NCBI GenBank assembly: GCA_000381625.1
Contig: KB906767.1
Coordinates: 500,729 to 564,728 of the forward strand
Origin: Bryobacterales bacterium KBS 96
GTDB taxonomy: Bacteria; Acidobacteriota; Terriglobia; Bryobacterales; Bryobacteraceae
Direction: 5' to 3'
DNA length: 64,000 nt
Below the pieces are notes generated by a model that was given only the letters and a program-made list of their open reading frames with translations, had not been told where the DNA came from and did no database searches. The translations under genes were made by a program, and so were the position numbers. Shown here piece after piece: positions 1-64,000 of the stretch; the stretch's first letter is position 1, and the number at the start of each line of letters is the position of its first letter.

Positions 1-366
1 GCGGTACTTCAACAAAATCCCGGTGATCCCGATAGAATTCAGCCACTGGCACACTTCCGTTCCTTCCAGATCCATCGCCAGGATCCGATATCCGCCGCCG
101 GGGAAAACAACTACCGCGGCGCCGGTGTTATTGTCTTTCGGCTGGTAAAGCGTAATGGTCGGGTCACCAACATTTCCCAGCCGGATCACGGGTCGGCCGG
201 CAATCAGACCATCCTTGGATGTGGTGGTGTCCTTCTCAGCGCCTGTGGTGTTCTTGGGGCCCGGAGCGCCGTTTGGCCAGATCGGAATCGCCTTATTGGC
301 CGCCGGGAGAGGAACCGACGCGATAACGGCGCTGAATAGAAAAAGCGGAAGGATGTTTGTTCGCAT
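1..366 (-). CDS. Secreted alpha/beta-hydrolase (acetylxylan-esterase-like), 3' part outside window
   Basis: The frame is open from an ATG at 366 to the window edge, giving the first 122 residues. Residues 1-22 form a signal peptide (MRTNILPLFLFSAVIASVPL, then PAA). The motif IPIWPNGAPG near residue 27 and VVVFPGGGYRILAMD near residue 85 are typical of the esterase/lipase-like alpha/beta hydrolases exported by Acidobacteria and Planctomycetes; the HGGG-like oxyanion stretch is FPGGGY. The catalytic Ser, Asp and His would lie beyond the window. The likely role is deacetylation of plant polysaccharide in the periplasm, inferred from family and from the nearby carbohydrate-active genes. It runs in the same direction as the GH13 enzyme upstream, with a 74-bp gap. 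Confidence 0.75.
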   Translation of the reverse strand, partial: MRTNILPLFLFSAVIASVPLPAANKAIPIWPNGAPGPKNTTGAEKDTTTSKDGLIAGRPVIRLGNVGDPTITLYQPKDNNTGAAVVVFPGGGYRILAMDLEGTEVCQWLNSIGITGILLKYR

Positions 367-440
367 GACGGAAGCGTTTGCTCTGCAATTAAATCACGAC
401 AGCGCGAAAGCTCCGCGTTCGCCGCGGCGACTGGCTGTCT

Positions 441-2078
441 TCATTGCTCCGCTCGGATTACCCGGAACCAGCGGTGATCGTAGCCTTTCAAATTCAACTG
501 CAGGGTCTTGCCTTTCAGTGGAATATCTTTCTCACTCCGCAGCAGATCCATCAGGCGCTCGGCCTTGCAGCCGCTCAAATCGATCTTCAGCCGGCAACTC
601 TTATCGGAGAGATTGTGAATTGCGAGCACCGTTCCCGTTGCCCACTCGACGGAGTGGGCAAAAACCGAAGGATTATTTGTCTCCATCGATTTCCACGAAC
701 CGCGGCCGAATTCCGGGCACTCTTTGCGCATACGAATGCAGCGCTCGATGAAGTTCAGCAGCGAATGAGAATCGCACCGCTGTGCGGCTACGTTGACGCG
801 CTCGTATCCGAACTGCCCGCCGGAAATCACCGGGCGAAAGAGTTTGTTTGGACGGGCGTTGGAAAACCCGGCATTCGCGCCAGCGGACCATTGCATCGGC
901 GTCCGAATGCTGTTGCGTTCCTTCAGCGATAGATCCTCGCCCATTCCAATTTCGTCGCCATACCGGATGACCGGCGTGCCCGGCAGCGACAGCAGTAAAC
1001 TGTAGGCCATTGTCAAACGCTGCAAATCGCCATTGAACATCGACGCAAGCCGGCGCCGTAGACCGCGCCCATAAAGCTGCATGTTCCGCTGCGGCCCGAA
1101 CTCATGAAACACTTCCTCGCGCTGCGCATCGCTGAGCCGCCCAAGATCGAGTTCATCATGGTTCCTCAAAAAGTTCGCCCACTGGCAATTCTCCGGAATC
1201 GGAGGCGGCTTCAGCATGCCCTCTAGCAGCGGCGCGGCTTCTTTACGGGCCAGCGCGAGAAACAGATACTGATTCAACATGAAATTGAACAGCATGTGTA
1301 TTTTGTCGCCATCGCCGAAATAGTCCTCAATCGTATCCATCGTGACGTTTGCCTCGGCAAGCAGAATTGCGTCCCCGGTGCGCCACGAAAGGAATTCGCG
1401 AAACTCGCGAAGATACTGATACTGTTCCTGCGATTGCGGCGTGTCCGCGCCTTTCATCTCGATGAGGAACGGCGCGGCATCCACCCGGAAACCCGATACG
1501 CCGAGTTGCAGCCAAAGGCCGATAATCCGGCAGATCTCCTCGCGGACCGTTGGATTCGAGATGTTCAAATCCGGTTGAAAGTGATAGAAGCGGTGAAAAT
1601 AGTATTGCCCTGCTGTCCGATCGAAGCTCCACGTGCTTTTCTGGATTCCGGGAAACACCGTGCCCTGATCCGCATTCTTGGGCTTGTGTTTCTCCCAAAC
1701 ATAAAAATCCCGATAGTAGGACTTTGCATCGCTCCGGGCGCTCTGAAACCAGGGATGTTGATTCGATGTGTGATTCACCACCAAGTCGATCATCACGCGC
1801 AATCCATGGGAATGCGCCTGATTGATGAAGGTCACAAAATCGCCTAGCGTGCCGAGGCGCGAGTCCACGCCGAAGTAATCCGTAACATCGTAGCCATTAT
1901 CGAGAAACGGCGTCGGATGGAAGGGAAGCAGCCAGATCGTGGTAAATCCGAGGCCGGCGATATAAGGAAGCTGATCGGTCAGCCCGCGAAAGTCGCCGAT
2001 GCCATCGCCGTTGCCATCCTTGAAAGTCTCAACCTCAACACAATAAATGACCGCATCTTTGTGCCAATAATCTCGCAA
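441..2078 (-). CDS. treS: GH13 alpha-glucosidase family enzyme, trehalose-synthase-like
   Basis: This is a cytoplasmic GH13 enzyme of 545 residues. The N-terminal WHKDAVIYCVEVETFKDGNG and GDFRGL motifs, and the central MLFNFMLNQYLFLALARK, resemble trehalose synthase (maltose alpha-D-glucosyltransferase, GH13_16), which interconverts maltose and trehalose. The catalytic set is visible: nucleophile Asp200 in GFRVDA, acid/base Glu242 in LLAEAN and Asp308 in LRNHDE, plus DLVVNH near residue 98. There is no signal peptide and no fused maltokinase domain. No glycogen or trehalose partner genes lie beside it. A related oligo-1,6-glucosidase activity cannot be excluded. It follows the TPR gene in the same direction with a 118-bp gap. 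Confidence 0.85.
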   Translation of the reverse strand: MRDYWHKDAVIYCVEVETFKDGNGDGIGDFRGLTDQLPYIAGLGFTTIWLLPFHPTPFLDNGYDVTDYFGVDSRLGTLGDFVTFINQAHSHGLRVMIDLVVNHTSNQHPWFQSARSDAKSYYRDFYVWEKHKPKNADQGTVFPGIQKSTWSFDRTAGQYYFHRFYHFQPDLNISNPTVREEICRIIGLWLQLGVSGFRVDAAPFLIEMKGADTPQSQEQYQYLREFREFLSWRTGDAILLAEANVTMDTIEDYFGDGDKIHMLFNFMLNQYLFLALARKEAAPLLEGMLKPPPIPENCQWANFLRNHDELDLGRLSDAQREEVFHEFGPQRNMQLYGRGLRRRLASMFNGDLQRLTMAYSLLLSLPGTPVIRYGDEIGMGEDLSLKERNSIRTPMQWSAGANAGFSNARPNKLFRPVISGGQFGYERVNVAAQRCDSHSLLNFIERCIRMRKECPEFGRGSWKSMETNNPSVFAHSVEWATGTVLAIHNLSDKSCRLKIDLSGCKAERLMDLLRSEKDIPLKGKTLQLNLKGYDHRWFRVIRAEQ

Positions 2079-2196
2079 GCTGATTGCACCCCGGCGGAAG
2101 CGTTATCGGAACGGCTAGTTTCAGTTTATTGCACCGCCGCCGGCTTGCTACCGCGTGGTTTCCCAATCGGCGTACAGTGGCGATCGCTTTCCATCA

Positions 2197-3318
2197 TTAC
2201 CGTCCCACCTGCCTGCCGATCGCTTTCACGTTCGCTTGTGCCTGCGCCTGTAAGGGGCTTTTGATCGCGGCGGATTGCTGCGAGAATTTCAACGCATCCC
2301 GCAATAGCGCTCGTTTTTTTGTCGATTTGCCGAGCTCATAATTCGCGACGCCGAGATGGAACAAGCCCACGCCCAGCATCTGGTTGTCGCCCTTGATCAG
2401 CGGCAGAGCTTCGCGCAACACTTTATCGGCTTGAGTGTATTTCTTCTGCTCGCTGTAAACAACGCCTTGTATCCAGTAACCGGCGCCTAGCAGCGTTGTT
2501 TTTTTCTTTTCCCAATCGGCATCGCTCAACTCCGCCGGTTTGGTTTTCGCCTGCATCACCTCGGAAAGTTTCGCCGCGTAGGCCAGCGCCTTATCTTGAT
2601 TTTGCTTCTGCATGTTGTAATCGGCGGCAATCAGCAGCACGTCCTCGTTGGTCGGATCGCGGTCGGCTTCCTTTTCCGCGGCCGTCCCGGCTTTCTCATT
2701 CTGGCCCGTTTGCCGCAGGGCATTTAAATACATTCCGTAGGACTTGCTCAAATACTCGCTCTTCGGGCTCCGCTGCTCGAGCGGTTCCACTAGCGCAATG
2801 ATCTTGGCTGGATCGGTGGTCTTCAGCACCGCCGCGTAAACCGAATACTCCGTATAGGTGTCCACTTGCTTCGCGTAGTCGATCCTCGCTTTTACATCGT
2901 CGCCCAAAGGCTGCGATTGCTCGACTTTTCTCGCCAGGGCCGATGTCTCCGCCGACCACTTGGCCACTCCGTCCGGATCGTTTTTGCCCTCCGCGGCTTT
3001 CAGGTTGTTATAGGCGAGGTCCACGTTATCGGCCCCGCCGGCCAGCGCTTTCTCTCCGGCTTCCAGAACTTTGTCGTACTGCTTGTCTTGTAGATAAATG
3101 GTTTGCAGTTGCCCGTAGACCCAGGCCGCCTGGGTGCTTTGCGGGTACGTCTTCATAAAATCTTCGAGCATCGTTTGCTTGCGGGCAGCGTCCTGCTGCT
3201 GTGCAATTTCGGCAAGAGTCTTACCCTCCGCCGTGCTGGTATCGATGAGAAGCTTCTGTCCCCATGAGGACGAACACAGGCCGGCGAGCAGCGCCGCCGC
3301 CAGAATCACGTTCTTCAT
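2197..3318 (-). CDS. Exported TPR-containing protein
   Basis: The 373-residue product has a clear signal peptide (residues 1-20, MKNVILAAALLAGLCSSSWG, cleavage before Q). It is otherwise an alpha-helical, Ala/Lys-rich chain with several degenerate tetratricopeptide-like helix pairs, for example around QAAWVYGQLQTIYLQDKQYD and LGVGLFHLGVANYELGKS. Such proteins are common in Acidobacteria and serve as periplasmic scaffolds, but no partner can be named from the sequence. It has no catalytic motif. It reads away from the GH29 gene, with 217 bp between the two starts. Confidence 0.7.
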   Translation of the reverse strand: MKNVILAAALLAGLCSSSWGQKLLIDTSTAEGKTLAEIAQQQDAARKQTMLEDFMKTYPQSTQAAWVYGQLQTIYLQDKQYDKVLEAGEKALAGGADNVDLAYNNLKAAEGKNDPDGVAKWSAETSALARKVEQSQPLGDDVKARIDYAKQVDTYTEYSVYAAVLKTTDPAKIIALVEPLEQRSPKSEYLSKSYGMYLNALRQTGQNEKAGTAAEKEADRDPTNEDVLLIAADYNMQKQNQDKALAYAAKLSEVMQAKTKPAELSDADWEKKKTTLLGAGYWIQGVVYSEQKKYTQADKVLREALPLIKGDNQMLGVGLFHLGVANYELGKSTKKRALLRDALKFSQQSAAIKSPLQAQAQANVKAIGRQVGR

Positions 3319-3535
3319 ACATCCCCCTATGTGAGCGGCACTTTATCACAAATTTACGCTCGGCGGCTGTGGCGCACGATTCATCGTGCTGGCGGGCAGT
3401 ACAGTACCCGCTCGACGTTTCCCTCTGGCTCCGGTATTACTCCGTCCAGCGCAAGAACACCTTGTCTGTCATAGGGCGCGCCCGGCTGCGCTCTGTAGCA
3501 CGTGGCGCGTCCAGTGGCTCGCGTAAGCTATCCAC

Positions 3536-5236
3536 ATGCGCGTGCTTTCTCTTTTCCTATGCCTGGTTCTGCTCACGGGTGCTCGTCCGCTGCTGGCCGC
3601 GGACGACTCCGGCCGGCCCAGTCCGGCCACCGTGCGCGAATGGCAGAGCCGCAAGTACGGGATGTTCATCCATTTCGGACTCTATTCGATGTTGGGCGGC
3701 ATTTGGAACGGGAAACAATACTCGGGTAACTACAGCGAGCAGATTCAATCCGACGCCAAGATTCCCGAAGCCGAGTACGCCGCGCTCGCGGGCCAATTTC
3801 AACCTGAACGGTGGGACGCCGATGCAATTGTGCGGCTCGCGCAAGACGCCGGCATGCGGTTCATTGTGCTCACCGCCAAACATCACGATGGCTTCAGCCT
3901 TTTTCGAACGCAGGCATCGTCATTCAACGTGGTGAACGCTTCGCCGTACCGCAAGGACATTGTGAAAAGCCTGGCGGAAGCCTGCGCGCGCCATCACATG
4001 CCCTTTGGTGTCTACTATTCCACGATTGACTGGCATTTCGGCGATGTTCCCGAAGAGAAGAACGACAATCCGATTTCACCCGCGCATGAACAATTCAACG
4101 TGAACCAGTTGCGCGAATTGATGACCCAATACGGCCCTCTATCGGAGGTCTGGTTCGACATGGGCCATCCCACGAAACTGCAAAGCCAGCATTTTGCCGA
4201 CACGATACACAAGTATCAGCCCGAAACGATGGTCAGCGGTCGCGTCTGGAACAACGAAGGCGACTTCATGGAGATGGGCGACGACGAGATTCCGGATTAC
4301 ATTCTCGATGAGCCGTGGGAATCGCCGGCATCCATTTACAAAGAGACCTGGGGCTATCGTTCCTGGCTTCAACGGAGCGATCTTGATGGCAAGGTCCACG
4401 AACATATCCAGCGCCTGGTGGCCGTGGTCAGCCGTGGCGGCAATTACATTCTGAATATCGGACCCAAAGGCGATGGCTCAGTGGTCGGCTATGAAGCCGC
4501 CGTTCTGAGCGGCGTGGGAGCGTGGCTGAAGCGGAACAGCGAAGCCATCTACGGTACGCAGCCGCAGCCGTTCCGTAAATTGGACTTCGGCTATGCCACG
4601 GTGCGCGATAACCGGCTGTTCCTGTTCGCGGAACATATTCCGGCGGATCGACAACTCAAGCTCCCGGGCATGCAAAATCACATTCGGAAGGCTTATTTAC
4701 TAGGCGACACGCGGCGGAGTCCACTTGCGTTTCACGATGAGGGGGCGGCGAAGTCCGTCGAGATGCCGGCCACCGAAGGTTTTCTTCCGGTTGTGGCGGT
4801 GGAGTTCGAGGGTTCGCTCGACGTGCGGCAACCTGCCGTACATCCGGATGTGAATGGAGCGCTGACGCTCACGCCGGAAGCGGCGGACCACTTCTATAAC
4901 GCCAACGGCGAGGGTTACTATGATCCGCCGACAGTACGAAAGGAGCGCTGGAATTTCACCGTGAACCGCGCCGGCAAATACCGCGTGGACGTGGCGTACA
5001 AGCCGGGCAAGTTTGCTCGCCTGCTCGACATCGACGTCAACGGGAAAGTTCTGCGGACGCTGCTGTACGGAAGCGAGAAGTCTCCGGCGACAGCCGGCAT
5101 CGTGGAATTGACGCCGTCGGAAGAGAGCGTTCTGACGATTGCCCCCGGCGCCCCGGCCGAGCGCGGCGCTGCCTTGGATATAAGCTTGGTGCATATTTCA
5201 GTGGTTCTGGTGGGGAACGCGAAGGTGTCGCGGTGA
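3536..5236 (+). CDS. Exported GH29 alpha-L-fucosidase
   Basis: This 566-residue protein starts with a signal peptide (MRVLSLFLCLVLLTGARPLLA). The GH29 barrel follows: KYGMFIHFGLYS near residue 40, TAKHHDGFSLF near 113, and the nucleophile motif EVWFDMG with Asp208. The region GGNYILNIGPKGDG near residue 302 is a further family landmark. The C-terminal ~150 residues look like the beta-sandwich that follows the barrel in this family. It probably removes terminal fucose from plant or microbial glycans in the periplasm. The acid/base residue cannot be assigned by eye. The ATG at 3536 places the signal peptide directly at the N-terminus. A second, distinct GH29 enzyme lies at 57.4-59.0 kb. Confidence 0.9.
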   Translation: MRVLSLFLCLVLLTGARPLLAADDSGRPSPATVREWQSRKYGMFIHFGLYSMLGGIWNGKQYSGNYSEQIQSDAKIPEAEYAALAGQFQPERWDADAIVRLAQDAGMRFIVLTAKHHDGFSLFRTQASSFNVVNASPYRKDIVKSLAEACARHHMPFGVYYSTIDWHFGDVPEEKNDNPISPAHEQFNVNQLRELMTQYGPLSEVWFDMGHPTKLQSQHFADTIHKYQPETMVSGRVWNNEGDFMEMGDDEIPDYILDEPWESPASIYKETWGYRSWLQRSDLDGKVHEHIQRLVAVVSRGGNYILNIGPKGDGSVVGYEAAVLSGVGAWLKRNSEAIYGTQPQPFRKLDFGYATVRDNRLFLFAEHIPADRQLKLPGMQNHIRKAYLLGDTRRSPLAFHDEGAAKSVEMPATEGFLPVVAVEFEGSLDVRQPAVHPDVNGALTLTPEAADHFYNANGEGYYDPPTVRKERWNFTVNRAGKYRVDVAYKPGKFARLLDIDVNGKVLRTLLYGSEKSPATAGIVELTPSEESVLTIAPGAPAERGAALDISLVHISVVLVGNAKVSR

Positions 5237-5315
5237 CCGTCAAATCCCGGTGAGGCATGCTCGCCCCTACAACGCATTACGGCGCGCGTAATTCTGGAAT
5301 TTTCGAAACTGTGCC

Positions 5316-5546
5316 GTGCCACGGCAGGAAACCCGCGAACAGGAAGCGATCTACGAAGTCGGCATGTGCCACTTGGTCGCCGGCAAGGAGTTTCAACCGG
5401 CCGAGTTTGGGTTCGTTTGTTCGAAAGCCGAAGCCGAGTCGCTGGTCAAGCGGAAGTGGACTCTCGAACAGGCCAACAACGCGCATAGCTGGAACTTCGA
5501 CCGCGAATTCTGCGGACCCGCCCTCGCGTTTTCGACTGCTGCCTGA
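5316..5546 (+). CDS. Possible small unrecognised protein or gene remnant
   Basis: The 448-bp gap between the fucosidase and the MgtC-like gene holds one frame with coding character: a GTG start at 5316, 76 codons and G/C-rich third positions. The product (…EAIYEVGMCHLVAGKEFQPAEFGF…) has three Cys and three Trp and no signal peptide. I recognise no family. No good ribosome-binding site precedes the GTG, so it may be the 3' remnant of a longer lost gene. Nothing else in the gap (5237-5684) looks functional. Confidence 0.3.
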   Translation: MPRQETREQEAIYEVGMCHLVAGKEFQPAEFGFVCSKAEAESLVKRKWTLEQANNAHSWNFDREFCGPALAFSTAA

Positions 5547-5684
5547 AAATAGGGGTATTCATTCCCAATTCCCTCCGGCTCATGCCCCGTTGGCTTCGAT
5601 CGATTTAAACGTCGGCGGCGCGAAATAGGTAAAACGAATGCGTCACCGATTTCCCGAATGCTCTATCCAAATAAGCTGTAGAGT

Positions 5685-6395
5685 ATGCCTCTTCACCTTG
5701 CGTGGGTCGATATTTTAATCCGAATCGTCTGTGCGCTCGGCGCCGGGCTCCTTATCGGTTTTAATCGTGGCGAGCACGGGCGGCCCGCTGGACTGCGGAC
5801 AACAACGCTCGTGTCGCTCGCGGCTTGTCTGGCGATGATCCAGGCAAATGTGCTTTTGCCGGTGGCGGGGAAGGCTTCCGACTCATTTGTCACTCTCGAC
5901 CTGATGCGGCTGCCTCTTGGAATTCTTTCCGGGATGGGCTTCATCGGCGCCGGGGCCATTCTCCGGCGGGGCAACCTGCTGATCGGCGTCACCACCGCGG
6001 CCACCCTTTGGTTTGTGACGGTGCTTGGTCTTTGCTTTGGAGGCGGACAAATTGCTCTGGGCCTTGCGGGTCTGGCAGTAGGCTTTCTGGTTCTGGCCGG
6101 CTTGAGACGGTTCGAGCTAAAAATAAAACAGGACCGGCGAGGCACGTTGACCATCCTCAGCGCGGCGGACGCTCCCAGCGACGCTGAAATCCGTTCCGGC
6201 CTTTCCGCCGCCGGTTATCGAACCAGTTCTTGCGCCATCACGTATCGACCGGGTGACGCAATGCAGGAATTGAGATGTAACGTTCACTGGCGCAGCACGA
6301 GCCCTGAAACCGAAACGCCCGCCTTCGTCGGCATTCTTGCCCGGAGAGCCGGAGTAATCAGCATTGCGTGGACGCCTGAAGCGGCGGCATCGTAA
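5685..6395 (+). CDS. MgtC/SapB-family inner-membrane protein
   Basis: The 236-residue product starts with the MgtC signature: LVRIVCALGAG-like helix 1 (IRIVCALGAGLLIGFNRG), then RPAGLRTTTLVSLAACLAMI and GILSGMGFIGAGAILRRG. It continues into further hydrophobic helices to about residue 145. The last ~90 residues are soluble and resemble the ACT-like tail of the family. In pathogens MgtC affects Mg2+ limitation and ATP synthase activity; in soil bacteria the role is unknown. The gene stands alone between the fucosidase gene and a convergent agmatinase-type gene. Confidence 0.88.
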   Translation: MPLHLAWVDILIRIVCALGAGLLIGFNRGEHGRPAGLRTTTLVSLAACLAMIQANVLLPVAGKASDSFVTLDLMRLPLGILSGMGFIGAGAILRRGNLLIGVTTAATLWFVTVLGLCFGGGQIALGLAGLAVGFLVLAGLRRFELKIKQDRRGTLTILSAADAPSDAEIRSGLSAAGYRTSSCAITYRPGDAMQELRCNVHWRSTSPETETPAFVGILARRAGVISIAWTPEAAAS

Positions 6396-6434
6396 GTGGT
6401 AAGAGTCTCATGGCCCTGTATGGATCTTGTGTTT

Positions 6435-7418
6435 TCAGAGCTTCGCTGCGGTATTGGGAAACCCGGACGCGATGGTTTCGATGAGCAGTTGCACGGCAAT
6501 GTGCTGCGTGAGTTCGGCGTGATCCAGGTAGGGATTTACCTCGACAATATCGACGCCGACGAGCCGCCCGTGTTTACTAATCCCACGGAGCAACTGTCTG
6601 GCTTGGCGGAAACTCAGACCGTCAGCTTCCGGGCTTTCCGTGCCAGGGGCAATCGAAGGATCAAGCCCGTCGATATCCAGGCTTACATAGTAGTTTCCAA
6701 GTTCGCCAATTTCATTAATAATCGCCATGATTCCATCGTCATGAACGCGATCCATCGGGAAAACGAGATTGCCATGCTCCAGACTTTCGCGGTACTCGCG
6801 ATCCGTGCTTTTGATGCCTCTCACGCCAACGGTGACGATGCGTTCGACGAAAGATAACTCGTGGGCACGGCGGAAGGGGCTATTATTGCTAAATTTCAGG
6901 TCCATGGATATGTCGCGATAGTCCATGTGAGCATCCAACAAGACAATCGTCAGAGGTGCGTACTTCTCGAATGCGGCGAGAAGCGGGAAGGTAACCGAGT
7001 GATCTCCGCCAATGGAAGCCAGAAACAGACCTCTATCGATGATGGAGCGGGCATGTGCCGTGATCCGTTCTCGCGTGACGGGCGCATCGAGGCGCACGTC
7101 GACGTCGCCGGCGTCTATCAGCCGGATACCGGATAAGAACGTCGCCTGGTTCCCAATATCAAAGAATCCGGAGGAACCAGCCGCGTCCCCAAGCCAACCG
7201 AATCGCGTGGAAGCGTCACGGAGGGCTCGCGGAGCCTGGCGGCAACCGGGGCGCATGGAAGCCATGTTGTCGAACGGCACTCCGAGAATTGCCACATCTG
7301 CCTGCATTTCCGCAATCTCAAAGACATAAGGCGCCTTGCAGAAGCTTGCGATGCCAGTGTGCGGTAATGCTGCTGGCTGGCGGTGAGCGGAAGTCAAAAT
7401 ACGCTCCTTTACTTTCAT
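6435..7418 (-). CDS. speB: Agmatinase/ureohydrolase-family enzyme
   Basis: This 327-residue protein carries the full binuclear-Mn ureohydrolase site: His140 in IGGDHS, Asp162, His164 and Asp166 in DAHMDYRD, and Asp248 and Asp250 in SLDIDGLDPS. The family hydrolyses agmatine, guanidinobutyrate, guanidine or related compounds to urea plus an amine. The loop FSNNSPFRRAHE replaces the usual SHGTPFRRA, and GTESPEADGL replaces GTGTPEPGGL, so the substrate may differ from agmatine. No polyamine genes lie beside it. The symbol speB is therefore provisional. It converges on the MgtC-like gene. Confidence 0.85.
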   Translation of the reverse strand: MKVKERILTSAHRQPAALPHTGIASFCKAPYVFEIAEMQADVAILGVPFDNMASMRPGCRQAPRALRDASTRFGWLGDAAGSSGFFDIGNQATFLSGIRLIDAGDVDVRLDAPVTRERITAHARSIIDRGLFLASIGGDHSVTFPLLAAFEKYAPLTIVLLDAHMDYRDISMDLKFSNNSPFRRAHELSFVERIVTVGVRGIKSTDREYRESLEHGNLVFPMDRVHDDGIMAIINEIGELGNYYVSLDIDGLDPSIAPGTESPEADGLSFRQARQLLRGISKHGRLVGVDIVEVNPYLDHAELTQHIAVQLLIETIASGFPNTAAKL

Positions 7419-7469
7419 TTTGTCACCGGCTACCTCGCCGTTCGGCGGAAAGGCGCCCCTAAAGACAGG

Positions 7470-7498
7470 TTGACGTTTTACCTAAGCGGGTGCATACT
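7470..7498 (+). promoter_or_regulatory. Candidate sigma-70 promoter of the PadR/permease operon
   Basis: TTGACG (7470-7475) and CATACT (7493-7498) are separated by 17 bp. The expected transcription start is within a few bases of the ATG at 7507, so the padR mRNA may be leaderless. No Shine-Dalgarno sequence is seen before this ATG. The call is by eye only. Confidence 0.45.
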
Positions 7499-7506
7499 CG
7501 GGTTAA

Positions 7507-7902
7507 ATGGTTACCCGGAAAAGTCCAAGCGCACAGAAGAGGGCGGCCGTTGAGCGGGATCAAGAAGAGCAGCGGCTCGAACTACTCCAAGGCACGCTCG
7601 ATCTGCTGATCCTGCGAACTCTCATTTTCGGCCGTCAGCACGGGCAGGGAATTGGACGAGCGATTCAACAGAACTCCGGAGAGGAACTGCTTGTCGAGCA
7701 CGGTGCGCTGTATCCCGCGCTCCAACGATTGGAGGCTCGAGGGTGGATTGCTGCGGAGTGGGGAACATCGAGTAATAACCGCAAAGCACGCTTTTACACG
7801 TTGACGAAAGCCGGGCGTAAGCAACTCGTCACCGAAACAACAAAGTGGCGGCGGCTGGCAGCAGCAATAGGGAGCATTCTGGGACCGGAGGGCGAGGGGT
7901 GA
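7507..7902 (+). CDS. PadR-family transcriptional regulator
   Basis: The 131-residue protein has the PadR winged-helix domain: [14 protein letters not shown] near residue 28, [23 protein letters not shown] near 60, and [18 protein letters not shown] near 86. It ends 4 bp before the permease start, so the two form an operon. In Acidobacteria such PadR genes regularly precede the large orphan permeases and are presumed to repress them in response to an unknown ligand. A short Lys/Gln-rich tail precedes the DNA-binding domain. Confidence 0.93.
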
Positions 7903-7906
7903 ATGT

Positions 7907-10702
7907 ATGTTCCGGCGGCATAGGAAACCCGGCGACTTCGATGCAGAGTTGGAAGCGCACTTACAGTTGGAGGCGGATCGCCTTCGGGAACAGGGACTTT
8001 CCGAAGAAGAAGCCTGGATGGCTGCCCGCCGCGCCTTCGGTAACACGGCTCGTGCGCGAGAGCAATTCTACGAATCGGGGCGCTGGCTGTCCTGGGATCT
8101 CTTTTTACGAGACGTTCGCTTCGGCCTGCGAATGCTGGCGAAGGCTCCCGGCTCAACTGCCGTCGCGGTCCTGATGCTTGCCTTGGGCATCGGAATAAAC
8201 ACCGCGATTTTCAGCGTGTTGAATGCCGCGCTGCTCAGGCTTCTCCCGGTTCCGAATCCAAACGAGCTGGTGATGCTCACCGACCCGAATGCCTCTCTGG
8301 TTTTGGGCGGCCTTCTGACCGGCACGCGCACCCTGCTCAGCTATCCCGAATATGCTCAACTGCGCGATCATATGACAACCCTATCGGGCGTATGCGCGTC
8401 TCAAATGGCGCTTCAGCGCTGGCCGGTTCGGGTATCGGACGGGGCGCGGGAAGAAGTTCACGGGCGTCTGGTCAGTGAAAACTACTTCTCCGTCTTCGGC
8501 GTGAATCCGGCGATTGGCCGTTTCTTTACGGAACGAGATGCCACGGGAATCGGCAAAGATCCATATGCGGTGATTAGCTACGACTACTGGCAGCGGAGGT
8601 TCGGCGGAAGCGCCGAAGCCATCGGGCAGCCAATGCACCTATACCGCACGACGCTCGTCGTCATCGGTGTCGCCGCGAAGAGCTTTCGAGGCGCAACAGT
8701 CGGGCAGGACCCCGATGTGTGGCTTCCCATGCTGATGCAGCCGCAGGTCGAACCCGGCTGGGACGGATTACACGAAGATCTAAGCCGGTCGCAAAACAAA
8801 CTAATGTGGCTGCACGTCTTCGGAAGGCGGAAAGCCGGCGTGACGATTGCGCAGGTTCAGGCGGAAGTGAATGTCCGATTCAGCGGAATTCTCGAGGCTG
8901 GATACCCGACGACAATGCCGGCGCAGGCCCGGAAAGAAGCGCTCAACCAGCGGATCGTCGTGAGGCCCGTGGGCCCCGGAGCGTTTCATGGCAAGGAAGA
9001 GTTTGCAGAGCAGTGGACGATTCTGGAGGCGTTGGCAGGGGTGGTTCTGTTACTTGCGTGCGCCAACGTAGTGAACCTGTTGTTGGCGCGCGCCAAGGCC
9101 CGCTCGCGGGAAGTCGCGATTCGCCTTTCGATCGGCGCCGCCAAGGGTCGTATTATCCGCCAGTTCCTGACCGAAAGCCTACTGCTGGCGGCGCTTGGCG
9201 GCATCGCCGGTACGCTCGTCGCTGCCGTTGCGCTGCGAGGGTTGCTGCTGCTTCTATCGAACGCGAATGCTCACTTCAATCTTGCGGCAAATATCGATCC
9301 GCGCGTTCTCGCATTTACGGCCGGTGGAACTTTGCTCATTGGCGCACTCGTTGGATTGGCTCCCGCGTTTCGCGCGACGCAAGCCGGCGTGAACGAGAGC
9401 CTGAAAGAGTCGGGCCGGGGAACGACAGTCTCCCGCCGGCGCGCAGCGTTTGCCAAAGCGCTTATCGTGATCCAGATCGCGCTTTCGCTCTTGCTGGTGT
9501 TGGGAGCCGGGCTGTTCCTGCGAACTCTCTGGAATTTGCAATCGGTTGCGCTCGGCTACCCGCGAGACAATCTGTTTGCCGTAAGTGTAGACAGTCTGAA
9601 TGCGGGGCGTCCGGAAGCGCGCGACGCCAATTTCTATCGCGAGCTGTCAGCGAGCATTCGAGCGATTCCGGGAGTGCGGGCCGTGACCTATTCCGTCCGC
9701 GGATTGTTCAGCGAGGAAGGCGCTTACCCGGTCACAGTGGAAGGATTCACTCCTCGGAATGCGGACGATACCGGCTCCACTGGCGACTATGTAGGTCCAG
9801 ACTACTTTTCATCGATCGGGATTCCGATGCTATCGGGCCGCGAGATCGGTTCGCGTGATATTGCAAAGTCACGGCGCGTTTGCGTAATCAACGAAGCGTT
9901 TGCCAAGCGCTTTTTCGCCGGACGCAATCCGATCGGCAAGCACGTGACAACCACGCTGTCCGATGAGCAAGGGAACAGCGCACGGCGTTCCATTGAGGTG
10001 ATCGGCGTCGCTACGGATGCGCGCGTACACTCGTTGCGTGGGAACATTGATCCGAAATTCTACGCTGCCTCGGATCAACTTGGCCCGCACTCCCGGATGA
10101 CATTCGAGGTTCGCACGGCGAACGATCCCAACCGCATTTTCACAGCGGTCCGCAAGACCATCCTTGCCTTTGACGGAGATTTGCAGATTCGGAGCGCACA
10201 AACTGTCGATCGACTAATTGAGGCGCAGAACGCGCGGCAAAAGCTAATCGCGCAGCTCTGCGCGACGTTCGCAATTCTTGCGCTCGTTCTCGCCGCGACG
10301 GGAATCTATGGAATGCTGTCATATAGTGTCGCTCGCCGGACCAACGAAATCGGCATTCGCATGGCGCTTGGAGCCCAAAAGGGTCTGGTGACCGGTCTGA
10401 TCCTGCGCGAGACGGGATTCCTGATCGCCGTTGGCGTGATCGCCGGGCTAGCTGGCGCAGCAGTGAGCGTGCGGCTGATGGCGGCGCAATTGTACGGCCT
10501 GAGCGCTGCAGTGCCTCGTTGGTCTGTGGCGCAGTATGAGCACGTCGATAACGCAATGCAGTTATACGGAATCAGCGCCATGGACCCGGTAACCATTGCG
10601 GTAACGATTGGCATACTAAGCGCTATTGGCCTGATTGCGGCCTACTTTCCGGCAGCGCGCGCCGCGCGGGTGGATCCGGTAAGCGCTCTGCGGCACGAGT
10701 AA
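7907..10702 (+). CDS. Acidobacterial MacB/FtsX-type orphan ABC permease (ADOP)
   Basis: This 931-residue membrane protein has three parts. The first ~60 residues form a soluble helical region (FDAELEAHLQLEADRLREQG). Two MacB-PCD/FtsX units follow, each with an extracytoplasmic domain and transmembrane helices; landmarks are ALGIGINTAIFSVLNAALLR, LLACANVVNLLLARAKARSREVAIR and NEIGIRMALGAQKG. It has no ATPase domain, and no ABC ATPase is encoded nearby, hence the family name acidobacterial duplicated orphan permease. Substrate is unknown; efflux or lipoprotein handling is the usual guess from MacB. The end, YFPAARAARVDPVSALRHE, is intact, unlike the broken relative at 45.3-45.9 kb. Confidence 0.93.
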   Translation: MFRRHRKPGDFDAELEAHLQLEADRLREQGLSEEEAWMAARRAFGNTARAREQFYESGRWLSWDLFLRDVRFGLRMLAKAPGSTAVAVLMLALGIGINTAIFSVLNAALLRLLPVPNPNELVMLTDPNASLVLGGLLTGTRTLLSYPEYAQLRDHMTTLSGVCASQMALQRWPVRVSDGAREEVHGRLVSENYFSVFGVNPAIGRFFTERDATGIGKDPYAVISYDYWQRRFGGSAEAIGQPMHLYRTTLVVIGVAAKSFRGATVGQDPDVWLPMLMQPQVEPGWDGLHEDLSRSQNKLMWLHVFGRRKAGVTIAQVQAEVNVRFSGILEAGYPTTMPAQARKEALNQRIVVRPVGPGAFHGKEEFAEQWTILEALAGVVLLLACANVVNLLLARAKARSREVAIRLSIGAAKGRIIRQFLTESLLLAALGGIAGTLVAAVALRGLLLLLSNANAHFNLAANIDPRVLAFTAGGTLLIGALVGLAPAFRATQAGVNESLKESGRGTTVSRRRAAFAKALIVIQIALSLLLVLGAGLFLRTLWNLQSVALGYPRDNLFAVSVDSLNAGRPEARDANFYRELSASIRAIPGVRAVTYSVRGLFSEEGAYPVTVEGFTPRNADDTGSTGDYVGPDYFSSIGIPMLSGREIGSRDIAKSRRVCVINEAFAKRFFAGRNPIGKHVTTTLSDEQGNSARRSIEVIGVATDARVHSLRGNIDPKFYAASDQLGPHSRMTFEVRTANDPNRIFTAVRKTILAFDGDLQIRSAQTVDRLIEAQNARQKLIAQLCATFAILALVLAATGIYGMLSYSVARRTNEIGIRMALGAQKGLVTGLILRETGFLIAVGVIAGLAGAAVSVRLMAAQLYGLSAAVPRWSVAQYEHVDNAMQLYGISAMDPVTIAVTIGILSAIGLIAAYFPAARAARVDPVSALRHE

Positions 10703-10806
10703 GGCCGCGGCTAAAATCAGCATTTTATGAGTAAGCCAGCGTTCGCGATTTTGGGTTATGACAACCGGTACAGTCGTGGTTCAGTGCTGACGAGCAGATT
10801 TCGCCC

Positions 10807-11142
10807 TTAGGCTGCACTCCGATTTTCATTGACAACGACCGGTTCGGACATTGTAACCAGCAAGAGACTGTCCGCCTCTCCGGAAAGCTTATGAGGTATC
10901 TCCGGCGGCAAACTAATCAGCAGTCCGGGTGTCAACTCGACTCGTTCCCCACCGGCAAAGAAGATGACATGACCTTGCAGGCACTGCACAGTGATGCCTC
11001 CGCGGTTTTGATGTTCCGGAATTTCCTCCCCCTTTCGCAGATGAAGTAATATGGCGCGCAGGCCGGTCTCACGCACGAGGGAAGTCGTTCGAGGCAGAGG
11101 GCCGGCATCGTTCAACAGTGGTTGCAGGTCGGTCAGCGTCAT
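10807..11142 (-). CDS. Small cupin-domain protein
   Basis: The 111-residue product is a single cupin: LLHLRKGEEIPEHQNRGGIT is motif 1 and LTPGLLISLPPEIPHKLSG is motif 2, with VQCLQGHVIFFAGGE between them. Metal ligands would be His in EHQ and His in PHK. I chose the ATG at 11142 because it overlaps the stop of the haemoglobin gene by 4 bases (ATGA), which indicates translational coupling. It would therefore be under the NsrR-type operator upstream of the haemoglobin gene. Its substrate is unknown; a nitrosative-stress role is inferred from context only. Confidence 0.75.
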   Translation of the reverse strand: MTLTDLQPLLNDAGPLPRTTSLVRETGLRAILLHLRKGEEIPEHQNRGGITVQCLQGHVIFFAGGERVELTPGLLISLPPEIPHKLSGEADSLLLVTMSEPVVVNENRSAA

Positions 11143-11549
11143 ACAGTCTCGGTCATTCTTTCGGATCTTTCGGCGACGCTCACCGGGTGATAGAGAGTAA
11201 TGGCCTGTAACAATCGTTGGCCGATCATTTCGGCTCTCTCGACGAACTGGTAAGCCACGTCCTGCGAACAGTGTTCCGCGGCCGTCTCCCGCCACAAGTC
11301 GAGCCAATGCTGGAAATGGACAACAGTCAAACGCGGCGGCAATTGAAGATGCGCCATCATCGGGCTTCCTTTGTACGTCCCGGAAGCGAGAAACACGGAC
11401 GACCAGAACGCCCGCATTTTGGCGAGATGCGGCTCCCAGTCGTCGCCGATAGCGTCGGTAAAGATCGAGCCGAGGAGAGAATCGTGCCGGATCTTTCCGT
11501 AGAACTCATTCACGAGCGTGGCGATGTCCTCTTCAGTCACAGTGGGCAT
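11139..11549 (-). CDS. Group III truncated haemoglobin
   Basis: The 136-residue protein matches group III truncated haemoglobins. It shows the FY pair at residues 16-17 (B9/B10), the segment HLAKMRAFWSSVFLASGTYK with KGSPMMAHLQLPPRL, and the proximal His78 in VVHFQHWLDLW. Members bind haem and oxygen or nitric oxide and are often tied to nitrosative stress, as in Campylobacter Ctb. The start ATG lies 18 bp from the divergent operator at 11567-11591. It is the first gene of a two-gene unit with the cupin. Confidence 0.88.
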   Translation of the reverse strand: MPTVTEEDIATLVNEFYGKIRHDSLLGSIFTDAIGDDWEPHLAKMRAFWSSVFLASGTYKGSPMMAHLQLPPRLTVVHFQHWLDLWRETAAEHCSQDVAYQFVERAEMIGQRLLQAITLYHPVSVAERSERMTETV

Positions 11550-11566
11550 GGAAGTAGTGAGCGTGC

Positions 11567-11591
11567 AAAGATATATTTATAATACATCTTT
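11567..11591. promoter_or_regulatory. NsrR-type operator in the haemoglobin/repressor divergent promoter
   Basis: A 25-bp near-palindrome has half sites AAAGATATATTT and TAATACATCTTT around a central A, and 10 of 12 positions pair. It closely follows the known NsrR consensus (AAGATGYATTT-N-AAATRCATCTT, 11-1-11). It contains TATAAT (11578-11583) as a -10 for the repressor gene and TATAAA on the other strand as a -10 for the haemoglobin gene, so one bound dimer could block both promoters. Confidence 0.75.
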
Positions 11592-11604
11592 ACCATTCGC
11601 ACTT

Positions 11605-12042
11605 ATGTATTTAACGAGCCATGCCGACTATACACTGCGCCTTTTGATTCATTTGGCGGTCCAACGTAACGAAACGGCGACCATCCAGGAGATTGCCGCC
11701 CACTATGGCATTTCACGAAATCATTTGATGAAGGTGGCGAACCAGGCCGTTCAGGAGGGCTACGTCAAAGCGGTGCGTGGGCGCATGGGCGGTCTCAGGT
11801 TGGCAATGAGTCCGCGGGAGATCAACATCGGGCGGGTGCTTCGTTCAGTGGAGGACTGGACCATGGTGGAGTGCTTCGACAAGTCCGGGAATTCTTGCCG
11901 GATTACGCGAGGCTGCGGGTTGCGGGGGATCTTAAAGGAAGCCCTGGACGCGTATTTTTCGGTGCTGGATAGTTATTCGCTAGCGGATGTCGTCCAGCGG
12001 AAAACGCTATTGGTCCAGTTGTTGGGGTTGAGGCCGGCGTAA
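11605..12042 (+). CDS. nsrR: Rrf2-family repressor, NsrR-like
   Basis: The 145-residue protein is a winged-helix Rrf2 regulator: YLTSHADYTLRLLIHLAVQ at the N-terminus, a recognition region HYGISRNHLMKVANQAVQEGY, and the wing VRGRMGGLRLAMSP. Three cysteines at 90, 98 and 104 (CX7CX5C) are placed like the Fe-S ligands of NsrR, which loses DNA binding when its cluster reacts with nitric oxide. I chose the ATG at 11605 because the Rrf2 fold begins there; longer starts would read through the operator. Divergence from a haemoglobin gene across an NsrR-like site supports the assignment over IscR or RsrR. Confidence 0.85.
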   Translation: MYLTSHADYTLRLLIHLAVQRNETATIQEIAAHYGISRNHLMKVANQAVQEGYVKAVRGRMGGLRLAMSPREINIGRVLRSVEDWTMVECFDKSGNSCRITRGCGLRGILKEALDAYFSVLDSYSLADVVQRKTLLVQLLGLRPA

Positions 12043-12084
12043 GCACATATCGAAGTGAGCGTATCTGCGGTACACTCAGAGCGA

Positions 12085-12456
12085 ATGAAGGGGATTGTCG
12101 CCGTAGTTCTGGTAGCGCTGTTTAGTTGGGCGCCGATCCTGCCTCTGTTCGCATCGGATTCCAATTCGCCTCTGCCGGCGTGCTGCCGCAAAGCCGGAAA
12201 GCATCATTGCGCGCAGCAATCGATGCATTCTCCGTCGCCGGATCGCGCAGCAAGCGTAGTTGCTCAGAAGTGTCCGTTGTTTCCGCATAACACTACGCCG
12301 GCGCACGTCGAAAGCTACACGCCTTCGGATTCGCTTACCCTTTTCGCCGGGCTGCTGAGCCACCCGGCGATTTCCGCGCAAGCCGAAGCCGGATATCGCA
12401 TCTCCTTTCATCGCTCCCGGCAAAAACGCGGCCCTCCAACTTTCCTCCCTATCTAG
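12085..12456 (+). CDS. Small exported His/Cys-rich protein, possible metal binder
   Basis: The ATG at 12085 gives 123 residues with a signal peptide (MKGIVAVVLVALFSWAPILPLFA). The mature part has a ligand-dense patch, PACCRKAGKHHCAQQSMH (Cys33, Cys34, His40, His41, Cys42, His48), and then KCPLFPH. This resembles small periplasmic copper- or zinc-binding proteins, but I recognise no named family. It lies 59 bp before a TonB-dependent receptor and 2.9 kb before an Asp-box protein with a CQCC motif. The three read the same way, which hints at shared metal-related work. Confidence 0.55.
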   Translation: MKGIVAVVLVALFSWAPILPLFASDSNSPLPACCRKAGKHHCAQQSMHSPSPDRAASVVAQKCPLFPHNTTPAHVESYTPSDSLTLFAGLLSHPAISAQAEAGYRISFHRSRQKRGPPTFLPI

Positions 12457-12515
12457 ACATTTCACCGAAACAGTCTGTAGCCGCGCGTTCAAGCGAACGG
12501 GCGGTCGCATGACAC

Positions 12516-15359
12516 ATGGGAGGAAGAGTGTTTGCGTTTCCAGATGTGCGGAGCTTTCGCATTCTCGCACTGCTCCTTTTGCCTGCCGCAGGACTGATCC
12601 GCGCCCAGGAAACCGTTAATTTTGCCAGCTTGAGCGGGCGCGTTATCGATGCAACCGGCGCGGTGGTGGAGGGCGCGCAAGTCACCGCCAACGAAACCGA
12701 CACCAATCTCAGCAGTACCGCGGAGACGGGTCGCGATGGTCGGTTTCGTTTCCCGTATCTTCAGGTGGGGCCATACAAGATTACAGCCAATAAGCAGGGA
12801 TTTCACGAAGCCACGCGCTCCGTAACACTTACGGTGGGCTCGGCCTTTGATATTACGATTCCGTTGCAGGTTGGAGCGGCGGAAACAACCGTTCAAGTCA
12901 GCGGAGAATCCGCGATTCTCGAAACGGACCGCAGCCAGATTGCCGGAACAATATCGCAAACGGAAGTAAGCAATCTGCCGCTTAACGGCCGCAATTTTCT
13001 CGATCTTACGCTGCTGCTTCCAGGCGTGTCTCCCACGAATACAAACAGCACACAATTGTTTCCCGAAACATCCGCGATTCCAGGACAAGGCATCTCCGTC
13101 AACAGCCAGCGAAATTTCTCGAACAGTTTCATTGTGGACGGCTTATCGGCGAATGACGACGCCGCCGGGATTGCCGGCACTTTCTATGGCCTGGACGTAG
13201 TGCGTGAATTACAGGTGGTAACTTCGGGGGGCCAGGCTGAATTCGGCCGCGCGATGGGCGGCTACGTCAACATGGTCACTAAGACCGGAACGAATTCGCT
13301 GCACGGAGACGCCTATGGGTTCTTTCGAAACCAGCGTTTGAATGCGGCGAACGCACTGACCAACACTAAACTTCCGCTCACCCAAGCGCAATACGGAGCA
13401 AGCCTCGGTGGCCCGATCGTAAAAGACCGGACGTTCTATTTCGCGAACTTCGAGCAGCGCGACTTAAATCAAAGTGGACTCATTACCATTGCGCCGGCCA
13501 ACATCGCCGCGATTAACTCCCGGTTGGCCGCTATCGGACTGCAGGGTTCGCAAATTGCAACCGGTCTGTACTCGAATCCAGTACATAATTCGAATTTCTT
13601 TGGGAAAGTGGATCACCAATTCAACCAAAGAGACCAGTTCACCGTGCGTTATAACCTCTATCGCGTCAACAGCGATAACTCGCGCGGCGCAGGCGCCCTC
13701 AGCGCGACTAGCGCCGCTGCCGGGTTGGACGACATAGACCAGACCATCGCGGCCGGCAACGTCTTGACGCTATCGCCGCGCACCGTCAATGAGACACGCG
13801 CGCAATTTACCTACAGCGATCTGAAGGCGCTTCCGAACGATCCGACCGGTCCGGCGGTCCGCATCTCCGGCGTAGCCTCTTTCGGCACGTTATCGACTTC
13901 GCCGACCGGCCGTTCCGACAAATTGTACGAAGTCGTGGACAATCTGTCGCATCAGGCTGGGGCGCATGCGTTGCGGGCAGGCGTCGATTTTCTAGGAAAC
14001 GACCTCACGATCACATTTCCCCGGTCTATTCGCGGCAGCTATTCCTTCTCATCGCTTCCCAACTTTCTGATGGGACATTACGACAATTCGGGTTTTACGC
14101 AGACGTTCGGAAACTCCGTTGTGACGCAAACAAATCCGAATGTCGGGATGTACGCCCAGGACGAATGGAAGCTGCATCCGCGCTTTACGTTGAATCTGGG
14201 ACTTCGTTACGACCTTCAATTTATGAAGGCAATCAATACGGACACAAACAATGTTTCGCCGCGTGCAGGGTTTTCCTGGACGCCGTTCGCTTCGCAGCGA
14301 ACCGTCGTTCGCGGCGGCTTCGGGGTGTATTACGATCGCGTCCCGCTGCGCGCACTTGCAAACGCTCTCTTGTCGAGCGGAAACACAACCGTCTTCACGA
14401 ACCTGACGCAAGCGAGCGCGAGCCTTTCCCCTGGACAGACGGGCGCTCCCACCTTTCCGAATATTCTCAGCAATTTGCCAGCGGGCGTACTGATGAATTT
14501 CACCACGATGGACAGGAACATGCAGAACGCCTATTCCGAGCAGGGCAGCCTCGAAATTGAGCAACAGCTTGGAGAGAAGGGCGCCGTCAGCGTGACCTAT
14601 CGGCATTTGAGAGGCCGGCATCTGATTCTCTCCGTGAATCAGAACGTACCGGCTTGCGCGGCGTCGGGAGCCAACAACGGATGCCGTCCCAATCCGGGCT
14701 ATGGAAATAACAGCCAATACTCGCCTCTCGCGGACTCGCAATACGATGGCGTTTCCGTTTCACTCGTGCAGCGTCCGGTGCGCTGGGGAAGCTACCGCAT
14801 TTCCTATACGTATTCGAAGGCGCTCGACGATGTAGGCGAGTTCTTTTTCAGCGCGCCGCTGGACAATTTCAATATCCGGCAGGACTGGGGACGTTCGGAC
14901 GATGACCAGCGCCACCGTCTCGTGTTTGATGGAAGCATTCATGGCGCCGAAGGTCCGGCGAACAACACCTGGGAGCACGTGAGTCACGGATTCCGGTTAA
15001 GCGGCATTCTGCAATATTCTTCGCCACTGCCATTCAATATCGTAACGGGAGCGAACACAATCCAAGGCACGGCAGCTCGTCCTACGATCAACGGAATCTA
15101 TATCGGCCGCAACACCGGGACTGGCTTCGATAATTTCACGCTCGATGCGCGTCTGAGCCGTACGTTCGCCATTGGCGAACGTTTACGCCTGGAGGCGATG
15201 GCTGAGGCGTTTAACGTTTTGAATCATCGCAACAATTTGCTTCCGAACGGTACGTTTGGCTCCGGATTGTATCCATACAATCCGTCGTCTACATTTGGAA
15301 ATCCAACCGCTGTAGGCGATCCGAGGAGTTTTCAACTTGCGCTGCGTTTGTCGTTCTGA
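12516..15359 (+). CDS. TonB-dependent receptor with N-terminal carboxypeptidase-regulatory-like domain
   Basis: The 947-residue outer-membrane protein has a signal peptide (ending near AAGLIRA), then a CarboxypepD_reg-like domain (SLSGRVIDATGAVVEGAQVT, residues ~38-125). A plug with LPLNGRNFLDLTLLLPGV and VVTSGGQAEFGRAMGGYVNMVTKTGTN follows, and a long beta-barrel ends in the aromatic FQLALRLSF. This is the Oar-like class expanded in Acidobacteria. Substrate cannot be read off. Its neighbours, a Cys/His-rich exported protein and a CQCC Asp-box protein, would fit a metal or metal-chelate ligand, but that is inference. Confidence 0.92.
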   Translation: MGGRVFAFPDVRSFRILALLLLPAAGLIRAQETVNFASLSGRVIDATGAVVEGAQVTANETDTNLSSTAETGRDGRFRFPYLQVGPYKITANKQGFHEATRSVTLTVGSAFDITIPLQVGAAETTVQVSGESAILETDRSQIAGTISQTEVSNLPLNGRNFLDLTLLLPGVSPTNTNSTQLFPETSAIPGQGISVNSQRNFSNSFIVDGLSANDDAAGIAGTFYGLDVVRELQVVTSGGQAEFGRAMGGYVNMVTKTGTNSLHGDAYGFFRNQRLNAANALTNTKLPLTQAQYGASLGGPIVKDRTFYFANFEQRDLNQSGLITIAPANIAAINSRLAAIGLQGSQIATGLYSNPVHNSNFFGKVDHQFNQRDQFTVRYNLYRVNSDNSRGAGALSATSAAAGLDDIDQTIAAGNVLTLSPRTVNETRAQFTYSDLKALPNDPTGPAVRISGVASFGTLSTSPTGRSDKLYEVVDNLSHQAGAHALRAGVDFLGNDLTITFPRSIRGSYSFSSLPNFLMGHYDNSGFTQTFGNSVVTQTNPNVGMYAQDEWKLHPRFTLNLGLRYDLQFMKAINTDTNNVSPRAGFSWTPFASQRTVVRGGFGVYYDRVPLRALANALLSSGNTTVFTNLTQASASLSPGQTGAPTFPNILSNLPAGVLMNFTTMDRNMQNAYSEQGSLEIEQQLGEKGAVSVTYRHLRGRHLILSVNQNVPACAASGANNGCRPNPGYGNNSQYSPLADSQYDGVSVSLVQRPVRWGSYRISYTYSKALDDVGEFFFSAPLDNFNIRQDWGRSDDDQRHRLVFDGSIHGAEGPANNTWEHVSHGFRLSGILQYSSPLPFNIVTGANTIQGTAARPTINGIYIGRNTGTGFDNFTLDARLSRTFAIGERLRLEAMAEAFNVLNHRNNLLPNGTFGSGLYPYNPSSTFGNPTAVGDPRSFQLALRLSF

Positions 15360-15393
15360 GGCGGACCGCGTATAGAGAAAGAAGTTGCATCAC

Positions 15394-16455
15394 ATGCATT
15401 TCATTCTTCTTGCCGCACTGGCCTTGCAGATCGGACCTGTTTCGGCGATGGCTCCCAATCGCCAGCCGCAGATGGCTGCCGCCGACGGAAAACTATTTCT
15501 GGTGTTTGGAAGCGGCCACTCGATCTGGATTTCACATTCGAAGGACGAGGGCCGCAGTTTTTCGACTCCGAACAAACTCGCGCAGATTCCGGTTCTCGCT
15601 CTCGGGCGACACCGCGGTCCTCGCGTTGTGGTAAGCGGTAAAACGATTGTGGTCAGCGCGGTGGGCGGCAGTACGGTCGCCGCCGGCGCGCATAGTCATG
15701 GTCTGCCTTCGGACGGCAATCTTCTTGCCTGGCGATCCACGGATGGCGGCCGTTCCTGGTCCGAGCCAGCGACCGTGAACGATGTGCCCGGCGCGGCGCG
15801 CGAAGGTTTGCACGCGATGGCTGTCGATTCCCAAGGAACAATTGCGGCGGTTTGGCTGGATTTGCGCTCACAGGGAACGAAACTGTTCGGCGCGCTTTCA
15901 CACGATGACGGCAAAACCTGGTCGCGAAATGTTCTACTGTACGAGTCTCCCGACGGAAGCATTTGCCAATGCTGCGATCCGTCAATCGTTTCGACAGGTG
16001 TGCAACACTTTGCAGTGATGTTTCGCAATGCGCTCAAGGGCGACCGGGATTTGTATCTGTTGAACTGGCGCAAGAACGCCGTCGCGACGCCAGAGAAACT
16101 GGGGCGCGATTCATGGAAACTCAATGCGTGTCCCATGGATGGCGGCGGAATCGTGAATGTTGGCGGACGCGTCCTGAGCGCGTGGCGGCGCGATGAAACC
16201 GTTTTTGCAGCGCAGCCCGGCAAGGCGGAAACGGCAATCGGCAAAGGCAAGGACGTCGCTCTGGCGTTGGGAGAGAAGGGCGTTTTCATCGCCTGGACAG
16301 ATCCCACTGGGATCCAAGTCCACACGCCTGAAAGTACGAATCCGATTCGTCTCTCGAAGGGTGGAGGGTTCCCCGCAATGACTCGCCTTTCGAACGGAGA
16401 TGTGATCGTTGCGTGGGAACAAGACGGATCGATTTTCGCCAAGACGCTGCGTTAA
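15394..16455 (+). CDS. Exported Asp-box (BNR/sialidase-fold) protein with CQCC motif
   Basis: From the ATG at 15394 the product is 353 residues with a signal peptide (MHFILLAALALQIGPVSA). A TTG three codons upstream is also open, but AAAGAAG sits better for the ATG. Asp boxes (SKDEGRSFS, STDGGRSWS, SHDDGKTWS) show a six-bladed sialidase-like propeller. The motif SICQCCDPS near residue 190 and GAHSHG near residue 98 are unusual for true sialidases, and no Arg triad is evident. It is therefore probably not a sialidase. It sits 34 bp after the TonB receptor, in the same direction. Confidence 0.75.
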   Translation: MHFILLAALALQIGPVSAMAPNRQPQMAAADGKLFLVFGSGHSIWISHSKDEGRSFSTPNKLAQIPVLALGRHRGPRVVVSGKTIVVSAVGGSTVAAGAHSHGLPSDGNLLAWRSTDGGRSWSEPATVNDVPGAAREGLHAMAVDSQGTIAAVWLDLRSQGTKLFGALSHDDGKTWSRNVLLYESPDGSICQCCDPSIVSTGVQHFAVMFRNALKGDRDLYLLNWRKNAVATPEKLGRDSWKLNACPMDGGGIVNVGGRVLSAWRRDETVFAAQPGKAETAIGKGKDVALALGEKGVFIAWTDPTGIQVHTPESTNPIRLSKGGGFPAMTRLSNGDVIVAWEQDGSIFAKTLR

Positions 16456-16478
16456 TTGCAGCCGCTTTGGACGGTGCG

Positions 16479-17786
16479 TTACGCCTTCAGTTGGTAGGCT
16501 TCGTCCAACAATTGCACAACGTGGGCGACGCGCTGGCCTGTTCCGTACAGACGCGCGCCCGCTTCGAGCTGCAACATGCAGCCGGGATTGGCGGTGGCGA
16601 CGACGTGTGCTTTGGTCACGTTCACGGAGGTCATTTTGTGTTCCAGAATCTGCATCGCCATATCGTTTTGCACGATGTTGTAGATGCCCGCGCTGCCGCA
16701 GCACACATCGGCATTCGGCATTTCGCGAAACGTCAGACCCGGAATGGCGTGCAGCAGCTTCCGCGGCGCAGCCTTGATTTTCTGACCGTGCAGTAAGTGA
16801 CAGGAATCCTGATAGGTGACCGTATACTCCAGGCGGCCCATATTCGGATTCAGTTCAATGGACGCCAGAAACTCGTTGATATCTTTCATCTTCAGCGAGA
16901 ACTGTTCCGCCTTTTCGCGATACTCGGGATCATCGGCGAGGAGTTCGTGGTATTCCTTCAGCGTCGATCCGCAGCCTGCGGCATTCGTGATCACCGCATC
17001 GAACTCGCCGTCGAGAACCGCGTCAATATTATTCCTCGCGAGCGCGCGCGCTTCTTCTTTCAATCCCGAATGCACGTGAAGGGCGCCGCAGCAGTTCTGC
17101 TCTCCGGGAATTACAACCTCACAACCGTTCTTCTGAAGCACGCGCACGGTCGCCTCATTTAAGCGGCAGAAGGTAAGATTCGCGATGCAGCCGGCGAGAA
17201 AGGCGACACGATGCAGGCGTTCTCCTTCGGCGGGAAACGTCTTGCCGATTTGCGAAAAGAAAAACGGGACTTCCACGGTCGGCGCCAGTGCTTCTATTCG
17301 ACCGAATTTACCTAAAAGGCCGAGAACACCGGTCGCGCGCACTACCTTCTGAAGACCGCAGGCCTGATAGAGATAGAGCCCGGCGCCCGCGATTTCGAGC
17401 ATCACCCGCGACGGCAGCAGACGATTGAAGATGAATCGCCGGGCCAGACGCGTCGTCCAGGGCCGCTCCCGCTGCGCTTCAATTTCGGCGCGCGCCGCTT
17501 CGATCATACGGCCGTAGGGCACGCCCGAGGGACAGGCGGTCTCGCATCCGCGGCAGGCGAGACATAGCTCCATGTGCTGAATGTAATCCGCATCGATCGG
17601 GCCTCCGTTCGAGACCTGGATCATCTGCTGGATACGGCCGCGCGGCGAGTCCATTTCAACGCCAAGCTCGCGATAAGTGGGACAGGCGTTGAGGCAGAGT
17701 CCGCAGTGAACGCATTTGTCAAGATCCGCCTGCGCCGGGCCAGTGCTTCTTTCGGCGCGCTCTTCGACGGTGTTAGATTCGGCCAT
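16479..17786 (-). CDS. glcF: Glycolate oxidase iron-sulfur subunit
   Basis: The 435-residue protein has two 4Fe-4S ferredoxin motifs (Cys25, 28, 31, 35 and Cys75, 78, 81, 85), followed by two CCG domains (NCCGALHVHSG and VCCGSAGIYNI, with QDSCHLLHGQK between). This is the GlcF architecture. With GlcD and GlcE it oxidises glycolate to glyoxylate and passes electrons to the membrane quinone pool. Its start overlaps the glcE stop by 14 bp. No glcD lies in this cluster. Confidence 0.93.
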   Translation of the reverse strand: MAESNTVEERAERSTGPAQADLDKCVHCGLCLNACPTYRELGVEMDSPRGRIQQMIQVSNGGPIDADYIQHMELCLACRGCETACPSGVPYGRMIEAARAEIEAQRERPWTTRLARRFIFNRLLPSRVMLEIAGAGLYLYQACGLQKVVRATGVLGLLGKFGRIEALAPTVEVPFFFSQIGKTFPAEGERLHRVAFLAGCIANLTFCRLNEATVRVLQKNGCEVVIPGEQNCCGALHVHSGLKEEARALARNNIDAVLDGEFDAVITNAAGCGSTLKEYHELLADDPEYREKAEQFSLKMKDINEFLASIELNPNMGRLEYTVTYQDSCHLLHGQKIKAAPRKLLHAIPGLTFREMPNADVCCGSAGIYNIVQNDMAMQILEHKMTSVNVTKAHVVATANPGCMLQLEAGARLYGTGQRVAHVVQLLDEAYQLKA

Positions 17787-18936
17787 AAAGACGATTACGG
17801 TTCAGCAGATGGCCGGGGTCGAACATCTGCTTCACTCTCTCCATCATGACAAACGCTTCCCACTCCGGACCATCCGCTGGGAGGATCCTCCACAGTTCTT
17901 CGGATTCACGAACCGCGTCGGGAGCAAATTCGATCACGGCCCTCAATCCCAGTTGTGCGCCGGTTTCCCACAATCGCGAAGCTGCTCCCCAGGAAGAAGC
18001 GTAAACGTAGGTGATTCCATTCGCCGCGCGGCAGATGAACGGGTTAGCAATCAGCTTTAGCAAGGCCGGCATTCCTTGCAGCGGCGTCGAAATACGCATG
18101 ACAACTCCGTCCGGTTGACGTGCGAGGAATTCGGGCGTGAACTCCTGCACGGTGCGCCAGAACACGGCATCGTCGGCGGCCAAGAGTGCTTCGGCGCCAT
18201 CCAATTCCCGCCGATAGCGATTCAGCACGGTCTCGCTGCCGCCGGCGCGGAGGGCGAGAACAAAACCACGCCGGGCGACACGAACCGCCGCGGCAGGAGA
18301 GAGAAGATCGAGCGCCAGCGGCTGCAGAACGCTTCGCAGGATACTGTTCCGCTTCACCAATGCGCTGTCCACGTCGGGAAACGTAAACAGGAACGTCTGG
18401 GTCGTCTCCGGAATGGAGTGGAGGCGGAAGTTCAGACTCGTAATGGCAGCGAGCGTGCCGAAGCTGCCGATGAGCAACTTCCCCATATCCAAACCCGCTA
18501 CGTTCTTCACTACCATACCGCCGGATTTGACGAGTTTGCCTTCGAGCGTGGCAAACGTCATGCCGATAACCAGATCGCGCGCCGTGCCGTAGGCGCGGCG
18601 CAACGGCCCGCTACTATTCGAAGAGACGACGCCTCCAATTGTTGCCCTATCCGCGAACGGAGGATCCAGAGCGATCATCTGGCCGTTGGCCGCCAGCAGC
18701 TTCTGCAATTCGAGAAACGGGAAGCCGGCTTCGATGCTAATGGTCAGGTCGCGTGGCTCGTAATCCAGCACACGCCGCAACGCGCACGTGGAAATGCTGA
18801 GATCGGCAGGTAGAATGGGGCCTGCCATACGGTGTTTGCTGCGATTTCCCATGAGTGAAACTCGCGCATTTCGGGAAGCTTGTTCTCGCAGCAGTTCCGA
18901 CAGTTCATTCGCCGTCGCCGGCGTACACGGAAGCAT
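17773..18936 (-). CDS. glcE: Glycolate oxidase FAD-binding subunit
   Basis: The 387-residue protein has a PCMH-type FAD-binding domain: DLTISIEAGFPFLELQKLLAAN near residue 63, GGVVSSNSSGPLRRAYGTARD near 107, and GGMVVKNVAGLDMGKLLIGS near 138. Its C-terminal region is shorter than that of GlcD, ending with FDPGHLLNRNRLYGRI. The length and companion glcF indicate GlcE rather than GlcD. It is the first gene of the pair. The catalytic GlcD subunit must be encoded elsewhere, or the pair works with another partner. Confidence 0.9.
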   Translation of the reverse strand: MLPCTPATANELSELLREQASRNARVSLMGNRSKHRMAGPILPADLSISTCALRRVLDYEPRDLTISIEAGFPFLELQKLLAANGQMIALDPPFADRATIGGVVSSNSSGPLRRAYGTARDLVIGMTFATLEGKLVKSGGMVVKNVAGLDMGKLLIGSFGTLAAITSLNFRLHSIPETTQTFLFTFPDVDSALVKRNSILRSVLQPLALDLLSPAAAVRVARRGFVLALRAGGSETVLNRYRRELDGAEALLAADDAVFWRTVQEFTPEFLARQPDGVVMRISTPLQGMPALLKLIANPFICRAANGITYVYASSWGAASRLWETGAQLGLRAVIEFAPDAVRESEELWRILPADGPEWEAFVMMERVKQMFDPGHLLNRNRLYGRI

Positions 18937-19003
18937 GAAGCTTCCATTTTGCCTGATGCGCTATTGAGGTTCCGCTTTCCGGGATTCCGGCGAGCGCGGG
19001 CGG

Positions 19004-19675
19004 TCACCAGCGGATGCCGAACGACACGGGCACAAACGTCGTGTTCGTCGGTTCGGTCGGTACATAAAAATAGCGGGCTTCGGAATAGAACTTCAATCCT
19101 TCATGGCCCAGTGGAATTTGAAAACCGGCGCCGATATCATAGCCGCCCGAGGATTTGGAAAATCTGCCGAGCACTTCGTTTGCCGGAATAGCAATCTGCC
19201 CCAGAATTCCGAACCATGGATCGTAGAACGGGACCAGCGCAGTGGTCGGTCTCGTGAATTCGATAGTGCGCCGGAAGTAGCCGCCCCCGCCTGTCACATA
19301 CGCGGTGAAATGCGAGGAGACCGGAAAGCGAATGATAGGGCCCAGCGTGAATGCCCAGGTATGAGAGTTCCCATCGGGCTGTTGCAATGCTGTCAGAGTG
19401 GCTTGGTTGATGCCGAAGCCGCTGTATAACACGTTGGCGTCGATGCCCAGCCAGTGGGTGAAATTAAAGCCTACGCCGCCGTTCACGTTCCACCCGGTGT
19501 TCAGATGCGCTCCGAGATCGCCGGTTGGCGATGTGAAGCCGCCTGCAAAGTGTAAATCAAGATGATGAAAGTCCTGCGCGTTCGCCGCCGGGGTAAAAGC
19601 CAGGAGAGAAGAGGCAAGGAGAGGCCACCATACCCGGCAAGCGAGTGAACGTCGAATTACATTGACCAGCTTCAT
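19004..19675 (-). CDS. Outer-membrane beta-barrel protein (OmpA/porin-like)
   Basis: The 223-residue product has a signal peptide (ending FTPAANA before Q) and a small eight-stranded-type barrel pattern: FHHLDLHFAGGFTSPTGDLG, WNVNGGVGFNFTHWLGIDANVLYSG, FTAYVTGGGGYFRR, and a final strand FVPVSFGIRW ending in an aromatic-plus-charged pair. An AGGAG ribosome-binding site precedes the ATG at 19675. Function is unknown; such small barrels often act as structural outer-membrane proteins. It lies upstream of the glcEF pair with a 67-bp gap, but a functional link is unlikely. Confidence 0.75.
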   Translation of the reverse strand: MKLVNVIRRSLACRVWWPLLASSLLAFTPAANAQDFHHLDLHFAGGFTSPTGDLGAHLNTGWNVNGGVGFNFTHWLGIDANVLYSGFGINQATLTALQQPDGNSHTWAFTLGPIIRFPVSSHFTAYVTGGGGYFRRTIEFTRPTTALVPFYDPWFGILGQIAIPANEVLGRFSKSSGGYDIGAGFQIPLGHEGLKFYSEARYFYVPTEPTNTTFVPVSFGIRW

Positions 19676-19790
19676 GAATACTCCTGCAATCTTTGACGGT
19701 CCGAGCCTCCTAAACTCGACTTCGAAAAATTACTTAGTTCCAAGTGAGTACGCGCAGGCATAGAGGATAAATCGAGTACAGACGGCTTCC

Positions 19791-19967
19791 GTGCAACACG
19801 CCCACTGACGTGCGGCGGCTCCGTTTGGAGATTGCCATGAGATGGAGCCGCTTTGCGTAAGCAAGCGGGTTCAGATTACAGTGCAACACGCGCATTGACG
19901 TGCGGCGGGCCCGTTTGGAGTTTGCCTTGACACAGAGCCGCCTTGCGCGAGCAAGCGGGTTCGGACG
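19791..19967 (+). repeat. Two-copy 90-bp tandem repeat with conserved hairpins
   Basis: Two units begin with GTGCAACACG at 19791 and 19881. They match at 72 of the first 85 positions, counted by eye. Each has a CACG/CGTG stem near its start and, near its end, a small hairpin TTTGC-GTAA-GCAAG in unit 1 and CTTGC-GCGA-GCAAG in unit 2. The loop stays GNRA and the stem changes U-G to C-G, which suggests RNA selected on the + strand. Unit 1 also has GCGGCTCC paired with GGAGCCGC. It lies upstream of the FG-GAP gene. Confidence 0.6.
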
Positions 19968-19993
19968 CGCGGAGCTGCGATAGAGTAGAGCGC

Positions 19994-21144
19994 GTGAAGT
20001 GCGCCACGCTATTCCTTTTATGCCCCGCAATTCTGTTCTGCGCGGATCTGAAGTTCTCGCCACATATCGTTGCAAGCGACTTGAAGGACGATATCAGGTT
20101 ATCTCGGCGGATCTCAACCGGGACGGCAAACCGGATCTGATTGCTCTTGGTGAACAGATGACCGAACTCGTGTGGTACGAGAATCCCGGCTGGCAGCGGC
20201 ATGTGATCGTCAGCGGCGTCCATCACACGATTAACTGCGCTACATACGATCTCGACGGCGACGGCATTCCCGAAATTGCGCTGGCATACGGCTTCACCAT
20301 GAATCCGAAAACGAGCGCCGGCTCCGTCGTGCTGCTTCAGCATGATGGCGATCCTCGAAAACCCTGGCGAATCGCACACGAAATCGATCACCTTCCCACC
20401 AGCCATCGCCTGCGCTGGGCCGACGTGTTCGGAGACGGACATCCCGTGCTGATAGATGCCCCGCTTACTGGAATTGGCGCGACTGGGCCTGAATACCGGG
20501 CGCACGTGCCTGTAGTCTTCTACCGGCCAGGCGAATGGAAGCGCACGCTGATCAGCGACGCGAACGAAGGCGTACAGCACGCCGTGACCCCGGTCTTCTG
20601 GAATAGCTCGAAAAAGCAGGCTTTGCTGACGGCGAGTTTTTCAGGAATCGATTTGCTTCAGGCGGATTCGGACGGCAAATGGACGCGTACGGAGATCAGC
20701 AGAGGAAATCCGGCGCCCTGGCCTAAGTGCGGATCGAGCGAGGCTGTACTGGGGCATCTGCTAGGAACGCGGTATATCGCATCAATCGAGCCATGGCATG
20801 GGAACCAGGTTGTCGTCTATCTTGCAAAGGGCAAGGCATGGACCCGCAACGTAATTGACGATTCGTTTATTGACGGCCATACGCTCTGGACCGGCGATTT
20901 CGACGGAAACGGGCAGGACGATATGGTCGCGGGCTACCGCGGTCCGGGCCATAGCGTTTATATTTACAGCGCTAAAGATCCGAAGGGCCACGAGTGGCAG
21001 CGTTACGACGTCGATAAAGGAGGCATAAAGGCTGCGGCTTGCACGATTGCGGATCTGAACGGCGACGGGCGGCCCGATATCGCATGCATTGGCGGTAACC
21101 AGCTCAAATGGTACGCGAATGAGAGCGGCGGGACCGTTCGTTAA
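19994..21144 (+). pseudogene. Exported FG-GAP/VCBS-repeat protein, frameshifted near its 5' end
   Basis: The body is a beta-propeller-like FG-GAP protein with calcium-type repeats (ADLNRDGKPDLIALG, YDLDGDGIPEIALAYG, GDFDGNGQDDMVAGYRG, ADLNGDGRPDIACIGG). Its own frame lacks a signal peptide and opens with unlikely residues. In the frame one step away, a GTG at 19994 gives a good signal peptide (VKCATLFLLCPAILFCADLKF) that leads into IVASDLKDD. Restoring one base near 20088-20091 would join DLK to YQVISADLN. This is either a real frameshift or a sequencing error; about 383 residues would result. Part of its 3' end is duplicated at 22.6-22.8 kb. Confidence 0.7.
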
Positions 21145-21396
21145 AATTGGGCAGATTTAATGAAACAATTCACGTTCATACATTACTGTATCGTTTTAAT
21201 GAATACAGAATTTTTATGCATTCTGCCTATAACTCGTTGTCCTTGTCGGAAAATTACGCTGCTGGTATTGGCCACTATCTCCACGGCCAGTCCCATCCTG
21301 ACGTTCCAGGGACAGACGGTTACGCGCGTGTTGTCGTTTCAATTCGACGTAAACGTCTGAAAATTACCCTGAGCGGGCGCGGTTAACAACGCGAGT

Positions 21397-22449
21397 CTAA
21401 TATGCGCGAGGTGGGGGCGTTCCCGAGCAGACATTAGCAAACCCATCAGCGCCATACACATTCACATAACTCAACAACATACTCGTACCCAATTGGCGCA
21501 CGCGATCTGCTCTTTGTGCGCTTCGCAGATCGGATTGGATGAGAGATGCGATATTAGTCGATTGAGCAGATTTTAACTTCGCACAATATGATTGAAGGAG
21601 TTCAATCTTGCTGTCGCGAGATTTTGTCAAAGCCTTGCCGACTGCCAAGGCATTCTCACCATGTACCTCGCCTCCGGAGAACTCGACATAATCCAGTACG
21701 ACCTTTACGAGAGTCAGTCTTACGGGAGCAGGTGCTTTCAATGAAAGAGTAATATGTCCTTCCTTCGAGTCGCCGGGCTTTAGAACATATTGGTTCAAAA
21801 ACCATCCGTCTTCAGTGACTCCCATTTGAACCGGACGATCCGGATTGGTGTCGAAATATAGGTTCAAGGAAAGGCTATAGGAAATCAGATTGTTGTCATT
21901 CAGATTCTTTATTGTGAACGACGCGCCATTGAAGGTATTTGCAGTGGCGCTTAGCTTCACATTTGTGACCTCGATACCTGTTTCAGGAGGCACGTCAGTT
22001 TCAATTGGAGCGTTGGCGCCTGACACTAAGGTTGAGATAGCTCCTTTGCCTTGCATCACTCTCCCGAGTGCGGACAACGTCAGGCCAGCTAAGTTGGGTG
22101 AAGTCGAAGCCAAGAGTAACGGACTACTTCCACCAGGGAGTGTCAGCTTAGCGCATGCTGGCGTAAATCCACATCCCACCTTGCTACAGCTACTCGATAT
22201 GGGAGGAGTTGTCGTGTGCCCACAACAGCAGCCCCCGCCAGTACAGGTGCCACTGCAACCGGTGCATTGCCAATTGCTCGCCTCGACGCACATACATGAA
22301 GCAGTGAAGCTGCCTGAGTTGCACTGCCCGCACTGCAGAGTAAGCGAGCATGAGTCAGCAAAAGTGAGGCGGGCGAAAGTTATCGATAAACCTGCCATTA
22401 AAACGAACAAACGGCATGCGGTGACAATGTAGGCTGAGTTCTGAGACAT
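21397..22449 (-). CDS. Unrecognised secreted protein with a Cys-rich N-terminal region
   Basis: The 350-residue product has an N-terminal signal-like hydrophobic segment (LFVLMAGLSITFARLTFA). About 60 residues follow with roughly 17 cysteines (CSLTLQCGQCNSGSFTASC, then CTGCSGTCTGGGCCCG and CSKVGCG). The rest is beta-rich, with GIEVTNVKLSATANTFNGAS and a helical tail. The Cys pattern suggests disulfides or metal clusters outside the cytoplasm. I recognise no family. Base composition around it is AT-richer than its neighbours, and duplicated FG-GAP sequence flanks the segment, which suggests insertion. Upstream (22450-22620) and downstream (21145-21396) spacers hold no credible gene. Confidence 0.6.
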   Translation of the reverse strand: MSQNSAYIVTACRLFVLMAGLSITFARLTFADSCSLTLQCGQCNSGSFTASCMCVEASNWQCTGCSGTCTGGGCCCGHTTTPPISSSCSKVGCGFTPACAKLTLPGGSSPLLLASTSPNLAGLTLSALGRVMQGKGAISTLVSGANAPIETDVPPETGIEVTNVKLSATANTFNGASFTIKNLNDNNLISYSLSLNLYFDTNPDRPVQMGVTEDGWFLNQYVLKPGDSKEGHITLSLKAPAPVRLTLVKVVLDYVEFSGGEVHGENALAVGKALTKSRDSKIELLQSYCAKLKSAQSTNIASLIQSDLRSAQRADRVRQLGTSMLLSYVNVYGADGFANVCSGTPPPRAY

Positions 22450-22624
22450 GAAGCACCTCGGTATTTCCCGATTGGACCGTGAACTGATGCATCGCGAATA
22501 CGAACCTGATGCGAACTTTAAACGAAAATCGCCGCCGCTTGACAGCGGTCTGCCCCCTTATACAAGCAAATAAACAGCGTGTCAATAGGCAATTTAAATC
22601 GTAATTGAAGGAGATTCAGGACAG

Positions 22625-22795
22625 CTACTGGCGTATTTATATCTACCGCGCCGAGGATCCGAACGGCCGCAAATGGCGGCACTACTCTGCCGATAAAAGA
22701 GGTATAAAGGTCGCGGCTTGCACGATTGCGGATCTGAATGGCGACGGCGGCCCGATATCGCATGCATTGGCGGCAGCGATTTCATGCCCGTGATC
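22625..22795 (+). pseudogene. Decayed duplicate of the FG-GAP gene 3' region
   Basis: This stretch reads IYIYRAEDPNGRKWRHYSAD, then KRGIKVAACTIADLNGDG, and matches the 3' part of the FG-GAP gene (IYSAKDPKGHEWQRYDVD, then KGGIKAAACTIADLNGDG; about 20953-21110). Long runs are identical at the nucleotide level. One base is missing after GGCGACGG, which shifts the frame, and there is no start or upstream part. It is a fragment of a second copy, not a working gene. Confidence 0.8.
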
Positions 22796-22864
22796 TGGCC
22801 GCATTCTGTATCGAACCGCTTTTCTATTTTGTCGCCTAAACAAATCACGCGCAAATCCAGCGGC

Positions 22865-24172
22865 TTACAAAAGCGCCTGGAGATGTCCGAAGGCGCGCCG
22901 TTTCGAGTCGAAACGCCGCTGTACGATTAATGCAAGCTGCGGAGTCGCCAACGCTCCGACGATCAAACCGACTACAGGCGTGACTGGCAGTAATGCCGCC
23001 CCGATCGCAAGGCTGACGCCAATGCCGGCGGCAGGCCGCTCGTCGATAAATTTAAGAATCGATTTCCCCTCGTACCTGGCAAGTTCATCCTGCAGAAAGG
23101 TCTTGCATGTTGCCGTGACCCCCTGCCGCGTTGTGCCCGGCCCGAGGTTAGTCTCGATATATTGCTTACAAGCCGCCGCCACGCGCTGGATTTCATGGAA
23201 GACCTCGTCATTCTTTCGCATTTTCCATAGCTCGTCGAGCCCAATGCCCTCAGGCTCGCCAAACGGAAGAATGTCCAGGGAGATCAGGTCGCTGGTCACA
23301 TCGTTTACCTCCGGCCCTTCATCGAAATACAGGTTTGCCGCCCAATCCGATATCGTCCGATTGGGAAACACTGGGTCCAGGTTCATGATCCGAGCATTCA
23401 ACCAGGCGGCAACAGCGGTGTCCTCGTCGAAATATTCACCTGTCCGACCATTCGATCGTATTCTGAGTTTCTCGAAATACTTCTTGATTTGCGGCGCGTT
23501 GCCGCCATACGGAAACGATGGCGTGATGTAGTACGGCATGAACACGATCGCCCTCGACTCGATAAAATCGCGCAGGTGAATCAGAATCGGCAGCCAATTC
23601 TTGAGTGAGGCGATGCTACGGCGGACCAAGTCGGCAATGTTGGGATCGTTCCGCCATCGGGTCGCATCGACCGAATCCGCCACCGCGTCGAAACAGTAGT
23701 AGAAACTGTCGCGAATATAGAGTGAGTCGGCGAGTAATAGGTGCTTTTTTAAGGGCGTAAGCATGTGGGATGCTTCGTCCCGTGTAATCGTGCTCTGAGC
23801 AGGCGGATGAGGGCTGACGCCCAGCAGAGGGGTTTGACCATAAACGGTGCGAACGGATTTTTCCCATTCGTCTCTCATGCGAGGTTCAAAATACAGCCGC
23901 AATGTTGTGCCGGAACGCCCATCCGGCTCCAGGAAATGTTCGGGAAAATCCGAACTCATCCGATCGCGATAAAATTTCGCGAAATCAATCCATCGATCCT
24001 CCGATACTTCGTCGAATTTCTTGAGAGAAGCCGTATTCAGGTTCAAATCAAAATATGATTCGAGAAGGTTGATCGGCGTTGTTAACATCTCCATGAATAT
24101 CCTCCGCGGACGTTTCTCTCTCAGATCATCGCTATCGAGTAGATCGGAAGCAGTATGCGTGATCTGGCTCAC
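22865..24172 (-). CDS. Unrecognised mainly helical protein with hydrophobic C-terminal segment
   Basis: The 435-residue product has no signal peptide and is predicted by eye to be mostly helical, with charged stretches such as EDRWIDFAKFYRDRMSSDFP and SFYYCFDAVADSVDATRW. Residues ~385-425 are Gly/Ala/Val-rich (AAGIGVSLAIGAALLPVTPV, then VGLIVGALA) and could be one or two membrane helices near the end. I recognise no family or catalytic motif. It is divergent from a methyltransferase gene with 68 bp between starts, so the two may share a control region. Its length and normal codon use argue that it is a real gene. Confidence 0.65.
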   Translation of the reverse strand: MSQITHTASDLLDSDDLREKRPRRIFMEMLTTPINLLESYFDLNLNTASLKKFDEVSEDRWIDFAKFYRDRMSSDFPEHFLEPDGRSGTTLRLYFEPRMRDEWEKSVRTVYGQTPLLGVSPHPPAQSTITRDEASHMLTPLKKHLLLADSLYIRDSFYYCFDAVADSVDATRWRNDPNIADLVRRSIASLKNWLPILIHLRDFIESRAIVFMPYYITPSFPYGGNAPQIKKYFEKLRIRSNGRTGEYFDEDTAVAAWLNARIMNLDPVFPNRTISDWAANLYFDEGPEVNDVTSDLISLDILPFGEPEGIGLDELWKMRKNDEVFHEIQRVAAACKQYIETNLGPGTTRQGVTATCKTFLQDELARYEGKSILKFIDERPAAGIGVSLAIGAALLPVTPVVGLIVGALATPQLALIVQRRFDSKRRAFGHLQALL

Positions 24173-24240
24173 GCCCCAAAGGGCGACAGTTTCACTAGCT
24201 ATTTACTCTGCGGCTAATCCGATAAACTACAACGGATATT

Positions 24241-25047
24241 ATGTCCCAGTCCGTCGACCTTTACGATTCGTCTTACGCAGGGCAGTCAGTCCGGCTGTAT
24301 CGAGAAGTACGGCAGGAGACCTACGGCGTGGACCTGGGCCAAACCAGTTGGGTAACGGAAGAGGAGTTTTGCAGCTCGCTTGAGCTGCTGAGCTTGAAAT
24401 CTTCCTCGCGCGTGCTTGAAGTTGGCTGTGGCGCAGGGGGGTGGGCGGTCCACATGGCGCGCACTCTGGGGCTAACGATAGTCGGAATTGACGTGAACGA
24501 GCACGGGATCCGGAGCGCGCAAGAGTTGGCTCGATTGAGCGAACTTTCCGCACTCGCAGAGTTTCAATGCGTCGATGCCGGGCACCGGCTGCCTTTCGAG
24601 GATGAATCGTTCGATGCCGTGTTTTCGAATGACGCAATGTGCCATATCCCCCACCGGCTGCGGACTCTCCAGGAGTGGCATCGCGTTTTACGGCCGAACG
24701 GGCGGATGCTTTTTACCGACGCGATGGTCGTAACCGGCATTCTGTCCAATGAGGAGATCGCTACGCGAAGTTCCATCGGCGTCTACTTCTTCCTTCCGCG
24801 CGGCGAAAACGAACGCTTAATCGAGGCAGCCGGCTTTCAATTATTCTCGACCGTCGATACGACCCAATCGGCGGCGGAGATATCGCAGCGCTGGTTTGAT
24901 GCCCGAGCCAAGCGGAGTGACGATTTGTTGCGGCTGGAGGGCGAAGCGAACTATGGGGGGTTGCAGCGCTTTCTCGCATGCGTGCATGCTGTTGCCGAAG
25001 AACGGCGGCTCTCGCGTTTTCTCTACGCGGCTTCGAAAACGGAATGA
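24241..25047 (+). CDS. SAM-dependent methyltransferase (class I, UbiE/Methyltransf_11 type)
   Basis: The 268-residue protein has SAM motif I VLEVGCGAGGWAVHMA near residue 59, the acidic residue after strand 2 in IVGIDVNEHG, motif II DAVFSNDAMCHIPHR near 123, and VLRPNGRMLFTDAMV. The C-terminal part (YFFLPRGENERLIEAAGFQ) is typical of small-molecule methyltransferases of the sterol/sarcosine type. The substrate is unknown. The gene is monocistronic and divergent from the unrecognised protein at 22865-24172. The ATG at 24241 begins the family's usual leader. Confidence 0.88.
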   Translation: MSQSVDLYDSSYAGQSVRLYREVRQETYGVDLGQTSWVTEEEFCSSLELLSLKSSSRVLEVGCGAGGWAVHMARTLGLTIVGIDVNEHGIRSAQELARLSELSALAEFQCVDAGHRLPFEDESFDAVFSNDAMCHIPHRLRTLQEWHRVLRPNGRMLFTDAMVVTGILSNEEIATRSSIGVYFFLPRGENERLIEAAGFQLFSTVDTTQSAAEISQRWFDARAKRSDDLLRLEGEANYGGLQRFLACVHAVAEERRLSRFLYAASKTE

Positions 25048-25179
25048 CATCTCCTGCGCCGCGAATAGGCATCCAAGCTGCCGATCGCGGCTGGTTCAGC
25101 GGAAGCACCCGGAAACGGCGGCGGCTATCGATCGATACGTTTCAAAGTTCACGCAATCCACGGTGAAAACGGTGGACAG

Positions 25180-25208
25180 CGCCGCAAAAAAGGGCGCCTC
25201 TAATTTTT
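25180..25208 (+). terminator. Weak candidate terminator after the methyltransferase gene
   Basis: GCGCC (25180-25184) pairs with GGCGC (25194-25198) and a T-rich tail (CTCTAATTTTT) follows. The stem is only 5 bp and overlaps the 3' end of the convergent sulfatase gene. This is a tentative call. Confidence 0.3.
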
Positions 25209-26585
25209 CTCAACCTCCCGGCGCCACTGGTGCACGAGTGTTTGGAGCCGATCCGTAATCTCCGGGTGATCGTGACGCAGGTTCTTGGTTTCTCCAGCGT
25301 CTTCACTGAGGTTCGAGAGAAATACCGCATCATCTCCGGTCAGAGGCTTGTTGCCGTCCGGGCTCCCATCGTGGGTAACGCCGTTCAACACCAGCTTCCA
25401 CGAGCCTTGCCGTATGGCAAGCTGAGGCCCTTCTGACCAGCACAGATATTCGTGAGGCGAATGCGCTTCTTGGGTGACCACGGGCCAAATATTTTTGCCG
25501 TCAATCGTGCGATCCGACGGTAATGAAGCCCCGGTGAGATGGCAAACGGTCGGCAATATATCGGCAGTCATGACAATTTCGTCGATTGTTTTGCCAGCCG
25601 GCACATGTCCTGGCCAGTTCATCACTCCGGGAACATGCATGCCGCCATCGAAGGTGCTGAATTTATAGCCGCGAAATGGTGTATTGTGTCCCGCGGTCGC
25701 ATATTGTTGATTCAACCCCGCACGGCGTTCCGTGGTGGCGCCATTGTCGCCAAGGACAAAGATCAAGGTATTGTCGCGTTGTCCCGTGCGCTCCAACGTT
25801 TCGACTATGCGCCCGACTGCGTCATCCGCGGCCGAGAGCATCGCTGCATACATCTGGCGTTCCTTTGGCAGATTCGGGAAGCGCTCGATGTACTTTTGCG
25901 GCGCATGCATCGGATAGTGTACGGCGTTGAACGCGGCATACAGGAAAAAGGGTTTATCGCGATTCGCCCCGATGAAGCGAACCGCCTCATCTCCAATCCG
26001 TTCGGTCAGGTACTGCCCGTTTTCAAACACTTCCTCCCGGTTGCGCCAAAGGTCGTGAAAATTCACGCGCTTGGGATCGCCCCAATAGAACCGGTGCGAG
26101 TAGTAATCTGTGCAGCCCTCGTGAAACCCGTAAAAATAATCAAACCCATGCGCGTTTGGCACGGTGTCCGGCGTGCTACCCAGGTGCCATTTGCCGGTGA
26201 GCGCGGTGGCGTAGCCGGCCTCTTTAAGGACAGCCGCGATGGTCTTCTCGGAAGAACGCAACGGCAGTCCATTATTGCCAACCCCAGCGCGGATCGGATA
26301 GCGCCCGGTCATCAGCGCGGAACGGGCCGGCGCACAGACCGGCGCGTTCGAGTACCAGTTCGTAAAGCGCGTTCCCTCCGCGCAAAGCCTGTCAACATTA
26401 GGCGTCTTGAGGTCCGCGGCGCCTAGAAATCCCAGGTCGTGCAGTCCCAGGTCATCAAAAAGAATGACAATGACGTTCGGTTTCGAAGGATCGGGGCTGC
26501 GGTCCGCTTTCATAATCGCGGGCAATTCTGCCGTGGCCAGCGCGCCGGCAAGCAGGTTACGGCGGGAAAGAGTGGAGCCATTCAT
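25200..26585 (-). CDS. Exported arylsulfatase-type sulfatase
   Basis: The 461-residue protein has an N-terminal Tat-like leader (TLSRRNLLAGALATAEL) and the alkaline-phosphatase-superfamily fold. Metal residues are in VILFDDLGLHDLG (Asp44, Asp45). The nucleophile motif C-A-P-A-R has Cys84, which must be converted to formylglycine. Further landmarks are GKWHLG near residue 136 and LGDNGATTE near 270. It probably releases sulfate from sulfated glycans in the periplasm. It follows a TonB receptor by 10 bp in the same direction, which suggests joint uptake and desulfation. No maturase gene is in the window. Confidence 0.92.
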   Translation of the reverse strand: MNGSTLSRRNLLAGALATAELPAIMKADRSPDPSKPNVIVILFDDLGLHDLGFLGAADLKTPNVDRLCAEGTRFTNWYSNAPVCAPARSALMTGRYPIRAGVGNNGLPLRSSEKTIAAVLKEAGYATALTGKWHLGSTPDTVPNAHGFDYFYGFHEGCTDYYSHRFYWGDPKRVNFHDLWRNREEVFENGQYLTERIGDEAVRFIGANRDKPFFLYAAFNAVHYPMHAPQKYIERFPNLPKERQMYAAMLSAADDAVGRIVETLERTGQRDNTLIFVLGDNGATTERRAGLNQQYATAGHNTPFRGYKFSTFDGGMHVPGVMNWPGHVPAGKTIDEIVMTADILPTVCHLTGASLPSDRTIDGKNIWPVVTQEAHSPHEYLCWSEGPQLAIRQGSWKLVLNGVTHDGSPDGNKPLTGDDAVFLSNLSEDAGETKNLRHDHPEITDRLQTLVHQWRREVEKN

Positions 26586-26595
26586 TGTATTGAGC

Positions 26596-29500
26596 CTAGA
26601 AGGAAAATCTCATCGCAAATTGAAGAATACGGTTCGGGCCGGCTGTCGAGCTGATCACGCCAGTGGTGGGAAGCGACAAAGTGCTGCCGGGCAAACCGAA
26701 TCGCGGATGGTTCAGCGCATCGAATGCCTCGGCGCGGAACTGGAGCGAACTCGCTTCGAACGGCAGCGCGAAATCGCGATGTATCGCGAAATCCACGGTG
26801 TTTGTGCCGGGTCCTCGCAGAATATTGCGGCCGGAGTTGCCAAACTGGTAGCTGGCGGGAGTCACGAAACATCCTGGGTCAAACCATCGCTGGATGGTGG
26901 GCGAAGCTAGTGTGCCGTTGCAAACGCGATCGGGAAACGAGACGTTGCCTGCATTGGCGTTATCGAACGGAAGCGTGACGGTAAAGGGAAGCCCGCTCTG
27001 TGCCTGATAGATTGTGGCGAGAGACCAGCCGCCCGCTAGCGCGCCCGCTACCCCCGATTGCAGCCACCTGTTTCCTTTTCCGAAAGGCAAATTCCACAAT
27101 CCGCTGAAGACAAACCGGAGAGGAACGTTGTTGTCGGATTGAGCGCGTTGCGCGAAGTAGTCGTAGCTGTTCTGCAAAGTATTGCCGGACCCGCAACCGT
27201 CGCAGAGATCCAGCGCAGGATTTTGAAGGTCAAGAGCATGCCCGTATGTGAAGCTCGAAAGAAATGAGAATCCGAGGCCGAAACGCTTCTCGACACGCGC
27301 CGAGAGTCCTTGATAGTAACTCCGGTCCCACGGTGACAGGTGCTTCACGGGTCCGCTTGTGTATTCCGCAAGCGGTCTGCGCGTATTCGGTGAACCCGGT
27401 CCGTTCACCAGAGGCTGGTTCCCCTGAGAGATACCCCAGAGGTGCACACCGGTATTTCCGACATAATTCACTTCGACCAGCGTATCGCCGGGAAACTGCT
27501 TTTGAATACTCAGGTTCCACTCCTGCACATATGGCGTTACGTATTGGGGAAACCAGCTTACCAGGGACGTCGTCGATGCCGGATCCAAAACGAATTGCTG
27601 GGGAGTGACGGGTGTGGGACGGGGCAGGGAATGGCTGGCGTCCAGCAGAAACGCCGTCGAAGGATGCAACTGATCGCTAAGCAGTGAAATCCCACCATAG
27701 CCGAAAAACGGCGGGTTGGAGGTCATCCGATTGGTGACACCCATGCCCTGATCCTGCGCGTAGAAGATGCCGTATGCGCCGCGCACGACCAGGCTCGAGA
27801 CCTTCGGAACCGTGTAGGCGAATCCAACGCGAGGGGCGATATTGTTCCAGTCGGTCGTCACGAGCGACCTGCTCTGGCCGTTCAATCCCGCAAACACGAG
27901 ATCGCCGAATTGCGGGCTCCCGGCGTCCAGAATGAAATTAGCCATCCGGTTGTTCACCTCGGTATAGGGAAAGAAGATTTCATAACGGACGCCAAGATTC
28001 AAGGTCAGATTGGAAGTGACAGACCACTGGTCATTCAAATAACCGCCGGTATATTTGCCACGCTCAATCGAATCGGCGATGGTTCCGGTATTCGCCGTGG
28101 TCGCCAGACCAAGCAACAAGTCCGCCGCGGCGGCGCCCGTGCCGGTGCGATGAGTTGGATCCTGCGTGAAAACCCCGTTAAATCCAAAATTGCCCCGGCC
28201 GCCCGATGCAGACATGGTAGTCGGACGGATCACCTGGACATTAATGCCCATCTTGAGCAGGTGGTGTGTCAGAGATTTTGAAAGATTGTTGGAGATGTCC
28301 CAGACACCAGACGATTTTGCCAACGGACTGTTATTGCAGCAGACTGGCTGCGCTCCAAGCCCCGAATATCCAGTGACATTGACTACCGGCGTACTGCTCT
28401 TCACGTTTGGATCGAGGCTACCTGGAATGATTTCGTTTCGCGGCTGCGTCGCGTCCTGAGCCAGTGTGAGCCGCGTCCAGCTAAAGCGAAATTCGTTGAC
28501 GAGTGTCGGGCTGAATGTTCTTGTGTACCCGTAGCTGATGCCTTCCGAGTTGATCGTCTGGTCAGCCGGAGTTTGCGCCGGCGGCGGGAGAGCGGAATCC
28601 GCGGCAAGAGTGGAGCGTGTGATCGCCATGCGAGCGAACATACTGTCTTTGTCTGAAAGCTGGATATCCCCGCGCAGAATCGCGTTGTGCGTTTGCTGGG
28701 TTTGGCTGGGATTGCTGGCGTAGTTGTTGGCAATGCCCGGCAGATTGGGCAGCGGATACCAATTCAAGAGCTGTTGCCCAATTGCATTGATACGGTCGGC
28801 GGGGATGACGTTTCCCGCAAAAAGAGCCCTTTGGCCCGCGCTGTTCAAACTATCGGGGTCATAAATCGCGGTGCTGCCGAAATTGCCAGTTCGGATCGCG
28901 GCCGTGGGCACGGTGGAAATGGCCGCGGCTTCACCCCGGTCATGAAGCCCTTCGTAAGCGCCAAAGAGCCATGCCCGATTTCGAAGCAGCGGACCACCTA
29001 GCGAACCGCCGTATTGATTTTGAACCAGCAGGGGTTTATGCCCGTTCACGGCAAAGAAACTCGCAGCGTCCAGCTTGTCGTTCCGGAGATAGTCGTAAGC
29101 TGTGCCGTGCAAATGGTTCGTCCCGCTCTTCGTAATGACGTTGACCACTCCGCCGGCCGAGGCGCCGAATTCCGCCGAGTAATTGCTGGTCTGCACCGTG
29201 AACTCGTTGATCGCGTCGAGAGGCGGCCTCACCATATCTCGAGTGCGATTATCCAGTCCACGCAGATAGTTGTCGTTCCGAGCGCCATCCAGCAAAAACG
29301 CATTCTGCAGTCCGGTGTTGCCGTAAGCAGAGAAACTGTTGTCTCGGCTCCCGGTGGAGGGAACGACGCCAGCGGTGAGGTTGGCCAACTGCAGATAATT
29401 TCTCCCATTCAGCGGAAGCTCCTGGATCTGCCGCTGCCCCGTAACTTGTGCCAGAGTGCTTGAGCTTTGCTGGACGAGCGGAATCTGTCCGACAACTGTG

Positions 29501-29880
29501 ACGGATTGGCTCGCCGTTCCGGTCTGCAGCTTTAACGTGAGCGTTACCGTCTCGCCGACGTGTATCCCCACCCTGCGGTGGACCAGTGTGTCGAATCCGG
29601 GAGCGGAGGCGCTGATGTCATACACGCCTGGCTGTAGGAACGTAGCGGCCGCAACCCCGCTTCCATTCGTTGTCAGCGTGCGGGCAATGTTGCCGCTCTG
29701 CGCGCCCTTGATTTGCACGATTGCGTTCGCGATAACAGCATCGCTTTGATCCAGCACGTGGACTTCAGCCCCGCCGGTCGCCGTTTGCGTCAGCAACTTA
29801 AAGCCACCGACTAAAATGATGCCCATCAAGAGGCTGAGTGAAAACTGTAATGTGTTACCGGCGATGCGTGAAAAGCTCAT
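26596..29880 (-). CDS. TonB-dependent receptor with N-terminal carboxypeptidase-regulatory-like domain
   Basis: This outer-membrane receptor of about 1094 residues has a signal-like leader, then a CarboxypepD_reg domain (EVHVLDQSDAVIANAIVQIK, continuing to VTVVGQIP). The plug follows (LPLNGRNYLQLANLTAGVV, YSAEFGASAGGVVNVITKSG), and a barrel ends ILQFAMRFSF. Either the ATG at 29880 or a GTG two codons earlier may start it. The sulfatase directly downstream suggests the ligand is a sulfated oligosaccharide; this is inferred. It is a different paralogue from the receptor at 12516-15359. Confidence 0.92.
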   Translation of the reverse strand: MSFSRIAGNTLQFSLSLLMGIILVGGFKLLTQTATGGAEVHVLDQSDAVIANAIVQIKGAQSGNIARTLTTNGSGVAAATFLQPGVYDISASAPGFDTLVHRRVGIHVGETVTLTLKLQTGTASQSVTVVGQIPLVQQSSSTLAQVTGQRQIQELPLNGRNYLQLANLTAGVVPSTGSRDNSFSAYGNTGLQNAFLLDGARNDNYLRGLDNRTRDMVRPPLDAINEFTVQTSNYSAEFGASAGGVVNVITKSGTNHLHGTAYDYLRNDKLDAASFFAVNGHKPLLVQNQYGGSLGGPLLRNRAWLFGAYEGLHDRGEAAAISTVPTAAIRTGNFGSTAIYDPDSLNSAGQRALFAGNVIPADRINAIGQQLLNWYPLPNLPGIANNYASNPSQTQQTHNAILRGDIQLSDKDSMFARMAITRSTLAADSALPPPAQTPADQTINSEGISYGYTRTFSPTLVNEFRFSWTRLTLAQDATQPRNEIIPGSLDPNVKSSTPVVNVTGYSGLGAQPVCCNNSPLAKSSGVWDISNNLSKSLTHHLLKMGINVQVIRPTTMSASGGRGNFGFNGVFTQDPTHRTGTGAAAADLLLGLATTANTGTIADSIERGKYTGGYLNDQWSVTSNLTLNLGVRYEIFFPYTEVNNRMANFILDAGSPQFGDLVFAGLNGQSRSLVTTDWNNIAPRVGFAYTVPKVSSLVVRGAYGIFYAQDQGMGVTNRMTSNPPFFGYGGISLLSDQLHPSTAFLLDASHSLPRPTPVTPQQFVLDPASTTSLVSWFPQYVTPYVQEWNLSIQKQFPGDTLVEVNYVGNTGVHLWGISQGNQPLVNGPGSPNTRRPLAEYTSGPVKHLSPWDRSYYQGLSARVEKRFGLGFSFLSSFTYGHALDLQNPALDLCDGCGSGNTLQNSYDYFAQRAQSDNNVPLRFVFSGLWNLPFGKGNRWLQSGVAGALAGGWSLATIYQAQSGLPFTVTLPFDNANAGNVSFPDRVCNGTLASPTIQRWFDPGCFVTPASYQFGNSGRNILRGPGTNTVDFAIHRDFALPFEASSLQFRAEAFDALNHPRFGLPGSTLSLPTTGVISSTAGPNRILQFAMRFSF

Positions 29881-29886
29881 TTGCAC

Positions 29887-30248
29887 AATATAGCATTGTC
29901 GATAGAAATGATAGCCATTAAGCTGAACCCGACCTCGCTTTTTTTTACCTGCACTGAGGGGGAAAACGATCAGAGCTTTCGCTCAACACGAGAATCGGCG
30001 TGGCCGACCTGCGGTGACAAGCGTTTTCAGGAGTTCTTCACTGTGAAAACACGAGCGCGGCGGTCTTAATGCTGGCGAACTTGGACGACCTTGACAATTC
30101 GCAAACTGCTTTTGATTGGAATATGTGCCCGGCGCAGCCCGCCCGACTCATGGAATTGAGCGCCCTTCTGAACACGGCCATCACAACGTGCCGGTCGAGT
30201 TAAAAAGAGCAAAGACACCCATGCCGTTTTTGCCGTGTGCCGCGAGCG
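29887..30248. other. Intergenic stretch without a recognised gene
   Basis: These 362 bp lie between the receptor start and the M23 peptidase stop. A few short open frames exist but none has coding character or a ribosome-binding site. AT-rich DNA near 29890-29950 is the likely promoter region of the receptor/sulfatase operon. TTGACA occurs at about 30090 but has no convincing -10 partner. Confidence 0.5.
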
Positions 30249-31145
30249 TTAGAGACCGAGGTCGCTGTGAGCGGGTTTTGTGGGAAGGGCCAGCGTGGAT
30301 TTTGCCAAATACTTATATGGGTTGACGGGGATTCCGCCGAGGCGCACCTCGTAATGGAGATGGGGACCGGTTGCGTGTCCGGTTCCTCCAGAGAGCGCAA
30401 CTACTTGGCCCCGCCGCACTTCCTGGCCGGGGATCACCATGAATTGCGATAAATGCGCATAGTAGGTTTCTATGCCGTTGCCGTGATCGACTACCACCAG
30501 CTTGCCGTAGCCTCCATCCCATTGCGCCTTCAGGACCACTCCGTCCGCCGTGACGTGCACCGGCGTGCCCCGCGGGGCGGTGAGATCGACTCCTTTATGA
30601 AAGGCTCCTTCACCGGAGAACGGGTCCATACGGGCGCCGAACGAGCTGCGCAGAATGCCGTTCACCGGCCACAAACTCGGCTGCGTGTTGACCTGCCATT
30701 GATGCGGATACCGGTCATAGATTCCCGACAGGTTGCCCGACATCAGGAAATTGTAGGTTCCAATCGTCTGTTCCACGGTCGGCGTCAACGGATTGGCGGT
30801 TGCCAGTTCATCCGGACTAACCGGCTTCTGCTGCGTTACGCCATAAGCAATGGATACTTCACTCGCAAGATTCTGTAGCGTCGCAATCTGATCGGTTCGC
30901 TGCTTGGAGATGCGTTGCAACTCTTCATAGCGCGAGCGCAGGTGGTCGAAATTGGCCCTCAGTTCGTTATAGTGATAAGCCTTCCACGTCATCCGAACGT
31001 AGCTCGAAAGGAGAAAGAAGCACACGAGCCCGACGACAGCGACCGAACCCAGAAGGTAGTACAGCGTCCGATAACTGACCTGTATGCGCTTCACCCGCCC
31101 GTGAAGGGAATGGGCGAGTTCAAGGACAAAAAAGGGCTGGGTCAT
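30249..31145 (-). CDS. Membrane-anchored M23-family peptidase
   Basis: The 298-residue protein has a short cytoplasmic start, one transmembrane helix (residues ~28-50, YYLLGSVAVVGLVCFFLLSS), and a coiled-coil (ELRANFDHLRSRYEELQRIS, continuing to ~95). The C-terminal LytM/M23 domain follows. Zinc ligands are His183 and Asp187 in FHKGVDL and His264 in PHLHYE, with His231 in YYAHLS as the catalytic partner. The metal site is complete, so it is probably an active endopeptidase acting on peptidoglycan cross-links. The layout resembles MepM-like or sporulation-type SpoIIQ proteins. It lies 131 bp downstream of the sigma-54 regulator. Confidence 0.9.
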   Translation of the reverse strand: MTQPFFVLELAHSLHGRVKRIQVSYRTLYYLLGSVAVVGLVCFFLLSSYVRMTWKAYHYNELRANFDHLRSRYEELQRISKQRTDQIATLQNLASEVSIAYGVTQQKPVSPDELATANPLTPTVEQTIGTYNFLMSGNLSGIYDRYPHQWQVNTQPSLWPVNGILRSSFGARMDPFSGEGAFHKGVDLTAPRGTPVHVTADGVVLKAQWDGGYGKLVVVDHGNGIETYYAHLSQFMVIPGQEVRRGQVVALSGGTGHATGPHLHYEVRLGGIPVNPYKYLAKSTLALPTKPAHSDLGL

Positions 31146-31276
31146 CCTATCCTCTCGGGGGCATCCCTAATCCCTTAATGCACCCCGGGGTTATATGAAA
31201 TAAACGAATGCTCAGATTAACTCCCATGGGAAAACGTGTCAAGACTATAACTGTAAGAAATACTCCTTAAGCTATT

Positions 31277-32785
31277 TTAACGCCGTTCACTCTCGGTAGT
31301 CGCTTTCCTGCGGATCTCGACGTTCAGCCGCTTGATCTTTTGATTTAGCGTCGACAGCGGGATATGGAGCCGTTCGGCCGCTTCCGTTTGACTATAGTTC
31401 ACTTCTTCAAGGGACTCGACAATCGTTTTCCGCTCGAAATCCGCCACCATTTCGAACAGGGAGGCGTCGGACGGCAGCGTTCCGCTGGCATCGCGGCGGA
31501 TCTTCAGGCCTCCGATCTGCTGCAGATAATCCGGAAGAACATGCGCCGGAACCGAACCGGAGTTTGCGAGCACCACGGCTCGTTCAACCACATTCTCCAA
31601 CTCGCGGACATTGCCCGGCCAGGTATGCTCCATCAGAATTTGCACGGCGTCCGGCTCGAAGCTGAGAACTGAGAGTTTCTCGTTATTGAGAAATTTTTCG
31701 TTTTCCCGGCAATACTTGGTGAAGAAGTGCTCGACCAGCGGCGGAATATCCTCTTTGCGGTCGCGGAGCGGCGGAAGATCGAGGTTAATGACGTTCAACC
31801 GGTAGTAGAGATCCTCGCGGAATTTGCCTTCGTCCACCTGCTTTTTCAAGTCGGCGTTCGTGGCGGCGATGATCCGCACGTCCACCTTCACGCTTTCGCT
31901 CGATCCGAGAGGAAGAAACTCGCGATCCTGCATGACGCGCAGAAGCTTCACCTGAATCTCTGGACTGATGGTGCCGATTTCGTCAAAGAAGATCGTTCCG
32001 CGATTGGCCGTCTCAAACAGACCCTTTTGACGGGCAATTGCTCCGGTAAATGCACCTTTCACGTGGCCGAAGAGAATGGATTCCAGCAGGTCCGAGGGCA
32101 GGGAACCGCTGTTTACCGGAACAAACGCGTGGTCGGCCCTGGCGGAATGGGCGTGAATAGCCTTGGCTATTAGCTCTTTGCCGGTGCCCGTCTCGCCGGT
32201 CACCAGAATGGTGGCGCGGCTGGGGGCCACCTGGGCAACTTCGTCCAGCAATTTCAGCATCTGGTGGCTTTTACCGACAATGTTCGGGAACGCATACCGC
32301 TGCTTCAGCGCACGCTTGAGCTGAGCGTTCTCGCGCTCCAAGCGGCCGCGGGCAATCATGTGATCGATCTCGATCAGCAGTTTCTCGTTGTCCCAGGGTT
32401 TCGAGAAATAATCGTTCGCGCCGAGTTTCAGCGCTTTGACGGCCACTTCCACCGAGCCGTAAGCCGTCAGCATGAATACGGGCGTCTCCGTGTCGCGCTG
32501 CCGTATGTCGGTCAGCACTTCCATCCCGGAGCGGTCCGGCATCATCAGGTCCAGCAGAACCAGATCGTAGGCGTTCGATTCGAATTTCTGGAGACCTACA
32601 GTAGCGTTTTCTGCCAGCTCCACACGGTAATTTTCAGCTGTCAATAAGAGTTCCAGACTTTCCCGGATGTCGGCTTCATCGTCGATGACAAGGATACGCC
32701 GGGCCGCGGGCGGAGACACACGGTCAACCGGCAGATCCGAGACGCTGAAATTTGAAAGTGCCACTAGTGAAGTTGTACCAGACAC
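31277..32785 (-). CDS. NtrC-family sigma-54-dependent response regulator
   Basis: The 502-residue protein has a receiver domain (RILVIDDEADIRESLELLL, phosphoacceptor Asp in LVLLDLMMPDRSG, KPWDN near residue 135). An AAA+ sigma-54 interaction domain follows (GETGTGKE Walker A, GAFTGA loop, FFDEIG Walker B), with a Fis-type HTH at the end (SQTEAAERLHIPLSTLNQKI). The GAFTGA motif is intact, so it should activate sigma-54 promoters. No histidine kinase is adjacent, so its input is unknown. It begins with a GTG, and is divergent from the glycosyltransferase. Confidence 0.93.
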   Translation of the reverse strand: MSGTTSLVALSNFSVSDLPVDRVSPPAARRILVIDDEADIRESLELLLTAENYRVELAENATVGLQKFESNAYDLVLLDLMMPDRSGMEVLTDIRQRDTETPVFMLTAYGSVEVAVKALKLGANDYFSKPWDNEKLLIEIDHMIARGRLERENAQLKRALKQRYAFPNIVGKSHQMLKLLDEVAQVAPSRATILVTGETGTGKELIAKAIHAHSARADHAFVPVNSGSLPSDLLESILFGHVKGAFTGAIARQKGLFETANRGTIFFDEIGTISPEIQVKLLRVMQDREFLPLGSSESVKVDVRIIAATNADLKKQVDEGKFREDLYYRLNVINLDLPPLRDRKEDIPPLVEHFFTKYCRENEKFLNNEKLSVLSFEPDAVQILMEHTWPGNVRELENVVERAVVLANSGSVPAHVLPDYLQQIGGLKIRRDASGTLPSDASLFEMVADFERKTIVESLEEVNYSQTEAAERLHIPLSTLNQKIKRLNVEIRRKATTESERR

Positions 32786-32803
32786 CGGCTCGCTCGAACC
32801 TTC

Positions 32804-32833
32804 TTGACGGAAATGAAACGGCTAGGGTATTGT
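32804..32833 (+). promoter_or_regulatory. Candidate sigma-70 promoter of the glycosyltransferase gene
   Basis: TTGACG (32804-32809) and TATTGT (32828-32833) are 18 bp apart in the divergent space between the regulator and the glycosyltransferase. The predicted start of transcription would leave a leader of about 65 nt before the ATG at 32904. By-eye call. Confidence 0.35.
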
Positions 32834-32903
32834 GGCTGCGAATACCATAGTGTACGCCTGCCGGTGGCGCGCCCGTCGCGTTATGGGAGTACTATAACCA
32901 TTG

Positions 32904-34124
32904 ATGGCAAATCCGGGCTTGAGGAGTTCAGCCGGCGCCGCCCCCTGTGCTCCTGCCGCGCAAGTTGCGCGGGCCATCGAACTTTCCATCGTAATGCCTT
33001 GTCTCAACGAAGCGGAGACTCTGGGCGAATGCATCCGGAAGGCATCGGCCTTTCTCGATAACAACGGCATCTGCGGCGAGATACTCGTCGGGGATAACGG
33101 GTCCACCGATGGCTCTCGGGAATTGGCTGGTTTGCTCGGCGCCCGGGTAGTGGCAGTGCCGCTTCGCGGATACGGGGCGGCGATTTATCACGCCTCGCTC
33201 GCCGCGCGCGGGCGCTATGTTATCGTCGGCGATTCGGACGACAGTTACGACTTTACCGGCCTCATGCCGTTCGTCGACAAACTGCGGGCGGGCTACGACC
33301 TGGTGATGGGAAACCGGTTTCTCGGCGGAATCAAGCCGGGCGCCATGCCCTGGAAGAATCGCTATCTCGGAAATCCGGCGCTGACTTCCATTGGACGCCT
33401 GTTCTTCCGCTCGCCCGCGTCGGATTTTCATTGCGGGCTGCGCGGCTATCGCCTGGACGCATTTAACGATCTCGACCTTCGCATGACGGGCATGGAATTC
33501 GCCTCCGAGATGGTGATTAAAGCCACTCTAAAAGGCAAGCGCATCGCAGAGGTTCCGACAACGCTGAGTCCTGACGGCCGCTCGCATCGTTCGCATCTTC
33601 GACCGTGGCGCGATGGTTGGCGCCATCTGCGCTTCATGCTTCTTTTCAGCCCGAACTGGCTGTTCTTTTATCCGGGCGCCGCGCTGATATTACTCGGCGC
33701 GCTGCTTGGCGGGAGACTGCTCGCAGGACCGCTTACGATCGGGCATGTGGAACTCGACGTTCACACGCTGCTGTATTGCGCCATGCTGCTCTGGATGGGG
33801 TTCCAATCGGCGCTGTTCTCCGTCTTCACGAAAGTGTTTGCCATTGGAGAAGGGCTCCTGCCTGGAGATCCGCTGCTGGCGAAACTGTCCCGCTTTTTCA
33901 CGCTTGAACGGGGACTGGCGATCGGAGGCGGCCTGATGCTTCTGGGGATTGCCCTGTCGCTGCGGGCCGTGGCGCATTGGGAGTCGTTGGATTTCGGCAA
34001 CCTTTATCCGCCGCAAGTCTTGCGGCAGGTGATCCCAGCGGTGGTTTCGGTCACGCTCGGATTGCAAGTTGTGCTGTCCAGCTTTTTTCTGAGTGTGCTT
34101 TCGCTGAAATTCCGGCGCTGGTAG
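32904..34124 (+). CDS. Membrane GT2 glycosyltransferase (dolichol-phosphate-mannose-synthase type)
   Basis: The 406-residue protein has an N-terminal GT2 domain: LSIVMPCLNEAETLGECIRK, VGDNGSTDGSREL, VIVGDSDDSYDF (the DXD-like site) and GLRGYRLDAF. Four to five membrane helices fill the C-terminal ~170 residues (LFFYPGAALILLGALLGG and further). This layout fits polyprenyl-phosphate sugar synthases and envelope glycan enzymes. I used the ATG at 32904; a TTG directly before it is also open. It lies divergent from the sigma-54 regulator, and no other envelope-glycan genes are near. Confidence 0.88.
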   Translation: MANPGLRSSAGAAPCAPAAQVARAIELSIVMPCLNEAETLGECIRKASAFLDNNGICGEILVGDNGSTDGSRELAGLLGARVVAVPLRGYGAAIYHASLAARGRYVIVGDSDDSYDFTGLMPFVDKLRAGYDLVMGNRFLGGIKPGAMPWKNRYLGNPALTSIGRLFFRSPASDFHCGLRGYRLDAFNDLDLRMTGMEFASEMVIKATLKGKRIAEVPTTLSPDGRSHRSHLRPWRDGWRHLRFMLLFSPNWLFFYPGAALILLGALLGGRLLAGPLTIGHVELDVHTLLYCAMLLWMGFQSALFSVFTKVFAIGEGLLPGDPLLAKLSRFFTLERGLAIGGGLMLLGIALSLRAVAHWESLDFGNLYPPQVLRQVIPAVVSVTLGLQVVLSSFFLSVLSLKFRRW

Positions 34125-34188
34125 TACGCAGCTTCCGCTAACTTCCGGATTGGCAGCGATCCGGACAGAATACGATCCAATATATACC

Positions 34189-34218
34189 TTGACACGCATA
34201 TACCCTGCAAAGTATACA
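34189..34218 (+). promoter_or_regulatory. Candidate promoter/operator of the ArsR-headed cluster
   Basis: TTGACA (34189-34194) and TATACA (34213-34218) are 18 bp apart. TATACC occurs twice within this region (TATACCTTG and TATACCCTG), and TATAC recurs at the -10, so the repeats may be ArsR contact sites. The expected transcription start is near the GTG at 34225. Confidence 0.5.
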
Positions 34219-34224
34219 TTGAGA

Positions 34225-34590
34225 GTGGAATCTGTGTTTGACATCATTGCGGAGCCGAATCGCCGCGCGATACTGAGCCTTCTGGTCTCGTCACAACAGT
34301 CGGTGGGCGAGATCGAGCGTCAACTCCGTATGCCGCAGCCGACCGTGTCAAAACACCTGCGAGTACTACGCGAGGCCGGTTTCGTGGAATCCACGGTGGA
34401 CGCACAGCGCCGTCTCTACCGGCTGAAACCTGAACCACTTCAGGAGATCGATGCCTGGCTGGCTCCGTTCCGCCGGTTCTGGTCCGCTCACGTAGATGCT
34501 CTCGAACGCCACCTTGACCGCATGGATCAGTCAACACCAACGAAAAGGAAGGACAAGGAGAAGACGACGCGGCCCAAACCGCGAACCTGA
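34225..34590 (+). CDS. ArsR-family winged-helix regulator
   Basis: The 121-residue protein is a compact ArsR/SmtB domain: VFDIIAEPNRRAILSLLVSS, VGEIERQLRMPQPTVSKHLR (recognition helix) and LREAGFVESTVDAQRRLYRL. There is no CXC metal site, so it belongs to the non-metal subgroup that usually heads operons with VOC and SRPBCC proteins. I chose the GTG at 34225; the longer TTG start would place the promoter inside the gene. A Lys-rich tail (TKRKDKEKTTRPKPRT) ends the protein. It probably represses its own operon. Confidence 0.88.
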   Translation: MESVFDIIAEPNRRAILSLLVSSQQSVGEIERQLRMPQPTVSKHLRVLREAGFVESTVDAQRRLYRLKPEPLQEIDAWLAPFRRFWSAHVDALERHLDRMDQSTPTKRKDKEKTTRPKPRT

Positions 34591-34605
34591 CAAAGGAGAA
34601 ACGAA

Positions 34606-35004
34606 ATGAAAATCAAAATGACCAGCGTATACGTGAACGACCAAGACAAGGCCCTGCGCTTCTATACGGAGGTACTGGGCTTTGCCAAGAAGGCCGATTT
34701 CAGTCAGGGCCGGTATCGCTGGCTGACCGTGACCTCGCCCGAGGAGCCGGATGGCGCTGAGCTGCAGCTGGCGCTGAACAACAACCCCGCAGCCGAAGCG
34801 TATCAGCAGGCGATCTTTCAACAGGGCCAGCCCGCAGCCATGTTCTACACCGACGACGTCAGGGGCGACTACGAGCGGATCAAAGCTCGCGGCGCCGAGT
34901 TCACGATGCCGCCCACCGACGTGACCGCCTCGACTATTGCGATGCTGGACGACACCTGCGGCAACCTCATTCAGCTCGTTCAGCTGGCACGCTATTCACG
35001 CTAA
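34606..35004 (+). CDS. VOC/glyoxalase-superfamily protein
   Basis: The 132-residue protein is a two-motif VOC fold: VYVNDQDKALRFYTEVLGFA at the start and FYTDDVRGDYERIKARGAEF in the second half, with a final MLDDTCGNLIQLVQL. Such proteins bind a divalent metal and act as glyoxalase I, dioxygenase or resistance proteins. It is 15 bp after the arsR gene and 7 bp before the SRPBCC gene, with a clear AGGAG before its ATG. The substrate is unknown. Confidence 0.88.
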   Translation: MKIKMTSVYVNDQDKALRFYTEVLGFAKKADFSQGRYRWLTVTSPEEPDGAELQLALNNNPAAEAYQQAIFQQGQPAAMFYTDDVRGDYERIKARGAEFTMPPTDVTASTIAMLDDTCGNLIQLVQLARYSR

Positions 35005-35011
35005 GGAGAAG

Positions 35012-35566
35012 ATGATGCCCGATCGTGAGCAGTACGCACCGGGTCCCGCCAGCGGGGCGCAGGTACAAAAGGACGGAGAGAAATGGACGCTCATTCTAGT
35101 CCGAGAGCTTCGCCACTCGCCGGAAAAAGTCTGGCAGGCGCTTACGGATCCGGCGCATCTGCGCGAGTGGGCGCCCTTTGAGGCCGATGGGAATCTGGGT
35201 ACGGCTGGAACCACGGTGAATCTCACCTGGGTGGGAACGCCCATGCCGCTGGAAACAAAGGTGACGCGAGCCGACGCTCCCAAGGTGCTTGAATACAACG
35301 ATACGCGGTGGGAACTTGAAGCCATTGGCGGCGGCACGCGCCTGACGCTGTGGCACAACATCGACCGCCGTTTCGTCTCGTGGGGCGCCGCGGGCTGGCA
35401 CATCTGCTTCGATGTGCTGGATCGGCTTCTCGCTGGCCAGCCGATTGGGCGCATCGCCGGCTCCGAGGCCATGAAATTCGAGGGCTGGCAGCGATTGAGC
35501 ACTGAGTACGCAAAGCAGTTCGGCGTTGACACCCATCGTTCGCGGCCTAACGCCCCGAAGCCTTGA
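35012..35566 (+). CDS. SRPBCC/AHSA1-family protein
   Basis: The ATG at 35012, with AAGGAGA directly before it, gives 184 residues. ILVRELRHSPEKVWQALTDP and HLREWAPFEADGNLG are hallmarks of the AHSA1 (activator of Hsp90 ATPase-like) branch of START/Bet v1 proteins. WELEAIGGGTRLTLWHNI is the last strand pair. Such small proteins bind a hydrophobic ligand. Together with ArsR, VOC and DoxX genes they form a widespread module, here intact. The ligand is unknown. Confidence 0.88.
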   Translation: MMPDREQYAPGPASGAQVQKDGEKWTLILVRELRHSPEKVWQALTDPAHLREWAPFEADGNLGTAGTTVNLTWVGTPMPLETKVTRADAPKVLEYNDTRWELEAIGGGTRLTLWHNIDRRFVSWGAAGWHICFDVLDRLLAGQPIGRIAGSEAMKFEGWQRLSTEYAKQFGVDTHRSRPNAPKP

Positions 35567-35585
35567 AGGAAGGAGGGAAAACATC

Positions 35586-36008
35586 ATGGAATCGACCCTG
35601 CACAAACCGGCCCTCGCCGCCGCCAAAACCGCTCTCAAAGCCATGACTATTGTCTATTGGATCGCCACCGCGCTCTTCTGTCTGCAGATAGGCTTCACCG
35701 CCTACGCGCAACTGCGTCTGCCGGAGGTGGCGCAGGCGTTCACCCACCTCGGCTTCCCCGCCTATTTCCGGGTGGAGCTCTCGTGGGCCAAGTTCGTCGG
35801 TGTGGTGCTGCTGCTTGCGCCCGCGCCAGCGTGGCTCAAGGAGTGGGCCTACGCCGGCTTCGGCATCACCCTGGGCTCGGCCCTCATCGCCCATCTCTCG
35901 TTGGGCGATGGCCCGGAGGCGTGGGGCTGGGCCGCGGTAACCGGCGTCCTTTGGGGGCTCTCGTACTTCTTTTGGCGCCGACTTTGCAGCGGACGCCGGC
36001 GAGCGTAG
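35586..36008 (+). CDS. DoxX-like membrane protein
   Basis: The ATG at 35586 follows an AAGGAGGG ribosome-binding site and gives 140 residues with four predicted helices: MTIVYWIATALFCLQIGFTA, VGVVLLLAPAPAWLKEWAYAG, GITLGSALIAHLSLG and VTGVLWGLSYFFW. This matches the DoxX-like family. DoxX relatives influence redox and thiol stress or act with oxidoreductases. It follows the SRPBCC gene by 19 bp in the ArsR-headed operon. Confidence 0.85.
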   Translation: MESTLHKPALAAAKTALKAMTIVYWIATALFCLQIGFTAYAQLRLPEVAQAFTHLGFPAYFRVELSWAKFVGVVLLLAPAPAWLKEWAYAGFGITLGSALIAHLSLGDGPEAWGWAAVTGVLWGLSYFFWRRLCSGRRRA

Positions 36009-36034
36009 CTAAACTAGTGCGAGAGTAGCTGTAC

Positions 36035-36457
36035 ATGAAAAGGACCTTCCCGGTGGAATCTGCCTCTGCATTCATCAACGAGAAGATTAAAGAGCTTGGG
36101 GACTGGCGCGGAAAGATGCTCGCGAAAGTGCGCGAAATCATACACGACGCAGACCCTGAGATCGTCGAAGAATGGAAGTGGATGGGCACTCCCATCTGGT
36201 CTCACGACGGCATCGTCTGCACAGGAGAGACCTACAAGAAGGTTGTCAAGATGACCTTTGCCAAGGGAGCTGCATTGAAGGACCCTTCGGGTCTATTCAA
36301 CTCCAGCCTCGACGGGAACGTCAGGCGCGCCATCGACATCCACGAAGGCGACAAGATCGACGAGGCGGCCTTGAAGGATCTCATCCGCGCTGCAGTGGCG
36401 CTCAATCTCAAGAGCAAGCCAAAACCCCGGCGAGCGAGCAGCAAGCGCGCCGATTAG
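36035..36457 (+). CDS. DUF1801-family protein
   Basis: The 140-residue protein begins with helices INEKIKELGDWRGKMLAKVR and then has EWKWMGTPIWSHDGIVCTGE and VKMTFAKGAALKDPSGLFNS, the core of the DUF1801 fold (frataxin-like). The Lys/Arg-rich tail is a disordered extension. Function of the family is uncertain; ligand or metal binding has been proposed for related proteins. It is 26 bp after the DoxX gene and is the last of the tight ArsR run. Confidence 0.88.
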   Translation: MKRTFPVESASAFINEKIKELGDWRGKMLAKVREIIHDADPEIVEEWKWMGTPIWSHDGIVCTGETYKKVVKMTFAKGAALKDPSGLFNSSLDGNVRRAIDIHEGDKIDEAALKDLIRAAVALNLKSKPKPRRASSKRAD

Positions 36458-36630
36458 CCTGCTAGCAAACGCATCTTATAGCGCAGGATCGGGATACCGG
36501 CCGAAGCGCACCTCTCCCTAGCCTAAAGATAGAGGTCTATCAGCACCGCGTCGGCCGCTGAACGGTAAGATTTGCGGAACAATCCTGATTGTGTCCGCGT
36601 GCGTGGCCATCTAGATAGAGGAGTTTAGAG

Positions 36631-37026
36631 ATGGAGATCAAAAGAATTGGCTCGCAACCTTCGGTCACGGGGCCGGCAGAGTGGTTCACTGGCACGGTAC
36701 GGATCGATCCGCTTTTTCGGGCGCCTGATCCGGCGTTGGTTCAAGGCGCCAGCGTAACGTTCGAGCCGGGTGCACGTACTGCATGGCATGCTCACCCTCA
36801 TCTCCGCTGGGTCAGAGTGACGGCGGGCTGCGGCTGGGCTCAACGCGACGGCGGACCAATCGAGGAGATCCGGCCGGGCGATGTGGTCTGGTTCCCGCCC
36901 GGCGAGAAGCACTGGCACGGCGCCACGCCAACTACGGCGATGACGGATATCGCCATTCAGGAAAACCTCGACGGGAAGGTGGTCGACTGGATGGAACACG
37001 TCAGCGACAAGCAATACAAGCGCTGA
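36631..37026 (+). CDS. Cupin-domain protein (quercetinase-like small cupin)
   Basis: The 131-residue product is a single cupin. Motif 1 is [20 protein letters not shown] (His-X-His-Pro with Trp before it) and motif 2 is [33 protein letters not shown] lies between. The metal set His-His-Glu-His looks complete. Such proteins near reductases often bind small carbonyls or act as dioxygenases. It follows a 173-bp spacer, so it may have its own promoter, and a zinc alcohol dehydrogenase follows by 37 bp. Confidence 0.88.
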
Positions 37027-37063
37027 CCGGAGCGTCGAAAGGAGATCATAGGTAAATTAAATT

Positions 37064-38122
37064 ATGTACAACGCGAAGGCTTATTCCGCGGCGAGTGCGA
37101 CATCACCGCTTGCCTCTACAACAATTGCGCGGCGAGATCCAGCCGAACACGACGTGCAGATCGAAATCCTCTTTTGCGGCATCTGCCACTCCGATCTCCA
37201 TTCGGTCCGCAACGAGTGGAGCGAGTTCATGCCCACTAATTACCCAATTGTGCCTGGCCATGAGATCGTCGGCCGTGTCACGAAGACCGGCTCGGCAGTG
37301 ACGAAGTTCACGCCGGGCGATCTCGCCGCAGTCGGCTGCCTGGTCGACTCTGACCGCAACTGCCCCCGGTGCAAAGCGGGGCTTGAGAATTTCTGCCCGA
37401 ACCTGATCCTCACCTTCAACTCCCCGGACACGCACCTCGGGGGTGTCACCTACGGTGGATACTCCGACACAATCGTCGTCGATGAGCACTTCGTTCTGCG
37501 AGTGCCCCCCAACCTGGATCTCTCCGGGGCAGCGCCGCTGCTCTGCGCCGGAATCACAACCTACTCGCCTATGCGCCACTGGGGCGTCACCAAAGGCAAG
37601 AAGGTTGGCGTGATTGGCCTCGGCGGTCTGGGGCACATGGCCGTAAAGTTTGCGCATGCCCTCGGAGCGCACGTTGTGGCCTTTACCACTTCGCCCAGCA
37701 AGACGGGGGACGCGCTTCGCCTCGGCGCCCACGAAGTCGTCCTTTCCCGGAATGTAGATGAGATAAAGAAGCACACTGGCAGTTTCGATTTCATCCTCGA
37801 TGCCGTATCGGCCGATCACGACATCAACACCTATATCAATCTCCTGGCCTTCGATGGCACGCTTACTCTTGTCGGCGCTCCTGCGAAGCCCCTGGGCGTC
37901 GCCGCCTTGGGCCTTATCGTCGGCCGCCGTAGCGTCTCGGGTTCGATCATCGGCGGTATTCCCGAGACGCAGGAGATGCTCGATTTTTGCGGAGAGCATA
38001 ACATCACCGCGGACGTCGAGGTCATCCCGATCCAGAAGGTCAACGAAGCCTACGAAAGGTTGCTAAAGTCCGATGTGAAGTACCGCTTCTCGATCGATAT
38101 GGCTTCTCTCAAATCTGAGTGA
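37064..38122 (+). CDS. Zinc-dependent NAD(P) alcohol dehydrogenase (YahK/CAD-like)
   Basis: The 352-residue MDR enzyme has catalytic-zinc residues Cys41 (GICHSD), His66 and Glu67 (PGHEIVG) and a second Cys in LLCAGITTYSP. The nucleotide site is VGVIGLGGLGHMAVKFAHAL. The structural-zinc loop reads DRNCPRCKAGLENFC: the first of the four usual cysteines is Asp97, leaving Cys100, 103 and 111. Zinc may still bind through Asp, or the site may be weakened. It probably reduces an aldehyde with NADPH. The cupin gene upstream may be co-transcribed. Confidence 0.9.
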   Translation: MYNAKAYSAASATSPLASTTIARRDPAEHDVQIEILFCGICHSDLHSVRNEWSEFMPTNYPIVPGHEIVGRVTKTGSAVTKFTPGDLAAVGCLVDSDRNCPRCKAGLENFCPNLILTFNSPDTHLGGVTYGGYSDTIVVDEHFVLRVPPNLDLSGAAPLLCAGITTYSPMRHWGVTKGKKVGVIGLGGLGHMAVKFAHALGAHVVAFTTSPSKTGDALRLGAHEVVLSRNVDEIKKHTGSFDFILDAVSADHDINTYINLLAFDGTLTLVGAPAKPLGVAALGLIVGRRSVSGSIIGGIPETQEMLDFCGEHNITADVEVIPIQKVNEAYERLLKSDVKYRFSIDMASLKSE

Positions 38123-38529
38123 TGTATACCTGGGCAACTGATCGCCTCTACTAAATCATCCACAATGCCGGGCGGGAATCCACAATCTCCAAGCCACGGC
38201 AAGCCGGCGCCGGCGGTAATGGAAACATTTGTCTGGATCGAAATGAAATAAGCCCGGGACCGCTTGAATGCGAACCGAGCGCCAGTGCCGCCTATGTGGA
38301 TAGCGAAGCACCCGTCGCGTTCCTCAACCGCATCGTCGCAACCAACGCGCGTGGCTTTTCGAGCGGCATTGAGAAATGGCGGGAAGCACGCGCCATCGTG
38401 GCTTCCAGGCAGACGCAGTTCCTGGTCATGCACGACGCGCCGAATCCTTCCTGTGCTCCCCGGCGCAAACCGGGAGTGGATCGCGCATGGTTAGCTAACC
38501 GGGATTGGTCGAGATACTCAGCCAAACTG
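38123..38529. other. Gap with coding-like traces but no recognised gene
   Basis: The stretch reads, on the + strand from about 38290, as YVDSEAPVAFLNRIVATNAR followed by GFSSGIEKWREARA, with G/C-rich third positions, but no good start. A short 28-codon frame precedes it near 38165 (MPGGNPQSPSHGK…). I recognise no family. It may be a decayed gene. A real function cannot be shown. Confidence 0.3.
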
Positions 38530-39006
38530 CTACATCTCCTGCCGCGTGGCGCCGTCGCGCATTTCCTCCATTACGGACAGATTTTTTCGCATTGTTTGCA
38601 TGCGCCGGCGACCTGCGTCAGAGCCTTCCACCAAGCGCTCAATGCTTATTAGAAACTCAGGCAGATTCATTTTTTCTCTGAAATCCGCCAAGTACGGCTG
38701 AATCTTGGCGTATTGGAAATACATCTCCTGGCAAGTGTCTTATACAAGGCTCGCGTCGAGCGCGCCGCTCGATACAAATGCGGCCACCATGTCCCAATAT
38801 CCGTAAACCTGAAGAACGAAGCCACTATGCTTGCCACCAGCTCTAACGATTTCGACAAACTCGCCAGCGGACCGCGGCATAAACTCCCCACCCACGTAAG
38901 AGCGCGCCTCGCGCATGACGGTTTCGCGCCGCAATTCGTAGAGCTTAAGAATCAACTCCGCTTGCTGGATTGCATGATTATCTGTTGTTTCGTTTTGTAT
39001 GCCCAT
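38530..39006 (-). pseudogene. Conserved acidobacterial hypothetical gene broken by one in-frame stop
   Basis: From the ATG at 39006 (GGAAGAA ribosome-binding site) the frame reads MGIQNETTDNHAIQQAELIL, then LYELRRETVMREARSYVGGE and ends at TAA, 38740-38742. The same frame then continues without shift: DTCQEMYFQYAKIQPYLAD and IERLVEGSDAGRR to 38530. The whole reads as one helical protein of about 158 residues. Relatives I remember have a Tyr just before DTCQEMYF, so TAC or TAT probably mutated to TAA. The second part has no proper start signal. Confidence 0.7.
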
Positions 39007-39241
39007 ATTCTTCCAGTTCGCCTCACAGTTGATGATACAGGCCTTAGCGCACGTGCCAAGGGGGCATTTCCTCCCAGCCACCAGCAGTTGGGCAGTTTAA
39101 GCGGCTGTTGGACACGCGGTTGTATTCACGAAAGGCTCGCTAAGCTATGTGAAATTTAGGGATATAATTCATCGAACACCGTACTCGCCTTCGACATGGA
39201 GCGGTCAACATCCTAAAAATGGAAGCAAGGAGCACATTGAA

Positions 39242-41128
39242 ATGTGCGGAATTGTCGCGCTCTTCTCGCGTCGCGATCCGATCTCGACGGCAGTAATATC
39301 GCGGGCCACTCAGAGCCTCCACCACCGCGGTCCCGATGGACAGCGGCATTGGATGGCGCCCGACGGGCGAGTTGCGCTGGGCCATGCGCGGCTTAGGATC
39401 ATCGACCTCATCACTGGCGATCAACCGATTGCGAACGAGGATGGGCGCACCCGCATTATCGTGAACGGCGAATTCTACGGCTATGAACCGATCCAGCGGG
39501 AACTCGAACGATCGGGGCATCGCCTGCGCACCCGGTCCGATAGCGAAATCGCTCTGCATCTCTATGAAGACCTTGGCGCCCAGTGCCTACACCGACTGCG
39601 CGGTGAGTTCGCCTTCGTGCTCTGGGATGAGGTCAACCGGACGATGTTTGCCGCGCGCGACCGGTTCGGCATTAAACCGCTGTTTTATGCCTTCCACGAC
39701 GAAACGCTGTATTTCGCCTCGGAGGTGAAAGCCTTGTTTGCGGCCGGAGTGCCGGCGCGCTGGGATGCCGACTCCGTTTCTCACTCGGTCGAGTACGGCG
39801 GACATCAGGTCCGTACGCTGTTCGAGGGCGTCTTCCAGGTTCCTCCCGGCCATTACCTGATCGCCACCGGTAAACACACTCAACTTGTTCAGTATTGGGA
39901 TTTCGATTACCCGCGGGCCGGCGATAACGGGGCGCACCGTTCGGATGCGGATTATGCCGCGGAATTCCGCGAGGCTCTGGAGGAAGCGGTGCGCCTGCGT
40001 CTCCGCGCGGATGTTCCAGTGGGCTGTTATCTTAGCGGCGGGCTGGACTCCTGCGCGGTTCTCGGCCTCGCGGCGAAACATCATCCCGATCCGATCCGGG
40101 CGTTTACGCTAACTTTCGATCGCGCCGACTACGACGAGGAAAAAGAAGCGCGGGAGATGGCGGCGAAAGCGGGCGCCGAGTTTGTTCCTATCCCCATCCG
40201 GCAGGACGACCTCGCGGATCATTTTGCGGATGCGATCCTGCAATCTGAAACCTTTTGCATCAATGCCCATGGCGTTGCCAAATACCTGTTGAGCCGGGCG
40301 GTGCGCGATGCCGGTTACAAGGTGGTGATTACGGGAGAGGGATCGGATGAGATCCTGGGCGGCTACGCGCACTTTCGCCGCGACATGCTTCTTTACAGCC
40401 GGGATGGCCAAGACCCGGTTACAGTTGCAGCCCTGCTGGAGGAGCTGGAGAGACTCAATCCCGTATCCCGGGGATTGCTGTTGCCGCATGGCGAGGCAAG
40501 ACCACTCGAAAATGTCAAGCGGCTGCTCGGCTTCGTGCCCTCCTGGATCGAAACCTTCTCGGCCCGATCGTCGAAAATGCAAGAGCTAATAGCGGCGGAT
40601 TTTCGCGAGAAATTCGGCGAGCGCGACGGATATCATGCCCTCCTCAGCGGCCTTGACGTCCGAGGTCAGCTCGCCGGCCGCGATCCCGTGCACCAATCGC
40701 TTTACCTCTGGTCGAAAACGCTGCTGCCCACCTACATCTTGACGATGCTGGGCGATCGCATGGAGATGGCGCACTCCATTGAGGGGCGCGTGCCGTTCCT
40801 CGATCATCAGGTGGTGGAAGTGATCCGCTCCCAGCCAGTGACCCAGAAGATCCGCGGGATGACGGAGAAGTATGTCCTAAGGGAAGCCGTTCGTGACGTG
40901 ATCACCGACACGGTATATCGGAGGCAGAAGCATCCGTTCTTGAGTCCGCCGGCTACCTTGAATCCCAACGAGAAGCTCAGCGCTCTGGTGCAGGATACGC
41001 TTCGCGGCCCCACGCTTCGAACCATCCCATTCTTCGATCAACAAAAAGTTATCGGTCTGCTCGACAGCCTGGACACGATGGACGAGGGCTCTCGCGTTGC
41101 CAACGACCAGATACTGATGACCTGGTGA
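39242..41128 (+). CDS. asnB: Asparagine synthetase (glutamine-hydrolysing), AsnB
   Basis: The ATG at 39242 gives MCGIVALFSR, so Cys2 becomes the amidotransferase nucleophile after Met removal; AAGGAG precedes it. The N-terminal Ntn glutaminase domain covers residues 2-~190. The ATP-pyrophosphatase domain follows with the SGGLDS loop near residue 265 and GEGSDEILGGYAHF near 365. At 628 residues it is a full-length AsnB. It makes asparagine from aspartate, ATP and glutamine. It may instead amidate a cell-envelope or secondary product, as many stand-alone acidobacterial copies do, but no such cluster is visible. Confidence 0.92.
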   Translation: MCGIVALFSRRDPISTAVISRATQSLHHRGPDGQRHWMAPDGRVALGHARLRIIDLITGDQPIANEDGRTRIIVNGEFYGYEPIQRELERSGHRLRTRSDSEIALHLYEDLGAQCLHRLRGEFAFVLWDEVNRTMFAARDRFGIKPLFYAFHDETLYFASEVKALFAAGVPARWDADSVSHSVEYGGHQVRTLFEGVFQVPPGHYLIATGKHTQLVQYWDFDYPRAGDNGAHRSDADYAAEFREALEEAVRLRLRADVPVGCYLSGGLDSCAVLGLAAKHHPDPIRAFTLTFDRADYDEEKEAREMAAKAGAEFVPIPIRQDDLADHFADAILQSETFCINAHGVAKYLLSRAVRDAGYKVVITGEGSDEILGGYAHFRRDMLLYSRDGQDPVTVAALLEELERLNPVSRGLLLPHGEARPLENVKRLLGFVPSWIETFSARSSKMQELIAADFREKFGERDGYHALLSGLDVRGQLAGRDPVHQSLYLWSKTLLPTYILTMLGDRMEMAHSIEGRVPFLDHQVVEVIRSQPVTQKIRGMTEKYVLREAVRDVITDTVYRRQKHPFLSPPATLNPNEKLSALVQDTLRGPTLRTIPFFDQQKVIGLLDSLDTMDEGSRVANDQILMTW

Positions 41129-41340
41129 GCGCGTGCGTGCTTCAAGATCGGTTTCATTTGGTCTGAAAGCGCGAGCCGGAGGAAGGCAGGAGTTTACGGA
41201 ACACCGCTGTTGTGGCTGCAAATCGGCAATCTGCTTTGATCCCGTGTGGCTCCGGCTGGTTGGCAATTATTCCATTACCGGCAGATACGCCGTTTACAAC
41301 ATAAAGGCTCCATGTGCCGGGGACCCTCGCTGGCCGCCGT

Positions 41341-41433
41341 TCACGCTTCGGGCAAATCGCGCAGCAAGGTGTCGAGCGTCGCCGGAGTGCGCGTCAATAT
41401 AGACAGGCATTCTTCCAGAAAACCTGCGGGCAT
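41341..41433 (-). pseudogene. DinB-family gene remnant
   Basis: An ATG at 41433 opens a 30-codon frame, MPAGFLEECLSILTRTPATL and then DTLLRDLPEA, ending in TGA. This is the N-terminus of DinB-family (four-helix, metal-binding) proteins, which continue WT…EGPGTWSP. After the TGA the sequence still reads TAASEGP, and in a shifted frame GTWSLYVVNG. So TGG became TGA and one base was inserted downstream, and the rest is missing. The surrounding gap (41129-41497) holds no other gene. Confidence 0.7.
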
Positions 41434-41497
41434 GCTGAGAATGTCTGTGATGACTTTGGAATGTGCGTGGAAGGACTGGACGGGCTAAAATAGACAC

Positions 41498-41788
41498 TCA
41501 CACTCCTTCGACGATACGCAAGTCACGCTCCGCTGCGGATCCGAGAACCCGCAAAGCGGCCCGATAGGCGGCACTATTGTAAGTCGCTACGGCCTTTTCA
41601 AAACTTTCGAATTCCATCACCACGACGCGTTGGTTTATGCCCGATTCATGGGACTCGACCTCGGAGGTCCGTATTAACGCTTTGCCACCGCCTGCTTCTA
41701 TGGCTGGTATCGCAAGTTTGCCGTATTCCTTCAACGCGGATTCATCCAAAACCGAACGATATGCCACAACCCAATAACCCTTCTTCAT
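41498..41788 (-). CDS. DUF1330-family protein
   Basis: The 96-residue protein has the DUF1330 core: KGYWVVAYRSVLDESALKEY at the start, INQRVVVMEFESFEKAVATY in the middle and SAAERDLRIVEGV at the end. The family is a dimeric ferredoxin-like (ABM) fold of unknown function, sometimes near oxidoreductases. A strong AAGGAG ribosome-binding site lies before the ATG at 41788. It reads away from the GNAT gene with 92 bp between them. Confidence 0.9.
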   Translation of the reverse strand: MKKGYWVVAYRSVLDESALKEYGKLAIPAIEAGGGKALIRTSEVESHESGINQRVVVMEFESFEKAVATYNSAAYRAALRVLGSAAERDLRIVEGV

Positions 41789-41880
41789 TCGCTCTCCTTT
41801 TCCAATCTCGTTTGTCTATGATATGGCCAACTACAATATAAGGACTCCACGCGGTTCGATCAATCCTAAACTTGTAAGAC

Positions 41881-42417
41881 ATGCCAACGATACAGGTTCG
41901 CTGGGCGGCTGAACCGGACATTCCCGTGATTCTGGATATGATTCGCGGGCTTGCGGAATACGAGAAGCTCAGTCACATGGTGACGGCGACCGAAGAGCGC
42001 CTTCGGGAGACGCTATTCGGGGCCAAGCCCGCGGCCGAGGTGCTGTTGGCGCATTACGACCTAGAGTGCGCCGGATTCGCCTTGTTCTTCCCGACTTATT
42101 CGACATTTCTAGCCCAGCCGGGAATTTACTTAGAGGACCTGTATGTGAAGCCTCAGCTGCGAGGTAAAAAAATAGGGTTAACACTGCTAGAGCGCTTGGC
42201 AAAAATTGCAGCCGAACGAGGCTGCGGCAGAATGGAATGGTCGGTGCTGGATTGGAACGAGCCATCTATTCGGTTTTACAAAAGGCTGGGCGCCGTGCCA
42301 ATGAACGAGTGGACCCAATTCCGGCTGGCAGGGGAGGCGCTTGAAAAACTCGCTTCTCGTGCCACAGAAGTTTTCTCAATGCTGCCTCTAGCCCCGGGAA
42401 GTCAACATTCCAGTTGA
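41881..42417 (+). CDS. GNAT N-acetyltransferase (spermidine/diamine type)
   Basis: The 178-residue enzyme has the GNAT fold. VRWAAEPDIPVILDMIRGLA is the start, and ISLEDLYVKPQLRGK-type motif A is seen as IYLEDLYVKPQLRGKKIG, which binds acetyl-CoA. MEWSVLDWNEPSIRFYKRLG is motif B and NEWTQFRL the last strand. This combination is typical of spermidine/spermine (SAT1)-like acetyltransferases. The substrate, a polyamine or amino acid, is inferred. It is monocistronic. Confidence 0.88.
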   Translation: MPTIQVRWAAEPDIPVILDMIRGLAEYEKLSHMVTATEERLRETLFGAKPAAEVLLAHYDLECAGFALFFPTYSTFLAQPGIYLEDLYVKPQLRGKKIGLTLLERLAKIAAERGCGRMEWSVLDWNEPSIRFYKRLGAVPMNEWTQFRLAGEALEKLASRATEVFSMLPLAPGSQHSS

Positions 42418-42549
42418 CCATCGCACGTTAACGGGAGAGCCCGCCGCGACAAATTCTTTTCGAAGGGGCGAGTCGCCGGCTACCGTCCGGCAAGGTCGCT
42501 TGATGTAAAGAATCGTAACGAAAGAGCCGGGCGAGACACCTGCCGCTGG

Positions 42550-44400
42550 TTGTATGCGTCGTCAACAACTACGGTCTCGTTTTTCTCGACATCTGCGTTA
42601 CGATTTCACGCGGTGAACGGCTCGCGCGGGCCATTCGCTGCCAAGCTTGATCGGAAAAGCGGCAGGCGGGCTGTCCTCGCGGCCTGTTTCACCTGCCTGG
42701 CAGCGATCCTTGCTCAAGGGGCAGCCGCCGTGAACCCAACGCGCAGTCCCGTGATTCTGATTTCCGTCGACACTCTCCGCGCAGATCACTTGAGCGCCTA
42801 CGGCTACCGGGAAATTGCGACTCCGAATATCGACGCTTTTCTCCGGAATGGCACTCAATTCAGCAATGTTAGCTGCCAGATTCCGCTCACACTTCCCTCT
42901 CACACGTCGCTGTTCACATCGACTTATCCTTCAGAAAACGGCATTGAGGAAAACGCGCAGCACGTGCCCCCGGGGATGGTGACGCTTGCGTCAGCACTTC
43001 GTGGACAGGGATACAAAACAGCAGCCTTTATCGGAAGCGTGTTTTTGGAAAAGCAGATGGGACTGGACCAGGGCTTCGATGTGTACGACAGCCCATTCGA
43101 TTTTGAGGCGTTCTCTCCCATTTCAGGGGAAGTATTTCTCGGCCGTGCTTCGCAAACTCAGTACGCCGCGCGCGAGAGCCGCGATGGCGCATTGGTCGTG
43201 GCCGCCGCAAGGCAATGGCTGACGAGGCGCCGCAATGAGCCAACGTTTGTGTTTTTGCATTTGTTCGATATGCACCGGCCGTATAGCCAACCGGCATCGA
43301 TTGCGCGCGAGCGAGGCATTTCACGTTACGATGCACAGCTTTTGTATGTGGACCGGCTCCTCGGCACGTTTCGTCAGGCGCTCGTTGCTGACGGTGTTTG
43401 GGATAAGTCGCTGGTCGTCCTGGTCGCCGACCACGGAGAAGGCCTCGGCGATCATGGCGAAGCCAATCACGGCTATTTTATCTATCAAAGCACCCTGTGG
43501 GTCCCGTTACTGGTGCATTGGCCTTCGTCCGCGGGTCCTTATCGGCCGATTGTTAGCGACCCCGCCGGATTGATCGATGTAGCGCCGACGATACTGGATT
43601 TTCTGCACATTTCCGCTCCCCGTACATTTCATGGCCGAAGCCTGCTTGGTGAAGCATCCGGAGCCACCCCGTCCCACCCGGAGGAAGTCTATAGTGAGAG
43701 CCTCCACGCCCACCATTCGTTTGGATGGGCTTCGCTCCGCAGTTTGCGCATCGGCTCCTATAAATACATTCAGGCCCCTTATCCCGAACTTTATAATCTT
43801 CAAAATGATCCTCGGGAACAGAAGAATATTTTCGGCAAAGACCCACGGCATGACAATCTCCTTCAAACGGAGCTGGCGAAACTTCTTTTGCGGTATCCGT
43901 CTCCGGGCTCGGCTCGGCCCGCGAGCATCTCCCCGCGGACCGATGCATTGCTCCGATCCTTGGGGTATCTGTCGGACGGTCCGCAATTGCCGCTGGAAGG
44001 CTCGGAAGCCGACCCTAAGGATCGGCTCGCGGAATTCAAACAGTACAATCTCGCTTCCGAGGCTGCCTCCGACGGACATCGAGACAGAGCGATCTCTATT
44101 CTCAGCGATTTGGTCGCGCGGGACCCGAACAACTTATTGGCGCTGCGGGACATCGGAGCGTATTCTCTCGACCGGAAATCCTACGCAAAAGCGCGCTCGT
44201 CGTTCCAGCGCTTTTTGGCAAGCGCTCCAAACGATTACATGGGGCGATTTGAGCTGGGCGTTGCGGACGAACGGTTAGGCCGATTCAAAGAAGCCGAGAA
44301 TGAGTTGCAAAGGGCGTGCAGCATCGCTCCCGAGGCAACCCAATGCACGCACGAATTGGCTTTAGTAAGACAGAGAATTCGAGAAACCGGCAATCGGTAA
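42550..44400 (+). CDS. Sulfatase-superfamily protein with TPR tail, lacking the formylglycine Cys
   Basis: The 616-residue protein has a membrane or signal segment (AVLAACFTCLAAILAQGAAA), then an alkaline-phosphatase-fold domain: ILISVDTLRADHLSAYGY (Asp ligand), LTLPSHTSLFTSTYPSENG and LVVLVADHGEGLGDHGE. The nucleophile motif is T114-L-P-S-H118 in place of C-X-P-X-R, so it cannot be a formylglycine sulfatase; Thr would be the nucleophile, if any. TPR-like helices follow residue 480 (NLLALRDIGAYSLDRKSYAK). The family may act as a phosphodiesterase or phosphotransferase. The start is TTG at 42550; GTG at 42613 is an alternative. The next gene is signal peptidase I, 55 bp on. Confidence 0.8.
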   Translation: MYASSTTTVSFFSTSALRFHAVNGSRGPFAAKLDRKSGRRAVLAACFTCLAAILAQGAAAVNPTRSPVILISVDTLRADHLSAYGYREIATPNIDAFLRNGTQFSNVSCQIPLTLPSHTSLFTSTYPSENGIEENAQHVPPGMVTLASALRGQGYKTAAFIGSVFLEKQMGLDQGFDVYDSPFDFEAFSPISGEVFLGRASQTQYAARESRDGALVVAAARQWLTRRRNEPTFVFLHLFDMHRPYSQPASIARERGISRYDAQLLYVDRLLGTFRQALVADGVWDKSLVVLVADHGEGLGDHGEANHGYFIYQSTLWVPLLVHWPSSAGPYRPIVSDPAGLIDVAPTILDFLHISAPRTFHGRSLLGEASGATPSHPEEVYSESLHAHHSFGWASLRSLRIGSYKYIQAPYPELYNLQNDPREQKNIFGKDPRHDNLLQTELAKLLLRYPSPGSARPASISPRTDALLRSLGYLSDGPQLPLEGSEADPKDRLAEFKQYNLASEAASDGHRDRAISILSDLVARDPNNLLALRDIGAYSLDRKSYAKARSSFQRFLASAPNDYMGRFELGVADERLGRFKEAENELQRACSIAPEATQCTHELALVRQRIRETGNR

Positions 44401-44455
44401 CGCGCCCGTTACGGCCCGCAGAATATTATTCCAACGATAAGATAAAGGAAATCGA

Positions 44456-45295
44456 ATGCCGAGCACGAAACCGCCCCTGAATGCCGACAACCACCATGAC
44501 GACCGGGAGCGTAAACGAAGCAGTGTTGCCGAGTGGACTGTCACTCTACTGTTGCTTTTGTTTGGGACCACAACAGTGGCGCAGGCGTTTGTCATACCGA
44601 CCGGGTCGATGCAAGATACTCTGCTGATTGGCGATCACCTCCTGGTGGATAAATTGGCGTACGCGCCGGCCGGGCCGATTAGCAGATATTTATTGCCTTA
44701 TCAGGACCCAAAACACGGCGATATTATTGTCTTTCGGTATCCCGCCGACATCAATGAGACGCTAGTGAAACGCCTGATCGGACTGCCGGGAGACCGGATC
44801 AAGATCCTCAATGGCGTGGTTTATAGAAACGGGATCACACTCAACGAACCGTATGTGTACCACAAATATGCTTACGATCCGATGCTCGATAATTTTCCGA
44901 CGCCGTGTTGTCTTCCTGTGAAAGACGCCGCACGAGAAGCGCAACAAGCAATGCTCGATCAACATGTTATCGACGGCGAAGTAGTTGTTCCAGCAAACAC
45001 TTACTTCGCAATGGGAGATAACCGGGACAACTCATCGGACAGCCGCTATTGGGGATTCGTTCCAAGGGAAAACATGATCGGCAAGCCCTTCTTGATTTAT
45101 TGGTCCTATCGAGCATCGACGGAAGATCTGACTGCTGATTCCGCAAAATCCATACTCACGCATTACATCGATCTCGGCGAGCATTTCTTCACCCGAACAC
45201 GTTGGGAGCGTACTTTTAAGGTAGTGCGAGGCGTTCCTGATTCTGCCCTGGCTGCCGAACCGCTTCCCATCAATCCGGGATCTCCCAATCCATAA
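44456..45295 (+). CDS. lepB: Signal peptidase I
   Basis: The 279-residue protein has one transmembrane helix (WTVTLLLLLFGTTTVAQAFV) and the serine-lysine dyad: Ser51 in PTGSMQDTLLIGDHLLVDK and Lys105 in ETLVKRLIGLPGD. MGDNRDNSSDSRYWG is box E. It removes signal peptides from exported proteins at the periplasmic face. It has an insertion between boxes D and E, as in several Gram-negatives. AAAGGAAA precedes the ATG. It follows the TPR-sulfatase gene and may share its transcript. Confidence 0.93.
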   Translation: MPSTKPPLNADNHHDDRERKRSSVAEWTVTLLLLLFGTTTVAQAFVIPTGSMQDTLLIGDHLLVDKLAYAPAGPISRYLLPYQDPKHGDIIVFRYPADINETLVKRLIGLPGDRIKILNGVVYRNGITLNEPYVYHKYAYDPMLDNFPTPCCLPVKDAAREAQQAMLDQHVIDGEVVVPANTYFAMGDNRDNSSDSRYWGFVPRENMIGKPFLIYWSYRASTEDLTADSAKSILTHYIDLGEHFFTRTRWERTFKVVRGVPDSALAAEPLPINPGSPNP

Positions 45296-45327
45296 CGTGG
45301 CATCGCTCCCGAGAGCGTCGTTACTTC

Positions 45328-45932
45328 TCATTCGTATCGCAAGGCTACTAGCGGATGCACCGCCGCCGCGCGCCGGGCCGGTATCCAAGCGGCAAACAGC
45401 AGGTGGCGAGACTTTCGAAAGAGTGATTGTGTTGGCGAAACTCGAGATAGCTGCGATCAACCATGCTGGGACCGGGATCAAACAACAAACTCTTCGGCTT
45501 ATAGGAAATCAAAAACAGCCGGTCCGGTTCGGGGAAAGGAAGCGCCCGCAGTAACACGCCGTTGACAATCGTGAAAACGGCCGTGTTCGCTCCAATGCCG
45601 AGAGCCAATATAAGCGCAGCCATTACGCTAAATCCGGGCGTCTTAGCCAGCGAGCGGACCGCATACCTTGCGTCCTGCAGCAAATCCTCAATCCATCGGA
45701 CCCGGCGCGTATCGCGGCATTCCTCCTTTCGTTGCTCCGTGCCGCCCATAGCGTGCAGTGCGGCATAGCGGGCCTCGTCCGGTGTTTTGCCCATCGCTAG
45801 TCTCTGCCGGATCGCCTGTTCGAGATGAATCTGAAGTTCCTCGTCCAATTCCCGTTCCATCCGCTTCCGGCGGACGAGCGAACGCAATCGAAGCGGGATT
45901 GTGTAGAACCAATGCTCCAGGCGCACGTTCAA
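45328..45932 (-). pseudogene. ADOP-type orphan permease with a large internal deletion
   Basis: From the start at 45932 the frame gives the normal ADOP N-terminus: MERELDEELQIHLEQAIRQR, then DARYAVRSLAKTPGFSVMAA and the first helix. It reaches HSFESLAT and then, near 45398-45405, switches into a different frame that encodes the family's extreme C-terminus, LFAAWIPARRAAAVHPLVAL, then RYE and TGA at 45330-45328. About 600 codons of the middle are therefore missing and the join is out of frame. The protein would be a useless 194-residue stub. A whole relative is at 7907-10702. Confidence 0.85.
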
Positions 45933-46074
45933 GCCTCCTTGAGACGCAGCCCGGAGCTGATGGCGTTGGACGGTTTACTCATTGGGCATGCCCTCGATTA
46001 CCGATAACAATATATCGCTACGTGCTCTCGGTAAGCAAGGACAACGCGGACAGATTGTCCCGAGTGCGCGACTT

Positions 46075-47187
46075 TCAGGTGTCGCGCCCTGGCGCCGCAT
46101 CGACGCCTGCCGAAGCAGCGGTCACCGGCGCTCTCGCGCCATCGACATTCGTGGTGTAAGCTACGGGCGGCGGATTCCGGTCGAGCGCGGTCTGGCGCTG
46201 ATGCCAATACGGATAAACCGGCATTGTCTGGCTGATGGCGTCCAGCCTGGAAATTTGCTCGTTTGTGAGATTCCATCCGACGGCGCCTAAGTTATCGCGA
46301 AGCTGCTTTTCGTTGCGAGCGCCGATAACGACAGACGACACGGTGGGCCGCTGCAGGAGCCAATTCAAAGCAATCTGCGGTATGGTTTTGCCGGTTTCGT
46401 TCGCTAGCGCATCCAGAACGTCCACAACGTTGTAAAGCAAATCGTCATTTACGGGCGGCCCGTATTGCGCGGTTTGCGGCAAGCGGCTGATTTCCGGAGG
46501 AGGCTGATTTCGACGCAACTTGCCGGTAAGGCGGCCCCAACCGAGTGGACTCCAAATGAGCGCTCCAACGCCTTGGTCGATGCCCAGCGGCATCAGTTCC
46601 CACTCGTATTCACGGCCGACAAGCGAATAATACACCTGATGTGAAACGTACCGCGACCAGCCGTAACGCTCGCTGGCGGAAAGAGATTTCATCAAATGCC
46701 AACCGGAAAAATTAGAAGCGCCGATGTAGCGCACTTTGCCGGCGGTGATCAGATCGTCGAGCGCCCGGAGCGTCTCCTCAACCGGGGATAGCGCGTCAAA
46801 CGCGTGCATCTGATAGAGATCGATATAATCGGTTCCCAGCCTGCGGAGACTCGCTTCACAAGCGGCAATGAGATGATGCCGCGACGTGCCGCCCTCGTTT
46901 GGGTGCGCGCCCATGCGAAAAAACACTTTTGTGGCGAGAATCACCTGATCGCGACGGCCCCTGATTGCCTCTCCTAGAATTTCTTCAGAACGCCCGGATG
47001 AATAGGCGTCCGCGCTGTCGAACATGTTGACGCCCGCTTCCAAACAGATGTCCACCAACCGGCGCGCTTCTTGCGCGCCGGTATTTCCCCAGGCCTTGAA
47101 CAGGTCCCCACGGCCGCCAAATGTTCCAGTTCCGTAAGAAAGTACAGGGATAGACAGACCGGACCGGCCGAGTTGTCGTAGCTCCAT
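46075..47187 (-). CDS. Aldo/keto reductase
   Basis: The 370-residue protein is a (beta/alpha)8 AKR. It starts MELRQLGRSGLSIPVLSYGT, and the tetrad is seen as Asp and Tyr in NMFDSADAYSSGRSEEILGE, Lys in VILATKVFFRMG and His in IDLYQMHAFD. VSSVVIGARNEKQLRDNLGAV binds NADPH phosphate. Residues 340-370 are an Ala/Pro-rich tail that other AKRs lack. It may be exported or moonlight, but no signal peptide is seen. The likely reaction is NADPH-dependent carbonyl reduction of an unknown substrate. Confidence 0.9.
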   Translation of the reverse strand: MELRQLGRSGLSIPVLSYGTGTFGGRGDLFKAWGNTGAQEARRLVDICLEAGVNMFDSADAYSSGRSEEILGEAIRGRRDQVILATKVFFRMGAHPNEGGTSRHHLIAACEASLRRLGTDYIDLYQMHAFDALSPVEETLRALDDLITAGKVRYIGASNFSGWHLMKSLSASERYGWSRYVSHQVYYSLVGREYEWELMPLGIDQGVGALIWSPLGWGRLTGKLRRNQPPPEISRLPQTAQYGPPVNDDLLYNVVDVLDALANETGKTIPQIALNWLLQRPTVSSVVIGARNEKQLRDNLGAVGWNLTNEQISRLDAISQTMPVYPYWHQRQTALDRNPPPVAYTTNVDGARAPVTAASAGVDAAPGRDT

Positions 47188-47274
47188 GGCTTCGTAGATG
47201 AAGTGAAGCCTGATCAGGTTGCAGTGGTGCGTGCTTGTTTATCGCCGAACAGGATCGCGCTCGAAGCATGCACG

Positions 47275-47643
47275 CTATGCTCGTAATCGTTTATCGCTGG
47301 TTCGCGCGGTCTTGATCAGGCCCCACACCAGCACGATCACAATGCAAACGTGGTAAACGATATCGGGCGTCGTGCGGGGGCCGACTCCGACGATGATCGT
47401 GAATATTCCGACAAAGGTCCCGGCGAGCGCAAAAGCCTGAACCACCAGAGCGATGGCGCGCGTTGACGCCGGAAGTATTCCAGTCAAGGCCAAACCAGCC
47501 AGGAGTACGATGCCAATGACGCTTTCGGCCCTACCGGCCATTTGGTGTTCGTAGCCCCCGATCAACACGCCGAAGTGCGTAAGGGCGGCGGCTAGGAAGG
47601 CGGCGCCTTCAATCAGAACGAAAAGCCGGATTGCTCGCGTCAT
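47275..47643 (-). CDS. Small four-helix membrane protein of unknown function
   Basis: The 122-residue product is almost entirely hydrophobic, with four predicted helices: LFVLIEGAAFLAAALTHFGV, ESVIGIVLLAGLALTGIL, IALVVQAFALAGTFVGIFTI and IVYHVCIVIVLVWGLI, and a short basic tail (KTARTSDKRLRA). I recognise no named family with certainty. The ATG at 47643 follows GAGGAGA. It precedes the aldo/keto reductase gene by 87 bp, and the gene upstream is an exported metallopeptidase in the same direction. Confidence 0.7.
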   Translation of the reverse strand: MTRAIRLFVLIEGAAFLAAALTHFGVLIGGYEHQMAGRAESVIGIVLLAGLALTGILPASTRAIALVVQAFALAGTFVGIFTIIVGVGPRTTPDIVYHVCIVIVLVWGLIKTARTSDKRLRA

Positions 47644-47724
47644 ACCGAACGATCTCCTCTCTTATCTGTCTTACGCAGAGGAGGCTCTCAAGTTCAGCGC
47701 ATTTTGCGAAATCCGGCCTACGCA

Positions 47725-48990
47725 CTACTCCGGATGGCCATCCGCGCGGTTCAGGGCGCGGCGCCAGGCGGCCTGCTGAACAATGCCCTCGATGCTGTTC
47801 ACAAAACGGCCATTCCGCTCCGTCAAAAAAAATCCGTTGTCACCGGCTCCGGCGAAGAACTTTTCCGTATCCCTGGTGGGATCGCAGTGCTTCCATTTCT
47901 TCCGAAGCACGGTCTTGTAGGCCGTGAAATAGTCCGACGCGCTAGAATCGGAATCCCATTCCGAAGCATATTCCAGGATCGGTTTCTTGCCGGACTCCAC
48001 GATACGAAATTGCGCGCCGCGCATGTGAGGCGCGAGCCGCAACGCTTCTTGTTTCCCCAAGTACTGCCACAGCAGCATCTGATTATCGAATTCGCCGACT
48101 TCTCCAGCGGCGATCTCTTTCTGTTTCTCGACGGAATCAAATGACGGCGGCGTTGGAGCCGTGGGCTTCACATGGGCGAAATAGCGCTCGGAGTGAATGA
48201 TCTGCGCGCTGTCGCTCGGCGGATCGGTGAACACGGCGCTGAAAGCCTTTTGTCCGAATCTCCGGTAAACATCTTCGAAGAACCGGGTGCCTTGCGCGTA
48301 GGGGAACATGAGCGACTGCTGGATATACAGCGGGGAGCCATTGAGCACCGGATAGTCGGACGTGGATGCGTCGGCCGAGTTTTCGATGGTGGCCAGCATC
48401 GCAGGCGAGGGCGGTTCATTTACTCCCTGCCGCCTCATTTGATACGCCAGCATCAGCCAGGACGCCTGGCCTTCCACAACCGCGGTATGTGCCAGGTTCT
48501 CATCGTCGCTGGCGCTGTCGTCATCGACAAATTTCTCGAGATTGAAATGCTGATCGGCGAGCGCGTGGGAAAGCTCGTGCGCCAGGGTCGTTTCCTCCGA
48601 TGAAAGGGACGCGCCCTCCAAAAGAAAGAGCTTCTTCTCGCGGTAGTCGTAGAATGCCGCGGCCTGTTCCGCAAGCAGATCAATCGTCTCCTTCTTGAGA
48701 TCGAAGCCGGCAGGCACGAGGCCGAACAATTTAAGCGTCAGCTCATCCATTTCCAGATCCTTTGGTTTCAGCGTTGCGTGAATCCGATGAGACAGAAACT
48801 TGCGAAGCTGCGCCTGGTTCATTCGGCCATAAGGAACTGTGTGCTCTTCCTTTAGGCCGGTGATCTGGGAAAGAATCGTGACAATACTATCGATTTGACC
48901 GAATGCCGGATCTTCTGTCCGGCCCGGCCTTCCCGCCGCCGAGACAAACAGAGGCAGCAGGAGTGAAACTACCAGGATTTTGCGGTGCAT
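47725..48990 (-). CDS. Exported zinc-metallopeptidase-like protein
   Basis: The 421-residue protein has a signal peptide (MHRKILVVSLLLPLFVSAAG). The metal motif HELSH lies in TTLAHELSHALADQHFNLEK near residue 139, which fits HEXXH zincins. A downstream VVEGQASWLM near residue 171 could give the third ligand through Glu. The rest is helical and lacks a known inhibitor or C-terminal module. I do not recognise a named peptidase family; such proteins are common in Acidobacteria and Planctomycetes as unassigned. It acts outside the cytoplasm. Confidence 0.75.
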   Translation of the reverse strand: MHRKILVVSLLLPLFVSAAGRPGRTEDPAFGQIDSIVTILSQITGLKEEHTVPYGRMNQAQLRKFLSHRIHATLKPKDLEMDELTLKLFGLVPAGFDLKKETIDLLAEQAAAFYDYREKKLFLLEGASLSSEETTLAHELSHALADQHFNLEKFVDDDSASDDENLAHTAVVEGQASWLMLAYQMRRQGVNEPPSPAMLATIENSADASTSDYPVLNGSPLYIQQSLMFPYAQGTRFFEDVYRRFGQKAFSAVFTDPPSDSAQIIHSERYFAHVKPTAPTPPSFDSVEKQKEIAAGEVGEFDNQMLLWQYLGKQEALRLAPHMRGAQFRIVESGKKPILEYASEWDSDSSASDYFTAYKTVLRKKWKHCDPTRDTEKFFAGAGDNGFFLTERNGRFVNSIEGIVQQAAWRRALNRADGHPE

Positions 48991-49068
48991 TCATCGGCGG
49001 CGCGCCGCCGCTAGTTCTTAGGGTACAAGGTAGCTCAAAGCGAGCAGCCTGCCGTGGCAACGAAACGT

Positions 49069-49653
49069 CTACGGTTCGCCGGCTACAGGTTTGATAACGC
49101 CCTTTTTTAACGCAATGGGAAGCAACGTGGGATAGAACTGGACGAACGTGTTGTCAACCGCTCCGTGCCGCGCGTGGCAGGAATAACACGCGGCTGTCCG
49201 CGGAAATGGCGTTCCTGACCCCTTATCCAGGTCGAAGCCGAAGAATGTCCATTTACCCCGCGGATTGCTCTTATCCTTCATCTCACCTTCAACCGCTGTG
49301 ACATCCCCTTGATAGTGGCCGCCATGATTGATGGAGCCCTTCGCATGGGAGGACCGGATTTCCAGGATGAACATCGTTTTGTCCGGCCACGCGCCGGTCT
49401 CTCGAAACGCTTGATAAGCGCGCCTTGTTACGAACACATTATCGAAATTCGCGTGTTCCGAATCCGAAGATGTGGCCGCCCCGTACGTCATACCGAGTCC
49501 CGAGCTCAAATACACCCATTCGCGGTAGTCTTGCGGCAACGCTAGCTGTCCCTCTGCGGTGAACTGAGGGCCGACAACTTCCCGGCTTGCCCCCCAGTCC
49601 GGCGCGGCAAACAACGCGAGTAAGCCAACACCAATCCAGAATGCTGGTTTCAT
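49069..49653 (-). CDS. Cytochrome P460-family protein
   Basis: The 194-residue protein has a signal peptide (MKPAFWIGVGLLALFAAPDWGA). The P460 fold is visible: LPQDYREWVYLSSGLGMTYG near residue 39, DNVFVTRRAYQAFRETGAWP, MFILEIRSSHAKGSINHGGH, and the haem c motif CYSCH in TAACYSCHARHGAVDNTFVQ. P460 proteins oxidise hydroxylamine or handle nitric oxide; many soil relatives have unknown roles. The Lys that crosslinks haem cannot be assigned by eye. It is alone in its direction, with a DoxX gene 75 bp upstream. Confidence 0.88.
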   Translation of the reverse strand: MKPAFWIGVGLLALFAAPDWGASREVVGPQFTAEGQLALPQDYREWVYLSSGLGMTYGAATSSDSEHANFDNVFVTRRAYQAFRETGAWPDKTMFILEIRSSHAKGSINHGGHYQGDVTAVEGEMKDKSNPRGKWTFFGFDLDKGSGTPFPRTAACYSCHARHGAVDNTFVQFYPTLLPIALKKGVIKPVAGEP

Positions 49654-49728
49654 TACTTGTATTATTACCAGCCACGACCAGCTTTAGGGTGGGCGCCAGT
49701 CCATTCCGAAGTTGGCAACCTCCTTCGA

Positions 49729-50121
49729 TTAGGAAACGTTGGCCTGCTCCCTGGAGCCGCACTCTCCGCCGATGACGGCCAGCGCGGCGCCGGCCAGGGC
49801 CAGGTTCTTTGCGAAATTCACTGTATCGTTCGTGCGCTGGCCCTGGTCCTCCGCATTCCAGAAATCGTGAATTGTCGGCGACACACTTGCAAGGAATCCA
49901 ATTACCGCCAGCGCGCCGAGTTTCGGCTTCACTCCGAGCATCATACTCGCGCCACCAAAAATAAGCATGGCGCCCGACGCGCCCACCATGGCTTCCGGCG
50001 ACGGCACATCTTTCGATGCCGCGTACTGCGCGAGCGTGCCGCTGTTCAAAAAGTGATTGATGCCACTGTAAAGGAAGTAGCCGCCAAACAACATGCGACC
50101 GATGACAAACGAAGCTGACAT
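49729..50121 (-). CDS. DoxX-family membrane protein
   Basis: The ATG at 50121 gives 130 residues: MSASFVIGRMLFGGYFLYSG, then NHFLNSGTLAQYAASKDVPS, MVGASGAMLIFGGASMMLGV and LGALAVIGFLASVSPTIHDF, with DTVNFAKNLALAGAALAVIG at the end. This is the classic DoxX pattern. An open frame runs some 220 codons further upstream, but this extension reads against the divergent YciE gene and has no coding character. The role is unknown; it may lie in oxidative-stress handling. Confidence 0.85.
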   Translation of the reverse strand: MSASFVIGRMLFGGYFLYSGINHFLNSGTLAQYAASKDVPSPEAMVGASGAMLIFGGASMMLGVKPKLGALAVIGFLASVSPTIHDFWNAEDQGQRTNDTVNFAKNLALAGAALAVIGGECGSREQANVS

Positions 50122-50297
50122 AAGAGCCGCCTTCCGTCCTGGTCCAATGTCCAGGTCTTCACGTTGGATTCGGCAGCATCGGACTTCGTAACAAGCCGTT
50201 TCATCTCTTCTGAGCTTTCGTGGACGGCGCGCCAGCTCACGTCGTTTTGGAAACAGAAGGACTTGCGGAGAGTCCACCTTGTGGAAGGACAAAGGAA

Positions 50298-50807
50298 ATG
50301 CCGGTTCTTGAAGAGATCTTAGTTGAACAGTTACAAGATTTGTTGCACGCGGAGGGTCAGCTCGTAAAGGCGCTGCCGAAAATGGCGCGCGCGGCAAACG
50401 ACCCTGGATTGAAAGATGCGTTCCAAAAGCATCTGGAAGAGACAAAAGGACATGTGGAGCGTTTGAAGCAGGCATTCGAACTGCTGGGCGCGAAAGCGAA
50501 GGCCAAGCCCTGCCGGGGAATGCAGGGGCTTGTGGAAGAGGGGCAAGAGACGATTGACCAAGGCAAGGAGAAGCCCGACGTTGCCGCGGATCTCGCATTG
50601 GCTGTGGCTGCACAAAAAGTAGAACATTACGAGATCGCCGGATACGGAAGTGTCCGAACCATCGCCGAGCAACTCGATCAGAAGAAGGTGGCGCGTCTTC
50701 TTGCCCAAACACTAGCGGAAGAGGAAAAAACAGACAAACTGCTGACCAAAATTTCCAGCCCTTTGCTGGAGGAAGCAAATCAGCCCGAGGAGGTGGAACA
50801 AACCTAG
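50298..50807 (+). CDS. Ferritin-like DUF892 (YciE-type) protein
   Basis: The ATG at 50298, preceded by GAAGGA, gives 169 residues with two ferritin-like four-helix halves: VLEEILVEQLQDLLHAEGQL near the start, AFQKHLEETKGHVERLKQAF, and AAQKVEHYEIAGYGSVRTIA with LAQTLAEEEKTDKLLTKISS. The Glu/His pairs (EEILVEQL, HLEETKGHVE, KVEHYE, EEEK) are dimetal ligands. Members are stress-induced and probably bind iron. It diverges from the DoxX gene by 176 bp. Confidence 0.92.
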   Translation: MPVLEEILVEQLQDLLHAEGQLVKALPKMARAANDPGLKDAFQKHLEETKGHVERLKQAFELLGAKAKAKPCRGMQGLVEEGQETIDQGKEKPDVAADLALAVAAQKVEHYEIAGYGSVRTIAEQLDQKKVARLLAQTLAEEEKTDKLLTKISSPLLEEANQPEEVEQT

Positions 50808-51512
50808 CTTTGGCGCGAAACTGCTGGCCCTTCGGGTTGTGAGCGATGGTGGCTCTGCGTTGAAGACGCTGGGAGTGGGAGACAGCTAGTTAGCCTCGCG
50901 TGTATGATGCTTCACCGTTTCCGACCGCTGACGGAACGAGCGGCTTATAGCTTTTACCGGCCTGCGGTTTATCCCAAAAGTGAGCCGGCATCATATCTTC
51001 GGCGCAATAGGTAAAAATGCTCCGCCTCGCTGGATTTCGAGGAGGCATGCAACATTTGGATTTTTAACGGGTTCGCCCGCCAGCAGCTTCCGAACGAATT
51101 TGGAGGGATACGTGCTCGCAAATAGAGGGAAGACATACCTCTTCGACCTTTGGTGCACGCCATGCCAGCACATACAACAAACCCGATTGCGGACGTTCTC
51201 AGTGGAGAGATTCAGTTGCGTAGGCGAATTGGATTTGACTTTCAGATTCGGGACCGGCAGTACCAAAACGATTACGTGGCTGGTCTGATGGAAGCTCAGA
51301 GTCTCGCCCAGCGTGAACCGGTTGACTATCTACTGCGTGAGGTCGTCATAAAAAGCGAAGCAACCTCAAGTCATGGTAAGGCCGCAGGGCTGCGCAGCGC
51401 GCGCCTGACGCTTGCCTGCGCGGCGGCGTCGGCGCTACAGGCGACGAATGCGAGTGCTCCGAGTAAAATGCCCTTCCGATAGAGCCTTCCAGAGGGCACA
51501 AGCCGAAGATGT
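50808..51512. other. Gap of 705 bp with one possible small gene
   Basis: The only frame with some coding character is + strand 51162-51482: MPAHTTNPIADVLSGEIQLR, then DFQIRDRQYQNDYVAGLMEA and QREPVDYLLREVVIKSEA. It has amphipathic helices, but its last third (AAGLRSARLTLACAAASALQ) looks like a repetitive G/C-rich artefact. No family is recognised and there is no strong ribosome-binding site. The rest holds nothing I can support. Confidence 0.3.
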
Positions 51513-51587
<75 letters not shown>

Positions 51588-51691
51588 GGCGTGGAGAGAA
51601 GCGAACTTCAAACGTAGCGCGGTCTTGGCGCCAAAGTCAATGGTTGCTTGCTTGAGAGCCGGCCTGCTTCGAAATGCCGGCAATCCGGCGA

Positions 51692-52312
51692 CTAATCGCT
51701 GATACCCGCCTCAATGGCGTATTTCGTCAGTTCCGCCGTTGTGGACAAGCCCAGCTTGCAGATGATTGCATGCCGGTGGAATTCGGCCGTTCTGGGGGAA
51801 AGATCGAGGGCCGTGGCGATTTCCTTGGATGTGCACCCTTGCGAGATCAGCTTCAGCACTTCGCGCTGCCGGGGCGTCAGCAGGTCGTAATAGTTCTTCT
51901 TGTTTTCTTTCCGTGAGCCCTGCATCACGAGTGGCATCACGTACGTCTCGCCATTCAATACGGCACGCACGGCAGTCACCAATTCAGTCGCGCTAGCCGT
52001 TTTCAAGACATAGCCCGTGGCGCCGGTCCGCATCGCTTCGCGCACAAACGAAGGGTTTCCATGCATCGTCAGGAACATCAGCCTCTGTTGCGGATTGCGT
52101 TTGAATATCTCGCGGGCGGCATCCAATCCGCTGAGATCGGGCATCGAGATATCCAGAATCACGAGGTCCGGCCGAAGCTTGTCGGTCTGTTCAACCAAAA
52201 CTCTGCCGCTTTCCGTCGTTCCTATTAGCGAAAATTCCGGTTCCAGAATTTTACTGATTCCGTTCAACACAAGAGTGTGATCGTCGCCGACTAACAACCG
52301 AGCCTTATTCAT
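51692..52312 (-). CDS. NarL/FixJ-type response regulator
   Basis: The 206-residue protein has a receiver domain (RLLVGDDHTLVLNGISKILE, phosphoacceptor Asp in LVILDISMPDLSG, TMHG and LKTA) and a LuxR-type HTH (LTPRQREVLKLISQGCTSKE, then IATALDLSPRTAEFHRHAI). No sensor kinase is nearby, so it is an orphan here. The target genes cannot be told. The recognition helix is intact. It begins with an ATG at 52312. Confidence 0.92.
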   Translation of the reverse strand: MNKARLLVGDDHTLVLNGISKILEPEFSLIGTTESGRVLVEQTDKLRPDLVILDISMPDLSGLDAAREIFKRNPQQRLMFLTMHGNPSFVREAMRTGATGYVLKTASATELVTAVRAVLNGETYVMPLVMQGSRKENKKNYYDLLTPRQREVLKLISQGCTSKEIATALDLSPRTAEFHRHAIICKLGLSTTAELTKYAIEAGISD

Positions 52313-52615
52313 TTAGCCTCCGAAGCACAGCGCGCCAGCACGGCGGACCTGGTCTCGCGGTATGGCGCTCCTTAAGTTGTGTCTTCTTCAGGCGCATGGT
52401 CCCCGACATGCACTTCACCGTCCGAAAACAAGTTTATTAGTTCAATTCTATGTCTAAAACGGCCCCGCCGGTATGCCAAACATAGGGAAAAATACTTAAG
52501 GACCCGTTCTCGTCGGATATTCCTCTCGTCGGATATTCCATGGTTGCCCTGTCCGGAGCCGCATGTTATGGGCTGGTTTACTTCAGGTCCATAACTTTTT
52601 CCGTGCGTGAGCAGA
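52313..52615. other. Spacer between response regulator and ligase, no gene seen
   Basis: This 303-bp stretch separates the start of the regulator from the end of the ligase gene. Apart from a 16-bp tandem duplication, it holds no credible open frame. The start-proximal part is the likely promoter region for the regulator on the minus strand. Confidence 0.5.
52508..52539. repeat. Perfect 16-bp tandem duplication
   Basis: TCTCGTCGGATATTCC occurs twice back to back in the spacer. It is probably slippage. No function is evident. Confidence 0.8.
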
Positions 52616-53647
52616 TCACCTAAGTAAATCAAGCGGAGAGCGGCTTTCGCGGCGAACCTGTGCTATGGTGCACGACTTCGGACGCTTGTCGGGCCGGAAC
52701 CGTAACAATTTTGTGCCGTGCCGGAAGCGCCGACCGGAGAAATGATCGTATTGCACTTCAACGACAAGTTTGGGTGCGAGCGGCTTCCATTCGCCGCTGC
52801 GCTCCGTGCTCCAGCGACTCGGGCCGCCGGGCGCTGCTCCGGTAAAACCCGGAGGTTCGATCAGGGGCTCGAGTTCCCCTGTAAGCGTTTGCTTTCGCGC
52901 CCTGGGAATGGCCGAGGTAAAACCGACATGATCCAGCAGTCCTTCCTCGTTATAGAGGCCCAGCAGAAGCGAGCCGACCTCGCGGCTCTTCGATCCGTAA
53001 CGGAAACCACCCACCACACAATCCGCCGTCCGAAGATTTTTGATCTTCACCATGGCGTGGCGCTCTCCGGAATTATAGGGAAGATCCACGCGCTTGGCGA
53101 TCACGCCGTCCAACGCTCCAGCCATCTCCTTTAGCCAGGAGCGCGCGTGCTTGAACTCACGAGTCGCTGGTGACAATCGAACAGTCGAAGAAGATTTGAA
53201 GAACTTTTGAGCGAACGCCTCTAGTTCACGTCGGCGGCGTTCCAAAGGTTCACCGGTGAGGTTGACCCCGGAATGCGTCACCAGGAGATCGAAAACGACC
53301 AATTCTGCCGGCGTTTCAACCGACAACTTCCGGATGCGGCTCTCTGCCGGATGAATACGCTGTAGCAAAGCGTCAAAATCCACGATTTTCTCGCGATGAA
53401 TAATGATTTCTCCATCAAGCACAAACTGCTCCGCCTTTAGATCCAGCAAAGCGCTAGCCAGTTCGGGGAAATATCGAGCCAGCGGCTGGCCCGATTTCGA
53501 CATCAGTTCGATCTGCCTACCTTGACGAAAGGCGAGGCAGCGAAAGCCGTCCCACTTGGGTTCGTACTGCCATAACGGACCATCGGGAATTTCCCGCGCG
53601 GTGTCGGCATCCATGGGCGGGTAGTCGAAGGGGATGGGCAACTTCAT
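52616..53647 (-). CDS. ligD: ATP-dependent DNA ligase (LigD ligase part)
   Basis: The ATG at 53647 gives 343 residues. The adenylation motif is YEPKWDGFR with Lys31. FVLDGEIIIH is motif III, DGVIAKRVDLPYNSG is motif IV and HAMVKIK is motif V, and an OB-fold domain follows (VGSLLLGLYNEEGLLDHVGF). It seals DNA ends in non-homologous end joining. The start overlaps the end of the polymerase gene by 4 bases (ATGA). The usual LigD fusion is split here, and no phosphoesterase domain is present. Confidence 0.92.
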   Translation of the reverse strand: MKLPIPFDYPPMDADTAREIPDGPLWQYEPKWDGFRCLAFRQGRQIELMSKSGQPLARYFPELASALLDLKAEQFVLDGEIIIHREKIVDFDALLQRIHPAESRIRKLSVETPAELVVFDLLVTHSGVNLTGEPLERRRRELEAFAQKFFKSSSTVRLSPATREFKHARSWLKEMAGALDGVIAKRVDLPYNSGERHAMVKIKNLRTADCVVGGFRYGSKSREVGSLLLGLYNEEGLLDHVGFTSAIPRARKQTLTGELEPLIEPPGFTGAAPGGPSRWSTERSGEWKPLAPKLVVEVQYDHFSGRRFRHGTKLLRFRPDKRPKSCTIAQVRRESRSPLDLLR

Positions 53648-54600
53648 GCGATGGACTCGAGACGGTAGCGTTTCCGTCCCAGCACGCCTTTGAACAAGTC
53701 GCCCAGTTTCGTCACGCGCGCGGGCATGCAAGTCATGCGAAACTCGTCCAGATCGACGTTGCGCTCGAGTTCCGTCCACGCCATCGGGGCGGAGACGGTC
53801 GCGCCTGGCTTCGCTCGCACCGAATAGGCGGAAGCCAGCGTCCGACCCCATGCATTTTGGTTGTAGTCGATGAGTATCCGTCCCGCCGGGCGCTTCGCGA
53901 TCCGATATTCAGCGGTTAAGAGGGCGGAATGCCGGCCGGCAATCTCTCTGGCGACGCTCTTCGCTTTGGCCCATACCTCTTTCTGCAGGGGACCGCGCTG
54001 AATGGGAATATAAACGTGAATGCCGCGTGAGCCGCTCGTCTTGGGGAAGCTTTCGACCTTACGTTCTGAAAAGTAATCCCGAAGCAACAGCGCGGCTTGA
54101 CGGACTTCGGAGAAAGCCGCCGGCGGAACGGGATCGAGATCGAAATGGAGGAAATCCGGACGATCGGTATCGTCGCACCGCGAATACCAGGGGTTCAGAT
54201 CGATGCATCCTTGATTTACCAGCCATAGCAAGGATGGCAGATCTTGAACAACCGGAAAATCGATCACGCTGCCGGATTTATGCTCGATCGAACAGGTCTT
54301 AAGCCATGCGGGCCGGTAAGCGGGCGCCCGCTTCATAAAGAAGAACTCGCCTGCAATGCCGTTCGGGTAGCGCTTCATTACCATGGCCCGATCTTTCAGA
54401 TGCGGCAGCAGGGCTGCGGAAATCCGCACATAATAGCTGAGCAGATCGCGTTTCGTGAAGCCCGAATCGGGCCAGAACACCTTTCGAAGACTCGTCAGCT
54501 TCACCGTCTTTGGACCTAGGACGACCTCGTAAGTATCCGCATTGTCTGGTATCTCGATGCTCATCGGCACACGCGAAACTACATTGATGATGCTTTTCAT
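53644..54600 (-). CDS. ligD: LigD polymerase/primase domain (NHEJ)
   Basis: The 318-residue protein is the LigD PolDom: TSLRKVFWPDSGFTKRDLLS near residue 36, then MKRYPNGIAGEFFFMK, and the metal motif FLHFDLDP with Asp154 and Asp156. FPKTSGSRGIHVYIPIQRG and AWTELERNVDLDEFRM are further landmarks. It fills gaps with (ribo)nucleotides at broken ends. Starts at 54600 or an internal Met (MSIEIPD, residue 13) are both possible. It is followed by the ligase gene (4-bp overlap) and lies divergent from ku with a 69-bp gap. Confidence 0.92.
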   Translation of the reverse strand: MKSIINVVSRVPMSIEIPDNADTYEVVLGPKTVKLTSLRKVFWPDSGFTKRDLLSYYVRISAALLPHLKDRAMVMKRYPNGIAGEFFFMKRAPAYRPAWLKTCSIEHKSGSVIDFPVVQDLPSLLWLVNQGCIDLNPWYSRCDDTDRPDFLHFDLDPVPPAAFSEVRQAALLLRDYFSERKVESFPKTSGSRGIHVYIPIQRGPLQKEVWAKAKSVAREIAGRHSALLTAEYRIAKRPAGRILIDYNQNAWGRTLASAYSVRAKPGATVSAPMAWTELERNVDLDEFRMTCMPARVTKLGDLFKGVLGRKRYRLESIA

Positions 54601-54669
54601 CCCGAGGCGTTACGATGGCAAGTTTCTCCTCACGATAAGAATGGCAAGCTGCGTGCCGGTATAAGCAAC

Positions 54670-55506
54670 ATGCCTGCCACCGTCTGGAAAGGATATCTCA
54701 GCTTTGGACTCGTTTCGTTCCCCATTCGATTGAATGCCGCCGCGCGGCCGGAGACCGTTCATTTCCACATGCTGCATAAGAAAGACTTGTCGCGCGTGAA
54801 AGAAGTGTTCTATTGCGCGGCCGAAGACAAGCCGCTCGACAAGGATGAAATCGTGAAAGGCTATGAATACGGCAAGGGCGATTACGTGATTGTGGAGCCG
54901 TCCGATCTGGAAAAAATAGCGCCTCCGACGGCGAAGGTAATGGAAATTCTACAATTTGTGAAAGCCTCGGAGGTGGACCCGTTATTCTTCGAGAAGTCCT
55001 ATTACGTCGCGCCCGAAGGGGAAGTTTTGAAGCCGTACGCTCTTTTGATGGAGGCGATGGTCGAAACTGGCCAGGACGCGATCGCCAAAGTGGCCATGCA
55101 CGGCCGTGAACACATCGTGATCCTGCGCCCCATGCGGGACGCCATTGTCCTGCATACGATCTATTACAAAGAAGAACTGAACGAAGCGAATAAGACCACA
55201 GTGGATGCCGGCGCATTCAATAAGCGCGAATTGGATCTCGCCAAGCAACTGGTTCACTCGCTCTCGGCCACGTTTGAGCCGGAACAATATAAGGACCGGT
55301 ATCGCGAGAATATCGAGCGCATGATTGAACAGAAGCGCGAAGGGCGGAAAGTGACAGCGGTGAAGCAGCCCAAGGCTCCCCGCGTCGTCAGCCTCCTGGA
55401 TGCATTAAAGAAGAGCCTGGAAGAGACAAAGCCGGCGAATGGGGCGGGGAAGAGGGCGCGATCCAGCACGGGGAAAAAGACTCAGCGAAAGAGATCGGCG
55501 GCGTAG
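54670..55506 (+). CDS. ku: Ku homodimer DNA-end-binding protein
   Basis: The 278-residue protein is a bacterial Ku: PATVWKGYLSFGLVSFPIRL at the start, KGYEYGKGDYVIVEPSDLEK near residue 63, FFEKSYYVAPEG near 104 and QLVHSLSATFEPEQYKDRYR near 200. A Lys/Arg-rich C-terminal tail (KRARSSTGKKTQRKRSAA) extends beyond the core, which usually aids ligase recruitment and DNA binding. It binds double-strand ends for the LigD polymerase and ligase encoded divergently. Together they form a complete minimal NHEJ pathway. Confidence 0.95.
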   Translation: MPATVWKGYLSFGLVSFPIRLNAAARPETVHFHMLHKKDLSRVKEVFYCAAEDKPLDKDEIVKGYEYGKGDYVIVEPSDLEKIAPPTAKVMEILQFVKASEVDPLFFEKSYYVAPEGEVLKPYALLMEAMVETGQDAIAKVAMHGREHIVILRPMRDAIVLHTIYYKEELNEANKTTVDAGAFNKRELDLAKQLVHSLSATFEPEQYKDRYRENIERMIEQKREGRKVTAVKQPKAPRVVSLLDALKKSLEETKPANGAGKRARSSTGKKTQRKRSAA

Positions 55507-55646
55507 ACCGGGCGAGCGGCGCCCTCGCGGGCAGGTGAGTGAAACCTACTTCACGCCGGCTTTTAGAACCTAAAAAGTGACTGAAATCCAAGCTCGATTG
55601 TCTCACTCAGTAGGCTGCCAACAACGAACTGAGGAGACTATCGGCG

Positions 55647-55901
55647 ATGCATCTGATTTGGACGTTAATCATTGGCCTGATTGTGGGCGCGCTGGCCAAG
55701 CTTTTGATGCCGGGTAAAGATCCAGGGGGGATCGTTGTCACCATTATTCTTGGTATTGCCGGCGCATTTGTCGGAACATTTATCGGCCGCGCACTTGGCT
55801 TCTATCGGGAGGGCGCGTCGGCTGGCTTTATTATGTCGCTCATCGGCGCAATTATTCTCCTCTTGATCTACCGCCTGTTCCGTCGAAAGGCGACCACGTA
55901 A
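55647..55901 (+). CDS. GlsB/YeaQ/YmgE-family small membrane protein
   Basis: The 84-residue product has three hydrophobic helices and the family pattern LIWTLIIGLIVGALAKLLMP, GKDPGGIVVTIILGIAGAFV, and IMSLIGAIILLLIYRLF. It is called transglycosylase-associated, but is more likely a stress-induced inner-membrane protein. GGAG precedes the ATG. It follows ku by 140 bp and is probably independent. Confidence 0.92.
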   Translation: MHLIWTLIIGLIVGALAKLLMPGKDPGGIVVTIILGIAGAFVGTFIGRALGFYREGASAGFIMSLIGAIILLLIYRLFRRKATT

Positions 55902-55936
55902 ACCGGAGCGTTACGAATTACCGCGGGGCTCGCTTC

Positions 55937-56206
55937 TTACTGACCTTCGGGTTTCTTCGGTTCCGATCGCTCGACAACAATAGTGAACTTCGCCACCAGT
56001 GCGGAGATTGCCCCGACCGCAGCAAGCACAGGCGCGGCGATCGCGCCCACCGCGGCAACGGTGACGGGAATCTCGACAAAGGTGTGCCCCTGTTCGTCCT
56101 TAATGATGACGCGCTGTACATTGCCTTCATGAATCAGCGCTCTCACCTTATCGACCAGGTCGCGTCCTAATACCTGCACTTCTTCAACGAAGTCGTGAAA
56201 TGCCAT
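55937..56206 (-). CDS. DUF4342-type small protein
   Basis: The ATG at 56206, after GAGAGGA, gives 89 residues: FHDFVEEVQVLGRDLVDKVR, then ALIHEGNVQRVIIKDEQGHT and FVEIPVTVAAVGAIAAPVLA, with VGAISALVAKFTIVVER at the end. A short helix precedes a beta pair and a hydrophobic hairpin. This resembles DUF4342, of unknown function. It is convergent with the GlsB-like gene. Confidence 0.8.
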   Translation of the reverse strand: MAFHDFVEEVQVLGRDLVDKVRALIHEGNVQRVIIKDEQGHTFVEIPVTVAAVGAIAAPVLAAVGAISALVAKFTIVVERSEPKKPEGQ

Positions 56207-56273
56207 TCGTGAGTCCTCTCGAAGGAGTGTACGTGAATTCCGCGCGCAATGTTCTGCCGCGGCCGCGATCAGA

Positions 56274-57350
56274 TTACGCAACCGCTTGCAGCAGCCCGCG
56301 AATGTAACCGAAGGCAAACGCGAAAGCCTGTCGGCCGCCGGTGTCACCTTCTATCTTTGGCACATGATCGGGCATCAGCATTCCGTCGTAGCCGACTTCC
56401 TTATAGATGCGCAGCGCGGCGAGCATGTCAACGTCGCCATCGTCCGGAAATGTCTCCCGGAAGTTCAGAAACCCGCCGCGAATGTTCCGAAAATGAACGT
56501 TGAAGATTTTTTTACGTGACCCGAAATAGCGGATGACCTCCGCGATTTCGCGGCGCGGATCTTTCAACATTTCCGACACAGTGCCCTGGCAGAAGTTCAG
56601 ACCGTGATACGGGCTCGGATTTGTATCAATCAAACGCTTCAGACCATCGACACTCCCGAGCACCCGGTGTACTCCGCGGAATCCGGTATCTGCCGGCATC
56701 GCGGGATCGTGCGGATGACACGCCATCCTGATCTTGTACTCCTCGGCGACAGGAACCACTCGCTTCAGAAAATAGGCGATATGATTCCACATGGCTTCCG
56801 CGCTTTGCGGACCTGCCTCGCTCAAGGCCGGCGAATCGCGAACCGCCTGGTCGTAAACGAATGTACTGTAGCGCGCGCCTCCACGGCCCTGGCTAGTTCC
56901 AGTCCGGATGACGCCCAGTATGTTCAGGTTGTATTTCACCATGGGGATTTCGGCTTGGGCGCAGTTCCGGATCATCTGGCAGATCTGGTCGATTTCGCGA
57001 TCCCGCTCCGGACTCTTGCCCAGTATGATTTCCGGATTCTCGGCTTTGGCGATATAGCTGGAACTCATCGGAAGCGGCACGGCGTCGAGCCGGATGCCGA
57101 ACGATTCTACGTGTTCGCGAAGCCGCGATAAGCCCTCGACGGACCAGTTCTCGTCGAACTTGCGTGAAGGAAGATCGCTGCACATATGCGTGACTCCGAG
57201 CGCGGGCAACACCCGCAGCACGTCGTCATTGGGGGCGTGTTGCGTTCCGAGCTTCATCTTCATGGCAGGGGAGCCGGCGTCGTCACGTGCGCGGGCCACG
57301 GCAAGAGGCGCACATGCAAGGACTGCCAGGGATCGGCGGGTCATCGTCAT
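56274..57350 (-). CDS. Exported mannonate-dehydratase/sugar-isomerase-like TIM-barrel protein
   Basis: The 358-residue protein has an N-terminal leader ([18 protein letters not shown]) that looks Tat- or Sec-type. The barrel resembles UxuA-type mannonate dehydratases: [20 protein letters not shown] near residue 138, then [36 protein letters not shown] and [20 protein letters not shown], with [13 protein letters not shown]. The His, Cys and Asp residues fit its metal site. UxuA is normally cytoplasmic, so an exported copy may act on another sugar acid. It diverges from the GH29 gene with 50 bp between starts. Confidence 0.82.
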
Positions 57351-57400
57351 TCAGGCTTCTGTTATATCCAATTCGCCGCCTCGCGATACCATGTCCTGCG

Positions 57401-59020
57401 ATGACCCGCAACATTCGAGCCGTTCTCATCCCGCTCCTGGCGTTGTTTTCGATTGCGCCATTATTTGGACAAACCGCTAATCGTCCCGATCGCCTGGAGT
57501 GGTTTCGCGATCAAGGTTTCGGCCTTTTTATCCATTGGGGCGTCGATAGCCAGCTAGGCTCGGTAATCAGCCATTCGCTCGCCGGGGCCGATGAGGAATA
57601 CGCGCAGCGATTTTTTACCGATCTTCCAAAGACTTTCGACCCTGAAAAGTTCAATCCGCACGATTGGGCCGTGCTCGCAAAGCTTGCCGGAATCCGCTAC
57701 GTGGTGTTCACCGCCAAACATCACTCCGGATTCTGCATGTTCCGGACGTCCAGCACCAGCTTCAGCATCATGAACACGCCTTTTCGGCGCGACATCGTAG
57801 GAGGAGTATTGGATGCATTTCGAGAGCAGGGAATTGCTCCCGGCCTGTATTTTTCACCAGACGATTTTCACTGGCTTCATGAGCACGGGATTCCGATCCA
57901 GCGTGGCACGCCTGCCGTATCGCCGGAAGATAATCCCGGTCTTCTCAAATACGATCAGTCGCAAGTGCGGGAAATGCTCACGCAGTATGGACCCGTCAAT
58001 GTGATCTTCTTCGATGGTCCGGCGGGAGGTCTGCGCGAGCTTGCCTGGAAACTGCAGCCAAACATCGTCGTTACTCGCGGAGCCCTTCAGACGCCCGAAC
58101 AATATGTGCCTGGAGTGCCGCTAAAAGGCGCTTGGGAGGCGAATCTCACGATGGGAACCCAGTGGCAATACAAGCCGACGAACGAGCGTTATAAGTCCGG
58201 CTTTCAGTTGATTTCGACGTTGATCGAAACGCGAGCCAAGGGCGGTAATCTTTTGCTGAATGTAGGGCCGAAGCCCGATGGCGAGCTTCCCATCGAACAG
58301 CAGGCCCGGCTGCGCGAGATTGCGCTGTGGATGTTCGTCAACGGCGAATCCATCTATGCCGTGCGACCGTGGGTGATCACCAACGAAGACAATATCTGGT
58401 TCACAAAGAAGAAGGATGAGAACACAATTTATGCCTTCGTGGTCGCTAATCCGCCTTGGAAATATGCAGAGTGGAAAAATTTCACATTGCACTCGGTTCG
58501 CTCGACTGCCCGGACGAAGATCAGCGTGCTGGGGCAAAGCGGAAAGGTGCTCGAGTATCAACCGAACGTCAGTCCCGAGACTAGCTGGCGTCAGGAACGC
58601 GATGGACTACATATCCGTGCGATGCGCGCGCAGCGGCTTTACAATAATCGCGAGTGGCCCGATCCGGTAGTCCTGAAAATTACCAATGTTGAACCGGCCA
58701 TGACGCCGCCCGCGGTTGAAACAGGCGCCGCGGTCTGGGATTCCGCCGCTCACACAGTCACCTTGAGCGCGACGCTCACGGCGCTCGGGAAAGCGCCTTC
58801 CGTCGAAGCCGGGTTTCAATACCAACACATCCGCGGACTAGACATCAACGAGCGCAGCGAATCCTGGCACGATACACCGCTGCGGCGAATGACTGCGCCC
58901 GGAAAATTTTCGGCAACTGTGGAGGGCTGGCAACCGGGCGAGTCCTACGCGTTTCGCGCCGTTGTGAAACATCCGCTCGTGACCATCCGCGGCGACGACG
59001 TGAAAGTCACGGCGAAGTAG
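57401..59020 (+). CDS. Exported GH29 alpha-L-fucosidase (second copy, diverged)
   Basis: The ATG at 57401 gives 539 residues with a signal peptide (MTRNIRAVLIPLLALFSIAP, then LFG). The barrel shows FGLFIHWGVDSQLGSVISHS, VVFTAKHHSGFCMFRTSST and the nucleophile motif VIFFDGPAGG with Asp205. GGNLLLNVGPKPDG near residue 287 is the next landmark. A beta-sandwich C-terminus follows. It differs from the copy at 3536-5236, so substrate linkage may differ. It diverges from the sugar-isomerase-like gene, so both may be co-regulated. The 3' end overlaps the convergent VWA gene by 14 bp. Confidence 0.9.
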   Translation: MTRNIRAVLIPLLALFSIAPLFGQTANRPDRLEWFRDQGFGLFIHWGVDSQLGSVISHSLAGADEEYAQRFFTDLPKTFDPEKFNPHDWAVLAKLAGIRYVVFTAKHHSGFCMFRTSSTSFSIMNTPFRRDIVGGVLDAFREQGIAPGLYFSPDDFHWLHEHGIPIQRGTPAVSPEDNPGLLKYDQSQVREMLTQYGPVNVIFFDGPAGGLRELAWKLQPNIVVTRGALQTPEQYVPGVPLKGAWEANLTMGTQWQYKPTNERYKSGFQLISTLIETRAKGGNLLLNVGPKPDGELPIEQQARLREIALWMFVNGESIYAVRPWVITNEDNIWFTKKKDENTIYAFVVANPPWKYAEWKNFTLHSVRSTARTKISVLGQSGKVLEYQPNVSPETSWRQERDGLHIRAMRAQRLYNNREWPDPVVLKITNVEPAMTPPAVETGAAVWDSAAHTVTLSATLTALGKAPSVEAGFQYQHIRGLDINERSESWHDTPLRRMTAPGKFSATVEGWQPGESYAFRAVVKHPLVTIRGDDVKVTAK

Positions 59021-59999
59021 TGGCGGACCCCGGCAGCGCCACGTAATAACCAGCGCGTGCGCTTACGACGGCTTTTCGATATCGTCTACGCGCTTCTTTG
59101 CTGAGGGTGACACGAATTTCCCGCAGAGTGCCGGGCGTGGCTTGCGGCGCATGATATGTCAGCACATAGCGGCTGCGAATCTGCCCCAGCATTTCGGGAA
59201 AGATCTCATTCGGATGCTCCGCGTACTCGGCTTCGCCGCCAGTCTGCTTCGCCAGGTCGAAAACGTCGTTCACTTCGAAGCCGTCCTTCGGCTGGGGATG
59301 CTTGGGGGAGTCGGCATATTTGTGAATAACCTTCGACATCTCGGTGGGAATGACCAGGCCATAGACGACCGTATTGGCGCGGTAAAGCTGGGCCACGACA
59401 GACTTCTTGGGCGCGTTATACGAGAAGCCTAGGTTATCCGTGATGACGACGATAGCCCGCCGCCGCCCCAACACGCCCGGCGTGACGACTTGTTCCTTCT
59501 TCGCAAAAGAAATCAGGTATTCCGCGGTGTTTTGCATGGCGTCGTTAATATCGGTGCCGCCGTCGGAGGGGCCGCTTGTCGCCGACCGCTTAATCGCTTC
59601 CGCGACGCGATTCATGTCGGCGGTCAAGGGCTGTTCGACTTGCGTGGAGCCGCTGAACGCGACCACCGCGACGCGGTCGCCTTGCTTTAGCTGGCGGAGA
59701 GCCGTGTTCGCGATTTCCGCAAGTTCCGTGATCCAGCGCTGCATACTGCCGCTCGTATCGAGCAACAGAACGACATCGAGCGGAACGGAATCTTGACCAA
59801 ACGAAACAATCGGCTGTTCCTGTCCTTGGTCGAAGACAGTGAAATCGCTCGCCTGAAGGCCCGTCACCGACCGATGATCCACCGTGACGGCGGCATCCAC
59901 ATTGACATCCGTTACACCCGCGCGAAATGTGGGAGCTTGGCCAAATGCCGCTACTACTATGGCGAAAAGAGCCGCGGCGGATTGCAAAACTCTGCCCAT
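59007..59999 (-). CDS. Exported VWA-domain protein (acidobacterial VWFA-related type)
   Basis: The 330-residue protein has a signal peptide (VLQSAAALFAIVVAAFGQ), a leading beta domain (VNVDAAVTVDHRSVTGLQAS, then DFTVFDQGQEQPIVSFGQD), and a VWA domain with the MIDAS residues DTSGSM (Asp81, Ser83, Ser85). The C-terminal FPEMLGQIRSRYVLTYHAPQ and LREIRVTLSKEARRRYRK are typical of acidobacterial VWFA-related proteins. It binds a partner protein through a metal ion; the partner is unknown. Confidence 0.9.
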   Translation of the reverse strand: MGRVLQSAAALFAIVVAAFGQAPTFRAGVTDVNVDAAVTVDHRSVTGLQASDFTVFDQGQEQPIVSFGQDSVPLDVVLLLDTSGSMQRWITELAEIANTALRQLKQGDRVAVVAFSGSTQVEQPLTADMNRVAEAIKRSATSGPSDGGTDINDAMQNTAEYLISFAKKEQVVTPGVLGRRRAIVVITDNLGFSYNAPKKSVVAQLYRANTVVYGLVIPTEMSKVIHKYADSPKHPQPKDGFEVNDVFDLAKQTGGEAEYAEHPNEIFPEMLGQIRSRYVLTYHAPQATPGTLREIRVTLSKEARRRYRKAVVSARAGYYVALPGSATTSP

Positions 60000-60169
60000 G
60001 GCCCCATCGTAATATGCGGGCGGGCGCGTGATCCGGTTCCGCTATCGAGCTTCCGGCCGGACAGGCGGGCTATATCAGCCTGTTTTGAAGTCTGGATCGG
60101 ATTGTCTCGCACCGCGCATCACACTTCCGATAACGTATATTATGTAAACTTTTTGGCGACTCTTCGTGC

Positions 60170-60469
60170 CTAGTCGAGGTCGAACGGGCGCTTGGGCGGG
60201 TTTTCGCTCTTATCTTCCTTTGCCTGCCTCAGTAACTCTTCAAATTTCCGGTCCAGCACCCTGGCGCTGTTCCGGTGAGCATCGAAGCTCTTGGAAAATG
60301 CTTCGGCGCGTTTCTCGGCCGCGCCTTTGAGGTCCTGCACCGCCGCCGCAAGGTCCTCGATCAAAGGCGTTTTCACGGCTTCACGATGACGGATGACAAC
60401 TCTCGTTTCAGGGTCGACTTGCAGCACGCTCTGACAGCAAGGGCACTCGATTTCGAAGACATCCGCCAT
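60170..60469 (-). CDS. Small protein with CPCC motif and coiled-coil
   Basis: The 99-residue product starts MADVFEIECPCCQSVLQVDP with Cys9, Cys11 and Cys12, which resembles half of a zinc ribbon (no second Cys pair is seen). A long charged helix follows (AAAVQDLKGAAEKRAEAFSK, to EELLRQAKEDKSENPPK). I recognise similar short acidobacterial proteins but no named family. It is divergent from the DedA gene with 72 bp between starts. The Lys/Pro-rich end may be disordered. Confidence 0.75.
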   Translation of the reverse strand: MADVFEIECPCCQSVLQVDPETRVVIRHREAVKTPLIEDLAAAVQDLKGAAEKRAEAFSKSFDAHRNSARVLDRKFEELLRQAKEDKSENPPKRPFDLD

Positions 60470-60541
60470 AGTCTAGATCGTAGCGCATAAACCGGAACTG
60501 CATGTGCCGGCTGCTATCCTCCGTATATCCGACGCTGACCG

Positions 60542-61150
60542 ATGGACGACATCCTTCACTGGTTATCCCAATTTGGGTACATCGGGCTGTTTGCCGCGTT
60601 GGTCTTCGGCATCGCCGGTCTGCCCGTGCCCGACGAGACACTGCTGGTCTTTTTCGGATATCTCGTCTCACGCGGCAAAATGCATCCGGCGCTCACTTGG
60701 CTGACCGCGCTGTCCGGCAGCATGTGCGGCATTACGTTCAGCTACATGATTGGACGTGTATTGGGATACCGTTTTGTCCACCGGTACGGGCGCTATGTTC
60801 ATCTCACGGACGAGCGGCTGCATCAGATTCAGCGCTGGTTCGACAGGATCGGCCACTGGCTTCTCACAATTGGCTACTTTCTTCCCGGAATCCGGCACTT
60901 CACGGCGCTAGTGGCCGGCATGTCCGAAATGAACTTCCGGTCGTTCGCTTTGTTCGCGTACCCCGGCGCCGCACTGTGGGTGACCTCATTCCTGTCCTTG
61001 GGGTATTTTCTCGGCGATCAGTGGGAGGTTGTGTTCGAGCACCTGCACCGCGAGATGATGCTGGTCACCATCATTCTTTGTGTGATCGTGGTAGCCGTCT
61101 GGTACTGGAAGAAGCGTCGAAAGCCAAAGTTAGATCGAAAGTTAGATTGA
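60542..61150 (+). CDS. DedA-family inner-membrane protein
   Basis: The 202-residue protein has the SNARE-associated/DedA core: WLSQFGYIGLFAALVFGIAG, LPVPDETLLVFFGYLVSRGK, ITFSYMIGRVLGYRFVHRYG, and FDRIGHWLLTIGYFLPGIRH with FTALVAGMSEM. The final helix and Lys-rich tail end the protein. DedA proteins help recycle undecaprenyl phosphate or flip phospholipids. The family arginine in FLPGIRH is present. It is monocistronic. Confidence 0.92.
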   Translation: MDDILHWLSQFGYIGLFAALVFGIAGLPVPDETLLVFFGYLVSRGKMHPALTWLTALSGSMCGITFSYMIGRVLGYRFVHRYGRYVHLTDERLHQIQRWFDRIGHWLLTIGYFLPGIRHFTALVAGMSEMNFRSFALFAYPGAALWVTSFLSLGYFLGDQWEVVFEHLHREMMLVTIILCVIVVAVWYWKKRRKPKLDRKLD

Positions 61151-61257
61151 ATGACTTACCCAATATTCACGCGAAATCGTTCGGCTCGCTTCGACCACCG
61201 CCGACTCGTCCAGACGAGGCGTTCGCAGCTCAGAAAGTGTCGAGTAAGCGAAAGGTG

Positions 61258-62505
61258 TCATTCACCTATTTCAGTCGGTTTACCGCGATCGAGGCCGGCA
61301 ATGATCGAATACCCCGCCAGCGGCAAGCACCCGGCAAGTACGCACGCCGGTAAATACGTATGGAACCGTCCAATGGTCCAACCGAACAGTGGATTGAATA
61401 CAAAGGTCGTGGCTCCATACGAGGCCACCAGGCCAGATACGGCAAATGCGGCGCGCTGCGCGCCGTAGATATCCACCGGCAGCGTGTAAAGGTTCGTGCT
61501 TCCCGCGGCGATAAAGAAATAGCTCAGAGCGATTCCGGCAGCGGCCAATCCGGGGCTGGGCAGAAAAGGAACAGCGATCGTCTCGAGAGCAAGTAATCCC
61601 ATGACGAGGCAGACGCGCAACCGCGCGGGGACTTCGCGCGCACCGCGCCCAATCCAGCGCATGGATAAATAGCCGCCAAGGAGCGCGCCGGCAGTGCCGC
61701 CAAGCGGTGGCGCCCAGGCGAACGCCCGATTTGCGTGTTCGGCGGTGAGGTGAAAACGGCTGACCAGATAGAGCGTAGTCCAATACGTCCATAGCGTATA
61801 GCCGGCCATGGCAAGGAAATTCGCCACTACCAGACGCCAGAAACGGACATCGTTCAGCACGCTCCTGGATCCGGAAGAGCTTTTATCTGTCACCGGTCGC
61901 ACGGGAAAGCGCCAATCGAGAAGCCACCACCCCGCGATCCAAACGAAACCGCAACAGCCGGCGACAAGAAACGCCCATTGCCAGTGGCCACGCCGCAAGG
62001 CCCAGGCAGCCAGCAGAGGAGCCACAAGCGAGCCCACGCTGATGCCGAGTTGGCCGACGCCGGCGCCGAGAGCGCGTTCTTTAGGCAGCAGGTAAGTGCC
62101 GTACGCTTTGCCCGTGCCCGGGATGCCGCCCGCTTCCCCAACTCCCAGACCTAACCGGCACCAGAACAATTGCGCAAACGACTGGGCAAAGCCGGTGGCG
62201 ACACCCGCCATGGACCAGATGGCGACGGCAATGCTTGTGACTGGAGTGAGACCCACGCGATCCATTAGCCAGCCGATGACCGGAGAACAGAGAGCATATG
62301 TGATTGCGAATACGGCTACGAGATTTCCGTATCCGAGGTCGTTCAAATGGAACTCTGTCTTCAGCACGGGCGCCAGCGAAGCAAGCAGCAGGCGGTCCAG
62401 GTAATTCAGCGACGAGGAAAGCAGGAAAAACGAAATCAGGAACCAACGCAAGCGGGCCGATTCCGGCGCGGCGTTAAGAACGCGGCGTCGCGTGAAGCTG
62501 ATCAC
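61258..62505 (-). CDS. MFS transporter (anion:cation symporter-like)
   Basis: A GTG at 62505 gives 415 residues and overlaps the thioesterase stop by 4 bases (GTGA), which I prefer over an upstream ATG that would read 94 bp into that gene. Twelve helices are visible, with the signature NYLDRLLLASLAPVLKTEFH at the start, PVIGWLMDRVGLTPVTSIAV, CRLGLGVGEAGGIPGTGKAY and VLNDVRFWRLVVANFLAMAG. This fits the ACS subfamily (hexuronate/organic acid symporters). The substrate is unknown; sugar acids would match the isomerase-like gene 4 kb away, but that link is weak. Confidence 0.9.
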   Translation of the reverse strand: MISFTRRRVLNAAPESARLRWFLISFFLLSSSLNYLDRLLLASLAPVLKTEFHLNDLGYGNLVAVFAITYALCSPVIGWLMDRVGLTPVTSIAVAIWSMAGVATGFAQSFAQLFWCRLGLGVGEAGGIPGTGKAYGTYLLPKERALGAGVGQLGISVGSLVAPLLAAWALRRGHWQWAFLVAGCCGFVWIAGWWLLDWRFPVRPVTDKSSSGSRSVLNDVRFWRLVVANFLAMAGYTLWTYWTTLYLVSRFHLTAEHANRAFAWAPPLGGTAGALLGGYLSMRWIGRGAREVPARLRVCLVMGLLALETIAVPFLPSPGLAAAGIALSYFFIAAGSTNLYTLPVDIYGAQRAAFAVSGLVASYGATTFVFNPLFGWTIGRFHTYLPACVLAGCLPLAGYSIIAGLDRGKPTEIGE

Positions 62506-62918
62506 CGTGGACCATCCGGCGATAACGCCAGCGCCAATTTTTGGCGAATTTCCACTGGAATCGAAATGGAGCGTTGCGTATCCCGATCCATGCACACAAC
62601 GACGACAATTCCGGTTGCGGCAAGTTGTGCGGCTTTTAAAGTCCTGAATTCGAAACGTACGGACGAATTGCCGATATGCGCCACGCGCACTTCAATCTCG
62701 ATTAGATCGTCATGCTCCATCGCCATTTTGAAATCGCATTCCACATGAACACGCGGGAAGTTGATCGAGCGTTTAGGATCGTAGTTGATTCCCAGGGTGC
62801 GCAAGAATTCGATCTCCGCCGATTCGAAGTAACGGAACATCGCCGTGTAATGAATCCGGCCGCTAGCATCGGTATCAATGAAACGAATACGCGTCTGAAA
62901 AATAAACGGAGGCGGCAT
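62502..62918 (-). CDS. Acyl-CoA thioesterase (4-hydroxybenzoyl-CoA type hotdog fold)
   Basis: The ATG at 62918, after GGAAGAA, gives 138 residues. The hotdog motif FIDTDASGRIHYTAMFRYFE with the catalytic Asp (TDASGRIHY) is clear, followed by FLRTLGINYDPKRSINFPRV and IEVRVAHIGNSSVRFEFRTL. It hydrolyses an acyl-CoA thioester in the cytoplasm. It is translationally coupled to the MFS gene downstream by a 4-base overlap, so the transporter may export or import the acid released, an inference from coupling only. Confidence 0.88.
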   Translation of the reverse strand: MPPPFIFQTRIRFIDTDASGRIHYTAMFRYFESAEIEFLRTLGINYDPKRSINFPRVHVECDFKMAMEHDDLIEIEVRVAHIGNSSVRFEFRTLKAAQLAATGIVVVVCMDRDTQRSISIPVEIRQKLALALSPDGPR

Positions 62919-63034
62919 TTGATTGTTCTTCCACAGCATAGCGACTGGCCGCGGTTTAGAAAGCCGGATGTGAGAATCGCTATGCTCACAGTGATGGTAT
63001 GCAATCAGCGACACCGTAACGCGAGTTGACCGGG

Positions 63035-64000
63035 ATGGGCTATCGCTTCATCGTTCTCGCATTGATCCTGGCGGCAAACGGATTCTTCGCCGCGGCGGAA
63101 GTGTCGCTCGTGTCAGTTCGCCAATCGAGCCTGAGGGCATTGGCCGAACGTGGAGTGGCTGGGGCGCAGGCGGCCTTAAGTCTGCTGGCGCGGCCGAGCC
63201 GGCTACTCTCGGTGACTCAGGTCGGAGTGACGCTTGCGAGCCTCGGTTTGGGCTGGGCGGGTGAAGACACGCTCTACCGGCTTCTGATGGACGTCCTCGA
63301 ACCGGCACATTTGCAGATTTCGCCGTTGTTTGCGCACATCGTGGCTTTCACTGTGGCATTTTTGGCGATCAGCTACGCCCACGTCGTTCTGGGCGAAGTA
63401 GTGCCTAAGAATCTCGCGATCGAAAAAGCGGCGCGGGTTGCCGTGTTGACGGCGCCACCCCTGCTCGTCTTCTACCGGCTTTCCTCCCCCTTCGTAGTTG
63501 TTATTGAAAAGACGACTTCGCTGATTCTGAGATTGCTTGGACTTTCGAGCGGATCGGACGCCCGCGGCGGCCATTCCGCGGAGGAGTTGAAGTACGTAAT
63601 TCAGACCAGCCGCCGTGCGGGGCACCTCGCGCAATTCGAACAAGACGCGATTCAGCGGCTGATCGAACTGTCGAAGTACTCGGCGCGGGAGATCATGGTT
63701 CCTCGCCATAATGTCGTTTCACTACCCGTTTCTTCGCAACTGGATCAGGTGCTGAGCGTAATGGCGGAGCACAAATACACGCGCGTGCCGGTTTACGAGG
63801 ACCGGCCAGAACGCATCGTCGGCATCGTTCACTACAAAGACTTGATGCGCGTATGGGAAGAGCGGCGCTTCGCGCACGAAAAACGGCAAGCTACCCGGCC
63901 ATTCCGCCTTCGAAAATTCCTGCGGAAGCCGCTCGTCGTGCCGGAGACGAAGCCGCTGAATCAATTGATCGACGAATTCCGAACCAGTCACACCCATATG
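63035..64000 (+). CDS. CNNM/CorC-type (UPF0053) membrane protein, 3' part outside window
   Basis: The frame is open from the ATG at 63035 to the window edge, giving 322 residues. The N-terminal DUF21 domain has four helices (GYRFIVLALILAANGFFAAA with AEVSLVSVRQSSLR, and SRLLSVTQVGVTLASLGLGW, AFTVAFLAISYAHVVLGEVV). CBS domains follow from residue ~210 (MVPRHNVVSLPVSSQLDQVL, and GIVHYKDLMRVWEERR). The family, once called haemolysin, exports Mg2+ or Co2+ or regulates their transport. A CorC/HlyC C-terminal domain is probably beyond the edge. It diverges from the thioesterase/MFS pair. Confidence 0.92.
   Translation, partial: MGYRFIVLALILAANGFFAAAEVSLVSVRQSSLRALAERGVAGAQAALSLLARPSRLLSVTQVGVTLASLGLGWAGEDTLYRLLMDVLEPAHLQISPLFAHIVAFTVAFLAISYAHVVLGEVVPKNLAIEKAARVAVLTAPPLLVFYRLSSPFVVVIEKTTSLILRLLGLSSGSDARGGHSAEELKYVIQTSRRAGHLAQFEQDAIQRLIELSKYSAREIMVPRHNVVSLPVSSQLDQVLSVMAEHKYTRVPVYEDRPERIVGIVHYKDLMRVWEERRFAHEKRQATRPFRLRKFLRKPLVVPETKPLNQLIDEFRTSHTHM

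Follow-up and report, generated by a model that had tools for sequence, protein, structure and literature searches.

NsrR regulons are known in Proteobacteria, Bacillus, and Streptomyces, and the consulted part of PMC1274295 describes an Rrf2 regulator, the palindrome gATGyAT-N5-ATrCATc, a globin gene as a target, and frequent clustering of nsrR with its target. The sole NsrR target given there for Legionella is glbN-lpg2536, which pairs a globin termed cyanoglobin with a hypothetical ferredoxin reductase. Cupins have been described in comparable settings. A Cupin-norB-nnrS2 operon of Sphingopyxis granuli is induced 4 to 18 fold in what is presumably the DETA-NO column (PMC6472365, seen in part), and the Thermus nsrR-nsrS-nsrT cluster encodes a Cupin_2 protein, NsrT, beside a regulator named NsrR (PMC5748679, seen in part). 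A figure legend of PMC10732223 has an entry for a Cupin domain with norB in gene clusters of Planctomycetota and KSB1 MAGs. Within a literature search that had subscription papers outside its scope, nothing was found that joins NsrR, a truncated hemoglobin, and a cupin, and neither the consulted parts of PMC9268430 and PMC10866078 nor any title found deals with an NsrR regulon of Acidobacteria.

The window analyzed here (64,000 nucleotides of the acidobacterium Bryobacterales bacterium KBS 96) holds a locus that shares with these regulons the Rrf2 regulator, the palindrome, the globin gene, and the clustering of nsrR with its target (Table 1). Unlike them, it has as its target a single-domain group III globin with a cupin rather than a flavohemoglobin, and its host belongs to the Acidobacteriota. 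It is like the Legionella pair in coupling a small heme globin to a partner gene, the partner being a cupin instead of a reductase. The Sphingopyxis operon also contains a cupin, in the same cupin-qNor order as plasmids of Tardibacter and Novosphingobium, but with an NO reductase as partner; the Thermus cluster likewise places a Cupin_2 gene beside its regulator, but with the operator CTTGACCNNGGTCATGG and a short ScdA protein as partner. Both likenesses are by description rather than by sequence.

We read the locus with good confidence as an autoregulated NsrR-type nitric oxide switch over nsrR and the trHb3-cupin operon. The Rrf2 dimer would hold an Fe-S cluster on Cys90, Cys98, and Cys104, probably together with Asp8 of the partner subunit, and, when bound to the palindrome in the short promoter region that the divergent units share, would repress both its own gene and the operon. 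Attack of NO on the cluster would release the dimer from the DNA and allow the globin and the cupin to be made. The globin would then oxidize or bind NO, and the cupin, a small and probably metal-binding protein (His44 and His84), might protect against or repair NO damage, which is the most conjectural step of all. Such a switch would extend the NsrR site and its globin target to the Acidobacteriota, the target here being a truncated globin of group III; in soil, members of this phylum meet NO from denitrifiers. The observations of an earlier note on this DNA were confirmed, and its interpretation is supported as far as sequence can tell.

Table 1. Features of the predicted nitric oxide switch in the window
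Feature	Position	Strand	Remarks
Divergent units	10807..12042	-/+	trHb3-cupin pair (-) and Rrf2 gene (+), 55-bp gap between them
Small Cupin_2 protein	10807..11142	-	111 aa; His44, His84, Cys54
Group III truncated hemoglobin (trHb3)	11139..11549	-	136 aa; family profile matches C. jejuni 2ig3
NsrR-type operator (predicted)	11567..11591	.	Near-palindrome AAAGATATATTT-A-TAATACATCTTT, in the gap; kept in congener G396
TATAAT inside operator	11578..11583	+	Possible -10 box of the regulator gene
nsrR-like Rrf2 regulator	11605..12042	+	145 aa; Asp8, Cys90, Cys98, Cys104

The stop codon of the globin gene overlaps the start codon of the cupin gene in a shared ATGA (11139-11142), as had been pointed out. 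The further claim that the operator covers the -10 boxes of both units holds for one side: the TATAAT, 21 bases ahead of the Rrf2 ATG, lies inside the operator on the plus strand, but the minus strand of the region offers only TATAAA-like letters. Scanning for promoters gave no complete sigma-70 match on the plus or the minus strand, and the TATAAT is therefore put forward only as a possible -10 box. The regulator gene is followed by a short frame with a Cys/His-rich stretch (window 12055-12456), whose part from 12094 to 12453 has no Pfam match at an E value of 0.001.

The regulator belongs to the Rrf2 family (Pfam, 116.8 bits against a cut-off of 30), and its best solved matches are two NsrR sequences of Streptomyces coelicolor (top E value, 8.4e-16). 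The top NCBIfam model is NsrR, at 126.1 bits and under its cut-off of 182, with RirA close behind at 119.1; the scope of the NsrR model (PRK11014) is presumably enterobacterial. Alignment with S. coelicolor NsrR places all three cysteines attributed to the protein in the cluster positions, and it also has Asp8. This residue is the fourth cluster ligand of S. coelicolor NsrR (PMC10510648 and PMC5411485, each seen in part), and RirA carries Asn8 in its place (PMC10510648). Asp8 and the three cysteines occur together in 35 of the 36 other aligned rows at an E value of 1e-20 or better; the remaining row, from Comamonas (L130), has Asp8 and shows gaps in the Cys columns. Outside these 36 rows, the pattern is also present in a second NsrR copy of the same genome and in the copy of the congener G396.

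That the protein is instead an iron sensor like RirA, or a different Fe-S/redox sensor, with the globin-cupin pair serving iron or oxygen homeostasis, is highly unlikely. The small difference between the two model scores would suit this reading, as would the spacing of the cysteines (X7/X5, compared with X4/X5 in Escherichia coli NsrR) and a title cited in PMC9686644, in which Campylobacter Ctb is “implicated in oxygen metabolism”. Asp8 at the position where RirA has Asn argues against it, as do the fit of the operator to the NsrR palindrome and the neighborhoods of homologues, which adjoin hmp, qNor, and nnrS genes, several with the same type of site. The protein clusters with the second copy and the G396 copy in a tree of 50 rows (support, 95/99); the wider branches are poorly resolved, no NsrR clade is resolved, and the tree is no proof of NsrR identity. 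The S. coelicolor matches, the top NCBIfam model, Asp8 with the three cysteines, and the co-occurrence of the site type with NsrR homologues in relatives nevertheless support the NsrR-type reading, and the protein is very probably an NsrR-type regulator with an NsrR regulon of the known kind.

The 25-bp operator is symmetric in 10 of its 12 base pairs and has a single mismatch to the published consensus (PMC1274295, seen in part), in keeping with the near-exact fit to the proteobacterial site noticed earlier. When a typed NsrR-type consensus was searched with up to three mismatches, the operator (two mismatches) was the sole place in the window, and 100 shuffles of the window gave none. By palindrome score the window has two places, of which the operator (22.5) is the better, and again none appeared in 100 shuffles; the other (AAGATGCGTTCCAAAAGCATCTG, 50413-50435, score 19.0) lies inside the coding frame 50220-50807 and is probably due to chance. 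Throughout the 6.69-Mb genome, the operator is the only noncoding place matching the typed pattern at up to three mismatches. The one other place, C1:1113448 (three mismatches), was rejected as a second operator, as it falls within a frame whose translation, judged by eye, resembles a response regulator. Three further places with scores of 19.0 to 19.5 were found in the own-genome stretches scored: L008 26 (19.0), L008 1501 (the same place as C1:1113448), and L098 6301. The 3.7-kb locus of the genome's own RIC gene (C1:4713701) has no palindrome, even at a threshold of 17.

The search of acidobacterial genomes that the earlier note had called for was run on 121 relatives with the pattern AAGATRYAT-N5-ATRYATCTT and at most one mismatch, an NsrR homologue being a match with an E value of 1e-20 or better. 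The pattern occurs in seven relatives, all seven of which encode an NsrR homologue, compared with 20 of the 121 overall (about 1e-6, hypergeometric by hand), and the reversed pattern occurs in none. Six of the nine distinct sites lie within 3 kb of nsrR; the remaining three are divided between G396 (two) and G403 (one, next to a ferredoxin frame and a gene for ScdA-hemerythrin). Palindromes with a score of 19 or more were found at 16 places in 15 of 25 regions (241,653 bases). Three of these regions (L100, L101, and L104) had been chosen for carrying the site, and the independent set of 22 regions around NsrR homologues has 13 places in 12 regions and none in the other 10. Chance as the origin of the palindrome is rejected on the shuffle sets (none in 20 for these regions), on the mirror and reversed-pattern controls (none in either), and on control cupin loci (0 of 28 with a place).

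The palindromes lie at nsrR, at hmp (L122), at trHb1-reductase operons (L115, L117, and L120), and at a gene for a fused 2-oxoacid dehydrogenase E1. Of the 30 trHb loci examined in the phylum, three have such a place, that of the window included. In one of the other two (L026/L125), the palindrome separates an nsrR-trHb gene set from a divergent cupin of only weak similarity. An NsrR-like frame occurs within 1.5 kb at four of the 30 loci. In five same-family relatives (L102, L107, L108, L110, and L112; 5 of the 25 regions), nsrR is divergent from the fused E1 gene, and a palindrome lies between the two or at the edge of the frame in four. The L107 product has Pfam E1_dh and transketolase domains, and the other four match it at >1,200 bits; it is a possible NO-controlled enzyme of central metabolism. 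A group I-like truncated globin and a Fer2-FAD-NAD reductase adjoin nsrR in L114, L115, L117, L119, and L120, and the reductase only in L113 and L116. The pair resembles a split flavohemoglobin, like Legionella glbN-lpg2536, and it is at its start that the palindrome lies in L115, L117, and L120.

G396, the one other genome of the genus found, keeps the trHb3-cupin pair, the ATGA overlap, and the palindrome. Its globin gene is preceded by AAAGATGTATCATTGATATATCTTT, in which 22 of 25 bases are as in the window, compared with 8 of the 13 bases immediately before it; 11 of the 12 pairs are symmetric, and one position has changed alike in both halves. A relative with the gene pair and without the operator, named in the earlier note as the finding that would count against it, was therefore not encountered, G396 being the sole relative found with the pair. 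The typed consensus missed this site at up to three mismatches because its central bases differ; the looser pattern matches it with none. The site occurs on two G396 contigs, the second of which is cut at its end, and this is taken as assembly redundancy. No nsrR lies beside the G396 pair, where the divergent frame reads by eye as ligase-like.

The last observation bears on the second NsrR copy of the genome (C1:4077620; L002 and L098), which is 63% identical to the first and has genes for a multicopper oxidase, a cytochrome c, and HlyD-type efflux downstream. Its locus has a palindrome (AACATGCATTCTAGGTGCATGTT, 19.0) at the start of the oxidase frame, and the typed consensus found no site there at up to three mismatches. 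Regulation of the trHb3-cupin operon by this copy, or by both copies jointly, is somewhat unlikely. G396 keeps the operator, yet its only close NsrR groups in the tree with the second copy, and only weaker palindromes occur at second copies (in the genome itself, that of 19.0 at the gene that follows; in G396, one of 18.5 just ahead of nsrR). Against this, the copy in the window lies right next to the operator, and G396 is 88% complete in approximately 320 contigs and may therefore lack an nsrR copy in its assembly.

The globin is a group III truncated hemoglobin, as stated at the outset: its family profile matches 2ig3 (Campylobacter jejuni Ctb) with an E value of 7e-33, far ahead of the next structure, 2bkm (1.7e-6). 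Unlike the window globin, C. jejuni Ctb is regulated by the Crp-family protein NssR and, to our knowledge, has no cupin partner. All 10 aligned members share Y17, H41, H67, and W82, and we take the heme-pocket residues of trHb3 (proximal His, TyrB10, and TrpG8) to be among them. The genome encodes one trHb3 and one RIC homologue; one qNor probe found no match, and one Hmp probe matched in the reductase part only, each a single probe and weak evidence. In the phylum, 47 trHb matches were found in 43 of 396 genomes. A cupin frame is nearby in 3 of the 30 loci examined, the window's included, and a general trHb3-cupin adjacency, for which a check across genomes had been suggested, is thus rejected for this phylum.

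The closest relative of the cupin is found in a Bryobacteraceae MAG (L143, 80% identical) and the closest outside the genus in a Terriglobia MAG (51%), where qNor is divergent and the frame just ahead of the cupin reads by eye as Crp/Fnr. By family profile, the best solved relative is 3fjs (Reut_B4087; E value, 3e-35), which is also the best fold match; 3fjs is uncharacterized and therefore gives no function for the cupin. The AlphaFold2 model is confident and mostly strand (pLDDT, 91.5). Canonical metal cupins have an HxH...E motif and a motif 2 His. The window protein has His44 and His84 only, with Asn46 and Ile50 at the second His and Glu positions (by hand), and a canonical metal cupin was rejected on this incomplete HxH...E. 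All 81 cupins compared have His44, and 79 of the 81 have His84; these two positions were free of the scan pattern, which itself imposed G48, I50, Q/H53, C54, L55, and G57.

Scanning with an eight-member alignment kept 80 of 221 cupin relatives, and 19 probes were used for their neighborhoods (cNor and Nir lay outside the set, and the NarG probe was in the wrong frame and uninformative), on which all NO gene counts depend. A probed NO gene lies within 1.5 kb in 31 of the 80 relatives, within 3 kb in 32, and within 6 kb in 33, and because the count barely rises with distance, the association, where present, is immediate. The 31 loci include the congener, three weak or partial matches (L146, L154, and L185), and several close kin. 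By kind, the genes within 1.5 kb are qNor (19), RIC (6), Hmp (4), trHb3 (3), NsrR (3), hemerythrin (2), and NnrS (1); trHb3 is within 6 kb in 5 of 80 (L143, L148, L173, L188, and L222). Weaker cupin hits in the relatives, viewed within 1.5 kb as a control, have an NO gene in 2 of 28, one being the gene used as the hemerythrin probe and the other a partial Hmp match.

That the cupin is a passenger, cotranscribed and without a part in NO defense, is unlikely. None of the probed NO genes lies within 6 kb at 47 of the 80 loci, six of which (L145, L150, L160, L162, L165, and L203) by eye lie among other genes, and the congener's cupin frame is broken near its start (L101 5026-5367): the ATGA start and first codons are out of frame with the rest, through either an assembly error or a real frameshift. 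Against a passenger stand the 31 loci with an immediate NO gene and just 2 more at 1.5 to 6 kb, the recurrence with trHb3, qNor, or NsrR across three phyla (Acidobacteriota, Planctomycetota, and Pseudomonadota), and the NO-induced cupin of Sphingopyxis. Overall, the locus is very probably an NsrR regulon of the known kind, in which the cupin is a recurrent and so far unexplained element. The proposal of the cupin as a new member of the NO regulon is only partly new, since the cupin-norB-nnrS2 operon was already reported as NO induced (PMC6472365), with the Thermus cluster as a further precedent (PMC5748679; both seen in part).

This uncharacterized family, marked by G-x-I-T-[VL]-[QH]-C-L-x-G, His44, and His84, crosses phyla: in at least three of them, its members are repeatedly found next to genes for trHb3, qNor, Hmp, NnrS, and RIC. 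We suggest tentatively, and at less than even likelihood, that part of it is a dedicated component of NO defense that works with trHb3, qNor, or Hmp as present, for example, as a nonheme metal protein acting on NO, nitrite, or damaged iron. Its control would differ with the lineage, lying with NsrR in some and with a Crp/Fnr-type protein elsewhere. As the family already has a solved structure, a role in NO defense is directly testable.

Homologues of the cupin were found in 27 plasmid records, of which 12 were looked at. On a Comamonas antarctica plasmid, trHb3-nnrS-Rrf2 and the cupin (37.5% identical) are arranged divergently, and the stretch between them contains AAGATATATAAATAATATACCTT, which differs from the window operator in 4 of 23 bases. 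Plasmids of Tardibacter and Novosphingobium have the order Rrf2, cupin, and qNor, with a small hypothetical gene between Rrf2 and cupin in Novosphingobium; palindromes scoring 19 lie ahead of Rrf2 in both, and Tardibacter has a second of 18. In Sphingobium TKS, Rrf2 is divergent from trHb3-DUF1971-hmpA, with a palindrome of 18, and the cupin lies 3.4 kb past the globin with a gene annotated as cbb3-type oxidase subunit I, which we suspect to be qNor. The cupin of a Paraburkholderia fungorum plasmid also has an NO context (NnrS, hemerythrin, and nar), as does that of Ciceribacter, which adjoins an NsrR-like frame in an unannotated record. No NO context was seen at the plasmid cupins of Burkholderia, two Deinococcus, Synechocystis, and Nostoc, and nitrate reductase is near that of Curtobacterium. 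On three sphingomonad plasmids (L131, L135, and L139), trHb3 is followed, with a short overlap, by DUF1971 in the place that the cupin has in the window, and the Tardibacter DUF1971 protein matches the TehB structures 3m70 and 3dl3.
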